59,009 nt of DNA from Magnetococcales bacterium DCbin4 (GTDB lineage: Bacteria; Pseudomonadota; Magnetococcia; Magnetococcales; UBA8363): positions 93,641 through 152,649 of the forward strand of contig PEAN01000002.1 in assembly GCA_002753735.1 (NCBI GenBank), in the 5' to 3' direction. Numbering within the stretch: the stretch's first letter is position 1; each line of letters starts with the position of its first letter. Position numbers and translations under genes: made by a program. Of this stretch, positions 1-59,009 are shown in pieces. A model generated the notes under the pieces. It had not been told where the DNA came from. It did no database searches and saw only the letters and a program-made list of their open reading frames with translations.

Positions 1-6
1 TTTTTC

Positions 7-24
7 TGAATGTCGACACGCCAA
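7..24. repeat. End fragment of the dispersed intergenic repeat family
   Basis: The bases tgaatgtcgacacgcc nearly match the terminal motif of the intergenic repeat found at 21761-21777 (tgaatgtcaacacgccc) and, inverted, at 16711-16727. The fragment lies a few bases beyond the stop codon of the exporter gene, as the copy at 21777 lies against a stop codon. The rest of the element would be outside the window. Confidence 0.5.
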
Positions 25-31
25 AATATTC

Positions 32-784
32 TTATAGAATATTTTCGGCAATCCAACGCAACAAAGATCCCAATACAATCATCAATCCCGATCCCCCCGA
101 AAAGACCAGTGCCAAACGTCGTAACCATTCTTTGTTGATCCTCGTCAACAGGCGATTGGACAGAGAAAATCCCAACAGAATGGCCGGTACGAACGACATC
201 CCTTGCCACGCTTCTTCCCAACCAAAACGGTCGATGACCGTCAATGAGGCCAGGGAAATGACAATGCCCAAGGTGAAAAATGCCCCCAGTGTGGCACGTA
301 ACCGTGATCCCGAAACATGCTGCAAGGCCAGAAGCATCGGTGGTCCCCCGGCGGAAGTCATCGTTCCCATCACCCCCGAAAGAAATCCGGCCGCACCCAA
401 TACCTTCTGGGAAGGGTGGAACGGACGTATGTTGAGGCTCATGATGGCCGCGACCACAATTAATAATCCCATGGTCGAAATCAAAAGTTGCGATGGCAAC
501 GCAACCATCGCCGCAGTACCAGCCAATGTACCTGCAATACGTCCCACCCAGGCCCAGCCGATATCCCGCCAATGGACTGCATGACGTTCTCGCCACCACG
601 TCAGGGAGGTCAGAAAAAAAGTGGCAAACATCATCGGTCCAGGAATCAATTCCGGCTTGATCAGCAGAAGCAATGGAGCCGCAATCAAGGCGATTCCAAA
701 ACCAATGGTTCCTTGAATCAAAGCACCGATTGCAACCGCAAACCACGCTGGCAGCAGTTGCAACCAAGGCATATCAATGAACAT
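32..784 (-). CDS. TauE/SafE-type sulfite/organosulfonate exporter family membrane protein
   Basis: A multi-spanning membrane protein of about 250 residues with the TauE/SafE (DUF81) look: two similar hydrophobic halves, an N-terminal GALIQGTIGFGIAL helix and a second-half SAGGPPMLLAL segment. Family members move small anions such as sulfite, sulfonates or sulfoacetate across the inner membrane. It is the last gene of a minus-strand run containing dsrA-dsrB-dsrL, so export or uptake of a sulfur oxyanion made by the Dsr pathway is a reasonable inference. The start is uncertain. The frame stays open to a GTG at 853, but that region overlaps two inverted repeats, so the ATG at 784 is used here; GTG at 829 is also possible. 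No clear ribosome site precedes any of them. Confidence 0.8.
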   Translation of the reverse strand: MFIDMPWLQLLPAWFAVAIGALIQGTIGFGIALIAAPLLLLIKPELIPGPMMFATFFLTSLTWWRERHAVHWRDIGWAWVGRIAGTLAGTAAMVALPSQLLISTMGLLIVVAAIMSLNIRPFHPSQKVLGAAGFLSGVMGTMTSAGGPPMLLALQHVSGSRLRATLGAFFTLGIVISLASLTVIDRFGWEEAWQGMSFVPAILLGFSLSNRLLTRINKEWLRRLALVFSGGSGLMIVLGSLLRWIAENIL

Positions 785-834
785 GTATGTCGGCAGGAAA
801 CTAAAGAAGGGAAGAAAGATAAAAATCACTTCGG

Positions 835-911
835 GTTGACAACGGGCCTGCACAATCGTCCAGACCCGTTGTCAACAAAGACCGGTGACCAGGAAGGAAC
901 TCCTGGTCACC
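835..911. terminator. Two inverted repeats between dsrL and the exporter gene
   Basis: Two perfect palindromes lie in the gap. GTTGACAACGGG (835-846) pairs with CCCGTTGTCAAC (865-876) across an 18-base loop. GGTGACCAGGA (884-894) pairs with TCCTGGTCACC (901-911) across a 6-base loop. Neither is followed by a strong T-run on the minus strand, so they may be an attenuator or an RNA-processing or stabilising structure after dsrL rather than a classical terminator. Confidence 0.45.
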
Positions 912-927
912 CATCTGAAGAGCTCTT

Positions 928-2805
928 CTACAATCCCATCCCCATCTGAATATAACCACAGGGACAGGCCAGATGACACACATGGCAACCATTGCACCGG
1001 GTGTAATCGGTGTGCATCACTTTGCCCTGAGGCCGTTTGAAGTCACGCTCGATGGCTTCTCTCGGGCAATAGATCCGGCATTGGTCACACACAAAGCAAA
1101 GACCACAACTCATGCAACGTTTGGATTCGGCCAGAGCCTGTTCAAAAGTGATGGTCTGGGTCGTTTCCTTGAACGTTTTGGTGGCTTCTTCAAGGGAAAT
1201 CTGAGTTTCTTCATTCCGCTTGGACGGAGGATAGAAACTCAAACGCATCTCGGAATGTTTCACCGGACGCGCCTTGTGCGGGGCGTTGATATTGTCACCA
1301 TTCAGAAAGGCATGAATGGCACGAGCCGCCATGCGACCATGTCCGACGGAACGGGTGGAAATACCCAAACCGATGACATCGCCACCCGCAAACACACCCG
1401 GGGTTCCGGTCGTGAAACTTTTATCGACCGACAACCAACCCCATTTGTCCGCCAGGGTCTCCATCCCTTGTTCCAGTTCTGGAACCTGGCCGATCCCCAT
1501 GATGATGGTGTCACATGCAATCACAAATTCAGATCCCGCCACTGGAACCGGGCGACGCCTGCCCGAACTGTCGGGAGCCCCGAGTTCCATGCGGATGCAT
1601 TTGACACCTGTCGCCCGTCCCCCTTCGGTGACAATTTCCACCGGAGCGGTGAGCAATTCAAAATGGATCCCTTCATGCTCCGCTTCGACCACATCCTTGG
1701 CGATGGCGGGCATTTCATCCTTGGTACGGCGATACAAAACCGTGACCTTGGTGTATTTGGAAACCCTGATGGCCGAACGGGCCGAATCCAGAGCCGTTTT
1801 TTCAATGGAAACCGTCTCTTCGTCGTGCTGTGCCTTTCTATCCACTGCCTCGCGGGCCTGATCGTAGGCATCCGCGTTCCCCGATGCCTCGGCAGCATCG
1901 AGTTCCGCCTGGAGCCGCAATGAAACGCGCGCGGCGTCCATGGCACTGTCACCACCACCGATGACGATCACCTGGGAACCGATTTCCACTTTGGCCCCCG
2001 AGTTGACCCGATTCAAAAAGCTGGCGGCAGTGAACACATTGGCGGAATTTTCCCCGGGGATGTTCATGACGCTGCCCTTGTGCGCCCCCAGGCCCAGAAA
2101 TACAGCGTCAAACTGTTTTCTGATCTCATCAAAAGAGATGTCCCGTCCAATGCGGGTGTTGCACTTCAGTTCCACCCCGAGATCGAGGATGTTCTGAACT
2201 TCCGCATCAAGGATATCGTCCGGAAGACGATAGGAGGGAATGCCATAACGGAGCATGCCACCCGTCTTCGCGAACGCCTCGAAAATGGTGACCTTGTGAC
2301 CTCTGCGTGCCAATTGATAGGCGCACGAAAGTCCCGCCGGTCCCGATCCCACGATCGCGACCTTCTTGCCCGACGATTTGTCGGTCAGCTTTTTGTATTT
2401 CAGCTTGCGGTTCAGGCCGTGGTCGCCAATGAACCGTTCCATGTTGTTGATGGCCACCGAACCATCGGTCAGATATTGCCGGTTGCATCCCGATTCGCAG
2501 GGATGGGGGCAGATCCGGCCATGAGTGGCGGGAAGCGGATTCTTGTCAGTCAACAGTTCCCAAGCCTGATCCATGGCCTGTTCATGGGAGATCTTGAACA
2601 TGCCCGCCTGGGCAATGGTCGTCAGATAACCCCGAATATCCTCACTGCTGGGACATGCATCCCGGCAGGGGGGAATTCTTTGAACATAGGTGGGACATTT
2701 CCAACTGGTGCCATTACGGACAACGATTTCTTCAGGTACAGGGCGCCTGAGCCTTGCTTCCAGATCTTCTCTGGAAACCTGATTCAAAATGGACGACTCT
2801 AGCAT
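928..2805 (-). CDS. dsrL: DsrL, NAD(P)H-linked iron-sulfur flavoprotein of the reverse Dsr pathway
   Basis: A 625-residue protein related to the small subunit of glutamate synthase. Order: an N-terminal cysteine-rich region (Cys37-Cys107), an FAD-binding GSGPAG motif (about 153-158), an NAD(P)-binding GGGDSA motif (about 283-288), a charged insertion at about 298-345 that simple GltD proteins lack, and a C-terminal ferredoxin-like domain (from about 564) with eleven cysteines. DsrL passes electrons between NAD(P)H and DsrAB and is diagnostic of sulfur-oxidising bacteria. It starts at ATG 2805 behind a GGGAGG site and follows dsrB by 43 bp. The usual dsrEFH, dsrC and dsrMKJOP genes are not in this window. 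Confidence 0.93.
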   Translation of the reverse strand: MLESSILNQVSREDLEARLRRPVPEEIVVRNGTSWKCPTYVQRIPPCRDACPSSEDIRGYLTTIAQAGMFKISHEQAMDQAWELLTDKNPLPATHGRICPHPCESGCNRQYLTDGSVAINNMERFIGDHGLNRKLKYKKLTDKSSGKKVAIVGSGPAGLSCAYQLARRGHKVTIFEAFAKTGGMLRYGIPSYRLPDDILDAEVQNILDLGVELKCNTRIGRDISFDEIRKQFDAVFLGLGAHKGSVMNIPGENSANVFTAASFLNRVNSGAKVEIGSQVIVIGGGDSAMDAARVSLRLQAELDAAEASGNADAYDQAREAVDRKAQHDEETVSIEKTALDSARSAIRVSKYTKVTVLYRRTKDEMPAIAKDVVEAEHEGIHFELLTAPVEIVTEGGRATGVKCIRMELGAPDSSGRRRPVPVAGSEFVIACDTIIMGIGQVPELEQGMETLADKWGWLSVDKSFTTGTPGVFAGGDVIGLGISTRSVGHGRMAARAIHAFLNGDNINAPHKARPVKHSEMRLSFYPPSKRNEETQISLEEATKTFKETTQTITFEQALAESKRCMSCGLCFVCDQCRIYCPREAIERDFKRPQGKVMHTDYTRCNGCHVCHLACPCGYIQMGMGL

Positions 2806-2848
2806 TAATGGATTCCTCCCGGAGTGAACAGGTTACCAAACAACCGCA

Positions 2849-3922
2849 TCAGAGTCGGAGCATGGCCGACCTGTTGAGCGTGGAAAGGGCTTCCGGGCTG
2901 TCATCGATGTGATACCGGGTAAAGGGGAAACCGGTCTTTTCAAAAAATCTTTGCCACCCGATCCTCTCGATCCATTCTCCGAGACGTTCCCAAGGTTTAC
3001 CACCCTCCTTGTACGCCTTCAAGATCGTCTTGACGGCTGCGGAAACTTCAGGCCACCGCGGGGGGTTGTTGGGGATTCCCCATACCGCCAATTTCATGAA
3101 GGTCGGTGCGCTACGGGCATTGGACATCTTGCCCCCGACCCAGATGGACAGGGTGTCGGTCTGGGCATCCCGGATTTCCATGCTGGGGCATTGTCCATGA
3201 CAGGCACCGCAATACATGCATTTTTCTTCAACGACTTCGACGGTTTCCATCCCGTTGATCGTCGCCGGACGAATGGCGGCGGCGGGGCAGATGGCGACCA
3301 CCTTCGGAAGTTCGCAGATTTGCATGTTTTTGTGGTTGATGCGCGGGGCATGGTGGTGTTGCACGATGATGGAAATATCACCATGGCTCGCACAGTTGAT
3401 CTGGCAGCATGAAGAGGAGATGTGGACCCGGTTGGGGAGTTGTTCGTTCTTGAAATCCTCAATCAGATCGTCCATCAACGCCTTCACCGAACCGGCAGCG
3501 TCCGATCCGGGCAGGTTGCAGTGCAGCCAACCCTGGGTGTGGGAAATGTTGGAAACCGACGGACCCGTACCGCCCAAAGGCCAGCCGAGTTCCTTCTCGA
3601 CCGCTTGGATCAGCGGGTCGAGATTTTCCTTCTTGCCCACCAGAAACTCGATGTTCGAGCGGGAGGTGAAACGAAGAAATCCTTCACAATACTTGTCGGC
3701 AATCGCACATACCTTGCGGACGGTATCTGCACTCATCGTCCTGGGGGATCCCGCCCGCACGGTGTAGAGCTTGTCACCGCTCTCGCCGACGTGAACAAGC
3801 ACACCCGGACGCAATCTTTCATGATAATCCCACTTGCCATAGTTCTTGGCCATCAGTGGGTGCAGATATTTCGTGTAGTCGGGAGCGCCCTGGTCCCGGG
3901 GCGCCAACGTGGTTTGACTCAT
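2849..3922 (-). CDS. dsrB: Dissimilatory sulfite reductase subunit beta
   Basis: 357 residues. The siroheme/[4Fe-4S] region contains SCCQINCASHGD (about 171-182), and the inserted ferredoxin domain follows with Cys212 and the CMYCGACHGQC cluster (about 235-245). DsrB pairs with DsrA in the cytoplasmic alpha2beta2 enzyme interconverting sulfite and protein-bound persulfide sulfur; next to DsrL the expected direction is oxidation to sulfite. It lies 56 bp after dsrA with a GGAG ribosome site upstream, in a dsrA-dsrB-dsrL operon. No missing cysteines or frameshifts were noticed. Confidence 0.95.
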   Translation of the reverse strand: MSQTTLAPRDQGAPDYTKYLHPLMAKNYGKWDYHERLRPGVLVHVGESGDKLYTVRAGSPRTMSADTVRKVCAIADKYCEGFLRFTSRSNIEFLVGKKENLDPLIQAVEKELGWPLGGTGPSVSNISHTQGWLHCNLPGSDAAGSVKALMDDLIEDFKNEQLPNRVHISSSCCQINCASHGDISIIVQHHHAPRINHKNMQICELPKVVAICPAAAIRPATINGMETVEVVEEKCMYCGACHGQCPSMEIRDAQTDTLSIWVGGKMSNARSAPTFMKLAVWGIPNNPPRWPEVSAAVKTILKAYKEGGKPWERLGEWIERIGWQRFFEKTGFPFTRYHIDDSPEALSTLNRSAMLRL

Positions 3923-3978
3923 AGTGCTGTCGACTCCTGTTTAATAATGATATTCCTGTTGGCGATGATGGCAGCAAC

Positions 3979-5247
3979 CTACATGGTTTCTCTGCCTTCC
4001 GACTCACGATTCCACACGGGTGGATTCTGCTGGCGTTCACCATCAAACCTGCTGGGTCCCAGTTCCTCGAACTTGATGTAGGAGGTCGTACGGGGACGGT
4101 TGATCATCCGGGGATCGGGTTCGATCTCGACACCCTTGAGGAAGGTCAGCATGCCGATGCGGTAAATGAACTCACCAATCCGTTCATGGTCCATGCCGTT
4201 GTCATTCCAGAATTCCCACACCTTTTCGACAAAGTCAGTGAAATTATCCCTGTCTTCATCGGTTTCAAGCTTGATGAACGGAATCAGGACCGCGCCCATG
4301 GTGTCGCCGATCTTGAGGGTCCGCTTGCCACCAACGAGAATGGTCGCCCCACGATCCTTGCCCGGCTTGAGGGCTTTATGCATGACGTTGATGCAGTGCA
4401 TGCAACGAACGCAATCACTGTTATCCACCACCAGTTCCTTTCCGCGAACCGACAGGCAGCGGGTGGGGCAACGGGTGAGGACGTTGTCGATCAAATATTC
4501 CATCCCCTTCTGGTCAATGAATTCGGCAACCTTCTTTTGGTCAACCTGCATGGCGCCCCGCCAGGTTCCGATGATGGGCATGTCGGAACGGACGATGGAG
4601 TTGGCGCAGTCGTTGGGGCAGCCAGAGAGTTTGAACTTGAATTTATAAACAAACTCAGGGCGGTGCAAATAGTGGATGAAGGTGTCGGTCAGGTGCTTGG
4701 TCATCTTCATGGTGTCGTAGCAGGCCATTTCGCAACGGGCCTGGCCGACGCAACATTGCAGGGTACGCATGGCTGCGCCCGACCCGCCAATGTCCCAGCC
4801 ATTGTTCATCAAATCTTCAGCGCATTGCAGGGAACCGGCATCGTCGAATCCCAGGAGGAGCACGTCACCCGACATGCCATGGAACTGCAGGATCCCCGCA
4901 CCATTCTTCTCGGCGATGTCGGCTAGGTCACGCAGGGCGTCGGTGCTGTAGACCCAGCCCGGGGGCTCGATCACGCGGACGGTGTGAAAGTTGGCCAGAC
5001 CGGGATATTTATCCGATTTGTCGGACCCCCGGGCGATGATGCCGCCGCCGTAACCGGGGGCGTTGATGATCTTGCCTTGCCAATAGTTCCATTTGGTTTG
5101 ATAGGATTCTTCCAACTGGTTGAGCAGCTGCGCAACAACTGGCCTTTTTTTGGAATACGCCTTCAGGTCAGTCACAAAACTTGGCCAATCGCCCGATTCC
5201 AGTTCATTGAGCATCGGGGTGTTCAAGGCCATTTCCTTAGCACTCAT
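3979..5247 (-). CDS. dsrA: Dissimilatory sulfite reductase subunit alpha
   Basis: 422 residues from the ATG at 5247, chosen because AAAGGAG lies 7 bases upstream; the reading frame continues to 5292 without a better site. The siroheme/[4Fe-4S] ligands are present as CCVGQARCEMAC (about 165-176) and GCPNDC (about 209-214), followed by ferredoxin-domain cysteines at about 260, 264, 279, 282 and 285. It is the catalytic partner of DsrB. The start codon overlaps the stop of the short upstream ORF in an ATGA arrangement, which suggests coupled translation. Confidence 0.95.
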   Translation of the reverse strand: MSAKEMALNTPMLNELESGDWPSFVTDLKAYSKKRPVVAQLLNQLEESYQTKWNYWQGKIINAPGYGGGIIARGSDKSDKYPGLANFHTVRVIEPPGWVYSTDALRDLADIAEKNGAGILQFHGMSGDVLLLGFDDAGSLQCAEDLMNNGWDIGGSGAAMRTLQCCVGQARCEMACYDTMKMTKHLTDTFIHYLHRPEFVYKFKFKLSGCPNDCANSIVRSDMPIIGTWRGAMQVDQKKVAEFIDQKGMEYLIDNVLTRCPTRCLSVRGKELVVDNSDCVRCMHCINVMHKALKPGKDRGATILVGGKRTLKIGDTMGAVLIPFIKLETDEDRDNFTDFVEKVWEFWNDNGMDHERIGEFIYRIGMLTFLKGVEIEPDPRMINRPRTTSYIKFEELGPSRFDGERQQNPPVWNRESEGRETM

Positions 5248-5507
5248 AAAATGACTCCTTTTAACTGTGTGAGATTGCTTTCCAGTGTGCATGCCCCGAC
5301 GAGAGCCGGCTCCACTTCAAGCGGCGTATCATGATCGGCTTGGATCACGGAATCTTTGGTATCGACGGATTCTACATGCCTGACGCATCCAAGACAACTT
5401 TGAAAGATCACATTCTCAATGTTTCGGCATTCAAGATTCCGCGAAATCTCAATCGCCCGATTCATGTGGTGACGGTGATGGTGTTCGTGTCCGCCAGGGA
5501 TGTTCAT
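5244..5507 (-). CDS. Possible small His/Cys-containing protein coupled to dsrA
   Basis: An 87-codon ORF whose TGA overlaps the dsrA ATG (ATGA). The N-terminus is His-rich (HEHHHRHH) and a CLGC pair occurs in the middle. No family is recognised and no good ribosome site precedes ATG 5507 or the internal ATG at 5465. The four-base overlap is the only positive argument. It could be a leader ORF that controls dsrA translation, or chance. It lies in the roughly 370-bp interval between the nitroreductase stop and dsrA, which otherwise holds nothing recognisable. Confidence 0.3.
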   Translation of the reverse strand: MNIPGGHEHHHRHHMNRAIEISRNLECRNIENVIFQSCLGCVRHVESVDTKDSVIQADHDTPLEVEPALVGACTLESNLTQLKGVIL

Positions 5508-5617
5508 GAACGGGTGATACGCTACTATGAAAAATTAACATACATGAGATAAAACGCAACCATTTTTACGGCATCGGGGCGATTCTTTTCTGCGGATCCA
5601 GCGCAAACACTATTGGA

Positions 5618-6457
5618 TCATTCGTTGAACCTGTCTGTAATCACTACGGTCTTTAAAAATAGTTGACCACCACGTGGAGGCGCCGCTTCCAACCTTTTGC
5701 CAACGGCGACTGCCATGACGATGCAATGGTCTGCCGGCAACCGGATCAGTTGGGCGGCCATGTCGAAGTCGAACCCGATCATGGGACAGGAATCCAATCC
5801 CATCCCTTTGGCGGCCAGCATCAAGGTTTGCGCCGCCAGTCCGCCCGAGCGCATCGCTTCATCCCGCTGGCGTTGCTCATGGTTGCGATAATACTGGTCC
5901 ATGTTGCGTACAATGCGGGTTCTGGCCTCTTCGACAGCATTCATCCAATAACGTTCCGGAGATTTTTTCCATGCCGCGAGATCGGCCAGGATCAATACCA
6001 GAAGTGGGGCATCGACGGCTTGGCCTTTGCCATGAAATGCCTTGGCCATTTCCTGGCGCAGTGCCGGATCGCGCAGCCAGAGCAAGCGCCAGTTTTGCAT
6101 GTTGAAGGCGGTCGGGGAAAGCAAGGTCAGACGGAACAGTTCCATGACCTGGGCGTCGCTCACGGGATGGTTCGGGTCAAATTTCTTAATGGCGCGCCGT
6201 TGTTCGATGGCATCAAAAACATCCATGCAGGTGCTTTGCCTTTGTTTACGGATGAATTCAACGAATTGGGACAATTCATGATCAGAGGCCATCTCATCGG
6301 CGCAGGCACATTGAATGGATCCGTAAATATGAATTTCACCGTCATCACGCAGGGCTGCTCCGCCATAGCCGCCGAATGCGACAAACAACCGTTCCAGTTC
6401 CGCTCTCTGAAACGTTCCGCGGGTGAGCCAGGTGATGATCTGTTGTTGGGCATTCAT
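5618..6457 (-). CDS. Nitroreductase family protein with an N-terminal extension
   Basis: About 279 residues. From roughly residue 80 onward it is an FMN-dependent nitroreductase-fold protein (FDAIEQRRAIKKFD near the start of the domain, a PTAFNMQNWRLLW segment and a C-terminal GMGLDSCPMIGFD loop). The first 80 residues ([19 protein letters not shown] and a CAC motif) are not part of the usual domain and are unassigned. ATG 6457 is preferred because GGAG lies 9 bases before it; the frame extends to 6472, where it overlaps the upstream stop by one base. It sits in the run leading into dsrA, so a redox role alongside Dsr is possible but unproven. Confidence 0.82.
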   Translation of the reverse strand: MNAQQQIITWLTRGTFQRAELERLFVAFGGYGGAALRDDGEIHIYGSIQCACADEMASDHELSQFVEFIRKQRQSTCMDVFDAIEQRRAIKKFDPNHPVSDAQVMELFRLTLLSPTAFNMQNWRLLWLRDPALRQEMAKAFHGKGQAVDAPLLVLILADLAAWKKSPERYWMNAVEEARTRIVRNMDQYYRNHEQRQRDEAMRSGGLAAQTLMLAAKGMGLDSCPMIGFDFDMAAQLIRLPADHCIVMAVAVGKRLEAAPPRGGQLFLKTVVITDRFNE

Positions 6458-6471
6458 GAAGGACGACTCCA

Positions 6472-7308
6472 TTACAGGGGCAGGGCGATCTGGTTGAGTT
6501 TACTCAGTTCTCCGGGTGGAATTTTCTTGATCCGTGTTCCGCCTCCCGGAAGTGGCGCCAATTCATAGGCATCAATGATTCTTCCATTCATATCGATCAA
6601 CCATGCGTGACTGATTCCCGCCTCAGTGGAGAGCAATGCCCGGGCTTCGCGCCGCGCCTTGTTGCGGCTCCCTTCGATGGCCACCGTGGAGTTGATCTTG
6701 CCATAGGTGCGGATGGTGAACGGGGGGGGACCGGGCAATGGCTTGGTGGTTGGTGATGACGAAATGGTTTCCTCGGTTGTGGGGGGTGCCAGGGGTTCGG
6801 TGATGGGTGATGTCGGGGTGGTTTCCTCGACCGTGGGGGGTGCCAGGGGTTCGGTGATGGGTGATGTCGGGGTGGTTTCCTCGACCGTGGGGGGCACCAA
6901 GGGTTCGGTGATGGGTGATGTCGGGATGGTTTCCTCGACCGTGGGGGGCACCAAGGGTTCGGTGATGGGTGATGTCGGGATGGTTTCCTCGACCGTGGGG
7001 GCTGTGGCAACAGGTACTTCTGGAGCCGGGGGCGTAGGAGCGGGTTCCACCATTTCCTGATTCAGACATCCCTGGAAATGCCCGTCGGCACGAACGCAGA
7101 AACAATGTTCAAAACCGGGATACCAATGACCATCCCCCATGGTGATTGCGGAGCCGTCCTTGAAAATGAACCGTTTCTTGCCAAACGCCTCTTCCACGCG
7201 AACCGCCTGCATACCGCACAGGGCATCGAGCAATTCTCCCCGGGACGTTTGAAACTGGTGGCCATCATGGTTGAATTGACGGGCAATGATGGCAGCGATG
7301 GTGTCCAT
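6472..7308 (-). CDS. Hypothetical protein with five PTVEETxPTSPITEPL repeats
   Basis: 278 residues, started at ATG 7308 because AAGGAG is six bases upstream. It has an N-terminal globular part (to about 90, with CFCVRADGHFQGC), a Pro/Thr/Glu-rich linker of five 18-residue repeats, and a C-terminal domain of about 80 residues with a SRNKARREARALL helix. There is no signal peptide or membrane helix. No family is recognised. The linker looks like a flexible spacer between two domains. It is co-directional with, and adjoins, the nitroreductase gene. Confidence 0.7.
   Translation of the reverse strand: MDTIAAIIARQFNHDGHQFQTSRGELLDALCGMQAVRVEEAFGKKRFIFKDGSAITMGDGHWYPGFEHCFCVRADGHFQGCLNQEMVEPAPTPPAPEVPVATAPTVEETIPTSPITEPLVPPTVEETIPTSPITEPLVPPTVEETTPTSPITEPLAPPTVEETTPTSPITEPLAPPTTEETISSSPTTKPLPGPPPFTIRTYGKINSTVAIEGSRNKARREARALLSTEAGISHAWLIDMNGRIIDAYELAPLPGGGTRIKKIPPGELSKLNQIALPL
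6725..7000. repeat. Tandem 54-bp repeat, five units
   Basis: The string ggtttcctcg recurs at 6766, 6820, 6874, 6928 and 6982, an exact 54-bp period. The units encode the 18-residue PTVEET/PTSPITEPL repeat of the minus-strand protein and are nearly identical at DNA level, which points to recent expansion. Confidence 0.9.
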
Positions 7309-7334
7309 GACCTTCTCCTTGGGGAAGGGTTTGA

Positions 7335-7697
7335 TCATTCAGGATGACGGGTCTTGAGTATCTTCATTTCCAACAGGATACGCAGCCGTTTTCGAAGAAA
7401 GACCCGGGTCAGTCGAAACCAGCGCCGGTGGCGGAACCGGTTGATCAGTCGGGTCTTTCCCGGGAAATCCAGCAGCAGAATGCCAAAAAATACCAGCACG
7501 AATCCAGGACCCGGGATCCCTGGAATGGAAAGAAACAAGCCGATGATGATGGAAATGATCCCCATGGCCTGGCGGATAAAAAAGGTTGCGACTCCAGTGG
7601 AAGGGTTCCACAGAGAAGAAATTCGCATCAGTTTTTCGGGAATCCTCGGAAGAGGCATCCTGTTTCCCTTCAAGGCTTGGTAAAGGATCCATTGCAT
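7335..7697 (-). CDS. Small PGPGW-type membrane protein
   Basis: About 120 residues with a hydrophobic stretch containing IPGIPGPGFVLVFFGILLL, the hallmark of the PGPGW putative transmembrane family, followed by an Arg-rich cytoplasmic tail (about ten Arg in 30 residues). The function of the family is unknown. ATG 7697 is chosen (GGAA ten bases upstream); ATG 7658 with AAGGG upstream is an alternative. It is divergent from the hybrid kinase at 7794 and leads the minus-strand run. Confidence 0.65.
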   Translation of the reverse strand: MQWILYQALKGNRMPLPRIPEKLMRISSLWNPSTGVATFFIRQAMGIISIIIGLFLSIPGIPGPGFVLVFFGILLLDFPGKTRLINRFRHRRWFRLTRVFLRKRLRILLEMKILKTRHPE

Positions 7698-7793
7698 GAT
7701 ACTTGATTTCCGTGTCGAAAGGCAGGAACCTGTCATGGTCCGTTCCCACGGCATTCAGGGTTCACCCTCTACTCCGGCAGGAAAGCCATCACC

Positions 7794-10700
7794 ATGGTGA
7801 GTCTGGCGTGGCCACGTACCATTTCCCAAAGGATCATCGCCGGTTTCATCATGGTGGTGAGCCTCATGGGATTGGTGACCTGGTCCGGTTTGGAGCTGCT
7901 CGACCGCACCCGGCAAACCTTGGAACTGGTGGTGACGGTCGATGCCCACAACCTGCGCCTGGCCACCAGCATGGTGCAGGATTTGATCGCCCTGCAACGG
8001 GCGGAAAAAAATCTTATCCTTGCCCGCAATCAGGCAGAAATGGACCAGTATGAACAGGTCATGGTCACCATCGACACCGATCTGCGCCAGCACCTGGCAA
8101 CCCTGGTGACCCTGGTGGGGGCCGAAGACCGGAAAAAACTGGATCAATTTCGTTCCGTATTTGAAAGCTACAGTCTTGTACAGCAGGAAATTGTCCGTCT
8201 GACCCGGGAAAACTCCAACGTCGAGGCGCGTAACCTGTCGCAGGGGGCGGGACAGGAAATCTTTACTCAGCTCGCTTTAGGTATCGAAACCCTGGTGGAT
8301 CGCAGTGAATTGCGTGTGCGCCAGACCTCCACGATCCTTGCCCATTCGGCGATGGCCAAGGCGCACATCGCCAGTCAACTCCTCGATGATCTGCTGGAAA
8401 TCCAGAAGAATGAAAGAATTTTGCTGTTTGAAGTGGGAAAGAAGGAATCGGAGCAGTTGATTCAACAGATTACCCTGTCGCGCCAACGGGTTTTGGAAAC
8501 GACGGCCAAACTGGAATCCCTGGCCAGTCATACCGAGGAGGAATTGCTTTCACGTTTTCGGGAACGTTGGCTGGAATATTTCGATACCAGCGAACGCATG
8601 ATCCACCACCTGCGGGAAGGGGAAAGTATCAAGGCACGGGAGGTCTACAAGAAAAAAGGGCGTGCCCAGCATGAAATCGCCCTCAGAATCTTTCGGCAGC
8701 TCATCCAGCAGACCGACATGGATGTCCTCAAGGCACGTCAAGAGATGGAAAGCGCCATCGAAAAAGCACATCTGGGCAATCGCATCAATCGTGATCTGGT
8801 CAAGATTCATCGTGCCGAGAAGGATCTGATCCTGACGCAAGAGATCCGCAGGATGGATGAATATGTCGCCCGTATCGTCCTGTTGCAATCCAATGTGACC
8901 GATCAACTGGAACGTCTGTCCCGTTTGACCGCGCCAGAAGAGATGCCAACGTTGGCAACGCTCAAGGAACAGTTTGACAAATTTGTCCAGATCACCATGC
9001 TGGTCGTGGAAAGGGCCAGGGAAAACGCCAACCATCGCGCCTTCGATCTGTCCACCGGCAAGGGAGGGCAATTGATGGATCATGCGGAACACATTCTCCT
9101 GGATCTGGTCAACCGGAAGGAAAAAGACATGCAATCGGCCTTGAGGCAGGCGGAGGACACCTATACCGCTTCACGCTGGGCCGGTGTGGGGATTTCCTTG
9201 TCGGCCATCATTCTGTGTGCCTTGATCGCCCGTTGGATCATCCGCACCCTTTCCAACCGGGTCCGTTTCCTGGTGCGCCATGCCGATGCCATTGCCCTGG
9301 GACGGATGGCGCTGGATCCGCCCCCCCGTACCCAGGATGAGCTGACGGTCATCGGGGATGCCCTGAATGCCATTTCCGAACGCTATCTCGCCATTGCCGA
9401 CATCGCCAATCATGTGGTCGAGGGTGATTTTTCCAACCGGCTGCAATTGCGCAGTTCCCAGGATCAAATGTCCCGGGCGATCAACGAAATCATCGAAAAC
9501 ATGGAGACGATCATCAGTCAGGCCCATGCCATTGCCCAGGGGCGATTCGATATTGAAATTACGCCGCGTTCCCCCCATGACCGGTTGCGCCATGCCTTGA
9601 AGACCATGGCGTTCAATCTACAGCAGGCGGATCTCGAACACCGGTTGCGGCGGTGGAAACAGGATGGTTTGTTGGACCTGGCCGAGGCGATGCGGGGCCG
9701 GCATTCCATCGAAGATTTGTCCAACCAGGTAACGCAATCCTTGTGCCGCCATCTGAATGCGGTTTCCGGTGTGATGTATCTGGTGGTCAGCCGTGCCCGG
9801 GGTGAAGGTTTGCAATGTACCGGGAGTCATGCCGCACCCGAAGGGATTGACAAGAACCGGGTCCTTGATCTGGGAGAAGGGTTCATCGGTGCGGCGGCCA
9901 ATAACAAAGGAGCGACGTTGTGGCGGGATTTGTCCCGGTTTCACTGGAGCATTGCCACCGGCATCGGAACCGTGCAACCGGAGGCCCTGTTGCTGGCCCC
10001 CTTCCACAACGATGGGAGGATACGTGGCGTGATCGCCCTGGCATTCCTCGAACCTCCCGCAGAGCGGGTCGTTCAGTTTTTCGAGGAAATCATGGATTCC
10101 ATCGCCATGGCGTTCGAAACGGCCCAGGCCAGGCCCTTGGCAGATGCGCTCAACGCCTCCCGGACCATGGCGGCGGAGCTGCAACAAACCAACGCCCGCC
10201 TCCGGCAGCAATCCATGGATCTGGAACAGGCCCGGACCATTCTCGAGCAGCGCAACCAATCGTTGGTCGAAGCCCAGGAAACCCTCGAAAAACAGGCGGA
10301 AAAACTCAAACAATCCGATCAGTACAAGAGTGCGTTCCTCGCCACCATGAGCCATGAACTGCGAAGCCCCATGAATGGCTTGTTGGGGATGGCGCAACTG
10401 TTGGAGAAAACCTCCCTGACCCCCGGACAAAGGGATCAGGTCACCACCATCGTCCGGTCGGGACACAGTCTGTTGCTCATGATCGACGATATTCTGGATC
10501 TGTCCAAGATTGAAGCGGGCATGATCACGTTGCAGCGCCGCAACTTTGAACTGGTCCCGGTGTTCCGCTCGATTCATGACCTGATGACGGTCAGGGCGGC
10601 AGAAAAGTTGATCGATCTGCGGATGGAGATTCATCCCGGAGTTCCCCGATATCTCATAGGTGACTCGGGACGGTTACACCAGGTGGTGTTGAATCTGGTG

Positions 10701-11867
10701 GGCAACGCCATCAAGTTTACCGAAAAAGGATCGGTTCATCTCCAGGCGCGTGTCGAAGCTGGTGAAGGCGGTCACGACTGGTTGCGTATGGAAATCCGGG
10801 ATACCGGAATCGGTATCGGCGCGGAGGTTCGAGCGCACCTGTTCCGACCCTTTTCCCAGGGGGGGGAACACATTTCCCGGCGTTACGGCGGCACCGGACT
10901 GGGGTTGGCCATCTGCAAATCGTTGTTGACCGCCATGGGGGGCGACATCGGCATGGAAAGTATTGCCGGGACGGGAAGCCTGTTCTGGATCCGAATTCCC
11001 CTGGAGGTCGGCAATGACCCTCCGGGGGTGGTGGATGGTCTTGCTGCAAAACCGGCGCTCATGCAACCCATCCATGTCCTTCTGGTGGAAGATGAACCAG
11101 CCAATCAACAGGTCGCCCTGGGAATGCTGGAATATCTGGGGGTCCGTACAACCTTGGCCCATTGCGGTCGGGAGGCATTGGAACAGTTGCAATCGAATCG
11201 GTTTGATCTGATCCTGATGGATGTGCGGCTGCCCGATATCGATGGTCTGGAGGTGACCCGGATCGTGCGACATTCATCCAATGGAGACATCGCCTCGGTT
11301 CCAATTGTTGCGCTGACCTCCTGCGCCATGAAATCGGAAGTGGATCGGTGTCATCAGGCGGGGATGGATGGATTCCTGGCGAAACCGGTCTTGCTGGAAC
11401 AATTGGAAGAATTGTTGCACGCCCTGGCGGGGAAAAAATCGCTTGCGCTGATCCCCTCGGAGATGCAACCCGAAATGAAAAGTGACAATCATTCGCTTCT
11501 GGATACGGCACCTTTGGAAAAAATGCGGGGCGATTTATCCCGGGACCGGTTCGGTCGGGTGTTCGCTTCCTGTCGCCTTTCCGTGGAACAGGCGACCGCC
11601 ACTCTGTCGCAAACCCTGGAAGCGGGCGATCATGCACGAATGATCCCATTGGCACACAAACTCAAGGGAATGGCAGGGACCATGGGGCTGGTGCGACTCT
11701 ATCACCTGGCGGGTCAACTCGAACATCAAGGGGTCGATGAAACACAGGATTGGTCGGCCATGGCGGCGGACCTGCGACGCTTGTTGCACGATTCCATTCA
11801 CGCACTGGAACTCTATGCCCGGGAAAACGGCGTTGTGGATGGAGGGCGGGGATATCCCGATTCGTAA
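7794..11867 (+). CDS. Hybrid sensor histidine kinase with three tandem helical-bundle sensor modules
   Basis: 1357 residues. Order: N-terminal membrane helix (about 12-34); a long extracytoplasmic region made of three similar helical modules of about 135 residues (near 52-185, 190-320, 325-455), each opening with an L-x2-DL-x2-I-x-(R/K)-x-E-(K/R) pattern; second membrane helix (about 461-482); HAMP plus HAMP-like repeats; a GAF-like domain (about 620-770); coiled coil; HisKA with His854 in SHELRSPMNG; HATPase with DTGIGI and GGTGLGLAI; receiver with Asp1143; and an Hpt domain with His1288 in HKLKG. All phosphorelay residues are present. The TorS/ArcB-like architecture and the convergent OmpR-type regulator suggest a cognate pair. 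The ligand is unknown. Confidence 0.92.
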   Translation: MVSLAWPRTISQRIIAGFIMVVSLMGLVTWSGLELLDRTRQTLELVVTVDAHNLRLATSMVQDLIALQRAEKNLILARNQAEMDQYEQVMVTIDTDLRQHLATLVTLVGAEDRKKLDQFRSVFESYSLVQQEIVRLTRENSNVEARNLSQGAGQEIFTQLALGIETLVDRSELRVRQTSTILAHSAMAKAHIASQLLDDLLEIQKNERILLFEVGKKESEQLIQQITLSRQRVLETTAKLESLASHTEEELLSRFRERWLEYFDTSERMIHHLREGESIKAREVYKKKGRAQHEIALRIFRQLIQQTDMDVLKARQEMESAIEKAHLGNRINRDLVKIHRAEKDLILTQEIRRMDEYVARIVLLQSNVTDQLERLSRLTAPEEMPTLATLKEQFDKFVQITMLVVERARENANHRAFDLSTGKGGQLMDHAEHILLDLVNRKEKDMQSALRQAEDTYTASRWAGVGISLSAIILCALIARWIIRTLSNRVRFLVRHADAIALGRMALDPPPRTQDELTVIGDALNAISERYLAIADIANHVVEGDFSNRLQLRSSQDQMSRAINEIIENMETIISQAHAIAQGRFDIEITPRSPHDRLRHALKTMAFNLQQADLEHRLRRWKQDGLLDLAEAMRGRHSIEDLSNQVTQSLCRHLNAVSGVMYLVVSRARGEGLQCTGSHAAPEGIDKNRVLDLGEGFIGAAANNKGATLWRDLSRFHWSIATGIGTVQPEALLLAPFHNDGRIRGVIALAFLEPPAERVVQFFEEIMDSIAMAFETAQARPLADALNASRTMAAELQQTNARLRQQSMDLEQARTILEQRNQSLVEAQETLEKQAEKLKQSDQYKSAFLATMSHELRSPMNGLLGMAQLLEKTSLTPGQRDQVTTIVRSGHSLLLMIDDILDLSKIEAGMITLQRRNFELVPVFRSIHDLMTVRAAEKLIDLRMEIHPGVPRYLIGDSGRLHQVVLNLVGNAIKFTEKGSVHLQARVEAGEGGHDWLRMEIRDTGIGIGAEVRAHLFRPFSQGGEHISRRYGGTGLGLAICKSLLTAMGGDIGMESIAGTGSLFWIRIPLEVGNDPPGVVDGLAAKPALMQPIHVLLVEDEPANQQVALGMLEYLGVRTTLAHCGREALEQLQSNRFDLILMDVRLPDIDGLEVTRIVRHSSNGDIASVPIVALTSCAMKSEVDRCHQAGMDGFLAKPVLLEQLEELLHALAGKKSLALIPSEMQPEMKSDNHSLLDTAPLEKMRGDLSRDRFGRVFASCRLSVEQATATLSQTLEAGDHARMIPLAHKLKGMAGTMGLVRLYHLAGQLEHQGVDETQDWSAMAADLRRLLHDSIHALELYARENGVVDGGRGYPDS

Positions 11868-11874
11868 CCGCGGT

Positions 11875-12600
11875 TCAGGTGTCCGTCGCCAGACGATAAC
11901 CGTAGCCGGGAACCGTCAGGATCAAGGTTGGATTTTTGGGATCGTGTTCAATTTTTTTCCGGATCCGGCTGACCAGCACATCGATGGCTCGATCCGAAGA
12001 AGGTTCATTGCCTTGGGAAACCGCATCGATCAGTGAATCGCGCGATTTAACCCGCCCCCTGGAGAGAACCAGTGCTGCCAGCAGATCAAATTCCGCCCGT
12101 GTCAGGTGGGCGTCATGACCATGATCATGGATCAGGGATCGATGTCCCAGATTGAGACACCAGGGACCCAGGCGTTTGATCTCTTCCGTCCCCTGGACAT
12201 TGGCGCGGGTTCGGGTCTGAGGTGATTTCCCATGACGATCCAGAATGTTGCGGATGCGCAGCACCAATTCTCTGGGATCGAATGGTTTGGTGACATAGTC
12301 AACGGCCCCCAGTTCCAGCCCCGCGATCCGGTCCTCTCTGCCACTCCTGGCACTGACGATCATGAACGGGGTTTCAGATCTGGCAGCAATCTGCCGGCCG
12401 ACGACCAGTCCATCTTCATCGGGCAATTCCAGATCCAGCAGCACCAGATCCACCGGTTGCCGTCCCATGATCTGATGCAGTTCCCGGGCGTTCCGGGCCT
12501 TGATCACCCGGTATCCTGACTCTTCCAGATAGGCCGCCATCAATTCCAGCAAGGCCACGTCGTCTTCAACGACCAGTATGTTCGAGGTTCTGCCAGCCAA
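11875..12600 (-). CDS. OmpR/PhoB-family response regulator
   Basis: 241 residues: receiver domain with acidic VEDD, phosphoacceptor Asp56 and Lys105 (TKPFDP), then a winged-helix DNA-binding domain ending in SRIRKKIE and VPGYGYRL. The start appears to be TTG at 12600, since no early ATG exists. It ends 7 bp from the end of the hybrid kinase on the opposite strand. TorR-like regulators normally accept phosphate from an Hpt-bearing kinase, so these two convergent genes are the obvious partners, by inference. Confidence 0.92.
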   Translation of the reverse strand: MAGRTSNILVVEDDVALLELMAAYLEESGYRVIKARNARELHQIMGRQPVDLVLLDLELPDEDGLVVGRQIAARSETPFMIVSARSGREDRIAGLELGAVDYVTKPFDPRELVLRIRNILDRHGKSPQTRTRANVQGTEEIKRLGPWCLNLGHRSLIHDHGHDAHLTRAEFDLLAALVLSRGRVKSRDSLIDAVSQGNEPSSDRAIDVLVSRIRKKIEHDPKNPTLILTVPGYGYRLATDT

Positions 12601-12861
12601 GGATCAGCCTGATGATGGGAGATGATTGCGTATCGCAACGGAGAAATGATGAAATTGTGACTCTAGAAACATTCTGGACACATTATAGAAATACCCTGGA
12701 CAATGGATTCGGTTACCTAACAATCGACAACGAATGCGGATGGACTCTGGATGAATCTTATAACCGTCCACCCGACTTCCGGCAACCTTCCATGCCATGG
12801 GCATGACACCCAATGATTGGAATGGATTTACGATCTGTTTGATATTACAGGAGATTATCCG

Positions 12862-13302
12862 ATGATGGTCAAGAAGATGGGATTGTTGGTCGCTTCCAGC
12901 CTGTTTGTCACTTCGCTGGCGTTTGCCGCTGCGCCCCAGGAAGATCAGGAAATTGACAAGAGAACCTGTCAGAAATGGGCACAGGAAGATGGTATCGCTG
13001 CCGACAAGATGGAAGGTTACATCAGCAAATGTATGGCGGAACTGGCTGGAACCGTAGATCAATATGGTGGCCAGGATGCCATTCCCGACAGTGCTCCTCC
13101 CACGGGAGCGGCTCCTGCTGGTGCAGCAGCTCCGGCAGCTCCAGCCGCAGCAGCCCCGGCGGCGGCAGCCCCAGCAGCGGCAGCCCCAGCAGCAGCAGCT
13201 CCAGCCGCAGCAGCTCCGGCAGCTCCCAAGGCAGCAGCTCCGGCAGCAGCTCCGGCAGCAGCAGCTCCAGCAGCAGCTCCGGCAGCTCCAGCGAAAAAAT
13301 AA
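12862..13302 (+). CDS. Small secreted protein with an Ala/Pro-rich tail
   Basis: 146 residues. ATG 12862 follows an AGGAG site by eight bases. A signal peptide is evident (MVKKMGLLVASSLFVTSLAFAA), then a roughly 45-residue domain with two cysteines (TCQKWAQEDG and KCMAEL), faintly like the Cys-x(n)-Cys repeat of PsiF proteins, and finally about 70 residues that are almost only Ala and Pro (APAAAAPAAAAP pattern). The two cysteines could form a disulfide. The tail could span periplasm or peptidoglycan. The minus-strand Ser/Cys/Gly-rich ORF opposite is a shadow. The 260-bp gap upstream holds no other gene. Confidence 0.75.
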   Translation: MMVKKMGLLVASSLFVTSLAFAAAPQEDQEIDKRTCQKWAQEDGIAADKMEGYISKCMAELAGTVDQYGGQDAIPDSAPPTGAAPAGAAAPAAPAAAAPAAAAPAAAAPAAAAPAAAAPAAPKAAAPAAAPAAAAPAAAPAAPAKK

Positions 13303-13332
13303 AGCTGCAACCAAAGCGGTATTGATCGAAGA

Positions 13333-13364
13333 AAGACCGGTTCAACCCGGGTTGGGCCGGTCTT
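13333..13364. terminator. Bidirectional rho-independent-like terminator
   Basis: AAGACCGG (13333-13340) pairs with CCGGTCTT (13357-13364), and the interior CAACCC/GGGTTG also pairs, giving a long stem between the convergent secreted-protein and EAL-GGDEF genes. A short T-rich run follows on the plus strand. Confidence 0.7.
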
Positions 13365-13370
13365 CTTGAT

Positions 13371-15320
13371 TCAAGCTGCGTGGGTGTGGGCGGCGGGGCC
13401 AGCGCCCGGGTCGATATTTCGTGGTACGGGCAGTTTCCCGGCCGGATTGACAAACAGGCGGCGGTTGACGAACAGGCTGTTGCCTTCCTGTTTTTTCGCT
13501 TCTTTTTTGGCTTGGCTGGCAAGGGTTGCCACTTCAAAATAATTACGACATTTGTCCACGTCGGGAGTGGCGATGCCGATGGAAAGACTCAACAAACCAA
13601 AAAAGGTCGGGTTCCCCTGCCGATTGGCCGCCCGGATCCCTCCTGCCGCAACGTCGTCTTCGTCATAAAACCGGGGAACCATGGCGGCAAACGCGGTCAG
13701 GCAGTCCTGGCAGACCTGTTCCCATTGGCCGCTGCGAAGAATCATGATGAAATCATCACCACCGATATGTCCCAGAAAATCCCGTCCGCGGTCCAGGTGA
13801 CTCATCAGTACCATGGCGGTGGCCCGAATGACGGCATCTCCCTTGGAAAAGCCATAAATATCGTTGTAGGGTTTAAAATTATCCAAATCGCAATAGGCGA
13901 TGGCGAACGGTTGCCGTTGTTGCAGGCATTCCTCCACGGTTTCCTGGATCGGTCCATTGCCTGGCAGCATGGTCAGGGGATTGGTATTGCGCGCACTCAA
14001 TACCTGTAACTGGGTGATGCGGCGCAACAGGTCCATGACATTAACCACCCCTTTGTACATGCCATTCCGGGTGACGATGAATTCACTTTCCTGAAGCTCT
14101 GTCCGGCGACTGGTCAAGGTCTGACTGACCTGTTCCAGCGGGGTATCCTGTTCAAATACGGGTTGCAGCGTATCCATGACCGTATCGATGGGTTTGCGAT
14201 CATAAAGCGAATGGCCATAGGCGGAAAGAAACAGACCCAGAAAGCTGTTGCGATAAATGATTCCTTTGGGTTTGCCATCCTGGATGACCGGCAGGGATCG
14301 CAAATTTTCCCGGATGCGAAATATCTCCACCACATCCTGGCACAGAATGTCCGGTTCAACGGGTTTGATCCATTGAACCAGTTCCGCCAGGGTGGTTCCT
14401 TTATGCCCGGTCATCCCGGGGATGACTTCGCTTGGGGATGAAGAGGGGATTGTGGATGTCACCGGTGGCCAGGGTAGTTCGACTTCCTTTTTCAGCAGGG
14501 TTGTGGGAGTGCCGATGAAAAATCCCTGCATGAAATCGACCTGCAAATCCCGCAGCAACAACAGCACATCCGGGGTTTCGATCCCTTCGGCCACAACCTT
14601 GCATCCGGTATCGTGGGCCATACGGATCATGGAACGGACAAAATCCTGATTGAGGGGGTTGGTTGCGATGTCCTTGAGAAAGCACCGGTCCAGTTTGACG
14701 TAATCGGGTTTCAATTCGAACCAGGCCCGCAATCCCGAATGTCCCGCCCCCAGATCGTCGATGGCGACTTCAAACCCTTTGGATCGATAATGGTCTACTG
14801 CCCGCACGATGATGTCATAATCGGAAATGGGAAGGTTTTCAGTGATCTCGATGACGACCTGATTGGGATCGATGTTCAACTCGTTCATGAGTCGGGAGGT
14901 GGCACCTCGGGGATGTTCCGGGTCGAGCAGGCAATGGGGACTGACATTGAGAAACAGTTTGGATTGGGTTGCGTATTGGGAGAAGGCTTCCAGGGACAGT
15001 TTACGACACAGCACCTCCAGATCCCGTGTCCGTTCCAATGAATCGGCCATGGCAAACAGATCTACAGGCATGTGCAGTGGACTGTCTTCCGGTCCCCGGA
15101 TCAATGCCTCATGACCAAATATCTGTTGTTGATTGGTGGCGATGATGGGCATGAAATGGGGGATCAACCGGGTTTGTTCAAGGATGGTGTTGAATTCGCA
15201 GGCCAGATGATGATCGGTGGACAGTCGGTGATCCGAGGTGATCTCTTCCCCCGGTTCCGGGCTGACACATTGAAAGGCACGTCGCGTATGTTGCACTGTG
15301 GCGATTATTTTTTTGAGCAT
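13371..15320 (-). CDS. EAL-CBS-GGDEF cyclic-di-GMP protein
   Basis: About 649 residues without membrane helices. The EAL domain comes first and keeps its catalytic signature (GHEALIRG, EITEN, AIDDLGAG, KLDR, AEGIET, QGFFIG). A pair of CBS domains follows (LRSLPVIQDGKPKGIIYRN is the clearest part), then a GGDEF domain with the variant GGDDF and an upstream RGRD that fits the product-inhibition I-site. Both phosphodiesterase and cyclase halves look potentially active, with the CBS pair a likely nucleotide-sensing switch. ATG 15320 (MLKKIIATV) has AGGA upstream and is preferred over ATG 15359. Two PilZ proteins in the window are possible effectors. Confidence 0.9.
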   Translation of the reverse strand: MLKKIIATVQHTRRAFQCVSPEPGEEITSDHRLSTDHHLACEFNTILEQTRLIPHFMPIIATNQQQIFGHEALIRGPEDSPLHMPVDLFAMADSLERTRDLEVLCRKLSLEAFSQYATQSKLFLNVSPHCLLDPEHPRGATSRLMNELNIDPNQVVIEITENLPISDYDIIVRAVDHYRSKGFEVAIDDLGAGHSGLRAWFELKPDYVKLDRCFLKDIATNPLNQDFVRSMIRMAHDTGCKVVAEGIETPDVLLLLRDLQVDFMQGFFIGTPTTLLKKEVELPWPPVTSTIPSSSPSEVIPGMTGHKGTTLAELVQWIKPVEPDILCQDVVEIFRIRENLRSLPVIQDGKPKGIIYRNSFLGLFLSAYGHSLYDRKPIDTVMDTLQPVFEQDTPLEQVSQTLTSRRTELQESEFIVTRNGMYKGVVNVMDLLRRITQLQVLSARNTNPLTMLPGNGPIQETVEECLQQRQPFAIAYCDLDNFKPYNDIYGFSKGDAVIRATAMVLMSHLDRGRDFLGHIGGDDFIMILRSGQWEQVCQDCLTAFAAMVPRFYDEDDVAAGGIRAANRQGNPTFFGLLSLSIGIATPDVDKCRNYFEVATLASQAKKEAKKQEGNSLFVNRRLFVNPAGKLPVPRNIDPGAGPAAHTHAA

Positions 15321-15512
15321 GACTCCGATTCCTGAAAATGGATTTGTTGGCAGCGACATGACCGTAAAACGCCAGATCCATGCCAGTCGGGGGATTGGGG
15401 GGGTATGTGGGTGGGGATCGCGTGGGAAACCGTTGATTCTGGGATGGGTTATGGCGTGGCCAGGGGGGATGCGACCATGTGAGGGAGCGGTGGATGGGAT
15501 GGTGCGAAATGC

Positions 15513-15542
15513 AAAAAGATTTTCGGAATCGAAAATCTTTTT
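15513..15542. terminator. Perfect hairpin terminator downstream of yejB
   Basis: A 13-bp perfect stem, AAAAAGATTTTCG (15513-15525) and CGAAAATCTTTTT (15530-15542) with a GAAT loop, A-rich on one side and T-rich on the other, lies about 100 bp beyond the yejB-like stop. The 15321-15639 interval holds no other recognisable feature beyond a G-rich stretch. Confidence 0.8.
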
Positions 15543-15639
15543 TGGGTGGGAGAAACCGGATCCGGGAGAACAAGGGACTCAAGGGATTGATGCCAGACCC
15601 CTCATTGATCGGCATCATGGATCATCATCGTGAAGCATC

Positions 15640-16698
15640 CTATTTTGCCTTGTCAAAGGTGATGCGGGGATCGACCATGACGTAGACGATGTCGGTCAGA
15701 AGTTTGGTTAAAAGTCCCAGCAGGGTGAAAAAATACAGGCTTGCCATGACGACCGGATAATCTCGGTTGATGACCGATTCATAGCCCAGCAGACCCAATC
15801 CATCCAGGCTGAAGATGGTTTCAATCAGCAGACTGCCGCTGAAAAAGGCAGAGACGAATGAACCGGGAAAACCGGTGACCAACGGGATCATTGCATTGCG
15901 AAAGACATGGCGATAGAGGACCGCATTCTCTCCCAATCCCTTGGCACGGGCCGTCAGGACATACTGTCTTGAAATTTCTTCGAGAAAACTGTTCTTGGTC
16001 AGCATGGTCATCACCGCGAATGAACCAACGACCGAGGCAGTGATTGGCAGGACCATGTGCCACAGGTAATCAAGGATTTTTCCCATCAGGGAGAGTTCCT
16101 GCCAATGGTCCGAAACCAGCCCCCGCATGGGAAACAGATTCCAAAAACTGCCGCCACCGAACAACACGATCAGCAGGATGCCCAAAACGAAGCCAGGAAT
16201 GGAATATCCGGCGAGAATCACCGTCGAGGTCCAGGAGTCGAAACGGGTTTGGTGCCGGACCGCCTTGCGGATTCCCAGGGGGATGCTGACCAGATAAGTC
16301 AGGAAAAAGGTCCACAATCCGAGGGAGATGGAAACGGGCATTTTTTCCATGACCAGATCGATGACCGAGCGGTGGTAATAGTAGGAATCGCCAAAATCAA
16401 ATCGCAGATAATTCCACATCATCAGAAAAAAACGTTCCATGGGGGGTCTGTCGAACCCGTAGAGGCGACGCAACTGATCGATCTGTTCAGGATCCAATCC
16501 CGCCGCGCCACGATAGCGGCCCGCCGAGGCTGAGGCCGCCACCTCCCCTCCCCCAGACTGGTGCCCCTTTTCCAACAGAGAGACCATCCGTTCCACCGGA
16601 CCGCCCGGAACAAATTGAATCACCAGAAAGGTGACCGCCATGACCCCGAACAGGGTTGGAATCATCAATAACAGGCGTCTGAAAATATAACTGAGCAT
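15640..16698 (-). CDS. yejB: YejB-like peptide ABC transporter permease
   Basis: About 352 residues, inner-membrane permease of the dipeptide/oligopeptide family. It starts MLSYIFRRLLLMIPTLFGV, has the usual VPGGPVER loop, an inserted Gly/Ala-rich stretch near residue 45-65 typical of YejB, and an ARAKGL segment in the coupling (EAA) loop. It would bring in peptides with the YejA-like binding protein encoded upstream; a second permease (YejE) and ATPase (YejF) are not in the window. A 414-bp repeat element separates it from that gene and ends 13 bp before its ATG, leaving no visible ribosome site. The frame continues upstream into the repeat, but the family start is at 16698. Confidence 0.87.
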   Translation of the reverse strand: MLSYIFRRLLLMIPTLFGVMAVTFLVIQFVPGGPVERMVSLLEKGHQSGGGEVAASASAGRYRGAAGLDPEQIDQLRRLYGFDRPPMERFFLMMWNYLRFDFGDSYYYHRSVIDLVMEKMPVSISLGLWTFFLTYLVSIPLGIRKAVRHQTRFDSWTSTVILAGYSIPGFVLGILLIVLFGGGSFWNLFPMRGLVSDHWQELSLMGKILDYLWHMVLPITASVVGSFAVMTMLTKNSFLEEISRQYVLTARAKGLGENAVLYRHVFRNAMIPLVTGFPGSFVSAFFSGSLLIETIFSLDGLGLLGYESVINRDYPVVMASLYFFTLLGLLTKLLTDIVYVMVDPRITFDKAK

Positions 16699-16710
16699 GG
16701 CGTACGTTCT

Positions 16711-17124
16711 GGGCGTGTTGACATTCAAAAAATTATTAATAAAAAAAAGGGGTCTGGGGGATTGCCCCCAGGGTGTTGATTTTGATGTTACAGCCCACAC
16801 AGGGGGTGTGGGGGATATAAAACCAAAAACAACACCAAAACCAAAAACAACACCAAAACCAAAAACAACACCAAAACCAAAACCTGGAGGACTTCGTCCC
16901 CCACACCCCCTGTGGGGGATGTAAAACCAAAATCAAAAACAACACCAAAACCAAAAACAACACCAAAACCAAAAACAACACCAAAACCAAAACCTGGAGG
17001 ACTTCGTCCCCCACACCCCCTGTGGGGGATGTAAAACCAAAATCAAAATCTAAAGTCAAAGTCCTGGGGGCAATCCCCCAGACCCCTTTTTTCATTCAAT
17101 AATTTTATTGAATGTCAGCAGCCC
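16711..17124. mobile_element. Intergenic palindromic repeat element with internal tandem repeats
   Basis: The two ends are inverted copies of about 55 bp: gggcgtgttgacattcaa at 16711-16728 against ttgaatgtcagcagccc at 17108-17124, followed inward by AT-rich sequence and the hairpin-forming GGGGTCTGGGGG. Inside are a unit of about 104-110 bp (tgtgggggat at 16807, 16911 and 17021), an 18-bp micro-repeat built from aaccaaaaacaacacc, and a hairpin TCCCCCACA/TGTGGGGGA. No ORF looks coding. It lies between yejA and yejB and resembles a non-autonomous MITE-type or palindromic repeat. Related copies are listed separately. Confidence 0.75.
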
Positions 17125-17140
17125 TGGTGGATGACCCATA

Positions 17141-18940
17141 TCATGGTTGGGTTTCCTTTTTGATCCACCAGGAAAGCAACCACCCCTGCGGCGTATAATA
17201 CAGGGGCAACGTTTCCGGGCGGTCGAACTGTTTCCAATAGGCGATTCGATGATAGTTCAAATGCCAGTTGGGGATCAGATAATGACCTGCAAGCAACACC
17301 CGGTCCAGGGCATGGCAGGCAGTGATCAGAGCTTCGCGGTTTTCAGCATAGATGATCTTGTCCACCAAGACATCAATCGCAGGATCTTTCAAACCGATGA
17401 TGTTGCGGCTTCCCTGGATATCGGCGCTTTGCGAATGCCACATGTCACGCTGTTCATTGCCAGGGGATTGGGATTGTCCAAACACGCCAACGACCATGTC
17501 GAAGTCAAAACTGTCCATGCGGCGCTGATACAGAGCGGCATCCACCGTACGATAGCTCATTCGGATCCCAAGTTTTTCAAGATTGGCCACATAGGGAGCC
17601 ATGATCCGTTCGAATGCCGGAGAGTTCAGAAGCATTTCCACTTCAAAGCGCTTGCCCTCGGCGTTGACCAGGATGCGGTCGCTGCCCAGTTTCCATCCCC
17701 CCTGGCCCAACAGTTCGACCGCCCGGCGCAGATTGCCGCGCAATCCTTCAGGGCCGGTGGTGGCAGGGGGTTGCGTCACCTCGCCGAAAACCGCCGGGTC
17801 CAGCTTGTCCTTCAAGGGTTCGAGCAACGCCAGCTCTTCAGGCGAGGGTTTGCCCTGGGCCGCCAGTTCGGAGTTGGAAAAATAACTGTTGGAGCGCACA
17901 TATTGTCCGTGAAATAAATTTTGATTGCTCCACTCAAAGTCAAACGCAAGTGTCAGCGCCTGTCGGACCTTGATATCCTGAAAGATTGGCCGACGCAGGT
18001 TGAAGACAAACCCCTGCATGCCCGCCCCGTTTTTGTGGGGCAGGGTCTCCTTGACGATGTCACCGCGATCAAATTTTTCTCCCCGGTAATCTCTGGCCCA
18101 TTGTTTGGAATTGTTTTCAAAGATGAAATCGAATTCACGCGCCTTGAACCCTTCAAGGGCGACCACCGGATCCTTGAAATATTTCACAGTGATCCGTTCA
18201 AAGTTGTACATCCCGCGGTTGATCGGCACCTTCCATCCCCAATAGTCGGGATTTCTTTTATAGGTAATGATCTTTCCCGCCTGGAACCGTTCCACCAGAT
18301 AGGGGCCCGATCCCACCGGAATTTCCATGGCACCACCATCAAACTCATGGGTTTGGAAATAATCTTTGCTCAGGATGGGCAATTCCCCCAAAATCAGAGG
18401 CAGTTCCCGATTGCGGCGGGCGAAATGAAACCGTACCACCTCGGGAGAAACGATTTCGACATTGCTGATATCTTTGAAATAGCTGGCATAGAGTGGGTGT
18501 GCCTTGTTTGACTTCAAGGTATCCAGGGAAAATTGAATGTCGGCAGCGGTGATTTTCTGGCCATTGGAAAAACGGGCTTCGGCCCGCAATGTCCCCTGCA
18601 CCGACAGTTGATCCGGGGCAACCTCAATATCTTTCAGCAACAAACCATATTGAGAGAAAGGTTCGTCCTTGGATTGCACCATGAGCGATTCAAACAGGAG
18701 GGAACCCAACAGTTCCGGGGCCATCCCCTTGAGGGTAAAAGGATTCATCTTGTCGAAACCGCCCACCTCATGCAACGTCAGCTCTCCCCCGACAGTCGCC
18801 TTGGGCGAGGTATAGTCGAATCCGGAAAAATCGGCGGGATATTTCAGATGGCCGTCCAGACTGATGCCGTGTGCAGCCAGCGCTTCCCGGGTACACAGGA
18901 ACCAAACGGAAAGAAACAGGGCCAAATATTTGATTCTCAT
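17141..18940 (-). CDS. yejA: YejA-like periplasmic peptide-binding protein
   Basis: About 599 residues. ATG 18940 has GGAGG ten bases upstream and begins a clear signal peptide (MRIKYLALFLSVWFLCTREALA). The mature protein fits family 5 extracellular solute-binding proteins: GLMVQSKDEPFSQY-like N-terminal segment, VRFHFARRNRELPLILGELP, the VGSGPYLVERF strand and a C-terminal RRMDSFDFDMVVG. In the Yej system it captures peptides for YejBEF. It is divergent from the MEMO1 gene, with about 140 bp between the two start codons that should hold both promoters. Confidence 0.87.
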   Translation of the reverse strand: MRIKYLALFLSVWFLCTREALAAHGISLDGHLKYPADFSGFDYTSPKATVGGELTLHEVGGFDKMNPFTLKGMAPELLGSLLFESLMVQSKDEPFSQYGLLLKDIEVAPDQLSVQGTLRAEARFSNGQKITAADIQFSLDTLKSNKAHPLYASYFKDISNVEIVSPEVVRFHFARRNRELPLILGELPILSKDYFQTHEFDGGAMEIPVGSGPYLVERFQAGKIITYKRNPDYWGWKVPINRGMYNFERITVKYFKDPVVALEGFKAREFDFIFENNSKQWARDYRGEKFDRGDIVKETLPHKNGAGMQGFVFNLRRPIFQDIKVRQALTLAFDFEWSNQNLFHGQYVRSNSYFSNSELAAQGKPSPEELALLEPLKDKLDPAVFGEVTQPPATTGPEGLRGNLRRAVELLGQGGWKLGSDRILVNAEGKRFEVEMLLNSPAFERIMAPYVANLEKLGIRMSYRTVDAALYQRRMDSFDFDMVVGVFGQSQSPGNEQRDMWHSQSADIQGSRNIIGLKDPAIDVLVDKIIYAENREALITACHALDRVLLAGHYLIPNWHLNYHRIAYWKQFDRPETLPLYYTPQGWLLSWWIKKETQP

Positions 18941-19082
18941 CGGGGCACGACCTCCATCATGATGGGACGATGGGGAAAGGATGAACTGATTGCACAATGT
19001 TTGCAAGCGGTTGAAACAGCGATCCGATGGATTGGACGATTTGTCCCCAGGGTTTTGATATTTCGACGTGAAGGAGGGTGTC

Positions 19083-20498
19083 ATGGATCTTCGTATCCGG
19101 GAACCAGCGGTGGCCGGAACATTCTATCCCAAGGATCCGCAGGCATTGCGGGCCATGATCCATACGTTTCTCGATCAGGTTCCATCCCCTTCCGAAGGGG
19201 AACCTTTGGCCATGGTGTTGCCCCATGCCGGTTACGTCTATTCCGGCCTGACGGCGGCGCATGGATATCGTTGCCTCAATGCGGCACCCGCCCATCGACC
19301 GAGGCGGGTGTTTCTTCTGTCTCCCAGCCACAGAGTCTATCAGGAGGGGATTTCGGTGGGCAACTATTCCGCCTTCGCCACCCCTCTGGGTGAAGTGCCT
19401 GTCGATCATGACCTGGTGGCGTCTCTGGCAGCACTTCCCGATGTGACAACCGATCCGGCATCGCATCAAAAGGAGCATGCCCTGGAGGTCCATCTTCCCT
19501 TTCTTCAGGAAACGCTGGTTCATATTCGCCTGGTTCCCATCGTTTTTGGGGAAATCAGCGGTGGCCATCTGGCCGATATCGTGGCCCGTTTCTGGACCCC
19601 TGGCGACCTTGTGATCGTTTCCTCCGACCTGTCGCATTATCATCCCTATGATCAGGCCAAACGTCTGGACGCACAGTGTCACGAAGCGGTTTTGTCGGGG
19701 AACCCCAGGACGATGGCCCAGTGTGAGGCGTGTGGCAATACGGGAATGGCTGCCTTGCTGGAACTGGGACGCCGACAGCGGTGGCATGCCAAATTATTGG
19801 ATTATCGCAATTCAGGAGATACCGCCGGCGACAAAAGCCGGGTGGTGGGGTATGCCAGTTACGCCTTCCACCCCGGGAATGCCACCGTTGAAGTCGTGAC
19901 CACCGCAGGAGCATCCATGGAAGAAAATACCGAGGGTGCCGTCCTGGAGCGGCTTCCAAGCTTGGCACGTGCCCATCTGGAGGCTTTCCTGGCAGGAACC
20001 CCGGGGGGAATCAACCGGGAACAACTGATGCAAACGCACGCATCATTGGCACGGCAAGGGGCCTGTTTCGTCACCTTGACCAAAAAGGGCCGTCTGCGTG
20101 GTTGCATTGGTTCACTTCAAGCGCACCGCAGTCTATTGGACGATCTGTTGGACAATTCTGTGGCGGCGGCCATTCGGGATACCCGGTTTCGTCCTTTGGT
20201 GCGCAAAGAACTTGATGAAGTGGCCGTGGAGGTTTCCATTCTGACCCCGGCGGTTCGATTGGTGTATGAGGGGACGCAGGATCTTCTGGAGAAACTACAG
20301 CCGGGGGTACATGGGGTCATTTTATTCCATGCGGGCAGGAGGGCGACGTTTCTGCCCCAGGTGTGGGAACAGTTGCCGGATCCCCAAACTTTCCTGACCC
20401 ACCTGTGCCAAAAGGCGGGACTCGATGGGATGTGTTGGCAGCATCATCCCGAAATTCAAGTCTATACCGTCAGAAAAATCAAGGAATCAGTCAATTAA
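19083..20498 (+). CDS. MEMO1-AMMECR1 fusion protein (AmmeMemoRadiSam proteins B and A)
   Basis: 471 residues in two domains. Residues 1 to about 275 are a MEMO1-like domain (VAGTFYP, LPHAGYVYSG, SSDLSHYHPY, GNTGMAALLE). Residues about 285-471 are an AMMECR1 domain (GACFVTLTKKGRLRGCIGS, with a Cys in the conserved RGCIGS). These families occur with a radical SAM protein (AmmeMemoRadiSam system); the exact chemistry is not settled. ATG 19083 follows AAGGAGG. The radical SAM partner is not adjacent; downstream, 11 bp away, is the DUF457 gene. Confidence 0.9.
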   Translation: MDLRIREPAVAGTFYPKDPQALRAMIHTFLDQVPSPSEGEPLAMVLPHAGYVYSGLTAAHGYRCLNAAPAHRPRRVFLLSPSHRVYQEGISVGNYSAFATPLGEVPVDHDLVASLAALPDVTTDPASHQKEHALEVHLPFLQETLVHIRLVPIVFGEISGGHLADIVARFWTPGDLVIVSSDLSHYHPYDQAKRLDAQCHEAVLSGNPRTMAQCEACGNTGMAALLELGRRQRWHAKLLDYRNSGDTAGDKSRVVGYASYAFHPGNATVEVVTTAGASMEENTEGAVLERLPSLARAHLEAFLAGTPGGINREQLMQTHASLARQGACFVTLTKKGRLRGCIGSLQAHRSLLDDLLDNSVAAAIRDTRFRPLVRKELDEVAVEVSILTPAVRLVYEGTQDLLEKLQPGVHGVILFHAGRRATFLPQVWEQLPDPQTFLTHLCQKAGLDGMCWQHHPEIQVYTVRKIKESVN

Positions 20499-20509
20499 CG
20501 GGAGGAATC

Positions 20510-21154
20510 ATGGCGGGCTTCAAAGCGCATTTCGTGACGGCGGCCATCACTGGGGGTTGGGTGGGAACGGCGCTGTTGCAGGGAGCGGTGATTGAACCTT
20601 ACGGGGTGTTGGCCGGTTTTTTCCTTACAACCCTCGGCGGACTCTTACCCGATGTGGACGCCGACCATTCCATCATCCTGGCCACCGGCATGACGGTGAT
20701 GGCGGTCATTGCCTCATTTCTGTTCATGTTCAGTCAACGGGAGGGCCACAGCGTGATGGAACTGGTTGCGCTCTGGTTGGGCTGTTACCTGTTTTTCAAG
20801 TGGATCGTCTTCGGGTTCGTGACCCGCCTGACCATCCATCGGGGATTGTTCCATTCGATTCCGGCGGCGGTGCTGGGCGGGGTGCTGACCGTTATACTGT
20901 TGCAGCACCTGTTTGGTTGGTCGGAACGTGCTTCGTGGCTGGGGGGGGCGTTCCTGTGGTTGGGTTACATGGTCCATCTGATCCTTGACGAAGTCACCAG
21001 TCTCAACGTGTTCCGCCTCCAGGGGGTTGGACATTCCCTGGGAAGTGCCTTGAAATTTCATGGTCCCGGCCTTTTTTCCACATTGGGGGTCTATCTGGCG
21101 ATCTTTTTTTCGCTTTCGCTACTCCCGGAGGCTTCCAGATGGTGGTATGATTGA
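20510..21154 (+). CDS. DUF457/YdjM-family membrane-bound metal-dependent hydrolase-like protein
   Basis: 214 residues with several membrane helices. Conserved acidic and His motifs typical of PF04307 are visible: GGLLPDVDADHS, HRGLFHS and HLILDE. The start is ATG 20510 behind GGGAGG, eleven bases after the previous stop, so it is probably cotranscribed with the MEMO1-AMMECR1 gene. The exact substrate of the family is unknown. Confidence 0.8.
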   Translation: MAGFKAHFVTAAITGGWVGTALLQGAVIEPYGVLAGFFLTTLGGLLPDVDADHSIILATGMTVMAVIASFLFMFSQREGHSVMELVALWLGCYLFFKWIVFGFVTRLTIHRGLFHSIPAAVLGGVLTVILLQHLFGWSERASWLGGAFLWLGYMVHLILDEVTSLNVFRLQGVGHSLGSALKFHGPGLFSTLGVYLAIFFSLSLLPEASRWWYD

Positions 21155-21184
21155 TCCTGGTATTTCGTAGCCTATTTCAAGATT

Positions 21185-21569
<385 letters not shown>

Positions 21570-21597
21570 TTCCCCGATCTGCCCTGGCGAACAAAGG

Positions 21598-21618
21598 GTC
21601 TGTGGAAGCTCCACAGAC
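21598..21618 (+). terminator. Hairpin downstream of rnpB
   Basis: GTCTGTGGA and TCCACAGAC form a perfect 9-bp stem with a 3-base loop, about 30 bases beyond the RNase P RNA 3' end. The T-run after it is weak (tgtcttg), so it could end or protect the transcript. Confidence 0.5.
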
Positions 21619-21684
21619 TGTCTTGTGATGATTGCGTTTCCGCTTGACCCAAACCACTCGCGAAAATCATTCTCGGGTGCAAGA

Positions 21685-21776
21685 GGGCGTAAAAAACAAA
21701 ATCAAGGTCAAAATCCTGGTGGCAAACCCCCAGACATCTTTTTTTGGGCAATCATTTCATTGAATGTCAACACGCC

Positions 21777-21777
<1 letters not shown>
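21685..21777. repeat. Half copy of the dispersed intergenic repeat
   Basis: Contains aatcctggtggcaaaccccc, a T-run and ttgaatgtcaacacgccc, matching the right end of the element at 16711-17124. The other end is missing. It abuts the stop codon of the minus-strand TEKPEV-repeat gene. Confidence 0.65.
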
Positions 21778-23696
<1,919 letters not shown>

Positions 23697-24127
23697 TGTC
23701 GTTCCATGAATTGGCAAACGGGCAAAACCTGGCAACAGCACGGAAGAATTGGCCGACAGGTGACACACGAAAGCTGCGAGCGCAATGAAACTTCGCCCCT
23801 GTCTTCCGCCAACCCCCCCTCAAAGATGCAAAAGTACTCGAAATGGTGCCATGATACAACCGATTCGGGCAGGATTTGGATCAACGACGATTACCAGCAT
23901 GGCATGTGGCGGAACATGAATGCAGCCAAAGAAGCGCAGGATCAACCCGTAGGAACAATACAAGAGATGCATCATCACCTCAGTCAAAGGTGCGTAGCCA
24001 ACCACCCCCTGCAATGAACACAAGGTTTTCAAGTGTTAAGCGTAGCGAATATTGCAGCGATACCCGATGGACGAATATGAGAAAGCACAATCAGGATCCG
24101 TGCGTTCATACCTGTGCAGAAAACAGG
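23697..24127. other. 431-bp interval without a supported gene
   Basis: Short ORFs exist on both strands (23706-24017 plus, 23820-24032 minus), but neither has a ribosome site or a recognisable composition. It probably contains the promoter for the TEKPEV-repeat gene. No repeat or clear hairpin was seen. Confidence 0.5.
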
Positions 24128-24943
24128 CTATATTCTTTTTTTGAACGCAAAGAAACGATCCAAATCCCGCTTGATCTCACTGCGACTGGGACGACGGGTT
24201 GGCGATTCATGGGACAACAGGGAGTTGGCGGCAGCACGATTGTGAATGATGTTGGCCAACCGCTTTTCCTGTGTCATGCGGATCAAACCAGCCAACCCAC
24301 CCATCCCTGGATCAGATGCAGGATTGAAACTGACCCGGACCACACTACCGGCTTCACCAACACCACCCCTGAGAATGGGAAGGGGATAATCGACCAGGGT
24401 GCCGCTGACCTTGACCTCCGCACCGCGCCGGGGACGAATGGTCACATCGACCCGCGTTTCACGCAATAACCCGGTAAAACCGTCACTGCCCACGGGAAGA
24501 CGAAGATCGGCATTTCTGATGTTTAATTTGACGATTTTTACAGCAACGGCTTGGCCACCCATTTTTTTCAAGGACACATCAAAATCAGCCCACTCCTGAC
24601 CTTCAGAGCCGATTTTGGAAGTCATGTCGCCAAAAATGGCCTGGGTCACGACGTGACCGAAATTGTCTTTTGATTCTCTGATGTGAAGCCCGATCCCTCT
24701 GGGAGAAATATGCACCACCACACAGGGAAACACCCGATCTTCCAGGCCAGGAAGCTTCAACCGAACCCCTCCCCGGGAACCAATGGCACACCTGGTTCCA
24801 AAGATTCCGCCAATGGCGACGCCACGCAAGGAAATATTGGTCGTTTGACCTGAAAGCACTTCCCCGGACTCCAGGGTGAACGAACACTCGATATGAAACG
24901 GTGAACGATCATGTGCCCGTCGGTTGAGAATCGGCTGGCCCAT
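24128..24943 (-). CDS. PilZ-domain cyclic-di-GMP-binding protein
   Basis: About 271 residues. The N-terminal PilZ domain has the ligand motifs RRAHDR (near residue 8) and NISLRGVAIGG (about 36-46), corresponding to RxxxR and (D/N)xSxxG. A C-terminal region of about 150 residues with a basic tail (SRSEIKRDLDRFFAFKKR) is unassigned. The start is taken at ATG 24943, with AGGG eight bases upstream; the frame runs further up. It is a likely receptor for c-di-GMP made or degraded by proteins such as the EAL-GGDEF protein at 13.4 kb. Confidence 0.85.
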   Translation of the reverse strand: MGQPILNRRAHDRSPFHIECSFTLESGEVLSGQTTNISLRGVAIGGIFGTRCAIGSRGGVRLKLPGLEDRVFPCVVVHISPRGIGLHIRESKDNFGHVVTQAIFGDMTSKIGSEGQEWADFDVSLKKMGGQAVAVKIVKLNIRNADLRLPVGSDGFTGLLRETRVDVTIRPRRGAEVKVSGTLVDYPLPILRGGVGEAGSVVRVSFNPASDPGMGGLAGLIRMTQEKRLANIIHNRAAANSLLSHESPTRRPSRSEIKRDLDRFFAFKKRI

Positions 24944-25227
24944 ACCCATCACCCTGTCTGACTCATTGCCAATATTTTTTCTGAAAATACCATGACATCC
25001 ATTCCTCGTTTGCACCCCTGACACAGAATACACGACAATCCTATCGATTCCAAAGTAGAAACGGTTGGAACGGACCAGATGACAAGTCCTTTTTCAGTTC
25101 AATACACAAAAAAGAAACTCTATTACAGAATAAAGCCTAAAATCATCATCGGCACGCGAAAAGAAGGTGAAGAAGGGGGGGGAAATCGATAAACATTTAA
25201 TCATACGGTATACTTGAAACGGATACC

Positions 25228-25980
25228 TTATCCATGACGTTTTTCGACCGGTCGAATTTTTTCGCGAAGAATTAAAAACAAAAACATGACATTGGTAAAC
25301 AAATAACGTTTCCACATCCTTCCAGGTTCCTGAAGAACGCGGTAGAACCATTCCAGACCACTCCTTTGCATCCATACCGGCGCCCTCCGAGTGATACCGG
25401 CGACGATATCAAAAGTGCCGCCAACCCCCATGACAAATTTTACTCCCAATTGGTTTTTCCTTCGTTCAATGAATTGTTCTTTTTTGGGAGAAGTAACACC
25501 GACAAAAAGCATGGAAGCCCCGGATTGTCGTACCTTGTCAACCAAAGCCATTTCGTCGTCCCAGAAATAGCCGTGATGGTATCCAGCAATTTGGAGCGAA
25601 GGATATTGTTGACGCAGATTGGCGACCGCCTGTTCCAGGACTTCCGCCCTGGCCCCCAGGAGAAAAACCCGCTCACCACGTTGCGAAGCCAGGGTCAACA
25701 AACGGTAGAACAAATCGATACCTGCCACGCGTTCAGGAATGTCCAGATTCAGGAAACGCCCGCCAAAGACGACACCCATGCCATCAATATTGATGATGTC
25801 GCAGGAAGTTACCGCTGAACGTAGCTCCAAATCGTGACGCATGTGGACCAGTTTGGCGACATTGACCACCACATGCTGGGTGAACTGGCCATGTTCCAGT
25901 CGTCGCGCGATCTCATCGACGGTGAACTGCATCGTCCATGGGTGCATGGGAAAGCCGAAAATCCGTACAGTTGCGGGCAT
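25228..25980 (-). CDS. WecG/TagA/CpsF-family glycosyltransferase
   Basis: 250 residues, family GT26. Typical motifs are visible: VVVNVAKLVHMR, the INIDGMGVVFGG block, FLLGARAEVLEQA, GYHHGYF and the VGVTSPKKEQF segment. These enzymes add N-acetylmannosamine-type sugars to lipid-linked intermediates. It starts at ATG 25980, one or two bases after the asnB-like stop, and is the last gene of the 30.4-25.2 kb operon. The 284-bp stretch below it contains no gene I can support. Confidence 0.9.
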   Translation of the reverse strand: MPATVRIFGFPMHPWTMQFTVDEIARRLEHGQFTQHVVVNVAKLVHMRHDLELRSAVTSCDIINIDGMGVVFGGRFLNLDIPERVAGIDLFYRLLTLASQRGERVFLLGARAEVLEQAVANLRQQYPSLQIAGYHHGYFWDDEMALVDKVRQSGASMLFVGVTSPKKEQFIERRKNQLGVKFVMGVGGTFDIVAGITRRAPVWMQRSGLEWFYRVLQEPGRMWKRYLFTNVMFLFLILREKIRPVEKRHG

Positions 25981-25983
25981 TGT

Positions 25984-27834
25984 TCAGACCATTTGTTGTT
26001 GTCGCCACCACAAAGAGAGCATCACCAGGGAAAAGATTTGACGACTCCGATCCGGTTGCCGTGCAAGATGCTGGCGCCACAGACGTTCAACCCCATTGCG
26101 CTGAAGTCGTCCGGGATAGAATGCATGGGAATCCAGGAGCAAAGACTCAATCCACTCTTTCCAAGGTCCCCGGGACCAGGATCCGAAGGGAACGTTGAAA
26201 CCTTTCTTTTTACGATGAATGATCGAAGCAGGCAGATAATTTTGTGCCATCAGCCGATGAACGATTTTTGTCTTGTGCAACGCCACGCGGAACGGTAAGG
26301 GCAAAGATTCAACGAACTGCACCACCTCCAAATCCAACATGGGCACCCTGGCCTCAAGAGAGACCGCCATGGAAATTTTGTCGCCATAAAGCAGCAGATC
26401 ATCTGCAAGATTCATTCGGGTATCCAGCCGCATCATCAACTCGGTCAAGGAACACCCCCCCTCCTCAAGCCAATCCAGCCAGTATTGGATGGATTGCCGG
26501 GCACCGCCATCGCTGGCACGTCCAGTCAGGTCCAATCGTTGCTCAACTGGAAACAAGGAACAGGCTTCCTCAATTTTGCGAACCGGAAGTTCCTCCTTCA
26601 AGGTACGCAGTCCCCGTTCGAGGATTTCCGGCATGGCAGGCCAATGTTTTCCCAACCAACGATTCATCATCCGCCAAAATGGAGGCCAAGGAAACAAAGA
26701 TCCCAACAATTCCACCTGATAGCGCCGGTATCCCCCCCAAGGTTCATCACTGCCCTGACCGGTCAGCACCACCGTCACATCCTTGCGCGCCCTTTGGACC
26801 AAATACCACATGGCCAGGGTCGAGGTGGTTCCCAATGGTTCCTCAATGGCAGAGGAAATCTGGGAAAAGGCATTCTGGATATCATCCGGTGAAATTTCGA
26901 CGGCCGAGAAAGGCAACTCCAACAAATGGGCGGTTTGAGCGGCATCGCCGATTTCGCAATCGGCGTGTCCCTTGCCGAAACCGACCGTGAAACAGGACAA
27001 CTTCTGTCCTTCATCACGCGCCATGGCGGCCACCAGGGCCGAATCGATGCCCCCCGAAAGCAGAACGCCAACCGGCACATCCGAGGCCAACTGCCGTCGC
27101 ACCGCCTGTCGCAGGACAGATCGATATTCAACGGCAGCATCCTGAATATTGCCGGAAAAACGATGGGTCACCGGTCGAATGTAACACCACCGGGTCATCT
27201 GGTTCAGAGACAGATTGAAACAGGAAACATGACCCGGAGGCAACCGTTCGACCCCGTTCCACAAGGTTTTGGGTGAGGGGACATACCTCAATGTCAAAAA
27301 TGCATCCAGGGCCTGTTCATCCACCCCGGAAGCCACGACCCCCATGGCCCTGAGACCACGAACTTCAGAAGAAAAAGCGAAAACTCCGTCACGATGAACG
27401 TAATAGAGCGGTTTGATCCCGAACGGATCCCGAACCAGATAGATCTTGCCTTCCAAACGATCCAGGGCCGCAAAGGCAAACATGCCATTCAACAAGGGTA
27501 ATGTTTTTTCCAATCCAAGATGGGACAGCAGACCGACCAGCGTTTCAGTATCGGAATGACCTCGAAAGGGACCCGGAAGTCGCTTGCGCAGTTCCAGGTG
27601 ATTGTAGAGTTCACCATTATAGGAAATGCTCCAGCGGCCATCATCGCTTGACATCGGTTGATGTCCTGCGGGTGACAGATCCAAAATGGACAAGCGGGTG
27701 TGGGCAATCCAGACCGGAACGCTCTTGATGACGAAATTTTGTTCTCCATGGCTGTCAGGGCCGCGGTGGTGCAATGCGGCAAGAACCGCAACCGATTCCA
27801 CAGCACGACCGGCAATGCCAACAATTCCACACAC
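25984..27834 (-). CDS. asnB: Asparagine synthase (glutamine-hydrolysing), glycan-cluster type
   Basis: 616 residues. The start is GTG at 27834 (GGAG eight bases upstream), giving the catalytic Cys2 in (M)CGIVGIAG of the class II glutaminase domain. The synthase domain has the ATP-pyrophosphatase motif GVLLSGGIDSALVAA near 255-270. Catalysis is amide transfer from glutamine. In polysaccharide loci such proteins often amidate sugar acids rather than free aspartate, and the neighbours here (VpsJ-like, WecG-type) favour that, by inference. It starts only 3 bp beyond the upstream stop. Confidence 0.92.
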   Translation of the reverse strand: MCGIVGIAGRAVESVAVLAALHHRGPDSHGEQNFVIKSVPVWIAHTRLSILDLSPAGHQPMSSDDGRWSISYNGELYNHLELRKRLPGPFRGHSDTETLVGLLSHLGLEKTLPLLNGMFAFAALDRLEGKIYLVRDPFGIKPLYYVHRDGVFAFSSEVRGLRAMGVVASGVDEQALDAFLTLRYVPSPKTLWNGVERLPPGHVSCFNLSLNQMTRWCYIRPVTHRFSGNIQDAAVEYRSVLRQAVRRQLASDVPVGVLLSGGIDSALVAAMARDEGQKLSCFTVGFGKGHADCEIGDAAQTAHLLELPFSAVEISPDDIQNAFSQISSAIEEPLGTTSTLAMWYLVQRARKDVTVVLTGQGSDEPWGGYRRYQVELLGSLFPWPPFWRMMNRWLGKHWPAMPEILERGLRTLKEELPVRKIEEACSLFPVEQRLDLTGRASDGGARQSIQYWLDWLEEGGCSLTELMMRLDTRMNLADDLLLYGDKISMAVSLEARVPMLDLEVVQFVESLPLPFRVALHKTKIVHRLMAQNYLPASIIHRKKKGFNVPFGSWSRGPWKEWIESLLLDSHAFYPGRLQRNGVERLWRQHLARQPDRSRQIFSLVMLSLWWRQQQMV

Positions 27835-27837
27835 GCT

Positions 27838-29088
27838 TCATTCTCCGTAAGGCGCCCTGCGTGATCGTTGCTGCTGCTTGTCAATTAATTTTGCCCGTTG
27901 ATACAAAAACGGCATGATTCCCCAACGCAAAAAATTTTTCCCCCAACGGCGACCCAACAGGTCGATACGGCAATACCAATGTTGACCGTCAAAAAAAATC
28001 CGCTCCACCGTAGCGCGCAATTGTTCCGCCTCGTCCAGGAGATCAAGATCCACCAGCAGTCCCATATACTCCGCCTGATCATACAAATCCCACCGGAACG
28101 GATCGGTCTGGCTGCGAATGACGAAACGGCGGCACAGTCCCGCCTGGTGATCGAACATGTTATCCCTGAGAAAGACCATTCCGCAAGCAACGACCGGATC
28201 AATCAATTCCCGCATTTCAGGAAAGATTCTGCCAATCTTGATTAAATTCTTGATGGTGAAACATGAATGGAAACAGTCGATGAAATTTCCCGAGAACTGT
28301 TCGGCATGGTAATAATTCCATGACCCGTCACCGTTCTGCCGACGCGCCACCCATTGAACCATACGCCTGCACTTTTCCCGTGCAGTGTGTCGGCGTGAAG
28401 CATGCCCGTAGGTTTGATGAAGGGCATAGGCATAAGCGGCGTAGGTATTGGCATTGACGACGATCCATGGCTCGGGTTTGGCCGCGTAGGCCAACGCCAA
28501 CTCGTCCCCTGCGTCGTGCATGACCGGCAGCGATTCGAGAAAAGGCCAGGTATCATCAAAAATTTCTTTTCCTTCCACTTCATGACGCGGAACCGCCGCC
28601 AAAAGGAGAAGGGCTTCCATGACGTATGGAAGATGGGTCACCACCGGCATATCCGCTTCATAAAGACCATTCTTCGACATCCATACAAAACCATGCCCCC
28701 AGCCATGGAATTTCCGCGCCCCATGCGGATTGACAGATAACGAACGAATCAGTCCCAGAAAATCGCTGCCATGCGCGTGCAACAGTGTTTGCTTTTCCCT
28801 TTCGGCAAGACCAAGCAAAAGCAGGGTCTGGGCGATCACAATCGGATAGACACGGGGCTGAAGGTGCGCCAGATGACGGGCGAACTGCGGAAAAAACCAA
28901 TCCATACTTCCGAAAACAACAGCGCCGATTTTTCCTGACAACCGGTTTTGATAAAATCGCTCTTTCGTACGAACACCAAGAGCAGTCGTCCAAAGGTCCT
29001 GGGGATCAAACGCGGCCAGAGTGCTCAGATCGATGCGCGTCCCGCTCCACGATTCCAACGCCTTCAATCCCGCTGCATGAATCTCCAT
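27838..29088 (-). CDS. VpsJ-like polysaccharide biosynthesis-associated protein
   Basis: About 416 residues, alpha-helical, with an internal QNGDGSWNYYHAEQFSG-IDCFHSCF signature of the alpha/alpha-toroid proteins found beside exopolysaccharide genes (VpsJ group). No signal peptide. Function is not established; a glycan-modifying or lyase-like role is conceivable. ATG 29088 has AAGG five bases upstream; the frame extends to a TTG at 29133 and an ATG at 29124. It lies between the radical SAM gene and the asparagine synthase gene. Confidence 0.7.
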   Translation of the reverse strand: MEIHAAGLKALESWSGTRIDLSTLAAFDPQDLWTTALGVRTKERFYQNRLSGKIGAVVFGSMDWFFPQFARHLAHLQPRVYPIVIAQTLLLLGLAEREKQTLLHAHGSDFLGLIRSLSVNPHGARKFHGWGHGFVWMSKNGLYEADMPVVTHLPYVMEALLLLAAVPRHEVEGKEIFDDTWPFLESLPVMHDAGDELALAYAAKPEPWIVVNANTYAAYAYALHQTYGHASRRHTAREKCRRMVQWVARRQNGDGSWNYYHAEQFSGNFIDCFHSCFTIKNLIKIGRIFPEMRELIDPVVACGMVFLRDNMFDHQAGLCRRFVIRSQTDPFRWDLYDQAEYMGLLVDLDLLDEAEQLRATVERIFFDGQHWYCRIDLLGRRWGKNFLRWGIMPFLYQRAKLIDKQQQRSRRAPYGE

Positions 29089-29215
29089 GATTTCCTTATC
29101 TTTCTTTTCAGAATTTCCAGGCATCGGCAACAAAACCTGAACCAGCAGAGCCTACCCGGATATTCTTCTTAAAGACTTGCCAGCCTTGATATTCATTCAA
29201 CCACGACCCGTGCGC

Positions 29216-30199
29216 TCAAGTGTGACGGCCGAGATTGGAACTGTTGTAAAACTGATGGCCGGCAAGAATTTTTTTGAACAGCATGCCCGTCACCGAGGAA
29301 ACGTCACACGTACGACATAACGTTTCCGATTTCCTTCCCCGGGTCAGAAGATTGTGTCGGATGTCCGTATAGATCGGATTGTTCCAAATCTCTTCAATGG
29401 TCGCCGAATGGACATCACCCAAAGTCACCTGCCCCAAAGCATCGTTACAACATTTACTCACCTGCCCACTGGGACGGATGACCATCTGGGTAAATGGAAG
29501 ATAACATCCCGAATTGGCATACCCCAGATAATCCTGAATATTTTCTGCTGTTTTATTTGGGGCATTGCCTGCACGATTGGCCAGCAATTCATTTTTCAAG
29601 CGCATGATGACCGTCAAATCCAGGTTCAACGCCTGATTCTGTTCCTTTTCGATCTCTTCCAATAATTTTCGGACCGGTGCGATCAAGTTCAAGGAATCAT
29701 CGTAATTGTCGATGACAACCTGATCCAATCCCGCTGCGATCAGACGCGTCAGGATCGCATAATTGATCATCTTGCCGTTGGTATAGATATAAATGTGCGC
29801 CTTGGGCAGCTTGGAACGAAAATATGCGCTGATATCGGACAATCGTTGATCGATCAATGGTTCGTTGTTGCTATAGAGGGCGAGGAAACCAGAAAATTGA
29901 ACTTTTTCCAACTCCAAAGCAATTTTCTCCAACAAAGCTTCCGACATCAGTTGTTTTTTTCGCGGATCATCACGAACATTGACAGGGCAAAAGGGACAAT
30001 CATTGTTGCATCGATTGATGGTTTCGATTTCCAACATCACCGGAAACCTGAAGTTCTGCCTGACATAATAGGCACAGAAAAGATCAAATATGGTCGATTT
30101 GATTGCGTGAAAATTTCTTCTGAACGGTCCGCGCTCGATCTTTTTAAACAACTGATGAACTAATTTATTGTTATTATCTGTAATTCGAACATTAATCAT
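29216..30199 (-). CDS. Radical SAM/SPASM-domain protein
   Basis: 327 residues. The [4Fe-4S]-SAM motif is CNNDCPFC (about 64-71), and a C-terminal SPASM-type region carries further cysteines (GCYLPFTQM, KCCNDALG, LCRTCD). Members act on peptides or, in glycan clusters, on unknown substrates; the internal NRAGNAPNK motif is shared with cluster-associated radical SAM proteins. Its ATG overlaps the stop codon of the preceding small ORF by ATGA. The gene is AT-richer than its neighbours. Confidence 0.88.
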   Translation of the reverse strand: MINVRITDNNNKLVHQLFKKIERGPFRRNFHAIKSTIFDLFCAYYVRQNFRFPVMLEIETINRCNNDCPFCPVNVRDDPRKKQLMSEALLEKIALELEKVQFSGFLALYSNNEPLIDQRLSDISAYFRSKLPKAHIYIYTNGKMINYAILTRLIAAGLDQVVIDNYDDSLNLIAPVRKLLEEIEKEQNQALNLDLTVIMRLKNELLANRAGNAPNKTAENIQDYLGYANSGCYLPFTQMVIRPSGQVSKCCNDALGQVTLGDVHSATIEEIWNNPIYTDIRHNLLTRGRKSETLCRTCDVSSVTGMLFKKILAGHQFYNSSNLGRHT

Positions 30200-30366
30200 T
30201 TCAAAACAGCCCTGACCCGTTCATCTTTCTCAGATGAACCATTCACAAAGGATCCATGAGATGAAAAAAAGGAAAACTTATTGAGTCTATCAGATCGATC
30301 TCTCAAGTGTAATGGAAATTCTCCGCCAACATCGACCCCAGCTCCATCGACCTGTCGAAACATCAT
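30196..30366 (-). CDS. Small peptide ORF translationally coupled to the radical SAM gene
   Basis: A 56-codon ORF (MMFRQVDGAGVDVGG... to ...VRAVLK) behind a strong AAAGGGGGG site three and six bases before two ATGs, ending in an ATGA overlap with the radical SAM/SPASM gene. The centre is Phe/Ser/Gly-rich (KFSFFSSHGSFVNGSS), and the sequence has no membrane helix. It could be a radical SAM substrate peptide, a partner protein or merely a leader. No homologue is known to me. The frame stays open upstream to 30453. Confidence 0.45.
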   Translation of the reverse strand: MMFRQVDGAGVDVGGEFPLHLRDRSDRLNKFSFFSSHGSFVNGSSEKDERVRAVLK

Positions 30367-30602
30367 GATCCCCCCTTTTGTGGATGATTCCCCACTCCAG
30401 ATCGACGTTCGCCTTCCATCAACCAGGACGGAATATTGACGTTTCCCGCCCAAAAAAGCGTCAACTCATGATGGCAATCATGGAATGATCTATGTAAAAT
30501 ACTGATTATAAATGCAATTATTTGACTTACGATATTGGTATGACGCTTGCATTAATAGCGACATCTACTACTGCAAAGAGAGAAACTTTCAACCAAGAAA
30601 GC

Positions 30603-30821
30603 ATGACTGCAATGACTGAAAAAATGGTCCGGGTCGTGATGGAAAAAACAATTATTCTTCAAAGCTATGATTCATCGATTCCAAATGCGCACGTGCAAAC
30701 CAAAAGGCAAATGAGAAGCGCACACGCAAAAGCCAACGAGTTCAAACTTTTCATGGCACTTTCCGCCATCAGTTTGACACTCTCACTGTTGCTGTTTCTG
30801 GACCTGCATGCCGCGGGATAA
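30603..30821 (+). CDS. Possible small tail-anchored membrane protein
   Basis: 72 codons. The soluble part has many Met, Lys and Thr residues, and the C-terminus is a hydrophobic helix (ALSAISLTLSLLLFLDL). ATG 30603 has only a weak AAGAAAG site. It is divergent from the radical SAM operon, with about 240 bp of AT-rich DNA between. It may be a real short gene; evidence is limited to composition and the helix. Confidence 0.35.
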   Translation: MTAMTEKMVRVVMEKTIILQSYDSSIPNAHVQTKRQMRSAHAKANEFKLFMALSAISLTLSLLLFLDLHAAG

Positions 30822-30858
30822 ACCAACCGCGTGCGTTGCCGACACCAAGGAGATACAT

Positions 30859-31017
30859 ATGCGCCTGATCAATTCTCAAATCATGTTCCCCAAGGGGGGA
30901 AAACGTCTCCCCCCAGCCGGGGCGCTGGCCAACAGACTGCTCAAGGCGGGCATTATCCCATTTGTCGCAGAGTCTCCGCGACAAGGAAGGCAACATCGAG
31001 GCTCTGAGCGGCGTTGA
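30859..31017 (+). CDS. Short ORF with a strong ribosome site, overlapping aroG
   Basis: A 52-codon ORF preceded by an ideal AAGGAGATACAT site. It runs through the hairpin at 30894-30914 and overlaps the 3' end of the opposite-strand DAHP synthase gene by about 65 bp. Composition is ordinary and no family is recognised, so the ribosome site is the only argument. Confidence 0.2.
   Translation: MRLINSQIMFPKGGKRLPPAGALANRLLKAGIIPFVAESPRQGRQHRGSERR
30894..30914 (-). terminator. G/C-run hairpin downstream of the DAHP synthase gene
   Basis: GGGGGGA (30894-30900) pairs with TCCCCCC (30908-30914), about 40 bases past the aroG stop. No long T-run follows on the minus strand, so the call is moderate. 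Confidence 0.45.
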
Positions 31018-32302
31018 GACGGGGATCACAGGTCGTCTGGTAACAATTCTCCAGATGCTCCTCGCGCACTTCCTGGGATCCACCAACACATTCAGTCACA
31101 TTCCCACCGGTCAACTCAAAATGAACCCCACCGGGCCAGGTTCCTTCGGCCCGGTGAATGGCAAAAAACTGTTCAAGCTCCGACATGATATGATTGATGG
31201 AGCGGGTCTTGAACCCATTGGGAGTGCCGTAGGTATTGCCATGCATGGGATCGCAACTCCAGACGATCTTGAGTCCTTCCGATTTGCAGGCATTGATGAT
31301 TCGTGGCAGACATCCGCCGATCTTGGAATGACCGAAACGGCAAATCAGCGTCAAGCGTCCAGGTTCGTTGCCGGGGTTGAGCCGGGAAGCAAGGGTCAAC
31401 ACATCATCCACACTGATCTCAGGACCGATTTTCACCCCGATGGGGTTGTGGACGCCACGCAAAAATTCCACATGGGCACCGTCAGGCTGACGGGTGCGCT
31501 CGCCAATCCACAACATATGCGCCGAACAGTCATAATGACGGCCGGTCAATGAATCGATCCGGGTCAAGGCGGTTTCATATTCCAGAATCAGCGCTTCATG
31601 ACTGGTGTAGTATTCAATCTCACGCAGGATCGGGGTATTGCCGGAATTGATCCCCAATACCTCCATGAAACGCAGGTTGTCACTGAGTTGATCCGCAAGC
31701 TTGGCATACCGTTGTCCCTGCGGACTGGCGGCAACGAAGTCCTGGTTCCAGGTATGGACCTGCTTCAAATCGGCGAAACCACCACTGGTGAAGGCCCGCA
31801 GCAGATTCAGGGTGCTTGCGGATTGAAAATAGGCCCGTTCCAAACGAGAGGGATCGGGCTGCCTGGCTTCTTCGGAAAAATCGGAGGCATTGACTGCTTC
31901 ACCCCGGAAACTGGGCAGTGAGACCCCATCCTTGGTTTCCATGGGACTTGATCTTGGCTTGGCGAACTGGCCGGCGATGCGTCCCACCTTGACGATGGGT
32001 TTGCCCAGACCATGGGTCAGGATGACCGCCATCTGCAACAGCACCTTGAGCTTGTCCCGGATGGCATTGGCAGTGAATTCGTTGAAGGATTCAGCACAAT
32101 CACCGCCTTGCAGCAGGAACGCCTTGCCTTCGGCGACGTTTGCCAGTGCCGCCTTGAGTGACCTGGCCTCGCCGGCGAATACCAACGGTGGATAACTGGC
32201 CAGTCGGGCACAGGTGTCAGCAAGCTCCTTGGGATTGGGCCATTCCGGTTGTTGCTTGACGGGATGGTTCTTCCATGATTCGGGGGTCCAGCGTTCAGCC
32301 AC
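30953..32302 (-). CDS. aroG: Class II 3-deoxy-7-phosphoheptulonate (DAHP) synthase
   Basis: 449 residues, first enzyme of the shikimate pathway: phosphoenolpyruvate plus erythrose 4-phosphate to DAHP. It is the plant-like type II form (LLQGGDCAESF, KVGRIAGQFAKPRS, MLWIGERTRQ, PIGVKIGP, CDPMHGN, GGVHFELTG). The start is GTG 32302 with GGAAG upstream. It is transcribed alone on the minus strand downstream of glnD. Confidence 0.95.
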   Translation of the reverse strand: MAERWTPESWKNHPVKQQPEWPNPKELADTCARLASYPPLVFAGEARSLKAALANVAEGKAFLLQGGDCAESFNEFTANAIRDKLKVLLQMAVILTHGLGKPIVKVGRIAGQFAKPRSSPMETKDGVSLPSFRGEAVNASDFSEEARQPDPSRLERAYFQSASTLNLLRAFTSGGFADLKQVHTWNQDFVAASPQGQRYAKLADQLSDNLRFMEVLGINSGNTPILREIEYYTSHEALILEYETALTRIDSLTGRHYDCSAHMLWIGERTRQPDGAHVEFLRGVHNPIGVKIGPEISVDDVLTLASRLNPGNEPGRLTLICRFGHSKIGGCLPRIINACKSEGLKIVWSCDPMHGNTYGTPNGFKTRSINHIMSELEQFFAIHRAEGTWPGGVHFELTGGNVTECVGGSQEVREEHLENCYQTTCDPRLNAAQSLDVAFLVAETLRQMG

Positions 32303-32426
32303 GGTCTTCTTCCTTAGAAATGCTTGAGTTGAAAATGGAGCGATCCGACCTACTCATACGCCGGGCAAATGATTTCCATGCCAACGGCGTCCAGAATCCA
32401 TGGTTTGTCACTTTCCCAGACCAAAG

Positions 32427-35237
32427 TCAACCGCGACCGTCCTCTTCACGCCATGCCCTGGAAACAAATGAGGCCGGCGGCGTCGACAGGCTGCGCCCAT
32501 CGATGTTTTCGATGGCCCGGGTCAAATGTTCCTTCAAGGTTTCAATCTTACGGTCACTCAACTTCAAACCAAACATGTCCCGGAGATAGAACACGTCCAC
32601 CGCCCGTTCGCCATAGGTGGAAATTTTCGCCGTCCGGATCTGCAAACCCTGACGTTCCACTTCCCGGGTAATGGTGAACAACAAACCCACCCGATCCAAA
32701 GAGGTGATTTCCAGAATGGTAAACCCCTCCAGACTGTTGTCCACTTCGATGGAAACCGGGACCCGGAACGGACTGGGAGAGACGAAAGCGGGAACCGCAT
32801 TGGAAAGCAACGCCTCGGGCCAGGTTTTACCCTTGAGCACCGAAACCAACGTTTGCTCGATCCGGTCCAAGCGATGTTTGCTTTCGATGGCCTTGCCCTG
32901 GTTGTTCTGAAGAACGAACGTGTCAAACGCCATCCCATCCTTGGTCGTGGTAATGCTGGCAGATAAAATGTTGACACCTTCAGAAGTCAAAGCCCCTGAA
33001 ATCCGCGCCATCAAACCGGGATGATCCGGGGTATGCAACAACAATTCGGTGGTATTGCTGGCCGGAGTGGTCCAAAACACCACACCAATCGGTTCCTCAA
33101 GCAACGGCGTCAAGGCCCGAAAATGATCGACCAACGTACGGGCATCGTATTGGATGAAATAATCGGGATAGAACCGCTCGAAATGCCGGTCCACGGCGGC
33201 TTCGTCGTTTTCGGGAACCAACAGCTTTCTGGCTTCGTTTCTCCGGTTTTCGGCATGACGGATGATATCGCTGGTCTTGAACACCCCTTTTTCCAGGGTT
33301 TCCAAAGTGAAATGATACAATTGGTTGAGCAGGGACCCCTTCCACGGCGTCCAGACCCCCGGCCCCACGGCGCAAATATCGGCAATCGTCAACAAAAACA
33401 GAAGCTTCAACCGGCGGGGATCCCCCATTTGTTCAGCAAAGGTGGTCACCGTCGCAGGATCCCCCAGATCACGCCGGAAAGCGGTACGGGAAAACACCAG
33501 GTGATTTTCCACCAGCCAGGCCACCATCTCGATATCCTCCCCCGGCAGACCCAATCTTTGGCAAGCCTCCCGGGCGATGACCGCCCCCTCCCGGGTATGG
33601 TCCCCTCCCCGCCCCTTGGCGATATCATGAAACAAAACAGCCAGGACCAGGACGATATGGTTGTCCAGTTCCGCATGGACCTTGGTTGCCAGCGGCAACT
33701 GATCCTTCATTTTCCCCTCCTGGATCCGGCACACCGATGCCACCGCCAACAGGGTATGTTCATCCACCGTGAAGACATGAAACATGTCATGCTGCGACTG
33801 CCACATGATCCGCCCGAATTCAGGGAGATAGCGGCCCAAGACCCCCACCTGGTTCATCCGCCGCAAGGTCCAGGCCACCGCCTGCCGCCCATTGATCATT
33901 CTCAAGAACAATGCCGCCGCCTCGGGACTGCGCTGAAACTCACGATCAATCAATCCCAGATGCCTGCGGATCAACCGTTCGGTTTCAGGATGGATCGATT
34001 TGAGATGACGTTGGGCAACATCGAAAATTCTCAACATCAAAATTGGATTGGCTTCGAGCAACTCTGGGGCGCGCAACGCCACCTTGTCCCCCAACAATTG
34101 AAAATGGTCCTCCAACCGACGTTTGTTCCACCAGCGTATTTTTAAATGTTCCTCCTGATATTTCCGCAGAAAGATCCGCGACAGATCCCCCACCTGCCTC
34201 GCCACCTGATAATAGCGGCGCATGAACTGCTCCACCCCCTGACGACCGGTGCGATCACGATAGCCGAATTCCCGTGCAATCTCGATCTGGTGCTGGAAGG
34301 TCAAACGATCTTCACGCCGTCCAGCGCGATAATGCAACGCATTGCGCACCCGGCGCAAAAAGGAAAGACTGCGGGTGAATACACGATATTCCTGCGGGGT
34401 AATGATTTCCATGTCCACCAGATCCCGGACACGCTCCACCTTGTAACGGTACTTGGAGATCCAGGCAAAGGTCTGGATGTCACGCAGCCCACCGGGATTT
34501 TCCTTGATGTTGGGTTCCAGATAGTAGAAAGAGTTGCCAAATTTTTCGTGACGCTTGGTCTGCTCCAACAGCTTGGCCCGCAGAAAACTGTCAGGATCCT
34601 TGTCCAACACCTTCTTGAACAGTTTCCTCTTATAGGTGTCGAACAGCGCTTGATTGCCCGCCAGATAACGAGATTCCAACATTGAAGTCCGAATCTCCAG
34701 ATCTTGGCGTGCCTGTTGCACACAATCTTCTATCTGACGAACGGCGTGACCGATATCCAAACCCAGGTCCCAAAGACAGTACAGCATCCGTTCGACCAGT
34801 TGTTCATGCTTGGGTCGGCTGTCGTTGGGCAAAATGAACAAGAGATCGATGTCGGAAAAAGGGGAAAGTTCTCCACGTCCATAGCCGCCAGTGGCGACCA
34901 GGGCAAGGGTTTCCTCCTCCGGGCTGGGATGGGTGTGCAGGATACGGAAGATCCGTTTGAGGACCACGTCGGTCAACGCGGCATGCCCCTTGACGATGAA
35001 CTCCCCGGAGGCACCGTTCAAGTGGATCGCGTGGAGACGTTCCCGACCCAGTCGGATGGTCGTCCGCAATACGTCAATAACCTGACGGCGAGTCTCTTCG
35101 GAGATGGCGGTTGTGGCCATGGGTGGCAACATGGCCTGGAGTTTGGATTCAAACTCGATGGATTCCAGAAAATCCCCAACCGCAAACTCCTTCGGGATCA
35201 CCGGCAGCTTTCTTTGAGGGGAAACGTGGTTGTCCAA
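32427..35237 (-). CDS. glnD: GlnD, PII uridylyltransferase/uridylyl-removing enzyme
   Basis: 936 residues. The nucleotidyltransferase domain has GGYGRGELSPFSDIDLLF (about 112-129), followed by the GlnD-type helical linker, an HD hydrolase domain (LFHDIAKGRGGDH) and two C-terminal ACT domains that sense glutamine. It controls PII and thereby nitrogen assimilation. The likely start is TTG 35237, since no ATG occurs close to the expected N-terminus. It is divergent from mreB. Confidence 0.95.
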   Translation of the reverse strand: MDNHVSPQRKLPVIPKEFAVGDFLESIEFESKLQAMLPPMATTAISEETRRQVIDVLRTTIRLGRERLHAIHLNGASGEFIVKGHAALTDVVLKRIFRILHTHPSPEEETLALVATGGYGRGELSPFSDIDLLFILPNDSRPKHEQLVERMLYCLWDLGLDIGHAVRQIEDCVQQARQDLEIRTSMLESRYLAGNQALFDTYKRKLFKKVLDKDPDSFLRAKLLEQTKRHEKFGNSFYYLEPNIKENPGGLRDIQTFAWISKYRYKVERVRDLVDMEIITPQEYRVFTRSLSFLRRVRNALHYRAGRREDRLTFQHQIEIAREFGYRDRTGRQGVEQFMRRYYQVARQVGDLSRIFLRKYQEEHLKIRWWNKRRLEDHFQLLGDKVALRAPELLEANPILMLRIFDVAQRHLKSIHPETERLIRRHLGLIDREFQRSPEAAALFLRMINGRQAVAWTLRRMNQVGVLGRYLPEFGRIMWQSQHDMFHVFTVDEHTLLAVASVCRIQEGKMKDQLPLATKVHAELDNHIVLVLAVLFHDIAKGRGGDHTREGAVIAREACQRLGLPGEDIEMVAWLVENHLVFSRTAFRRDLGDPATVTTFAEQMGDPRRLKLLFLLTIADICAVGPGVWTPWKGSLLNQLYHFTLETLEKGVFKTSDIIRHAENRRNEARKLLVPENDEAAVDRHFERFYPDYFIQYDARTLVDHFRALTPLLEEPIGVVFWTTPASNTTELLLHTPDHPGLMARISGALTSEGVNILSASITTTKDGMAFDTFVLQNNQGKAIESKHRLDRIEQTLVSVLKGKTWPEALLSNAVPAFVSPSPFRVPVSIEVDNSLEGFTILEITSLDRVGLLFTITREVERQGLQIRTAKISTYGERAVDVFYLRDMFGLKLSDRKIETLKEHLTRAIENIDGRSLSTPPASFVSRAWREEDGRG

Positions 35238-35306
35238 GACCTTTACTCAACCTTGATGGGGTTTGCGGGGAATGTTAGTCTCAAGCTTGGTGGAAACCTT
35301 CCCTGA

Positions 35307-36413
<1,107 letters not shown>

Positions 36414-36431
36414 CACCGGGGAGGTCACCCC

Positions 36432-37310
36432 TTGGACTATTTCCTGGTCCTGATTAAAGAATACCGTCATCCCATTGTCGCTGCGGCAACCCTCATCGTC
36501 TCTCTGCTGCTGCTGCTGGCCGTGCGGCCGGGAAACCGTGGCCCCGGATGGATTGAAGATGCCGCGCTCAATGCGGTCGGCAGCATTCAGAGAATCATTC
36601 AAAGCCCGATCGATAACGTGCAGGAGTTTTCCACCCGGATCACGCAATGGCATATGCTGGATGAGGAAAACCGCAAATTCAAGCAGGAACTGAAGTTGCT
36701 GCGCCCTCTGGGAACCCGGGTGGTGGAACTGGAAATGGAAAACCACCGCCTGCGCCAATTGCTGGAAATGCCCCTTGAACCGGGTCTCCGGAGCCTTGCC
36801 GCCAGGGTCGTCGGCGACACATCGACCGCCTTTGCCAACGCCCTGTTGCTCGATACCGGACGCTACCATGGGGCGCGAATCAATGCCACCGTCCTGGTCC
36901 CCGAGGGGGTTGTGGGCCGTGTCGTGCAAACGGGAACCCACACCTCCCTGGTGCTCACCCTGCTGGATCTCAATTCACGGGTCCCTTCTTTCGTCCAGCG
37001 GACCCGTGCCAAGGGAATCATCGCCGGTTCCAATGGACAAAACCTCAGCCTGGAGTATATTTCCAAGGATGCCGACATCCGAGTGGGAGACCAGGTTCTC
37101 ACCTCCGGTATTGCAGGGAGTTTCCCCAAAGGGTTGCCCATCGGCCTGGTCAAGGATGTCAAGGCAGGGGATACGGGTCTGTTTCAACGAATCCTGGTGC
37201 AACCCGCCGTCGATTTCGACCGTGTCGAGGAGGTCCGCCTCCTGATCCCCGGGAAACAGGTTTCCCATTCCCCCCCCACCAAACTTCCCGATGTGACCCG
37301 ACCGCCGTGA
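36432..37310 (+). CDS. mreC: Rod shape-determining protein MreC
   Basis: 292 residues. The start is TTG 36432 with GGAGG seven bases before it. An N-terminal membrane helix is followed by a coiled coil (about 70-110) and a beta-rich periplasmic domain with RVVQTGTHTSLVLTL and GIAGSFPKGLPIGLV. It links MreB to the periplasmic wall machinery. Confidence 0.95.
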   Translation: MDYFLVLIKEYRHPIVAAATLIVSLLLLLAVRPGNRGPGWIEDAALNAVGSIQRIIQSPIDNVQEFSTRITQWHMLDEENRKFKQELKLLRPLGTRVVELEMENHRLRQLLEMPLEPGLRSLAARVVGDTSTAFANALLLDTGRYHGARINATVLVPEGVVGRVVQTGTHTSLVLTLLDLNSRVPSFVQRTRAKGIIAGSNGQNLSLEYISKDADIRVGDQVLTSGIAGSFPKGLPIGLVKDVKAGDTGLFQRILVQPAVDFDRVEEVRLLIPGKQVSHSPPTKLPDVTRPP

Positions 37311-37801
37311 TCCTTTCCCTCATCTCCACGCTGTTGCCGGGAATGTCGATCTTCATGGCCATCGTGGTCCAGGAGACCGCCATCCCCTTTGCCTCCTGGG
37401 GGATTCTCCGGCCCGATCTGGTCATCATCTGCCTGTTCTACTGGCGCATGTATCGTCCTGATCTGTGCGGACCGATCCTGGCATTTGGCACCGGATTGCT
37501 GCTGGATACCCTTTCCACCACCCCGATGGGCCTGAATGCCCTGTCCAAGATCATCCTGGTCCTTCTGACGGGTCGCTATGGCAAAATATTCCGTGCCCTC
37601 GATTTCGTTCTCTTGATTCCCGTCATTGGAATCTTTGTCATCATTGATGAAGCAATCCAGTGGGTCTGGATCGTCATGACAAGCGGTTTCACCTTCCGTT
37701 GGGAAGTCCTGGTGGGACGCCCTCTGGCCACCATTCTGATCATGCCGTTGATGGTGCGTCTGCTCATCTTCCTCCATCGCTCCTGGCTGGAGGCCAGATG
37801 A
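37307..37801 (+). CDS. mreD: Rod shape-determining protein MreD
   Basis: 164 residues, mostly hydrophobic with about five membrane helices (RPDLVIICLFYW and GLLLDTLSTTPMGLNAL are typical). GTG start overlaps the mreC stop by GTGA, indicating coupled translation. The next gene begins one base after its stop. Confidence 0.92.
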   Translation: MILSLISTLLPGMSIFMAIVVQETAIPFASWGILRPDLVIICLFYWRMYRPDLCGPILAFGTGLLLDTLSTTPMGLNALSKIILVLLTGRYGKIFRALDFVLLIPVIGIFVIIDEAIQWVWIVMTSGFTFRWEVLVGRPLATILIMPLMVRLLIFLHRSWLEAR

Positions 37802-37802
37802 C

Positions 37803-39623
37803 ATGTATTCCCTTGAAAACGAACATGAATCATTCAAAGTCGATACCCGGAGACGATTGATCGTCCTGGGAGGGTTGTTTGCCGGTGGTGCCATGCTCAT
37901 CGGGGGACAACTGTTCCACCTCCAGGTCATGAATGGTGGTGAATACCGCAATCTGGCCGAGGACAACCGCATCAGCCTTCAACCCATCCCGGCCCTGCGG
38001 GGACGCATCCTCGACCGCCACGGACGCATTCTGGTTGAAAACAGTCCTGACTTCCAACTGGCCGTCATCCCGGAACTGACCGGAGATATCAAGGCGTTGC
38101 TCAAACGGATGCAACCCTATCTCGCCCTCCCACCCGACAAGATTGAAAAAGTATTGCGCCAGGTCCAACGCCAACGGGGGTTCCTCCCCTTGATGGTGCA
38201 ATCGCGACTGACTTGGGCCCAGGTCAACCAGATCGAGTCACGGATCCACACCTTTCCCGGTGCCTCCATCCAGGTTCAGACCACCCGCAGTTATCCCAAC
38301 GGTGATACCGCCGCCCACCTCCTGGGCTACCTGGGCGAGGTCAACGAGAAGGATATCCTGCAATTCCCATCCATCAACTTTCGATCAGGGGATATCGTCG
38401 GCAAAACCGGCATGGAACGGATGTTTGAACTGGAATTACGGGGCAAGGAAGGGTTTCGGGAAATGGAGGTCAATGCGGTCGGCCGACATATCCGCGAACT
38501 CAAACGTCAACCCGCCCGCCCCGGTCCTGATCTTCGCCTGACCATCGACGTTGAACTTCAGGCAGAAGCAGAGCGTGCCCTGATGGGGTTGTCGGGATCC
38601 ACGGTCTGCCTGGACCCGAACAATGGCGAAGTCCTGGCCATGGTCAGCCAACCCTCCTACGATCCCAACCAGTTCATCCGGGGATTTTCCAGTGATGAAT
38701 GGAAACTGTTGGTCACCGATCCCAAACGTCCGCTGATCAACAAGGCGATCCAGGGACAATATCCTCCTGGCTCCACCTTCAAGATGACCGTCGCCCTGGC
38801 GGCACTGCGGGAAGGAAAAATTTCCCCCTATACCCGCCACTATTGCAGTGGCAGCGTCACCCGTGACAATCATACCTTCTATTGTTGGAAAAACGGTGGC
38901 CATGGTCAACTCGATCTGGTTGCCGCCCTTGAACAATCCTGCGATGTGTTCTTCTACAAGGTTTCCGAGGCGTTGGGGATTGACGCCCTCGCCCGGCAAG
39001 CCAAAAATCTTGGGTTTGGTGAAACCACCGGGATCGGCCTTGAAGGGGAACGACCGGGACTCATGCCCTCCCGTGCCTGGAAAAAAGCGACCTACGGTCA
39101 TTCCTGGTATCCCGGTGAAACCCTGATCACCGCCATCGGTCAGGGTGCGGTCCTGGCCACCCCGCTGCAACTGGCCAGCATGATCGCCGCCATCGCCAAT
39201 GGTGGCCGGATCTATCGACCGACCTTCGTCCCCACGCCCAAGGATCAATCACCCACCCCGATCCACACAACGTCCATCCAGGCATCGCACCTGGATCTGG
39301 TGCGCAAAGGATTGATCGCGGTCCTGCATGGAAAAATGGGAACGGCACGACAATATAAACCGGAAAAAGTCATGGCTGCCGGCAAAACCGGAACTTCGCA
39401 GGTCGTCAAGCACAAACGGGAAAAATCGGGTAAATTAATCAAGGAAGAAAATAGCAGGTTCAAGGATCACGCCCTGTTCGTCGCCTATGCCCCGGTGGAA
39501 AATCCCCGTCTGGCCCTGTCGGTCGTCGTGGAACACGGCGGCCATGGCGCCTCGGCGGCAGCACCCGTGGCCAAAAGGATCTTCGACTTTTATTTCGACA
39601 AATACGGAATACCCGAATCATGA
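37803..39623 (+). CDS. mrdA: Penicillin-binding protein 2 (elongasome transpeptidase)
   Basis: 606 residues. An N-terminal membrane helix (about 19-38), a dimerisation domain starting RGRILDRHGRIL, and a transpeptidase domain with the SxxK motif in PPGSTFKM and the KTG motif in AAGKTGTSQ. It crosslinks lateral peptidoglycan with RodA. It ends in an ATGA overlap with rodA. Confidence 0.96.
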   Translation: MYSLENEHESFKVDTRRRLIVLGGLFAGGAMLIGGQLFHLQVMNGGEYRNLAEDNRISLQPIPALRGRILDRHGRILVENSPDFQLAVIPELTGDIKALLKRMQPYLALPPDKIEKVLRQVQRQRGFLPLMVQSRLTWAQVNQIESRIHTFPGASIQVQTTRSYPNGDTAAHLLGYLGEVNEKDILQFPSINFRSGDIVGKTGMERMFELELRGKEGFREMEVNAVGRHIRELKRQPARPGPDLRLTIDVELQAEAERALMGLSGSTVCLDPNNGEVLAMVSQPSYDPNQFIRGFSSDEWKLLVTDPKRPLINKAIQGQYPPGSTFKMTVALAALREGKISPYTRHYCSGSVTRDNHTFYCWKNGGHGQLDLVAALEQSCDVFFYKVSEALGIDALARQAKNLGFGETTGIGLEGERPGLMPSRAWKKATYGHSWYPGETLITAIGQGAVLATPLQLASMIAAIANGGRIYRPTFVPTPKDQSPTPIHTTSIQASHLDLVRKGLIAVLHGKMGTARQYKPEKVMAAGKTGTSQVVKHKREKSGKLIKEENSRFKDHALFVAYAPVENPRLALSVVVEHGGHGASAAAPVAKRIFDFYFDKYGIPES

Positions 39624-40777
39624 ACATGCCCACGGATGACAAGAATTTCCGCCTCCTGGGAGGCAACAGTCCCGGCTGGCGTGATCGTCTATCCCGATTC
39701 CCGACCAGTCTGCTGATCCTGCTGGGCATGTTGATCCTGGGTGGATTCGTTGTCCTGTACTCGGCAGTCGGTGGTGGCGAAAACATCGATTATGTCTGGC
39801 GGCAGGCGGCACGAGCGGCATTCGGACTGACACTGTTGCTGACCATCTCCATGGCGGGCAGCGAAAAAATCTACCGCCGTTATGCCTACCTGTTTTATGG
39901 CCTTTCCCTGCTTCTCCTCATCGGCGTATTCCTCTCCGGCACCATCGGCATGGGCGCACGTCGCTGGCTGGAGATCGGCGTGCTGAACCTGCAACCTTCT
40001 GAATTGATGAAAGTGGCCCTGGTATTGGCCCTGGCCCGCTATTTCCATGATCGTTCGGTCTCCTCCGGCATCAGCATCGCCGACCTGTTCATCCCCCTGC
40101 TGATGATCGCCCTCCCGACCATCCTCATCGTCAAACAACCCGACCTGGGAACCTCCATTCTGTTATCGGCGGTCGGGATGGCGGTCATCGTCGCCGCCGG
40201 TTTGGAGTGGAAAATATTCATCGCCGTCATCACCCTCCTCGGGGCCTCCATGCCCATGGGATGGAACATGATGCACGATTACCAGCGTCGCCGCATATTG
40301 ACCTTGTTCTCTCCCGAAAAAGATCCCCTCGGCGCAGGTTATCACATCATCCAATCCAAGATTGCCATCGGTTCGGGAGGGATTTTCGGCAAGGGATTCA
40401 TGGCGGGGAGCCAAAGCCAACTCAATTTTTTGCCGGAACGGCACACTGACTTCATTTTTTCGGTCCTCGCCGAGGAATGGGGGTTTGTCGGAGGGCTGCT
40501 TCTGCTGATCACCTATTGTATGATCATCCTGCGTACCCTGATCATCGCCTCCACCGCCTCGGACCGGTTCGGGTTGTTATCGGTCGTCGGTTTGACGGCG
40601 TTATTCGCCTTTCAGGTATTGGTCAACATGGGGATGGTCATCGGTCTGCTGCCGGTCGTCGGGATCCCATTGCCGATGATCAGCTATGGCGGCAGTTCGA
40701 TGCTGACCTTGATGATGGCCATGGGCTTGATCGCCCACGTCAGCATCCATTCCAAACAACACGGACGAACCATTTGA
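39620..40777 (+). CDS. rodA: SEDS glycosyltransferase RodA
   Basis: 385 residues with about ten membrane helices, including the family signatures [19 protein letters not shown] and the C-terminal [14 protein letters not shown]. It polymerises lipid II together with PBP2 encoded by the preceding, overlapping gene. Confidence 0.96.
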
Positions 40778-40802
40778 ACCTGTCACCACAAAGGGGTCGA
40801 GC

Positions 40803-41762
40803 ATGAAACTTTCCGAACTGGCGCAAACCCTGAAGCTGGAACATGTCGGGGCCGATGTGGACGTCAAAAGGGTCGTCCCTTTGGAACAGGCCACCATCGA
40901 CGACCTTTCCTTTGTCATCGATGCCCATTGGCTTGAAAAAGCCCCGGCCACCACTGCGTTGATCGTACAAAAAAAACTGCTATCCCGGGTCCAGGACCGC
41001 CCGTGCCTGTTGAGCGACCATCCCCCCCTGGATGCGGCTCAGGCGGCCATCCACCTGGGAATGCTTCCGTTCGGCCTGGCACCGGGAATCCACCCGCAGG
41101 CGTTGATTCATCCCGGTGCCCGTTTAGGGACCGGAGTCGGAGTCGGTCCGGGTGCCCACATCGGCGATCAGGTCACCATTGGCGATGACAGCCTCATTCA
41201 CGCCGGGGCCGTCATTTTACCGGGAACCATCATCGGGGCACGTTGCATCATCCAATCCAATGCCGTCATTGGCGCCGATGGATTTGGCTATGAATTCGTC
41301 CAGGGACGGCACGTCAAGATTCCCCATTTCGGCAATGTCATCCTGGGTGACGATGTGGAGGTCGGTGCCTGCACCACCATCGACCGGGGACGATTCGGAC
41401 CCACCAGGATCGGCGATGGAACCAAGATCGACAACCAGGTCCAGATCGCCCACAATTGCCAGATCGGCAAGGGTTGCATCATCGTCGCTCAAGTGGGAAT
41501 TTCAGGATCGTGCATCCTTGAAGATTATTGCGTCCTTGCCGGTCAGGCCGGTGTCGTCCCCCACATCACCATCGGCAAAGGGGCACGAATTGCTGCCGGG
41601 ACCGGCGTAGCGGAAGATGTCCCCGCAGGCGCAACCTGGTCGGGATGGTGGGGACAAAATCACCGTGACAATAGAATTCAGATCGTTCTGTTGCGCAAAC
41701 TGCCGGAGTTGATGAAAAAAATGCGTTCCCTCCTGGAAAAGGGGGATCAGAACACCGATTGA
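40803..41762 (+). CDS. lpxD: UDP-3-O-acylglucosamine N-acyltransferase
   Basis: 319 residues. A small N-terminal uridine-binding domain is followed by a left-handed beta-helix of hexapeptide repeats (for example [20 protein letters not shown]), with the catalytic-type QIAHNCQIG His region and a helical C-terminus. Acts in lipid A synthesis. Position right after rodA, away from lpxA and fabZ, is unusual but not unique. AAAGGGG precedes ATG 40803. Confidence 0.96.
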
Positions 41763-41803
41763 CAAGAAAAATGGGGGATCAAGGGACCTCCCCCCTTTTT
41801 TTT
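41763..41803 (+). terminator. Rho-independent terminator after lpxD
   Basis: GGGGGA (41773-41778) pairs with TCCCCC (41789-41794), followed by a run of eight T; flanking A-runs make it work in either direction. The next gene starts only about 8 bases after the T-run. Confidence 0.9.
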
Positions 41804-41810
41804 CTTAACC

Positions 41811-42440
41811 ATGACACCCCAACCCCACATTTCTCTCAATGTCCTTGGCCGGACACCTGAGATGGGAAAGGTCAAGACACGACTGATTCCCCTGCTCGGT
41901 CCCCTCGGTGCCACCCGGGCCCACGAACGACTCCTGACCCATGTGGTCCATATCGCCCGTGCCTGGTGCCACGCCGCGAGTAACCGACAGTTCCTGCTGT
42001 GGTGTACCCCGAACACCCATCATCCCTTTTTCGATGGATTGATCCCCCCCCATCAACGCCGTCCGCAACCGGAGGGAGACCTGGGACATCGTCTGGCCAC
42101 CATCGTCGTCCGCCAACTCAAACACCACCAGGGGGTCATCCTCCTCGGCGGTGATTGCGTCTCGATCACCCTGCCCATCCTTGATCAAACCCTGGCAGCG
42201 TTGCTCCACCACGATGCCGTCATGGTTCCTGCGGAAGATGGCGGATACCTCCTCCTGGCCCTGACCCGTCATCACCCTTCGCTGTTTGCGAACATTCCCT
42301 GGGGCAGCGCAACCGTTGCCGCAGAAACCAGAATACGTCTCAACGGTCTCGGTTGGCGCTGGCAGGAACTCGCCGCGGGATGGGATGTCGATCACCCCCG
42401 GGATTGGTTGCGGTTCCAATCCATGATCAGGAAAACCTAA
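41811..42440 (+). CDS. DUF2064/TIGR04282-type glycosyltransferase-like protein
   Basis: 209 residues, nucleotide-sugar-transferase fold. The N-terminal GRTPEMGKVKTRL resembles the PxPGKVKTRL motif of the family, and VILLGGDCVSITL matches its nucleotide-binding strand. No ribosome site is visible because the gene begins directly after the lpxD terminator. The substrate is unknown; the family name refers to arsenosugar synthesis in some bacteria only. Confidence 0.82.
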   Translation: MTPQPHISLNVLGRTPEMGKVKTRLIPLLGPLGATRAHERLLTHVVHIARAWCHAASNRQFLLWCTPNTHHPFFDGLIPPHQRRPQPEGDLGHRLATIVVRQLKHHQGVILLGGDCVSITLPILDQTLAALLHHDAVMVPAEDGGYLLLALTRHHPSLFANIPWGSATVAAETRIRLNGLGWRWQELAAGWDVDHPRDWLRFQSMIRKT

Positions 42441-42607
42441 TCGATATTAAAAAAACTATTGAAAGAAAAAATGGGTCTCAAGGGATTGCCCCCGGGGTGT
42501 TGATTTTAGGAACAAAGTCAAAAGCGGGGCATGGAAACCTTTTTGTTTGAAGTCAAAATCAAAGTCCTGGGGGCAATCCCTTGATACCCCTTTTTTCTTT
42601 CAATGAT
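42441..42607. repeat. Copy of the dispersed intergenic repeat
   Basis: Between two convergent genes. The ends form an inverted pair (ggattgcccccggggtgtt near 42481 and cctgggggcaatcccttga near 42568) with A/T runs outside. Inside is the shared core gcggggcatggaaacc (42525) followed by tttttgtttgaa, also seen inverted at about 48213 and, diverged, at 58870. Confidence 0.75.
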
Positions 42608-42609
42608 CA

Positions 42610-43437
42610 TCAAAAACGGGATCTTTTCCCCAGTTCCCGGACCAGGCGATCAATGGTCATGGCATCGGCGACCGATACCAGTTTGAACTGAACCCCATAT
42701 TGCTGACTGGCCTGTTGCGGATTTTTTTCATCGCGCGCCCGGGCGATACGACAGACTGAACCGAAGGTGGATAACGGCGTCCCTTGCAACAGGGAGCCAT
42801 GGATGCTCACCCCCACTTTATCACCGATTTCGAGTGGTTCATGCTGCTCTGGACAGGAGAAGGAAAGCCCGCCTGAAGAAAGGTCGATCAGATGACCGTT
42901 GAATCCGGCACTGCCCCGCTTTTGCACGGTCACCCCCATATTGGCCTGAGCCGGGACCAGTACGCGCTGCTGCTGCCGTCTGTGGCGAATACGAATCCTG
43001 CTGGGCATCGACAACTGTATGGCCTGCGCCCCATCCACCATCAATACCTTCTGGAACGTGGTTGCGATTTCATTGGATTCCAGTCCTATGAAATAGCGGA
43101 CCACCACCTGAGGTGTCTTGCGTATTTTGATGTTCCCGATGGTCGGTTCCAATGGGACGATCAAAAAAGATGAAGGGATTTCCATCCCCGTACCATGATC
43201 GGAAAAGCCCGCCCCGTCTTCATCATTGGCGACATCTCCCGGCTTGCTGGTCATTGCCGCGAGCAGATCGCCATCATTTCTCCCCACTCCCAATCCCCCT
43301 GGAAATGGCAATACTCGTGAGCCATAGCGTTCGCGACTTTCACTCCCACCCAAAGCAATCTCCAGCAATGCCGCTTCCTGCTGTGCCCGGAGCAGGGATT
43401 CGAACACTCTTCTTTTGTCATGGTGCGTGTTTTCCAT
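42610..43437 (-). CDS. YcgR-like PilZ-domain protein
   Basis: About 275 residues. The C-terminal PilZ domain has RRQQQR and DLSSGGLSFS (about 185-195), the c-di-GMP ligand motifs. The N-terminal half probably carries a flagellar-brake (YcgR-N) type domain. ATG 43437 is preferred over the TTG just before it. It is the second PilZ protein in the window and sits alone between the lpxD-side genes and the TRAP genes. Confidence 0.85.
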   Translation of the reverse strand: MENTHHDKRRVFESLLRAQQEAALLEIALGGSESRERYGSRVLPFPGGLGVGRNDGDLLAAMTSKPGDVANDEDGAGFSDHGTGMEIPSSFLIVPLEPTIGNIKIRKTPQVVVRYFIGLESNEIATTFQKVLMVDGAQAIQLSMPSRIRIRHRRQQQRVLVPAQANMGVTVQKRGSAGFNGHLIDLSSGGLSFSCPEQHEPLEIGDKVGVSIHGSLLQGTPLSTFGSVCRIARARDEKNPQQASQQYGVQFKLVSVADAMTIDRLVRELGKRSRF

Positions 43438-43482
43438 CAAAAACGATCCACAGCGTCATGAAGAAATGGGATTATGATCGCA

Positions 43483-44868
43483 TCATTGACCATAGATGAC
43501 GCCTGGTAACCAAGTCGCCATGGACGGCCAAAGGGCAAGAAGAAACAAACCGATTACCTGGATCACGATAAAGGGGACCACGCCCCGATAGATATCGGTG
43601 GTCAAAATACTGGCCGGGGCAATGCCGCGAAGATAAAACAGGGCAAACCCGAATGGAGGCGTCAAAAACGAGGTTTGCAGATTGACCCCCATCATCACCC
43701 CCAACCAGACCGGATCCAACCCCATGGCCAACAACGGGGGGCCGACAATCGGAACCACGACGTAGGTGATTTCGATGAAGTCGATGATGAAGCCTAAAAG
43801 AAACATGATCAACATGACCACGAACATCGCCCCCACCGCCCCACCGGGGAGACTCAACAGCATGTCGTGAACCATGTCATCACCATGAAATCCACGGAAT
43901 ACCAAAGAGAAGATTGCGGCTCCAATGAAAATCAAAAACACCATGCTGGTGACACGGAGGGTACTGAGCATGACTTCTTCCAGGGCGGCACGGTTCATCC
44001 GACCCCGCAACATGGCCATGACCAGGGCACCCACCGCCCCCACGGACGCCGCCTCCGTAGGCGTGGCCAACCCGGCCAGAATGGAACCCATGACCGAAGC
44101 GATCAATACCACCGGAGGGATCAGCACCCGCAGCACCCGCAACCACAAACCTTGACTTTGGGCACTGCGTTCATCTGCCGGGATGGCCGGGGCACGTTTG
44201 GGTTGCAGATAGGAAACCGCTGCCAGATAAATGATGTACATCCCGACCAGAAACAGACCGGGAATGATGGCACCGACAAACAGATCACCGACCGAAACGG
44301 TACGCGGGGAGTAGACCCCCATTTTAAGCTGTGCCTGCTGGTAGGAGGCGGATAACACATCACCGAGGATCACCAGGACGATGGAGGGAGGGATGATCTG
44401 GCCCAAGGTACCGGCAGCACAGATGGTTCCGGTTGCCAGAGCGGGGTCATACCCCCGGCGCAACATGGTTGGAAGGGATAGCAACCCCATGGTCACCACC
44501 GTGGCCCCGACAATGCCGGTGCTGGCGGCAAGCAAGGCCCCCACCACCATGACGGAGATGGCGATTCCCCCACGCAAACGGCCAAAGAGGAGCGCCATGG
44601 TCTCCAACAGATCTTCCGCCACATGGGATCGTTCCAGGACCACCCCCATGAAGACGAACAAGGGAACCGCCATGAGGGTATCGTTGATCATGATACCATA
44701 GATGCGGTTGGGGACCGCTTCGAGAAAGGCGGGATCAAACATGTCGAGGGCATAACCGATTCCTGCCCCTGCCAGGGAGGCCCCTGCCAGGGTAAAGGCC
44801 ACGGGATAACCCGCCAGGAGGACCATGGCGACAACAGCAAACATGATGATTGCGGCATATTCTTCCAT
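43483..44868 (-). CDS. dctM: TRAP transporter large permease (DctM type)
   Basis: 461 residues with about twelve membrane helices. Typical family segments are PTMLRRGYDPALATGTICA, GQIIPPSIVLVILGD and GVMMGVNLQTSFLTPPFGF. It is the main translocation subunit for organic acids. ATG 44868 follows AAGGAG by six bases. It lies 3 bp after the small subunit gene. Confidence 0.93.
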   Translation of the reverse strand: MEEYAAIIMFAVVAMVLLAGYPVAFTLAGASLAGAGIGYALDMFDPAFLEAVPNRIYGIMINDTLMAVPLFVFMGVVLERSHVAEDLLETMALLFGRLRGGIAISVMVVGALLAASTGIVGATVVTMGLLSLPTMLRRGYDPALATGTICAAGTLGQIIPPSIVLVILGDVLSASYQQAQLKMGVYSPRTVSVGDLFVGAIIPGLFLVGMYIIYLAAVSYLQPKRAPAIPADERSAQSQGLWLRVLRVLIPPVVLIASVMGSILAGLATPTEAASVGAVGALVMAMLRGRMNRAALEEVMLSTLRVTSMVFLIFIGAAIFSLVFRGFHGDDMVHDMLLSLPGGAVGAMFVVMLIMFLLGFIIDFIEITYVVVPIVGPPLLAMGLDPVWLGVMMGVNLQTSFLTPPFGFALFYLRGIAPASILTTDIYRGVVPFIVIQVIGLFLLALWPSMATWLPGVIYGQ

Positions 44869-44871
44869 GGA

Positions 44872-45396
44872 TCACTCCTTATCCCACCCCAGGAGGGTCA
44901 GACAAGAACCCGCCATCTGACCCACCCCCTGGATCATGACAAGGCCCGGAAAAACCAGAATCAACCCTTTCAACAGCCAGACCCCGTTGAGTCCCCCCGC
45001 CTCGCGCGATCCCTCCCGCATTTCCCAGGCGACCGCCACATAGTCCCAACTCATGACCAGGATGAAGATCATCATGGGGAACAACAGCAACAATCCCCCC
45101 ATCAGGTTGGTCCATGCCTTGGCACGCGGCGACAAGGGGCGATAAAAAATATCGACCCGCACATGTTCGTCATATTTGAAGGTATAAGCGGCACCCAACA
45201 TGAAAATGGTCGCATGGAGGTAGAGCGCCGATTCCTGAACATCGATCCGTCCCCAATCGAACAGGTAACGCATGATGACAACGAAGAAAACGGTCAAGAC
45301 CATCAACAGAATCAGCCAGGCGACGCATTTCCCGGTCCATTCGCTGATTCCATCGCTTACCTGCTTCATGGAAACGAGCAACCGTTTCATCTCCAT
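44872..45396 (-). CDS. dctQ: TRAP transporter small permease (DctQ type)
   Basis: 174 residues with four membrane helices (AWLILLMVLTVFFVVIMRYLF and YVAVAWEMREGSREAGG are visible family features). It works with DctM. No DctP-type binding protein gene is next to the pair in this window, so the ligand cannot be guessed. ATG 45396 is used; ATG 45390 is also possible. Confidence 0.88.
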   Translation of the reverse strand: MEMKRLLVSMKQVSDGISEWTGKCVAWLILLMVLTVFFVVIMRYLFDWGRIDVQESALYLHATIFMLGAAYTFKYDEHVRVDIFYRPLSPRAKAWTNLMGGLLLLFPMMIFILVMSWDYVAVAWEMREGSREAGGLNGVWLLKGLILVFPGLVMIQGVGQMAGSCLTLLGWDKE

Positions 45397-45510
45397 CCCC
45401 CATTTCTGGTACCCGGAAAAACACCCCTACGCCCCCGGTAATTCCGTCTCAACGGGAACGGTCCCACTTTGTCACATTTCTCTCACCAATGCTACCTGAT
45501 CAAATCAGAC

Positions 45511-47190
45511 CTAAAGTCCCTGCGTCAATCGTCCAATGAGATCACCACGGCGAAAAGTGGCCGACAATTGCTGCATCGAAATTTCCCGATCGCCATAAAG
45601 TTCCCGCAACGATTGATCGATATCCCTTGACGAATCCTGGAAATATTGTTCCCCATTGGCATCGATCAACTCCTTGGCCCGGATGAAATTGCGGTGATCC
45701 AACCCATCCAACGATGCACCAAGGTCCAGCAACAATCGATAGCCCATCCGCATGGCGATGAAACACGAAGCGTAACGGACGAACACCGGATCGCGTTCCA
45801 TCGGTCGGCGGCGATGGTTCTCCGCAATCCGATACAACAGAACTGCGGCGATGGTTTGCGCCCCATTGAGTCGATCCGTGAAAATGGTATCGTAAAGTTT
45901 TCCGAAATGCTCCCGGGTCAAAAATTTTGCCTGATGCGGGGCACGCCGCCAAACCGCCAATACCGCTTCGGCTGCGACCCCGGAAGTGATCTCATACGCT
46001 TTTGCCAGGGTATCCATCCGCTTGCGACGATATTCGTATCCATACTCCCTGATGCTCATCTCCAATTGTCGCTGCCGGTCATCATTGGATCGAAGATCCT
46101 TGAGATCCACTGGATTTTGACTGTTGGTCGCCTGAGTGATTTTTAATATGAGGTCACTGTTTTCCCGAGGCAGTTCGTACAGCCTGAGCAATACGCTCGC
46201 ATGCATGGGTAGCGTCAGGCCGCTACGATTCATCTCTTCAATGGTTTTAAAAATTGTCACACACGTTTGACCGCCATTGACGAGTTGCAGGTTTTCCACA
46301 TGGACCTGATAATTGCCATCCTGCAAGGCATTGTATTTGAACCGGTCGCAGATCAACGTCAGACCATTATTAAAGAAGTAAAAGTTTTCGGGACAATCGG
46401 AAACGAGGGTTTTGCGGATCGACTCGTTCACCCGGTTGCCGTGCAGGCCGAGATAACGCCGAATATTGCGCTCCAACAACCGATCCCCATGACGTTCCAT
46501 CAAGGCAGCCACTTCGGTGACCCGAATCCGCCCGATACATACCCTGCTGTAATTCATATCCTCGACTACCGCCTTGCCGGTCAACCGCAGGATGTCATCC
46601 ACGACCTTGACACGTTGCAAAATACGCAGCAATACATCATGGTTGACATGCTCCCAGGTCACCTGTGTGCCGAATCCGCTACGGTCAATTGCCGCCTGAG
46701 CGGCGGCATTCCATGGCAGGCCGTTGTTACAGGCAATGGCCCGGACTTTGGGAATCAATCCATCACGAATCATCGAACGCGCAGCTTCCACCTTGGCCTC
46801 GATGCGTTCATTGATCGCTACCAGTTTTGTCTCTGGATCAAAAAGGTTACGAAGGGCATGAATCAAGGCATTGATGCCAACTCCTTCAAAGTTGGAGGTT
46901 CCCTCCAGTTTTTTTTTGTATTTCCCCTGAAACAAAGTGACCGCAAATTCACCGTCCACCTCCTCGGTCACATGCATGGCATCGACGCCAAAATCACCGC
47001 CCCCCTCCGTCAGACAATCGAAAGTATCCTCTGGCGACAAGTCCAATAGGGTTTGGACACACAGATACACAAAAGCGAGCGATTTCAATTTTCCTTCATC
47101 ATTGATTTTCAATTCCGCCCTGGCTTGGTCACGAATGTCATCCATCACGCCACCCACACGTTGATCGATAATCGACAGATTGATATTCAT
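45511..47190 (-). CDS. AIPR-family abortive infection/phage resistance protein
   Basis: About 559 residues. The AIPR domain is recognisable by NFYFFNNGLTLICD and NLQLVNGGQTCVTIFK in the middle. The N-terminal part has GGGDFGVDAMH and, further on, LFQGKYKK, a spacing like the D...(Q/E)xK site of PD-(D/E)xK nucleases. AIPR proteins act in phage defence, often by abortive infection. ATG 47190 has AAGGA five bases upstream. About 47 bp upstream lies the tail of a lost LuxR-type gene in the same direction. Confidence 0.88.
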   Translation of the reverse strand: MNINLSIIDQRVGGVMDDIRDQARAELKINDEGKLKSLAFVYLCVQTLLDLSPEDTFDCLTEGGGDFGVDAMHVTEEVDGEFAVTLFQGKYKKKLEGTSNFEGVGINALIHALRNLFDPETKLVAINERIEAKVEAARSMIRDGLIPKVRAIACNNGLPWNAAAQAAIDRSGFGTQVTWEHVNHDVLLRILQRVKVVDDILRLTGKAVVEDMNYSRVCIGRIRVTEVAALMERHGDRLLERNIRRYLGLHGNRVNESIRKTLVSDCPENFYFFNNGLTLICDRFKYNALQDGNYQVHVENLQLVNGGQTCVTIFKTIEEMNRSGLTLPMHASVLLRLYELPRENSDLILKITQATNSQNPVDLKDLRSNDDRQRQLEMSIREYGYEYRRKRMDTLAKAYEITSGVAAEAVLAVWRRAPHQAKFLTREHFGKLYDTIFTDRLNGAQTIAAVLLYRIAENHRRRPMERDPVFVRYASCFIAMRMGYRLLLDLGASLDGLDHRNFIRAKELIDANGEQYFQDSSRDIDQSLRELYGDREISMQQLSATFRRGDLIGRLTQGL

Positions 47191-47237
47191 GATCGTCCTT
47201 TTCATGTCTGACCCGCCACCGATCCGGTGATGACTGA

Positions 47238-47306
47238 TCATAGCGGTTCAAACATTTGATACAAAACTGCCTGAGCCGCGGCCTGGACCTTGTTGATTGC
47301 CATGAG
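47238..47306 (-). pseudogene. 3' remnant of a LuxR-type regulator gene
   Basis: Encodes LMAINKVQAAAQAVLYQMF and a stop, matching the C-terminus of the intact LuxR paralogue at 52601 (LMATNKVQAVARAVLYKM). The homology ends at 47306, at a junction close to the rlmJ stop codon. The gene body is missing. The DNA similarity continues through the spacer into the AIPR start. Confidence 0.8.
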
Positions 47307-47326
47307 TGCGCCCCGGATTGACCTTC

Positions 47327-48127
47327 TCATGATTCCGTGTCCCGTTGCGGAACGAACTGATCGACCTCGGCAAGCGCCTCGTCCACACCATGGGGCAGAT
47401 TGACGAACATGAGTCCGCTGCCATACATGCGCCGGGTGGTCTGTGGCTCGGCGATGAACACTTCTCTCCGAGCAAACTTTGGCAACTCGGACCGCTCCAA
47501 CTGATGGCACAAACCGGGATGCAAATGGTCCTTGAGTAGTGGATACCACACCATGATCACCGCTCCGGGACATTTGCGGTGGATCTTTGGAATCAACTGT
47601 CCCACCTGTTCATATTCAGTTTTGACCTCATAACTCGGATCAACCAAGACCAGGCAACGACGTGGTGTGGGTGGCAGAAGGGCCAGGACCCCTTCATAAC
47701 CGTTACGATGGTGGATATGGACATTTTTTTCGCCCCGAAAGGTTTGGCGCAACTGCGCCAGGGTTCCAGGATGCAATTCCATCAGATGAATGGAATCTGC
47801 TGGCCGCAACGACAGGCGGGCCAGCCAGGGCGATCCCGGATAATGGGCGGGTCCAAATCTGGCCCTGATTTTTTCGATCACCTGGCGATAGGGATGATCT
47901 TCCCTTGGCATCCCATGCGCGAGCAACCGTTGAATCCCCTGTTGCGCTTCGCCGGTTTTGGCAGCCATCGGCGATTCCAGGTCATACACCCCCCCACCCG
48001 AATGACTTTCGATATAGGTCATCGGTTGATCCTTGGCAGTCATCCGCGCCAGAATCACTGCCAGGGATGCATGCTTGTGGACATCCGCCGGACCACCGGC
48101 ATGATAATCGTGTTGATAAGACAGCAT
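47327..48127 (-). CDS. rlmJ: 23S rRNA (adenine-2030-N6)-methyltransferase RlmJ
   Basis: 266 residues with the family N-terminus MLSYQHDYHAGGPADVHKH, the ESHSGGG SAM-binding region and the catalytic-type LVDPSYE motif (a variant of DPPYE). Methylates A2030 in 23S rRNA. The 3' end borders the rearrangement junction. The frame is intact. Confidence 0.93.
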   Translation of the reverse strand: MLSYQHDYHAGGPADVHKHASLAVILARMTAKDQPMTYIESHSGGGVYDLESPMAAKTGEAQQGIQRLLAHGMPREDHPYRQVIEKIRARFGPAHYPGSPWLARLSLRPADSIHLMELHPGTLAQLRQTFRGEKNVHIHHRNGYEGVLALLPPTPRRCLVLVDPSYEVKTEYEQVGQLIPKIHRKCPGAVIMVWYPLLKDHLHPGLCHQLERSELPKFARREVFIAEPQTTRRMYGSGLMFVNLPHGVDEALAEVDQFVPQRDTES

Positions 48128-48146
48128 GGAACGATGCGGGTTATCA

Positions 48147-48305
48147 ATTATTAAAAGAAAAAAGGGGGCTTAAGGGACTGCCCCCAGGGTGTTGACATTG
48201 ATTTTTACTTTAAACAAAAAGGTTTCCATGCTCAAGATTTTGACTTCGTTCTTGAAATCAACACCATGGGGGCAATCCCTCAAGCCCCCTTTGTTCTTTC
48301 AATAA
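48147..48305. repeat. Copy of the dispersed intergenic repeat
   Basis: Inverted ends (ttattaaaagaaaaaagggg... and ...ccccctttgttctttcaat) with hairpin arms gggactgcccccagggtg and caccatgggggcaatccct, and the shared core ttaaacaaaaaggtttccat at about 48214. It fills the space between rlmJ and the Hsp70-like gene. Confidence 0.75.
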
Positions 48306-48335
48306 TCCCGAACCGGGGAGGTACCTGGGCAGTTG

Positions 48336-51212
48336 CTATAAAAAGAAAATCTCCCGATAGAGGACCTCTTCGGGCCGTTTTTCAATCTGTTCGACGGAAG
48401 TGGCCAGGCAGAGTTCCACCCGCGACGGCGCGACCGCCTGAATGTACAACTGACGCCCGTGGGAAGGAAGACCGAAGGTGAGACTTTTTTCCTTGAGTTC
48501 CCGAGATCCGCGACGCAACTCGCCCAGGCCCGCCTGCGGCGAAGTCGAGAACACCAACACAAAAGTCCCCCGGGTCGGCACCCCCAATTCTTCCCAAACG
48601 TAATAGGGACCATTTTGCCGCAACACCGGATGGAAACGACCCCGTTTAAGCCCCCCGACAAAGAAGGAGAACGGTGCCTCACCCTGCCGGTTTTCCGAAT
48701 TGGGACCGATCGACAGAAACGGTTCGCCAGGAACCAGCTTCAACAAACCGATGGCAACCCCCGTTTTCGCCGTCGGTTTATAGGGATTGCCCGGATCCCC
48801 GGGGGGGGGCCGATGGATAATCAATCTTTTATCTCCGATGGCATTTTGGATCCGTTCCAGGATCATGTTTTTTTTCAGTCCCCCCTTGGGTGGCTCCCAT
48901 TTATGCATTTTCTCCTGGGTCAGCGCGGCAAACAACGCCTGCACCAACAATGCCCGGCTGGCATTTCCCGCCTGCAGGATATGAATTTCCGCCGGATCCA
49001 CCCCTCGGGAACCAAATGCCTGCTTCATGGCGATAAAAAACCGATGCACCCCCTTGCCGACCCGAGCCACCAGGAAATGGTTGATGTGATTGCGATCCAC
49101 CTGCAAACGGACCGGGGTCCGCTCACGGGCACGGTTGAGCAGTTCCAATTCAAGGGAAACGAACCGCTTGTCGGGATGGCAGGATTGGAAATCAGCCCGC
49201 AAGGTAAATCCGGCATCAACGATTTCCTGACTCAACACATCACCAATCCGATCCGACAAACGGCGGGTCAGCTGAGGTTCATCACCCCCTTCCCCCGTTA
49301 CCCGATCCTGGTCGCCCAGCACATCCCATTGAAAATTTTCCCACAACATCCGCACCTGAGCCATCACCAGGGCCGTATTGGTCTGGGCAACATGGGAATG
49401 ATCCAAAAACAATTCGCACCCGGGAAAACGCTCCCCCTCCGGAGGGATGGAAAAAGGGATCCGATGTTCGCGGCACACTTCCAGGTTGTCGCGAAAGACC
49501 AGGTAGGCGATGTTGGCCACCAGATTTTCTCCCCCCAGATACATGTCGCCGCTGGCACCAAAATGATTGATGACCTGCTCGTAGCCGTTCTTTTCCTCTT
49601 CCTCGGTCGGACTGCGATAAATACCGAAATCAAAATCGGTGCTGCCGCCACCAAAATCGAACACCGCATAGGCGACCCCATCATCGGAGGGTTCAATCTC
49701 CAACTCCTCCAAGGCGCAGGCGGCATAGGCAGCGGGTTCGGATGCCTCTTCGGAAACACGGAATCGATGAATTTTTTCCGAATCCATCAGATTGGCCGGA
49801 AGACTGCGCATCAACCCCCGGGCAAAACTCGCCCGAATCCGATACTTGACCTCCTTGGGATAGGTCACCGGAAAGGTCATGTAATACTCCAGAAACAAAC
49901 CGTTGGAACGGCTGTTGATGAACAATCCCAGATAATAGGCATACAATTCGATCGGATCAAACGGATCATCCTTGCCCACCGTGACCCGTTGCCCGGGGAC
50001 CGGCATGGGAGCGAGCGACGGAGCGATTTCCATCTCATACCCGGTCGCCTGATCGGTAAAACGAAAATGTTCCCCCGAATGCGCATGCAACGGCCATTGT
50101 TTGATGGCGGTCACCATGCTGGCGACAATCACCTGATTGGCCTCGTTCTCACGAAAATTGTTCAACGCTTCATGGGAAAAATGAAAATCATCCCAACGGG
50201 TCAGGGGACGATAGGCTTCCGACTTCCACACATCCAGCAATTGCGGCAGGTTGATAAACTCCAGAATGGTCGGATTTTGATAATCCTCGGGGACGGGTTT
50301 ACGGAAAAAATCGCTCATTCCAACCCGGAGCAGGGTGATCTTGCCATTTTCCCGACAGGCCACCACCGTCGAACTGGTGCCGAAATCGATGGCCACCACA
50401 CCATCCTTGACATCCTTTTCCGGATTGCGGGCTTCCCACGGCTGCTTGAGTTCGACCCCGATCCAACCGGAACCAAAGGGCTTCCTGGGTTGATACAACT
50501 CCCACAACCCTTTTTCCATGTCCAGCAGATAGGACTCCTCCAATACCGGAAGACGGGCACGCAGATAATCCCCCTCCAGCAACAATTGTTTGAGTGCCCT
50601 CAAGGATGGGGGGACAACGGCATGTTGTTTCCTGCTGGCATCCAGGGTCAGGGCGTAGAGTTGATTCAATTTTTCCGTCACCCCGGCAACATCCTGCGGC
50701 AGCAGGGAATTGGCGACGATGAATGAAAAAATATCGCGTTGCGCCACCCGGTGCACCGGAATCACCATATGTTCTTCTTCCGATACCCCCTCCTCCCCCG
50801 AACCGATCCGGACCGTCTGAAACCCTTTGCCGTCAAAGGAACGATCCTTCGACAACAACGCCTCGCGGGAAAATTTTTCATGTTCGCGAAACAGCTTTTC
50901 CCGAGCCACCGATTTCAATTCTTCGACACTCGGCAGCTCCCAGTTCTTGAAGGTATAAATCTGCAACCGGGAAAGATGTTGAAACACTTCTTCCCCCCGG
51001 GCCTGGAAACCGTGCAGCAACCACAGACAACGCAGTTGATTGTCAAAAAGAAATTTGGGCTGTTTGACAAACGAGACAAACCTTTGCTTTTGCAACAGCC
51101 GGAGAATCTCCTGGCGTAACGCCCGTATCTCCACCTCCCGTTCCGGATCGACCCGGGGTTGGAGTTGTGGTGTCAACTGATTTTCACGAAACCAGACCTT
51201 GCTGACTTTCAT
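48336..51212 (-). CDS. Large Hsp70/actin-fold ATPase
   Basis: 958 residues from ATG 51212 (GGAG five bases upstream; the open frame goes to 51476). The first 270 residues are unassigned and helical. The ATPase core then shows phosphate-1 (VAIDFGTSSTVVA, about 273-285), phosphate-2 (AVFDFGGGSTDFDF, about 516-529), a YLGGENL loop and a late LQAGNASRALLV adenosine-type segment. The order fits Hsp70-like proteins of unusual size, with a C-terminal beta-rich part. No substrate-binding domain of DnaK is recognisable. Function unknown. Its 3' end is duplicated at 56.1 kb. Confidence 0.8.
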   Translation of the reverse strand: MKVSKVWFRENQLTPQLQPRVDPEREVEIRALRQEILRLLQKQRFVSFVKQPKFLFDNQLRCLWLLHGFQARGEEVFQHLSRLQIYTFKNWELPSVEELKSVAREKLFREHEKFSREALLSKDRSFDGKGFQTVRIGSGEEGVSEEEHMVIPVHRVAQRDIFSFIVANSLLPQDVAGVTEKLNQLYALTLDASRKQHAVVPPSLRALKQLLLEGDYLRARLPVLEESYLLDMEKGLWELYQPRKPFGSGWIGVELKQPWEARNPEKDVKDGVVAIDFGTSSTVVACRENGKITLLRVGMSDFFRKPVPEDYQNPTILEFINLPQLLDVWKSEAYRPLTRWDDFHFSHEALNNFRENEANQVIVASMVTAIKQWPLHAHSGEHFRFTDQATGYEMEIAPSLAPMPVPGQRVTVGKDDPFDPIELYAYYLGLFINSRSNGLFLEYYMTFPVTYPKEVKYRIRASFARGLMRSLPANLMDSEKIHRFRVSEEASEPAAYAACALEELEIEPSDDGVAYAVFDFGGGSTDFDFGIYRSPTEEEEKNGYEQVINHFGASGDMYLGGENLVANIAYLVFRDNLEVCREHRIPFSIPPEGERFPGCELFLDHSHVAQTNTALVMAQVRMLWENFQWDVLGDQDRVTGEGGDEPQLTRRLSDRIGDVLSQEIVDAGFTLRADFQSCHPDKRFVSLELELLNRARERTPVRLQVDRNHINHFLVARVGKGVHRFFIAMKQAFGSRGVDPAEIHILQAGNASRALLVQALFAALTQEKMHKWEPPKGGLKKNMILERIQNAIGDKRLIIHRPPPGDPGNPYKPTAKTGVAIGLLKLVPGEPFLSIGPNSENRQGEAPFSFFVGGLKRGRFHPVLRQNGPYYVWEELGVPTRGTFVLVFSTSPQAGLGELRRGSRELKEKSLTFGLPSHGRQLYIQAVAPSRVELCLATSVEQIEKRPEEVLYREIFFL

Positions 51213-51507
51213 ACGTTCTCCTGACCCCATTGAAACCTGTTGGCATTCAACGACACTCAGAAAAGGGCACATTCCGTAAAAAGTCAACAGGCCCCGTTCC
51301 TGGAATGTACATTTTTTTCCGGTTATAGATGAATGCTGTAGATGAATACCGTACAGTATTATTTTTTTATGGCTGAAAGAAAAAATTTGCGATAGAATCC
51401 TAACAGTGTATTTATAAAAATAATTTAGAAATGTAATACGTTTCCTTCTTTTATATCCAGGAAAAAACGGCTTCACCTGTTTCAGCTACCTTTGAGGAGA
51501 ACAGACC
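51213..51507. promoter_or_regulatory. AT-rich divergent promoter region
   Basis: 295 bp between the divergent Hsp70-like and DUF1566 genes. It contains a strongly AT-rich stretch (about 51345-51440, with runs like tttataaaaataattta) likely to hold the promoters. No operator can be named. Confidence 0.4.
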
Positions 51508-52008
51508 ATGGGGATGCGTTTCATTTCGGCTGCACTTTTGATCACGGGAATGGTTTTCCTGTCCGGACGGGCCAACAGTGCCGATGAACGGTTCACCGAC
51601 CAGGGCAACGGCACGATCAAGGATACGAAATCAAACCTGGTGTGGATGAAAAATGGCAATTGCTGGGGCGGATTGTCCTGGGATGCGGCGGGAAAAGCGA
51701 TCGAAGACCTGAATGCGGGCAACAAAACCTGTGAAGGATACACGGGCAAGGATACCCTGTGGCACCTTCCGACCAAGGATGAACTGATTTCCCTGCTTGG
51801 CGGGGAAAAAGGAAAAGACGGGTTGGCGCTCCCTGAAGGCCATCCGTTTGGCAATGTCCAACAAGGACACTATTGGAGCGCCACCAATGCCGACAAGGAG
51901 GGAACGGCATGGTATGTCAATGCGACCAATGGCCATGTTGATTTTTACGGCAAACAGGAAACCTACTTCACCTGGCCGGTTCAGGCGGACAAGAAACCGA
52001 CCCCTTGA
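51508..52008 (+). CDS. Secreted DUF1566 (Lcl C-terminal-type) protein
   Basis: 166 residues: signal peptide (MGMRFISAALLITGMVFLS... cleavage near ANSA), then a DUF1566 domain with the typical FTDQGNGTIKDTKSNLVW opening, LPTKDELISL and YWSATN. The family is extracytoplasmic, function unclear. ATG 51508 follows GAGGAG. The last third of the gene is duplicated at 56179-56266. Confidence 0.85.
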   Translation: MGMRFISAALLITGMVFLSGRANSADERFTDQGNGTIKDTKSNLVWMKNGNCWGGLSWDAAGKAIEDLNAGNKTCEGYTGKDTLWHLPTKDELISLLGGEKGKDGLALPEGHPFGNVQQGHYWSATNADKEGTAWYVNATNGHVDFYGKQETYFTWPVQADKKPTP

Positions 52009-52300
52009 TCCCCCTGCCCCTGGAACACAACATTCCGGCCCTGGAAGATGGGCCGGAATATCATCTCAGCAGGGAATGGGAAACCGCCTCGATCACGTTC
52101 CGCGATCCACACCTGTTGGATGGCTTCAAGGATCTTCTCGTTACACCGTTTGACCTCATCATCGAATCCGGGCAAGGCCATGACCCAATCCATCAGGTCG
52201 GTAAAGCGGACCGCCAGGGGATCAACCCCGGGTTTGGTATCTGCCAGTGCCATGCCAATTCCCTGCACATCGGTCCACTTCATGCCCCCCCTTTTTTTGT
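51921..52300. repeat. Segmental direct duplication, copy 1 (partner 56179-56560)
   Basis: About 380 bp, nearly identical (a few percent difference) to 56179-56560. It covers the 3' end of the DUF1566 gene and the whole iscX gene. Both copies stop at the same tttttttgt, which in the partner lies inside fdx and here borders the inverted repeat of the element at 52301. Confidence 0.92.
51981..52283 (-). pseudogene. Duplicate iscX without its stop codon
   Basis: The first 64 codons match iscX at 56347-56541 with one difference (QGIG for QEIG). The TGA of the true gene is CGA here, so the frame runs on into DUF1566 antisense sequence for about 36 more codons. The upstream fdx gene is cut away, so the copy has lost its operon. 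It is probably non-functional or makes an extended protein. Confidence 0.8.
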
Positions 52301-52530
52301 GGCTCTTCTAGCGTTAAATGGGGGTAAATACATCGTTTCACTGCAATATAATGATTTTAAATAAATATTAAAAGAAAAAAGGGGGCTTAAGGGATTGCCC
52401 CCAGACCCCTTTTTTCTTTCAATAATTTTTTGAGTGTCAACAATCCCTGATCAATGAATGTGATAAAGTAGAAATAGTTACTGTTTTTCAATGGTTCCAC
52501 ATTTCAACCACATCTAACGCTAGAAGAGCC
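52301..52530. mobile_element. About 230-bp inverted-repeat-bounded element at the rearrangement junction
   Basis: TGGCTCTTCTAGCGTTA at 52300-52316 is repeated inverted at 52515-52531; with two mismatches the similarity extends to about 24 bp. The inside holds another copy of the intergenic repeat and no gene. GGCTCTTC-type ends recall ISL3-family termini. No target duplication is visible: the left flank is truncated fdx/iscX sequence and the right flank is truncated AIPR sequence, which fits recombination or deletion through an element. Confidence 0.7.
52365..52447. repeat. Short copy of the dispersed intergenic repeat
   Basis: A compact palindrome, attaaaagaaaaaagggg...ccccttttttctttcaat, with ggattgcccccagacccc, ending in gagtgtcaac like the longer copies. 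It lies inside the inverted-repeat-bounded element. Confidence 0.7.
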
Positions 52531-52557
52531 ATTGATATTCACGATCATCCTTTTCAT
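52531..52557 (-). pseudogene. Truncated start of an AIPR gene
   Basis: The minus strand reads ATGAAAAGGATGATCGTGAA and continues TATCAAT before the inverted repeat of the element begins. At 47180-47210 the same sequence (two to three differences) leads into the intact AIPR gene. Only the first few codons remain. Confidence 0.75.
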
Positions 52558-52600
52558 GTCTGACCCGCCACCCAAACCGGTGACGACCGATCATACAGGT

Positions 52601-53341
52601 TCAAATCATCTTATACAAAACGGCCCGGGCCACGGCCTGGACCTTGTTGGTTGCCATGAGTTTTTTTTGGGCGTTGGCCAGGTGGAACACGACAGTGCGT
52701 TCAGACAGGTTCAAAATCATCCCTGTTTCCCATGTATTCTTGCCATCGGCGGCCCACCGCAGACATTCCCGCTCGCGCGGGGTCAGGTCAAACCGGATAC
52801 CGGGAGGCTTCCAGCCGCACAATTCAACGTATTTCATGTGCAAGAAAGGAAAAAACGCGCTGACGACATGAAAACTCAAGGAAATGGCATCCAATCCATC
52901 TTTCCTATAATCCTTATTTTGCAACGTCAAAATACCACGGTCACCAAATTTGCCACAAGTTGACAATGAAAAACCATACGCATGGTAACCAAAATCGATG
53001 ATATGCTCAATCGCCGCCTTGACCGGTGCGGGGTGGTGCGGCAGTCGCTTCAAATCATCATTAATAAATACCCTATCATAGATTAACGGAACTTCGGATG
53101 TCCACAGATGCGTGACTCTCGGGCAATGGATGCTGTGAATCGCGACATATCGATCGACAAATTCTTGTTGCCAATTGTGCAATACTTCAATGGTTTGATT
53201 ATTATAAGAATCAGGGAGTTTGACTGTATAAGCATAGGTCTCAAACCCGAACAATGATAATATCTGACCCAACGACTTCTTGAATTCGTCAATGCTGGAA
53301 ATTCTATTTAAATTATCATAAAAATCGAAAATTTTATCCAT
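52601..53341 (-). CDS. LuxR-type autoinducer-binding-domain regulator, paralogue 1
   Basis: 246 residues. An N-terminal autoinducer-binding-like domain and a C-terminal LuxR helix-turn-helix (LTPRERECLRWAADGK... SERTVVFHLANAQKKLM). In the pocket, the LuxR Trp57 and Asp70 positions appear as Phe (HNWQQEFVDRY) and Cys (SIHCPR), and the Trp85 position as Tyr (PLIYD); Tyr61 is kept. An ordinary acyl-homoserine lactone ligand is therefore doubtful. No luxI gene is in the window. AT-rich compared with housekeeping neighbours. The AIPR start remnant lies directly downstream. Confidence 0.88.
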   Translation of the reverse strand: MDKIFDFYDNLNRISSIDEFKKSLGQILSLFGFETYAYTVKLPDSYNNQTIEVLHNWQQEFVDRYVAIHSIHCPRVTHLWTSEVPLIYDRVFINDDLKRLPHHPAPVKAAIEHIIDFGYHAYGFSLSTCGKFGDRGILTLQNKDYRKDGLDAISLSFHVVSAFFPFLHMKYVELCGWKPPGIRFDLTPRERECLRWAADGKNTWETGMILNLSERTVVFHLANAQKKLMATNKVQAVARAVLYKMI

Positions 53342-53395
53342 AGCGCATCACCTATCCATTTACCAACCCATAAACAGTGAAAACCAAAGATTAAA

Positions 53396-54133
53396 TCAGA
53401 TCATATTATAGAGGATTGCGCGCGCCACAGCCTGTATTTTATTGGATGCCATAAGCTTTCTCTGCGCATTGGTGATATGAAAAATCACGGTCCGTTCGGA
53501 AATATTCAAGATCAATCCCGTCTCCCAGGATGTTTTGCCGTCCGCAGCCCAACGCAAACATTCTTTTTCCCGTTGCGTCAATTCAAACACCCCACCGGGC
53601 GGCCGCCATCCCCGCAACTCGATGTATTTCATGTGCATGAAGGGAAAAAATGCGTTGGCCACATGCAGGCTCAACCGGATGGCATCCAATCCATCCTGCC
53701 TTTGATCCCGGTTTTGCAACGTCAACACCCCCTTGTCCCCATGTTTTCCGTGGGTCACCAACGAAAACCCATGGCCCAGATAACCAAAATCGATAATATC
53801 CTCAAGCACCGCCTTGACCGGCTTGGGCTGATACGGCAACAACTTCATATCCTGCTCAAAAAATGCCCTGTCATAGATCAGGGGCGTTGGCGCGTGCCAC
53901 AGGTGCTTGAACCTGGGGCAATGGGTCATGTGTATCGTCACATAACGATCAACAAATTCCTGATTCCAGTTATGAATTGTTTCAAAAGAACCGTCATTGT
54001 AGGAATCGGGTAGTTTCGCCGTGTAGACCCAGGTTTCAAAGCCACATTCAGAAAGAAAGTTACCTACTGAACCCCTGAATTCATCAATATTTGCGATATT
54101 TTTTATTTTTTCGATGATTTCTATGGCGTGCAT
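53396..54133 (-). CDS. LuxR-type autoinducer-binding-domain regulator, paralogue 2
   Basis: 245 residues from ATG 54133 (GGGGGG upstream; frame open to 54181). Very similar to the downstream paralogue across both domains, with the same pocket changes (QEFVDRY, THCPR, PLIYD) and an HTH ending SERTVIFHITNAQRKLM. The pair is a tandem duplication in one direction with 54 bp between. It may heterodimerise with its neighbour; ligand and targets unknown. Confidence 0.88.
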   Translation of the reverse strand: MHAIEIIEKIKNIANIDEFRGSVGNFLSECGFETWVYTAKLPDSYNDGSFETIHNWNQEFVDRYVTIHMTHCPRFKHLWHAPTPLIYDRAFFEQDMKLLPYQPKPVKAVLEDIIDFGYLGHGFSLVTHGKHGDKGVLTLQNRDQRQDGLDAIRLSLHVANAFFPFMHMKYIELRGWRPPGGVFELTQREKECLRWAADGKTSWETGLILNISERTVIFHITNAQRKLMASNKIQAVARAILYNMI

Positions 54134-54288
54134 CTTCAGAACCCCCCTGAACGACCCAGATATCAGTTCATTATAAAGCAATAATCATAACCATTCTATT
54201 TCAACTCAATCTTGTACAACAGCAACTCCAGATACCTGCAATATCTTACAGCTTGAAACCATTGTCCAGTTCGATGCACTCTTTGTCC

Positions 54289-54418
54289 CACGGGGGAGAA
54301 GCACGGGGATCAGAGGGGGGGATTACTTGAAAAAGGGGGGACATCACTCAGAGGGGGGGTATTACTGCGCGGGGGGTTCATAGTCAGAGGGGGGGGCGCA
54401 TTTGCAGTGGGGAACATT
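54289..54418. repeat. G-run repeat array
   Basis: Three degenerate units of about 36-38 bp, each starting TCAGA followed by 7-8 G and containing a second G-run of 4-6, at about 54310, 54348 and 54384. Spacer pieces such as attacttgaaaaa and attactg recur. It resembles multi-repeat ends of IS21-type elements, but no istA/istB is present. It also has G-quadruplex potential on the plus strand. It is the main content of the gene-free 54134-54555 interval. Confidence 0.55.
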
Positions 54419-54555
54419 CAAGTCTTGGCAGCAATAAAGACGAACAAGCCCCCTCCTCAACCAAACAATCATTAACCCGGGGTTCCGTTACTTGAAATAC
54501 AATAATATAATTTAATATCAAACAGATGTTGCGACAATGTCATGCAGGGATCTGC

Positions 54556-55913
54556 CTACGGCTTGATGGTTTTAAGGAGTTCCAAGGCTTGGTGTTGTTT
54601 TGGTGACGGCGGTACGCCCGGGGAAAAGGTTGGGGCATCCTGGATGTCGTTGATTGTTCGGCAGGTGTTGCGGGTCATGGTAGCGAGATCGTTTAGAAGG
54701 GTTTGGAAGCTGTGAGTCGTGGATCCATCCGGAAGCCTTTTGGACTGGATCTTATTCAGGGTGACCCGGGAACGCTTGGCCGGGGTAACCAGGATCCGCA
54801 GAGCGCCTGATGTTACCGTGTTCTTCAGCGAAAAGCAGGGGACGCCAAGCCTCGGCCATGTGCCACTCGACGTAGTAGGCCAACATGCAGAGGAAAATGT
54901 GCCCCCGTACCCGGCCATCCAGTCGATGATGCACAGGTCGGACCTGCAGATCTATTTCCTTGATTGAGCGGAAGGCCTGTTCTACCTTGGCCAACCGTTT
55001 GTAGCTGCGAACTGTGTCCATCGCATCCATGCGGTCGGCAGGCAAGCGGGTACGGACAATGTAGATCCCATCCAGATCCGCTCCGGTGTTGATATTCGCC
55101 TGATTGATATGCCAATTGAAAGATGCTTCTCCGATTTCAAGCTGGAAGTGCCTGGCCATCTTGTATCGGTTGATCACCCGTCCCACCCGCAAGCCGATCT
55201 TGTCCTGACCGCACAGGCGTCCAGTTGCCACAGACCTTTGGATGGGTTCCATCTGGCGGACGGTCTTGGCCAGCAGGGTCAAGCGGGTACGGGCACGTCG
55301 GTTGGCCAGATCCTGGTTGTGGCAGGCGACCAGGCGTTCGCCGGGAAAATCGGGATGGGTGAATTCCGCAAGGTTGCGACCGTCGAACAGGCCGAACTGA
55401 CACCCCTTTTCAGGCATCAGTGAGCGGATGGCATCGGAGCGTAAAGCAGTGATCCAACCAAGGCCCGGCATTTTCTGGAAGGCGTTGATGTGGGTTTGAG
55501 TGATCATCCCCCGATCTCCGACCATGACCAAGTTTTGGATACCGAACACTTCCCGGATTCGGTTGACCTGGGGCAACAGGGTCTTGACGTCGGATGTGTT
55601 AACAAGGACGCGAGGCGATGAGTTCCGCCATTCCGAGCCGCTGCATGGCGGTCATCACCGCCTGAACATGTCCGTGGTGTCTGGCATGAAGGATCTGGAA
55701 CGACGGTTCGATTGGCACCAGGGGCTCGTCGCGCAGTACCCGACGGATGCGATCAATCTGCAACTCCGACAGCCCACGCAGGTTGGCCAGGGTGCGGTTC
55801 CTGGTCTTGCCGTTCTCGCGATAGGACTCGCGCTGTAGAACTGCAGGCAGGGAATCGCGATTTGGGATGATGTGGATGCATATGCCGTTATGATTGCAAT
55901 TTATCCAATCCAT
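54556..55913 (-). pseudogene. Decayed IS1634-type (IS4-like) transposase
   Basis: Three pieces on one strand. 55599-55913 is the N-terminus (RDSLPAVLQRESYRENGK, TLANLRGLSELQIDRIRRVL). A central DDE part, 54752-55576 (VMVGDRGMITQTHI, ALRSDAIRSLM, NLAEFTHPDFPGERLVAC, SYKRLAKVEQAFRSIK), follows after a stop and an apparent internal deletion of roughly 150 codons just after the N-terminal piece. A frameshift near 54800-54850 then puts the C-terminus (SKRLPDGSTTHSFQTLLNDL) in another frame to 54556. Not functional as a transposase. Confidence 0.87.
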
Positions 55914-56040
55914 ATCAAGTATAAAATGTCATTTCACACGCCTACAATTTGCATGCCAAGTAATACTTGAATCAACAACCCAATCAAATCGTTAGGCGCA
56001 ATTTTTCCTCGATTTTTCAGCGGAACTTCGGTTTATCGAT

Positions 56041-56090
56041 CAAAACCCTGGGGAAAATCCCTTGAGACCCTTTTTTCCTTGATCACTTAC
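56041..56090. repeat. Fragment of the dispersed intergenic repeat
   Basis: Reads caaaaccctggggaaaatcc then cttgagacccttttttcctt, one arm of the repeat. It is joined on the right to the duplicated fragment of the Hsp70-like gene, as the 48147-48305 copy is joined to the intact gene. Confidence 0.6.
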
Positions 56091-56091
56091 A

Positions 56092-56176
56092 ATAAAAAAG
56101 ATCTCCCGATAGAGGACCTCTTCGGGCCGTTTTTCAATTTGTTCGATGGAAGTGGCCAGGCAGAGTTCCACCCGCG
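56092..56176 (-). pseudogene. 3' fragment of the large Hsp70-like gene
   Basis: About 85 bp matching 48338-48424 with a handful of differences; the natural stop is lost. The fragment ends where DUF1566 sequence begins, so two separate genes' 3' parts are fused here. Confidence 0.85.
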
Positions 56177-56178
56177 AT

Positions 56179-56266
56179 TGCGACCAATGGCCATGTTGAC
56201 TTTTACGGTAAACAGGAAACCTACTTCACCTGGCCGGTTCAGGCGGACAAGAAACCGACCCCTTGA
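56179..56266 (+). pseudogene. 3' fragment of the DUF1566 gene
   Basis: Corresponds to 51921-52008, including the stop codon, and encodes ATNGHVDFYGKQETYFTWPV in the original frame. It belongs to the duplicated block whose partner is 51921-52300. The 5' two thirds are absent. The rest of the interval from 55914 holds the upstream end of the IS and the intergenic repeat fragment. Confidence 0.85.
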
Positions 56267-56346
56267 TCCCGCTGCCCCTGGAACACAACATTCCGGCCCT
56301 TGAAGATGGGCCGGAATATCATCTCATCAGGGAATGGGAAACCGCC

Positions 56347-56541
56347 TCAATCACGTTCCGCGATCCACACCTGTTGGATGGCTTCAAGAATCTTCTCGTT
56401 ACACCGTTTGACCTCATCATCGAATCCAGGCAAGGCCATGACCCAATCCATCAGGTCGGTAAAGCGGACCGCCAGGGGATCAACCCCGGGTTTGGTATCT
56501 GCCAGTGCCATGCCAATTTCCTGCACATCGGTCCACTTCAT
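56347..56541 (-). CDS. iscX: Iron-sulfur assembly protein IscX
   Basis: 64 residues, the family's normal length. Sequence is characteristic: MKWTDVQEIGMAL, DPLAVRFTDLMDWV, LPGFDD, NEKILEAIQQVWIAE. IscX binds IscS and modulates cluster assembly. ATG overlaps the fdx stop (ATGA), and the order hscA-fdx-iscX matches the isc operon of proteobacteria. A duplicate lies at 51981-52283. Confidence 0.95.
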   Translation of the reverse strand: MKWTDVQEIGMALADTKPGVDPLAVRFTDLMDWVMALPGFDDEVKRCNEKILEAIQQVWIAERD

Positions 56542-56879
56542 GCCCCCCCCCTTTTTTTGTCCACATGGATATTGACCGAATATTCCGGGATGGTCACGGT
56601 GATCCCATCCAGATCATCGGTGATCTGCAACTGACACCCCAACCGACTGGTAGGGGTCACCCCAAAAGCACGGTCCAACATGTCTTCTTCCTCATCATCG
56701 GCCGCTTCCAAACGGGGATACCACTCCCTGGCGACGATGACATGACAGGTTGAACAGGCCAGGGAACCTTCGCATGCCCCTTCCAGTGCAATATCATGTT
56801 CATGGGCTGCCTCAAGCACCGTCGTTCCCGCGTCCACTTCCACGGTCCGGTTCATCGGCAAAAAAGTAATCCTGGGCAT
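56538..56879 (-). CDS. fdx: ISC-type [2Fe-2S] ferredoxin
   Basis: 113 residues from ATG 56879, which has GGAGG eight bases upstream; the frame continues to 56930. Cysteine ligands are CEGSLACSTC plus a late GCQL Cys, as in adrenodoxin-like Fdx. It supplies electrons for iron-sulfur cluster assembly. It lies 31 bp after hscA and overlaps iscX. Confidence 0.95.
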   Translation of the reverse strand: MPRITFLPMNRTVEVDAGTTVLEAAHEHDIALEGACEGSLACSTCHVIVAREWYPRLEAADDEEEDMLDRAFGVTPTSRLGCQLQITDDLDGITVTIPEYSVNIHVDKKRGGA

Positions 56880-56910
56880 GAAGCGTTCCTCCACGGGGGT
56901 ATCAATCGGT

Positions 56911-58803
56911 TCAAGAGCGATGAAAATCATCCACCTTCCGGCCCGTCATCACTTTGCGCACACTTCGATCCATCCGCCGTTCCGCAAAGAAGACCGTTTC
57001 CCGATCCAAGGTTTCCCGGGCACGATTGATCACCTCGGGGTCATCTTTCTGGCTCGCCTCCCACAAGGCCAACATCACCCCTTTGACCCGTTTGAGTTCC
57101 GCCTCATCCAACAAGTCGCCATCGTCGCGCAAAGCGGCACCAGCGGCACTCAGCACCCGTTCCGCCTCCACCCGGGCCTCATTGAGCAACCGCCGTTGCC
57201 AATCCTCTGCGCCATGGACCATCGCTTCACGCAACAGGCGTTCAATTTCCTCATCCCCCAAGCCGTAGGAGGGTTTGACGGCAACCGACTGTTCGATCCC
57301 GGTCGTCTGTTCCCGCGCGGACACGGTGAGCAGACCATCGGCATCGACCTGAAACGTCACCCGGATCCGGGCGGCGCCCGCCGTCATCGGAGGGATGCCC
57401 CGCAATTCAAAACGGGCCAGCGACCGGCAATCACCCACCAATTCCCGTTCCCCCTGGACCACGTGGACCGCCATGGCGGTCTGACCGTCCTTGAAGGTGG
57501 TGAAATCCTGGGAACGGGCAGCGGGGATGGGGGTATTGCGGGCAATGATTTTTTCCACCAGTTCACCCATGGTTTCGATCCCCAGGGAGAGTGGGGTCAC
57601 ATCGAGCAGCAACAATTCGCCCCGGGTGTTGCCCGCCAGTTGTTCTGCCTGAATCGCCGCCCCCAATGCCACCACCTGGTCGGGGTCCAGATCGGACAAG
57701 GGTTCACATCCAAAAAGATCCTTCACGAATTGCCGCACCATGGGCACCCGGGTCGATCCGCCCACCAGGACCACGCCTTGAAGGTCATTCGCGCCGACCT
57801 GGGCATCCTTCAGGGCACGCCGACACGGAAGTCCCGTCGCCCGAACGAGGTCGGCGATCAAACCTTCAAACCGTTCCCGGGTCACCCGGGTTTCAAACCT
57901 GCCGCCGTCGGGGCGGTCCAGCACCACCTCACAAACCATTTCCCGGCTCAATTGTTCCTTGGTCTGCCGGGCGACACGTTTGCATTGTTGCAGCAATCCG
58001 GGATCAGGATCGGTCACACCCATCGCCTGCAGGAACAATTCGCTCAGACGGTGATCGAAATCATCCCCCCCCAGGGCGGAATCGCCGCCGGTCGCCATCA
58101 CCTGGAACACCCCCTTGCTCAAGCGCAGGATGGAAATATCAAACGTCCCGCCACCCAGGTCATAGATGGCATAAAGCCCTTCTCGTCCCTGGTCCAGACC
58201 GTAGGCCAAGGCGGCCGCCGTCGGTTCGTTGACCAGGCGCAACACGTCCAAACCTGCCAGACGGCCAGCATCCTTGGTCGCCTGACGCTGGGCATCGTCG
58301 AAATAGGCGGGCACGGTGATCACCGCCCCATGGAGCGATCCCCCCAGGGATTCCTCCGCGCGCCGGGCCAGGGATTCAAGAATTTTTGCCGATGGTTCCA
58401 CGGGGGAAAGTCGGTGGTGGCGGGTCACGATCCGTACCATCCCCCCTTCGCCCGCCTCCAGGGCATAACTGGTACGATGGCCCGAGGCCCGCAGATCATC
58501 GAGACTGCGGCCCATGGTTCGTTTGACCGAAGCGATGGTATCGGCGGGATAACGCAGACCTGCGGCAATCGCTGCATCACCGACCAGTACGGGCCCCTCG
58601 GGGGGGTAGCAGACCACGGAGGGGAGTGCGATCCGTCCTTCATCATCAGGGATGCAGGCAGGTTTTCCCTGAAGGTCTACCGCAGCAACCAGGGAAAAGG
58701 TCGTTCCCAAATCGATTCCCACCACCCGTTTACGATCTTCGGGACGGCGTTCATGGGGACGTAATGATTGCCCCGGTTCGGCAATATCCAACAATAAAGA
58801 CAT
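56911..58803 (-). CDS. hscA: Fe-S cluster assembly chaperone HscA
   Basis: 630 residues, a specialised Hsp70: [62 protein letters not shown] and a substrate-binding half beginning [17 protein letters not shown]. Works with HscB to release clusters from IscU. ATG 58803 has AGGA nine bases upstream. hscB, which usually precedes it, is not next to it here; an intergenic repeat and an opposite-strand ORF follow instead. Confidence 0.95.
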
Positions 58804-58865
58804 CGTATCCCATCCTGAAAGAAAAATGATCCTTACCAAGGTTTTTACTAATGAAATAAAATATA

Positions 58866-58932
58866 AAGCGGGGCGTGGATACCTTCTCGTTTAAATTCAA
58901 AAACAAAGTCAACACCCTGGGGCAATCCCCCA
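58866..58932. repeat. Diverged copy of the dispersed intergenic repeat
   Basis: Contains the core gcggggcgtggataccttct, followed by cgtttaaatt, and the arm caacaccctggggcaatccc. The other arm is not recognisable. It lies just upstream of hscA. Confidence 0.55.
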
Positions 58933-58935
58933 TAT

Positions 58936-59009
58936 ATGGTCCGCCCCGCGATGCAAGAGGAAATTTCATCGATAGTGAAGGAAGAGTTGCACCCATATAT
59001 CCGGCCTTC
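58936..59009 (+). CDS. Possible 5' end of a plus-strand gene, cut by the window edge
   Basis: The frame from ATG 58936 (or ATG 58951) reads MVRPAMQEEISSIVKEELHP and onward to the window edge. EEL-PYI at the N-terminus recalls NfuA/NifU C-terminal-type domains (EEIRPYL). No ribosome site is seen, and only 24 codons are available. Confidence 0.3.
   Translation, partial: MVRPAMQEEISSIVKEELHPYIRP

Follow-up and report, generated by a model that had tools for sequence, protein, structure and literature searches.

Two LuxR-tail/AIPR-start stretches in a Magnetococcales genome as probable scars of a tandem duplication with complementary gene loss

The window analysed here, i.e. the whole stretch of DNA under study, is the final 59 kb of contig C146 in a genome of 148 contigs and 4.5 Mb. 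Read 5′ to 3′ along the minus strand, it carries genes for HSP70 and a ferredoxin, a transposase-like open reading frame (ORF), the two LuxR genes LuxR-B and LuxR-A and a 230-bp repeat element, and further along the same strand an ATPase-type ORF, rlmJ, the remnant of a LuxR tail, the AIPR gene and then TRAP-transporter and PilZ genes. The genes are located as follows.

56911-58839, minus strand: HSP70 gene
56538-56930, minus strand: ferredoxin gene
53396-54181, minus strand: LuxR-B, intact LuxR solo, orthologue of the single LuxR of genus-mate G004 (78.6% identical)
52601-53341, minus strand: LuxR-A, intact LuxR solo (Autoind_bind and GerE)
51508-52008, plus strand: Lcl_C-domain gene, between the 230-bp element and the ATPase-type ORF
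48336-51212, minus strand: intact copy of a large ORF, putatively of actin/HSP70-like ATPase type, upstream of rlmJ
47327-48127, minus strand: intact rlmJ (Pfam RsmJ/RlmJ, 2.5e-51), the ancestral upstream neighbour of the LuxR gene
47244-47307, minus strand: remnant of a LuxR 3′ tail, about 20 codons followed by a 1-nt deletion, 87% identical to the LuxR-A tail (GerE HMM, E 3.6e-5)
45511-47190, minus strand: intact AIPR/AbiU-family gene, 559 aa from its MNIN start, within a longer ORF that starts at 47241

The genus-mate G004 (L100) has the single-copy order ferredoxin, ATPase, rlmJ, LuxR and DUF2064 gene with no AIPR, its single LuxR gene lying directly downstream of rlmJ and the DUF2064 gene 930 bp after LuxR. 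The ORF at 48336-51212 is 87% identical to its G004 counterpart and stands in the same order. Its HSP70-like identity, which was considered first, was dropped because Pfam gave no family (threshold 1e-3), and it keeps an ATPase-type label that is suggested by one item of evidence, an N-terminal DFGTSST motif. It may be noted that the TRAP transporter genes (DctM, DctQ) and the PilZ gene of the window occupy 42610-45400, between AIPR and the DUF2064 gene. As these genes are missing at the syntenic G004 locus, AIPR may have arrived together with them, or G004 may have lost them.

Self-BLAST of the window aligned 47179-47307 with 52531-52661, where 114 of the 131 columns are identical (87%, E 3.6e-37), which agrees with the original prediction that 47179-47306 and 52531-52660 would match at about 85%. 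Divided by segment, the identity is 53/61 in the LuxR tail, 40/47 in the following 47 nt and 21/23 in the final 23 nt. The stretch contains the tail of the LuxR gene, a spacer, a ribosome-binding region and AIPR codons 1-4, such that a ribosome-binding-like AAAAGGA and a start codon precede the family-conserved NIN codons. Both borders of the similarity are abrupt, one lying after AIPR codon 4 (ATG/GTG AAT ATC AAT) and the other inside the LuxR helix-turn-helix tail, and a search of the whole genome found the 131-nt sequence at just these two places. Since AIPR codons 1-4 are conserved across the family, the last 12 nt of the similarity, at 52531-52542, are genuine AIPR sequence, and the 52.5-kb copy does hold an AIPR start, as had been proposed. 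The predicted asymmetry was also found, with AIPR intact and LuxR reduced to a tail at 47 kb, and LuxR-A intact and AIPR cut after codon 4 at 52.5 kb. The 47-kb tail is a decayed remnant owing to the 1-nt deletion ahead of its stop codon. A plasmid DNA search with 47100-47400 as query gave 0 matches, and predicted promoters and terminators in 47000-48400 were no more numerous than in shuffled sequence.

The duplicated sequence, its junction and its remnants are located as follows.

56179-56560, no strand: duplicated block on the copy 1 side
56084-56177, minus strand: second-copy 3′ end of the ATPase-type ORF, 92% identical to 48330-48425
54752-55576, minus strand: transposase-like ORF (DDE_Tnp_1), at the presumed place of the copy-1 rlmJ
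54235-54404, minus strand: remnant of the copy-1 rlmJ-LuxR intergenic DNA upstream of LuxR-B, matching that of G004
52531-52542, minus strand: remnant of AIPR codons 1-4 (GTG AAT ATC AAT), cut by the element
52301-52530, no strand: repeat element of 230 bp that lies at the duplication junction and is bounded by perfect 16-bp terminal inverted repeats GGCTCTTCTAGCGTTA
51921-52300, no strand: duplicated block on the copy 2 side, 97% identical to 56179-56560, stopping exactly at the element

On both sides a duplicated block meets the element exactly at its end, at 52301 and at 52530. The ferredoxin-side block stops at 52300, and its counterpart in copy 1 runs unbroken into the ferredoxin gene. 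The terminal repeat GGCTCTTCTAGCGTTA has 31 matches genome-wide with at most one mismatch, as against 0 for a reversed control. No target-site duplication was found at the flanks of 52301-52530, as would be expected of a junction that arose when two copies of the element recombined. This copy of the element family is without a transposase gene, and its inner palindromic sequence is related to repeats at 42457-42607 and 48147-48306. In copy 1, rlmJ was undetectable at 54752-55576; the transposase-like gene at this former rlmJ position appears to be frame-disrupted, being split into two or more ORFs across 54752-55913. The pair of LuxR-A and LuxR-B was seen in copy 1 alone and a single tail in copy 2, and no empty-site copy was seen.

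We consider it highly likely that the locus records a tandem duplication of a LuxR-AIPR segment with complementary loss, and not a signal-controlled defence system. In the ancestor, the genes for ferredoxin, the actin-like ATPase, rlmJ, LuxR (one or more genes) and a horizontally acquired AIPR would have followed one another in this order, with AIPR about 58 bp downstream of LuxR. A tandem duplication across the dispersed 230-bp inverted-repeat element would then have copied everything between the ferredoxin 3′ end and AIPR codon 4, probably when copies of the element on sister chromosomes recombined, with the duplication junction itself severing the AIPR gene of copy 1 after codon 4. Copy 1 would subsequently have lost the ATPase body and rlmJ while keeping LuxR-B and LuxR-A. 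In copy 2 the ATPase gene, rlmJ and AIPR would have remained, and a deletion running from the end of rlmJ to the LuxR tail would have taken out the LuxR body. The two LuxR-tail/AIPR-start stretches would in that case be scars of the duplication and not a functional unit. The original reading of a unit that was duplicated and then broken is thereby upheld, for a unit larger than was proposed (ferredoxin 3′ end to AIPR start). The dispersed inverted-repeat junction and the complementary decay are as in other tandem duplications with reciprocal gene loss at repeat elements, with no unusual difference here.

LuxR genes were also looked for beside AIPR elsewhere, in a set of 80 AIPR relatives drawn from a range of bacteria and archaea, each taken with flanks of up to 5 kb. 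In the flanks available, some contigs having little upstream DNA, 0/80 had a LuxR/GerE-type ORF by a LuxR-family HMM and a GerE-region HMM. The GerE HMM did pick up the 20-codon remnant in the genome itself, and elsewhere it found homologues with as little as 37-41% identity. Across 48 genomes of the order, which are also those covered by the class-level LuxR search, there are 13 places with a LuxR homologue (in 8 genomes) and 17 with AIPR (in 15 genomes), and only the present window has both on one contig. The AIPR HMM found no AIPR near the LuxR genes of genus-mates. Restriction-modification (RM) methylases lead the Pfam tally of upstream neighbours of AIPR, and there is no LuxR family among the 25 families listed. 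In five cases (L045, L070, L072, L073 and L075) AIPR lies directly downstream of same-strand ORFs of 3.4-3.5 kb, which the overall neighbour tally suggests to be Eco57I/MmeI-type methylases. The LuxR-AIPR adjacency is a one-lineage event, and the recurrence in other genomes that the original prediction had looked for was absent from everything searched.

These counts bear most directly on the proposal that a LuxR protein senses a small molecule and drives a downstream AIPR effector. Before the duplication the two genes were neighbours on one strand, and quorum sensing is reported to influence phage defence in other bacteria (PMC12988980). Yet none of the 80 AIPR relatives has a flanking LuxR gene, the LuxR homologues in 8 of the 48 genomes stand without AIPR nearby (the present window excepted), and LuxR and AIPR have since been separated in the lineage. 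A search for luxI (PF00765) also gave no match in the genome, a result to be read with the fact that the control genomes gave none either. We regard such a module as very improbable. What stands of the original proposal is the ancestral adjacency in this lineage, with the duplication and complementary breakage that followed; an undescribed signal-gated defence system is not supported, given 0/80 AIPR relatives and 1/48 genomes. An equally slender chance attaches to LuxR-A or LuxR-B still controlling the separated AIPR gene in trans, as a lineage-specific density- or signal-controlled abortive-infection effector.

A different history, in which the incoming AIPR gene joined the 3′ flank of the copy-2 LuxR by microhomology and never stood beside the copy-1 LuxR, so that the shared codons are coincidental, fits the fact that the similarity stops within 12 bp of the AIPR start, and AATATCAAT is a possible microhomology. 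But this requires the AIPR joining point to coincide with the element end at 52531, and the shared stretch includes AAAAGGA and a start codon before the conserved NIN codons, which makes it an unlikely route, if somewhat less so than the sensing module. That the 131 nt are nothing but a mobile-element end, the circumstance in which the original prediction would have fallen, has next to no probability. The dispersed element does terminate exactly at 52531, where the break coincides with its end. Yet the 131 nt fall outside it and have 2 copies in the genome as against about 31 for the terminal repeats, and these copy numbers refute the idea.

LuxR-A and LuxR-B form a tandem pair, both with Autoind_bind and GerE domains, and their proteins are 67% identical. 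The LuxR protein tree has few well-supported forks, and by it LuxR-A may or may not derive from LuxR-B in this lineage. A third LuxR paralogue of the same genome (L104 on contig C136, 496-1257) is 57-63% identical, and a related element copy lies about 1.3 kb downstream of it, at 2605. In their domains LuxR-A and LuxR-B resemble LuxR solos with an autoinducer-binding domain (PA1136 / TIGR03541 ‘reg_near_HchA’, SdiA-like), with a weak TIGR03541 match that scores under every equivalog cut-off. They differ from these in reading CP or CY where an Asp-Pro (DP) motif is usual, and Cys is found in 7/7 genus homologues. This is the position that we take, by eye from TraR/LasR motifs, to be that of the canonical acyl-homoserine-lactone-contact Asp (TraR D70). 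With the position so assigned, LuxR-A and LuxR-B appear from their sequences to be solos without this Asp, and they would regulate something other than AIPR.

The AIPR protein matches Pfam AIPR (PF10592; 1.6e-48, 166 bits against a gathering cut-off of 25) over residues 256-506 and the PADLOC AbiU model (3.8e-42) over residues 37-483. Its family-conserved start is M18 of the long ORF (MNIN.SIIDQR, 47190), and not ATGAAAAGG or the ORF start. This start is common to 71 relatives, with MNIN(A)SIIDQR shared from Betaproteobacteria (71% identical) to cyanobacteria and archaea. The gene is horizontally acquired, and is widely transferred between lineages with a patchy spread over phyla. It shares the AIPR domain, the AbiU match and this patchy spread with the AIPR/AbiU group (AbiU1/AIPR of PMC3506569); RM methylases are among the commonest upstream neighbours of these relatives, whereas the gene here is flanked by rlmJ and the TRAP transporter, without an RM operon. 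A local match of about 150 residues to the MZA-system AIPR protein MzaE (NCBIfam NF041935) reached 71 bits against an equivalog cut-off of 1050, so the protein is not MzaE. In an alignment of 72 sequences, D70, E81 and Q88 are invariant and K90 is near-invariant, in the setting GVDA...EF....FQxKY, which would resemble a PD-(D/E)XK site. Sequence searches of the PDB with the protein and with its alignment gave no match. The AlphaFold model (mean pLDDT 83, pTM 0.48) has FokI as a weak best fold match in the PDB (E 0.04, prob 0.99, TM 0.17; none below 1e-3), followed at lower rank by the nickase Nt.BspD6I and the restriction enzyme EcoT38I. AIPR proteins have been described with an N-terminal HEPN domain (Makarova et al. 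2012, PMC3506569), whereas PD-(D/E)XK-like residues are seen here, and an N-terminal HEPN does not appear to be supported for the present subfamily, the fold evidence being weak. Because of these residues and the weak FokI-like match, we read AIPR as probably a stand-alone nuclease-type defence effector, most likely a PD-(D/E)XK-nuclease-type abortive-infection or restriction effector acting alone and presumably now transcribed from the rlmJ side; we found little literature on AIPR mechanism.

The analysis thus removes a candidate defence system and puts in its place a well-supported history of element-bounded tandem duplication with complementary loss. It also assigns the gene to a widely transferred AIPR subfamily whose conserved residues are nuclease-like, and this could help in designing biochemical tests of AIPR proteins.
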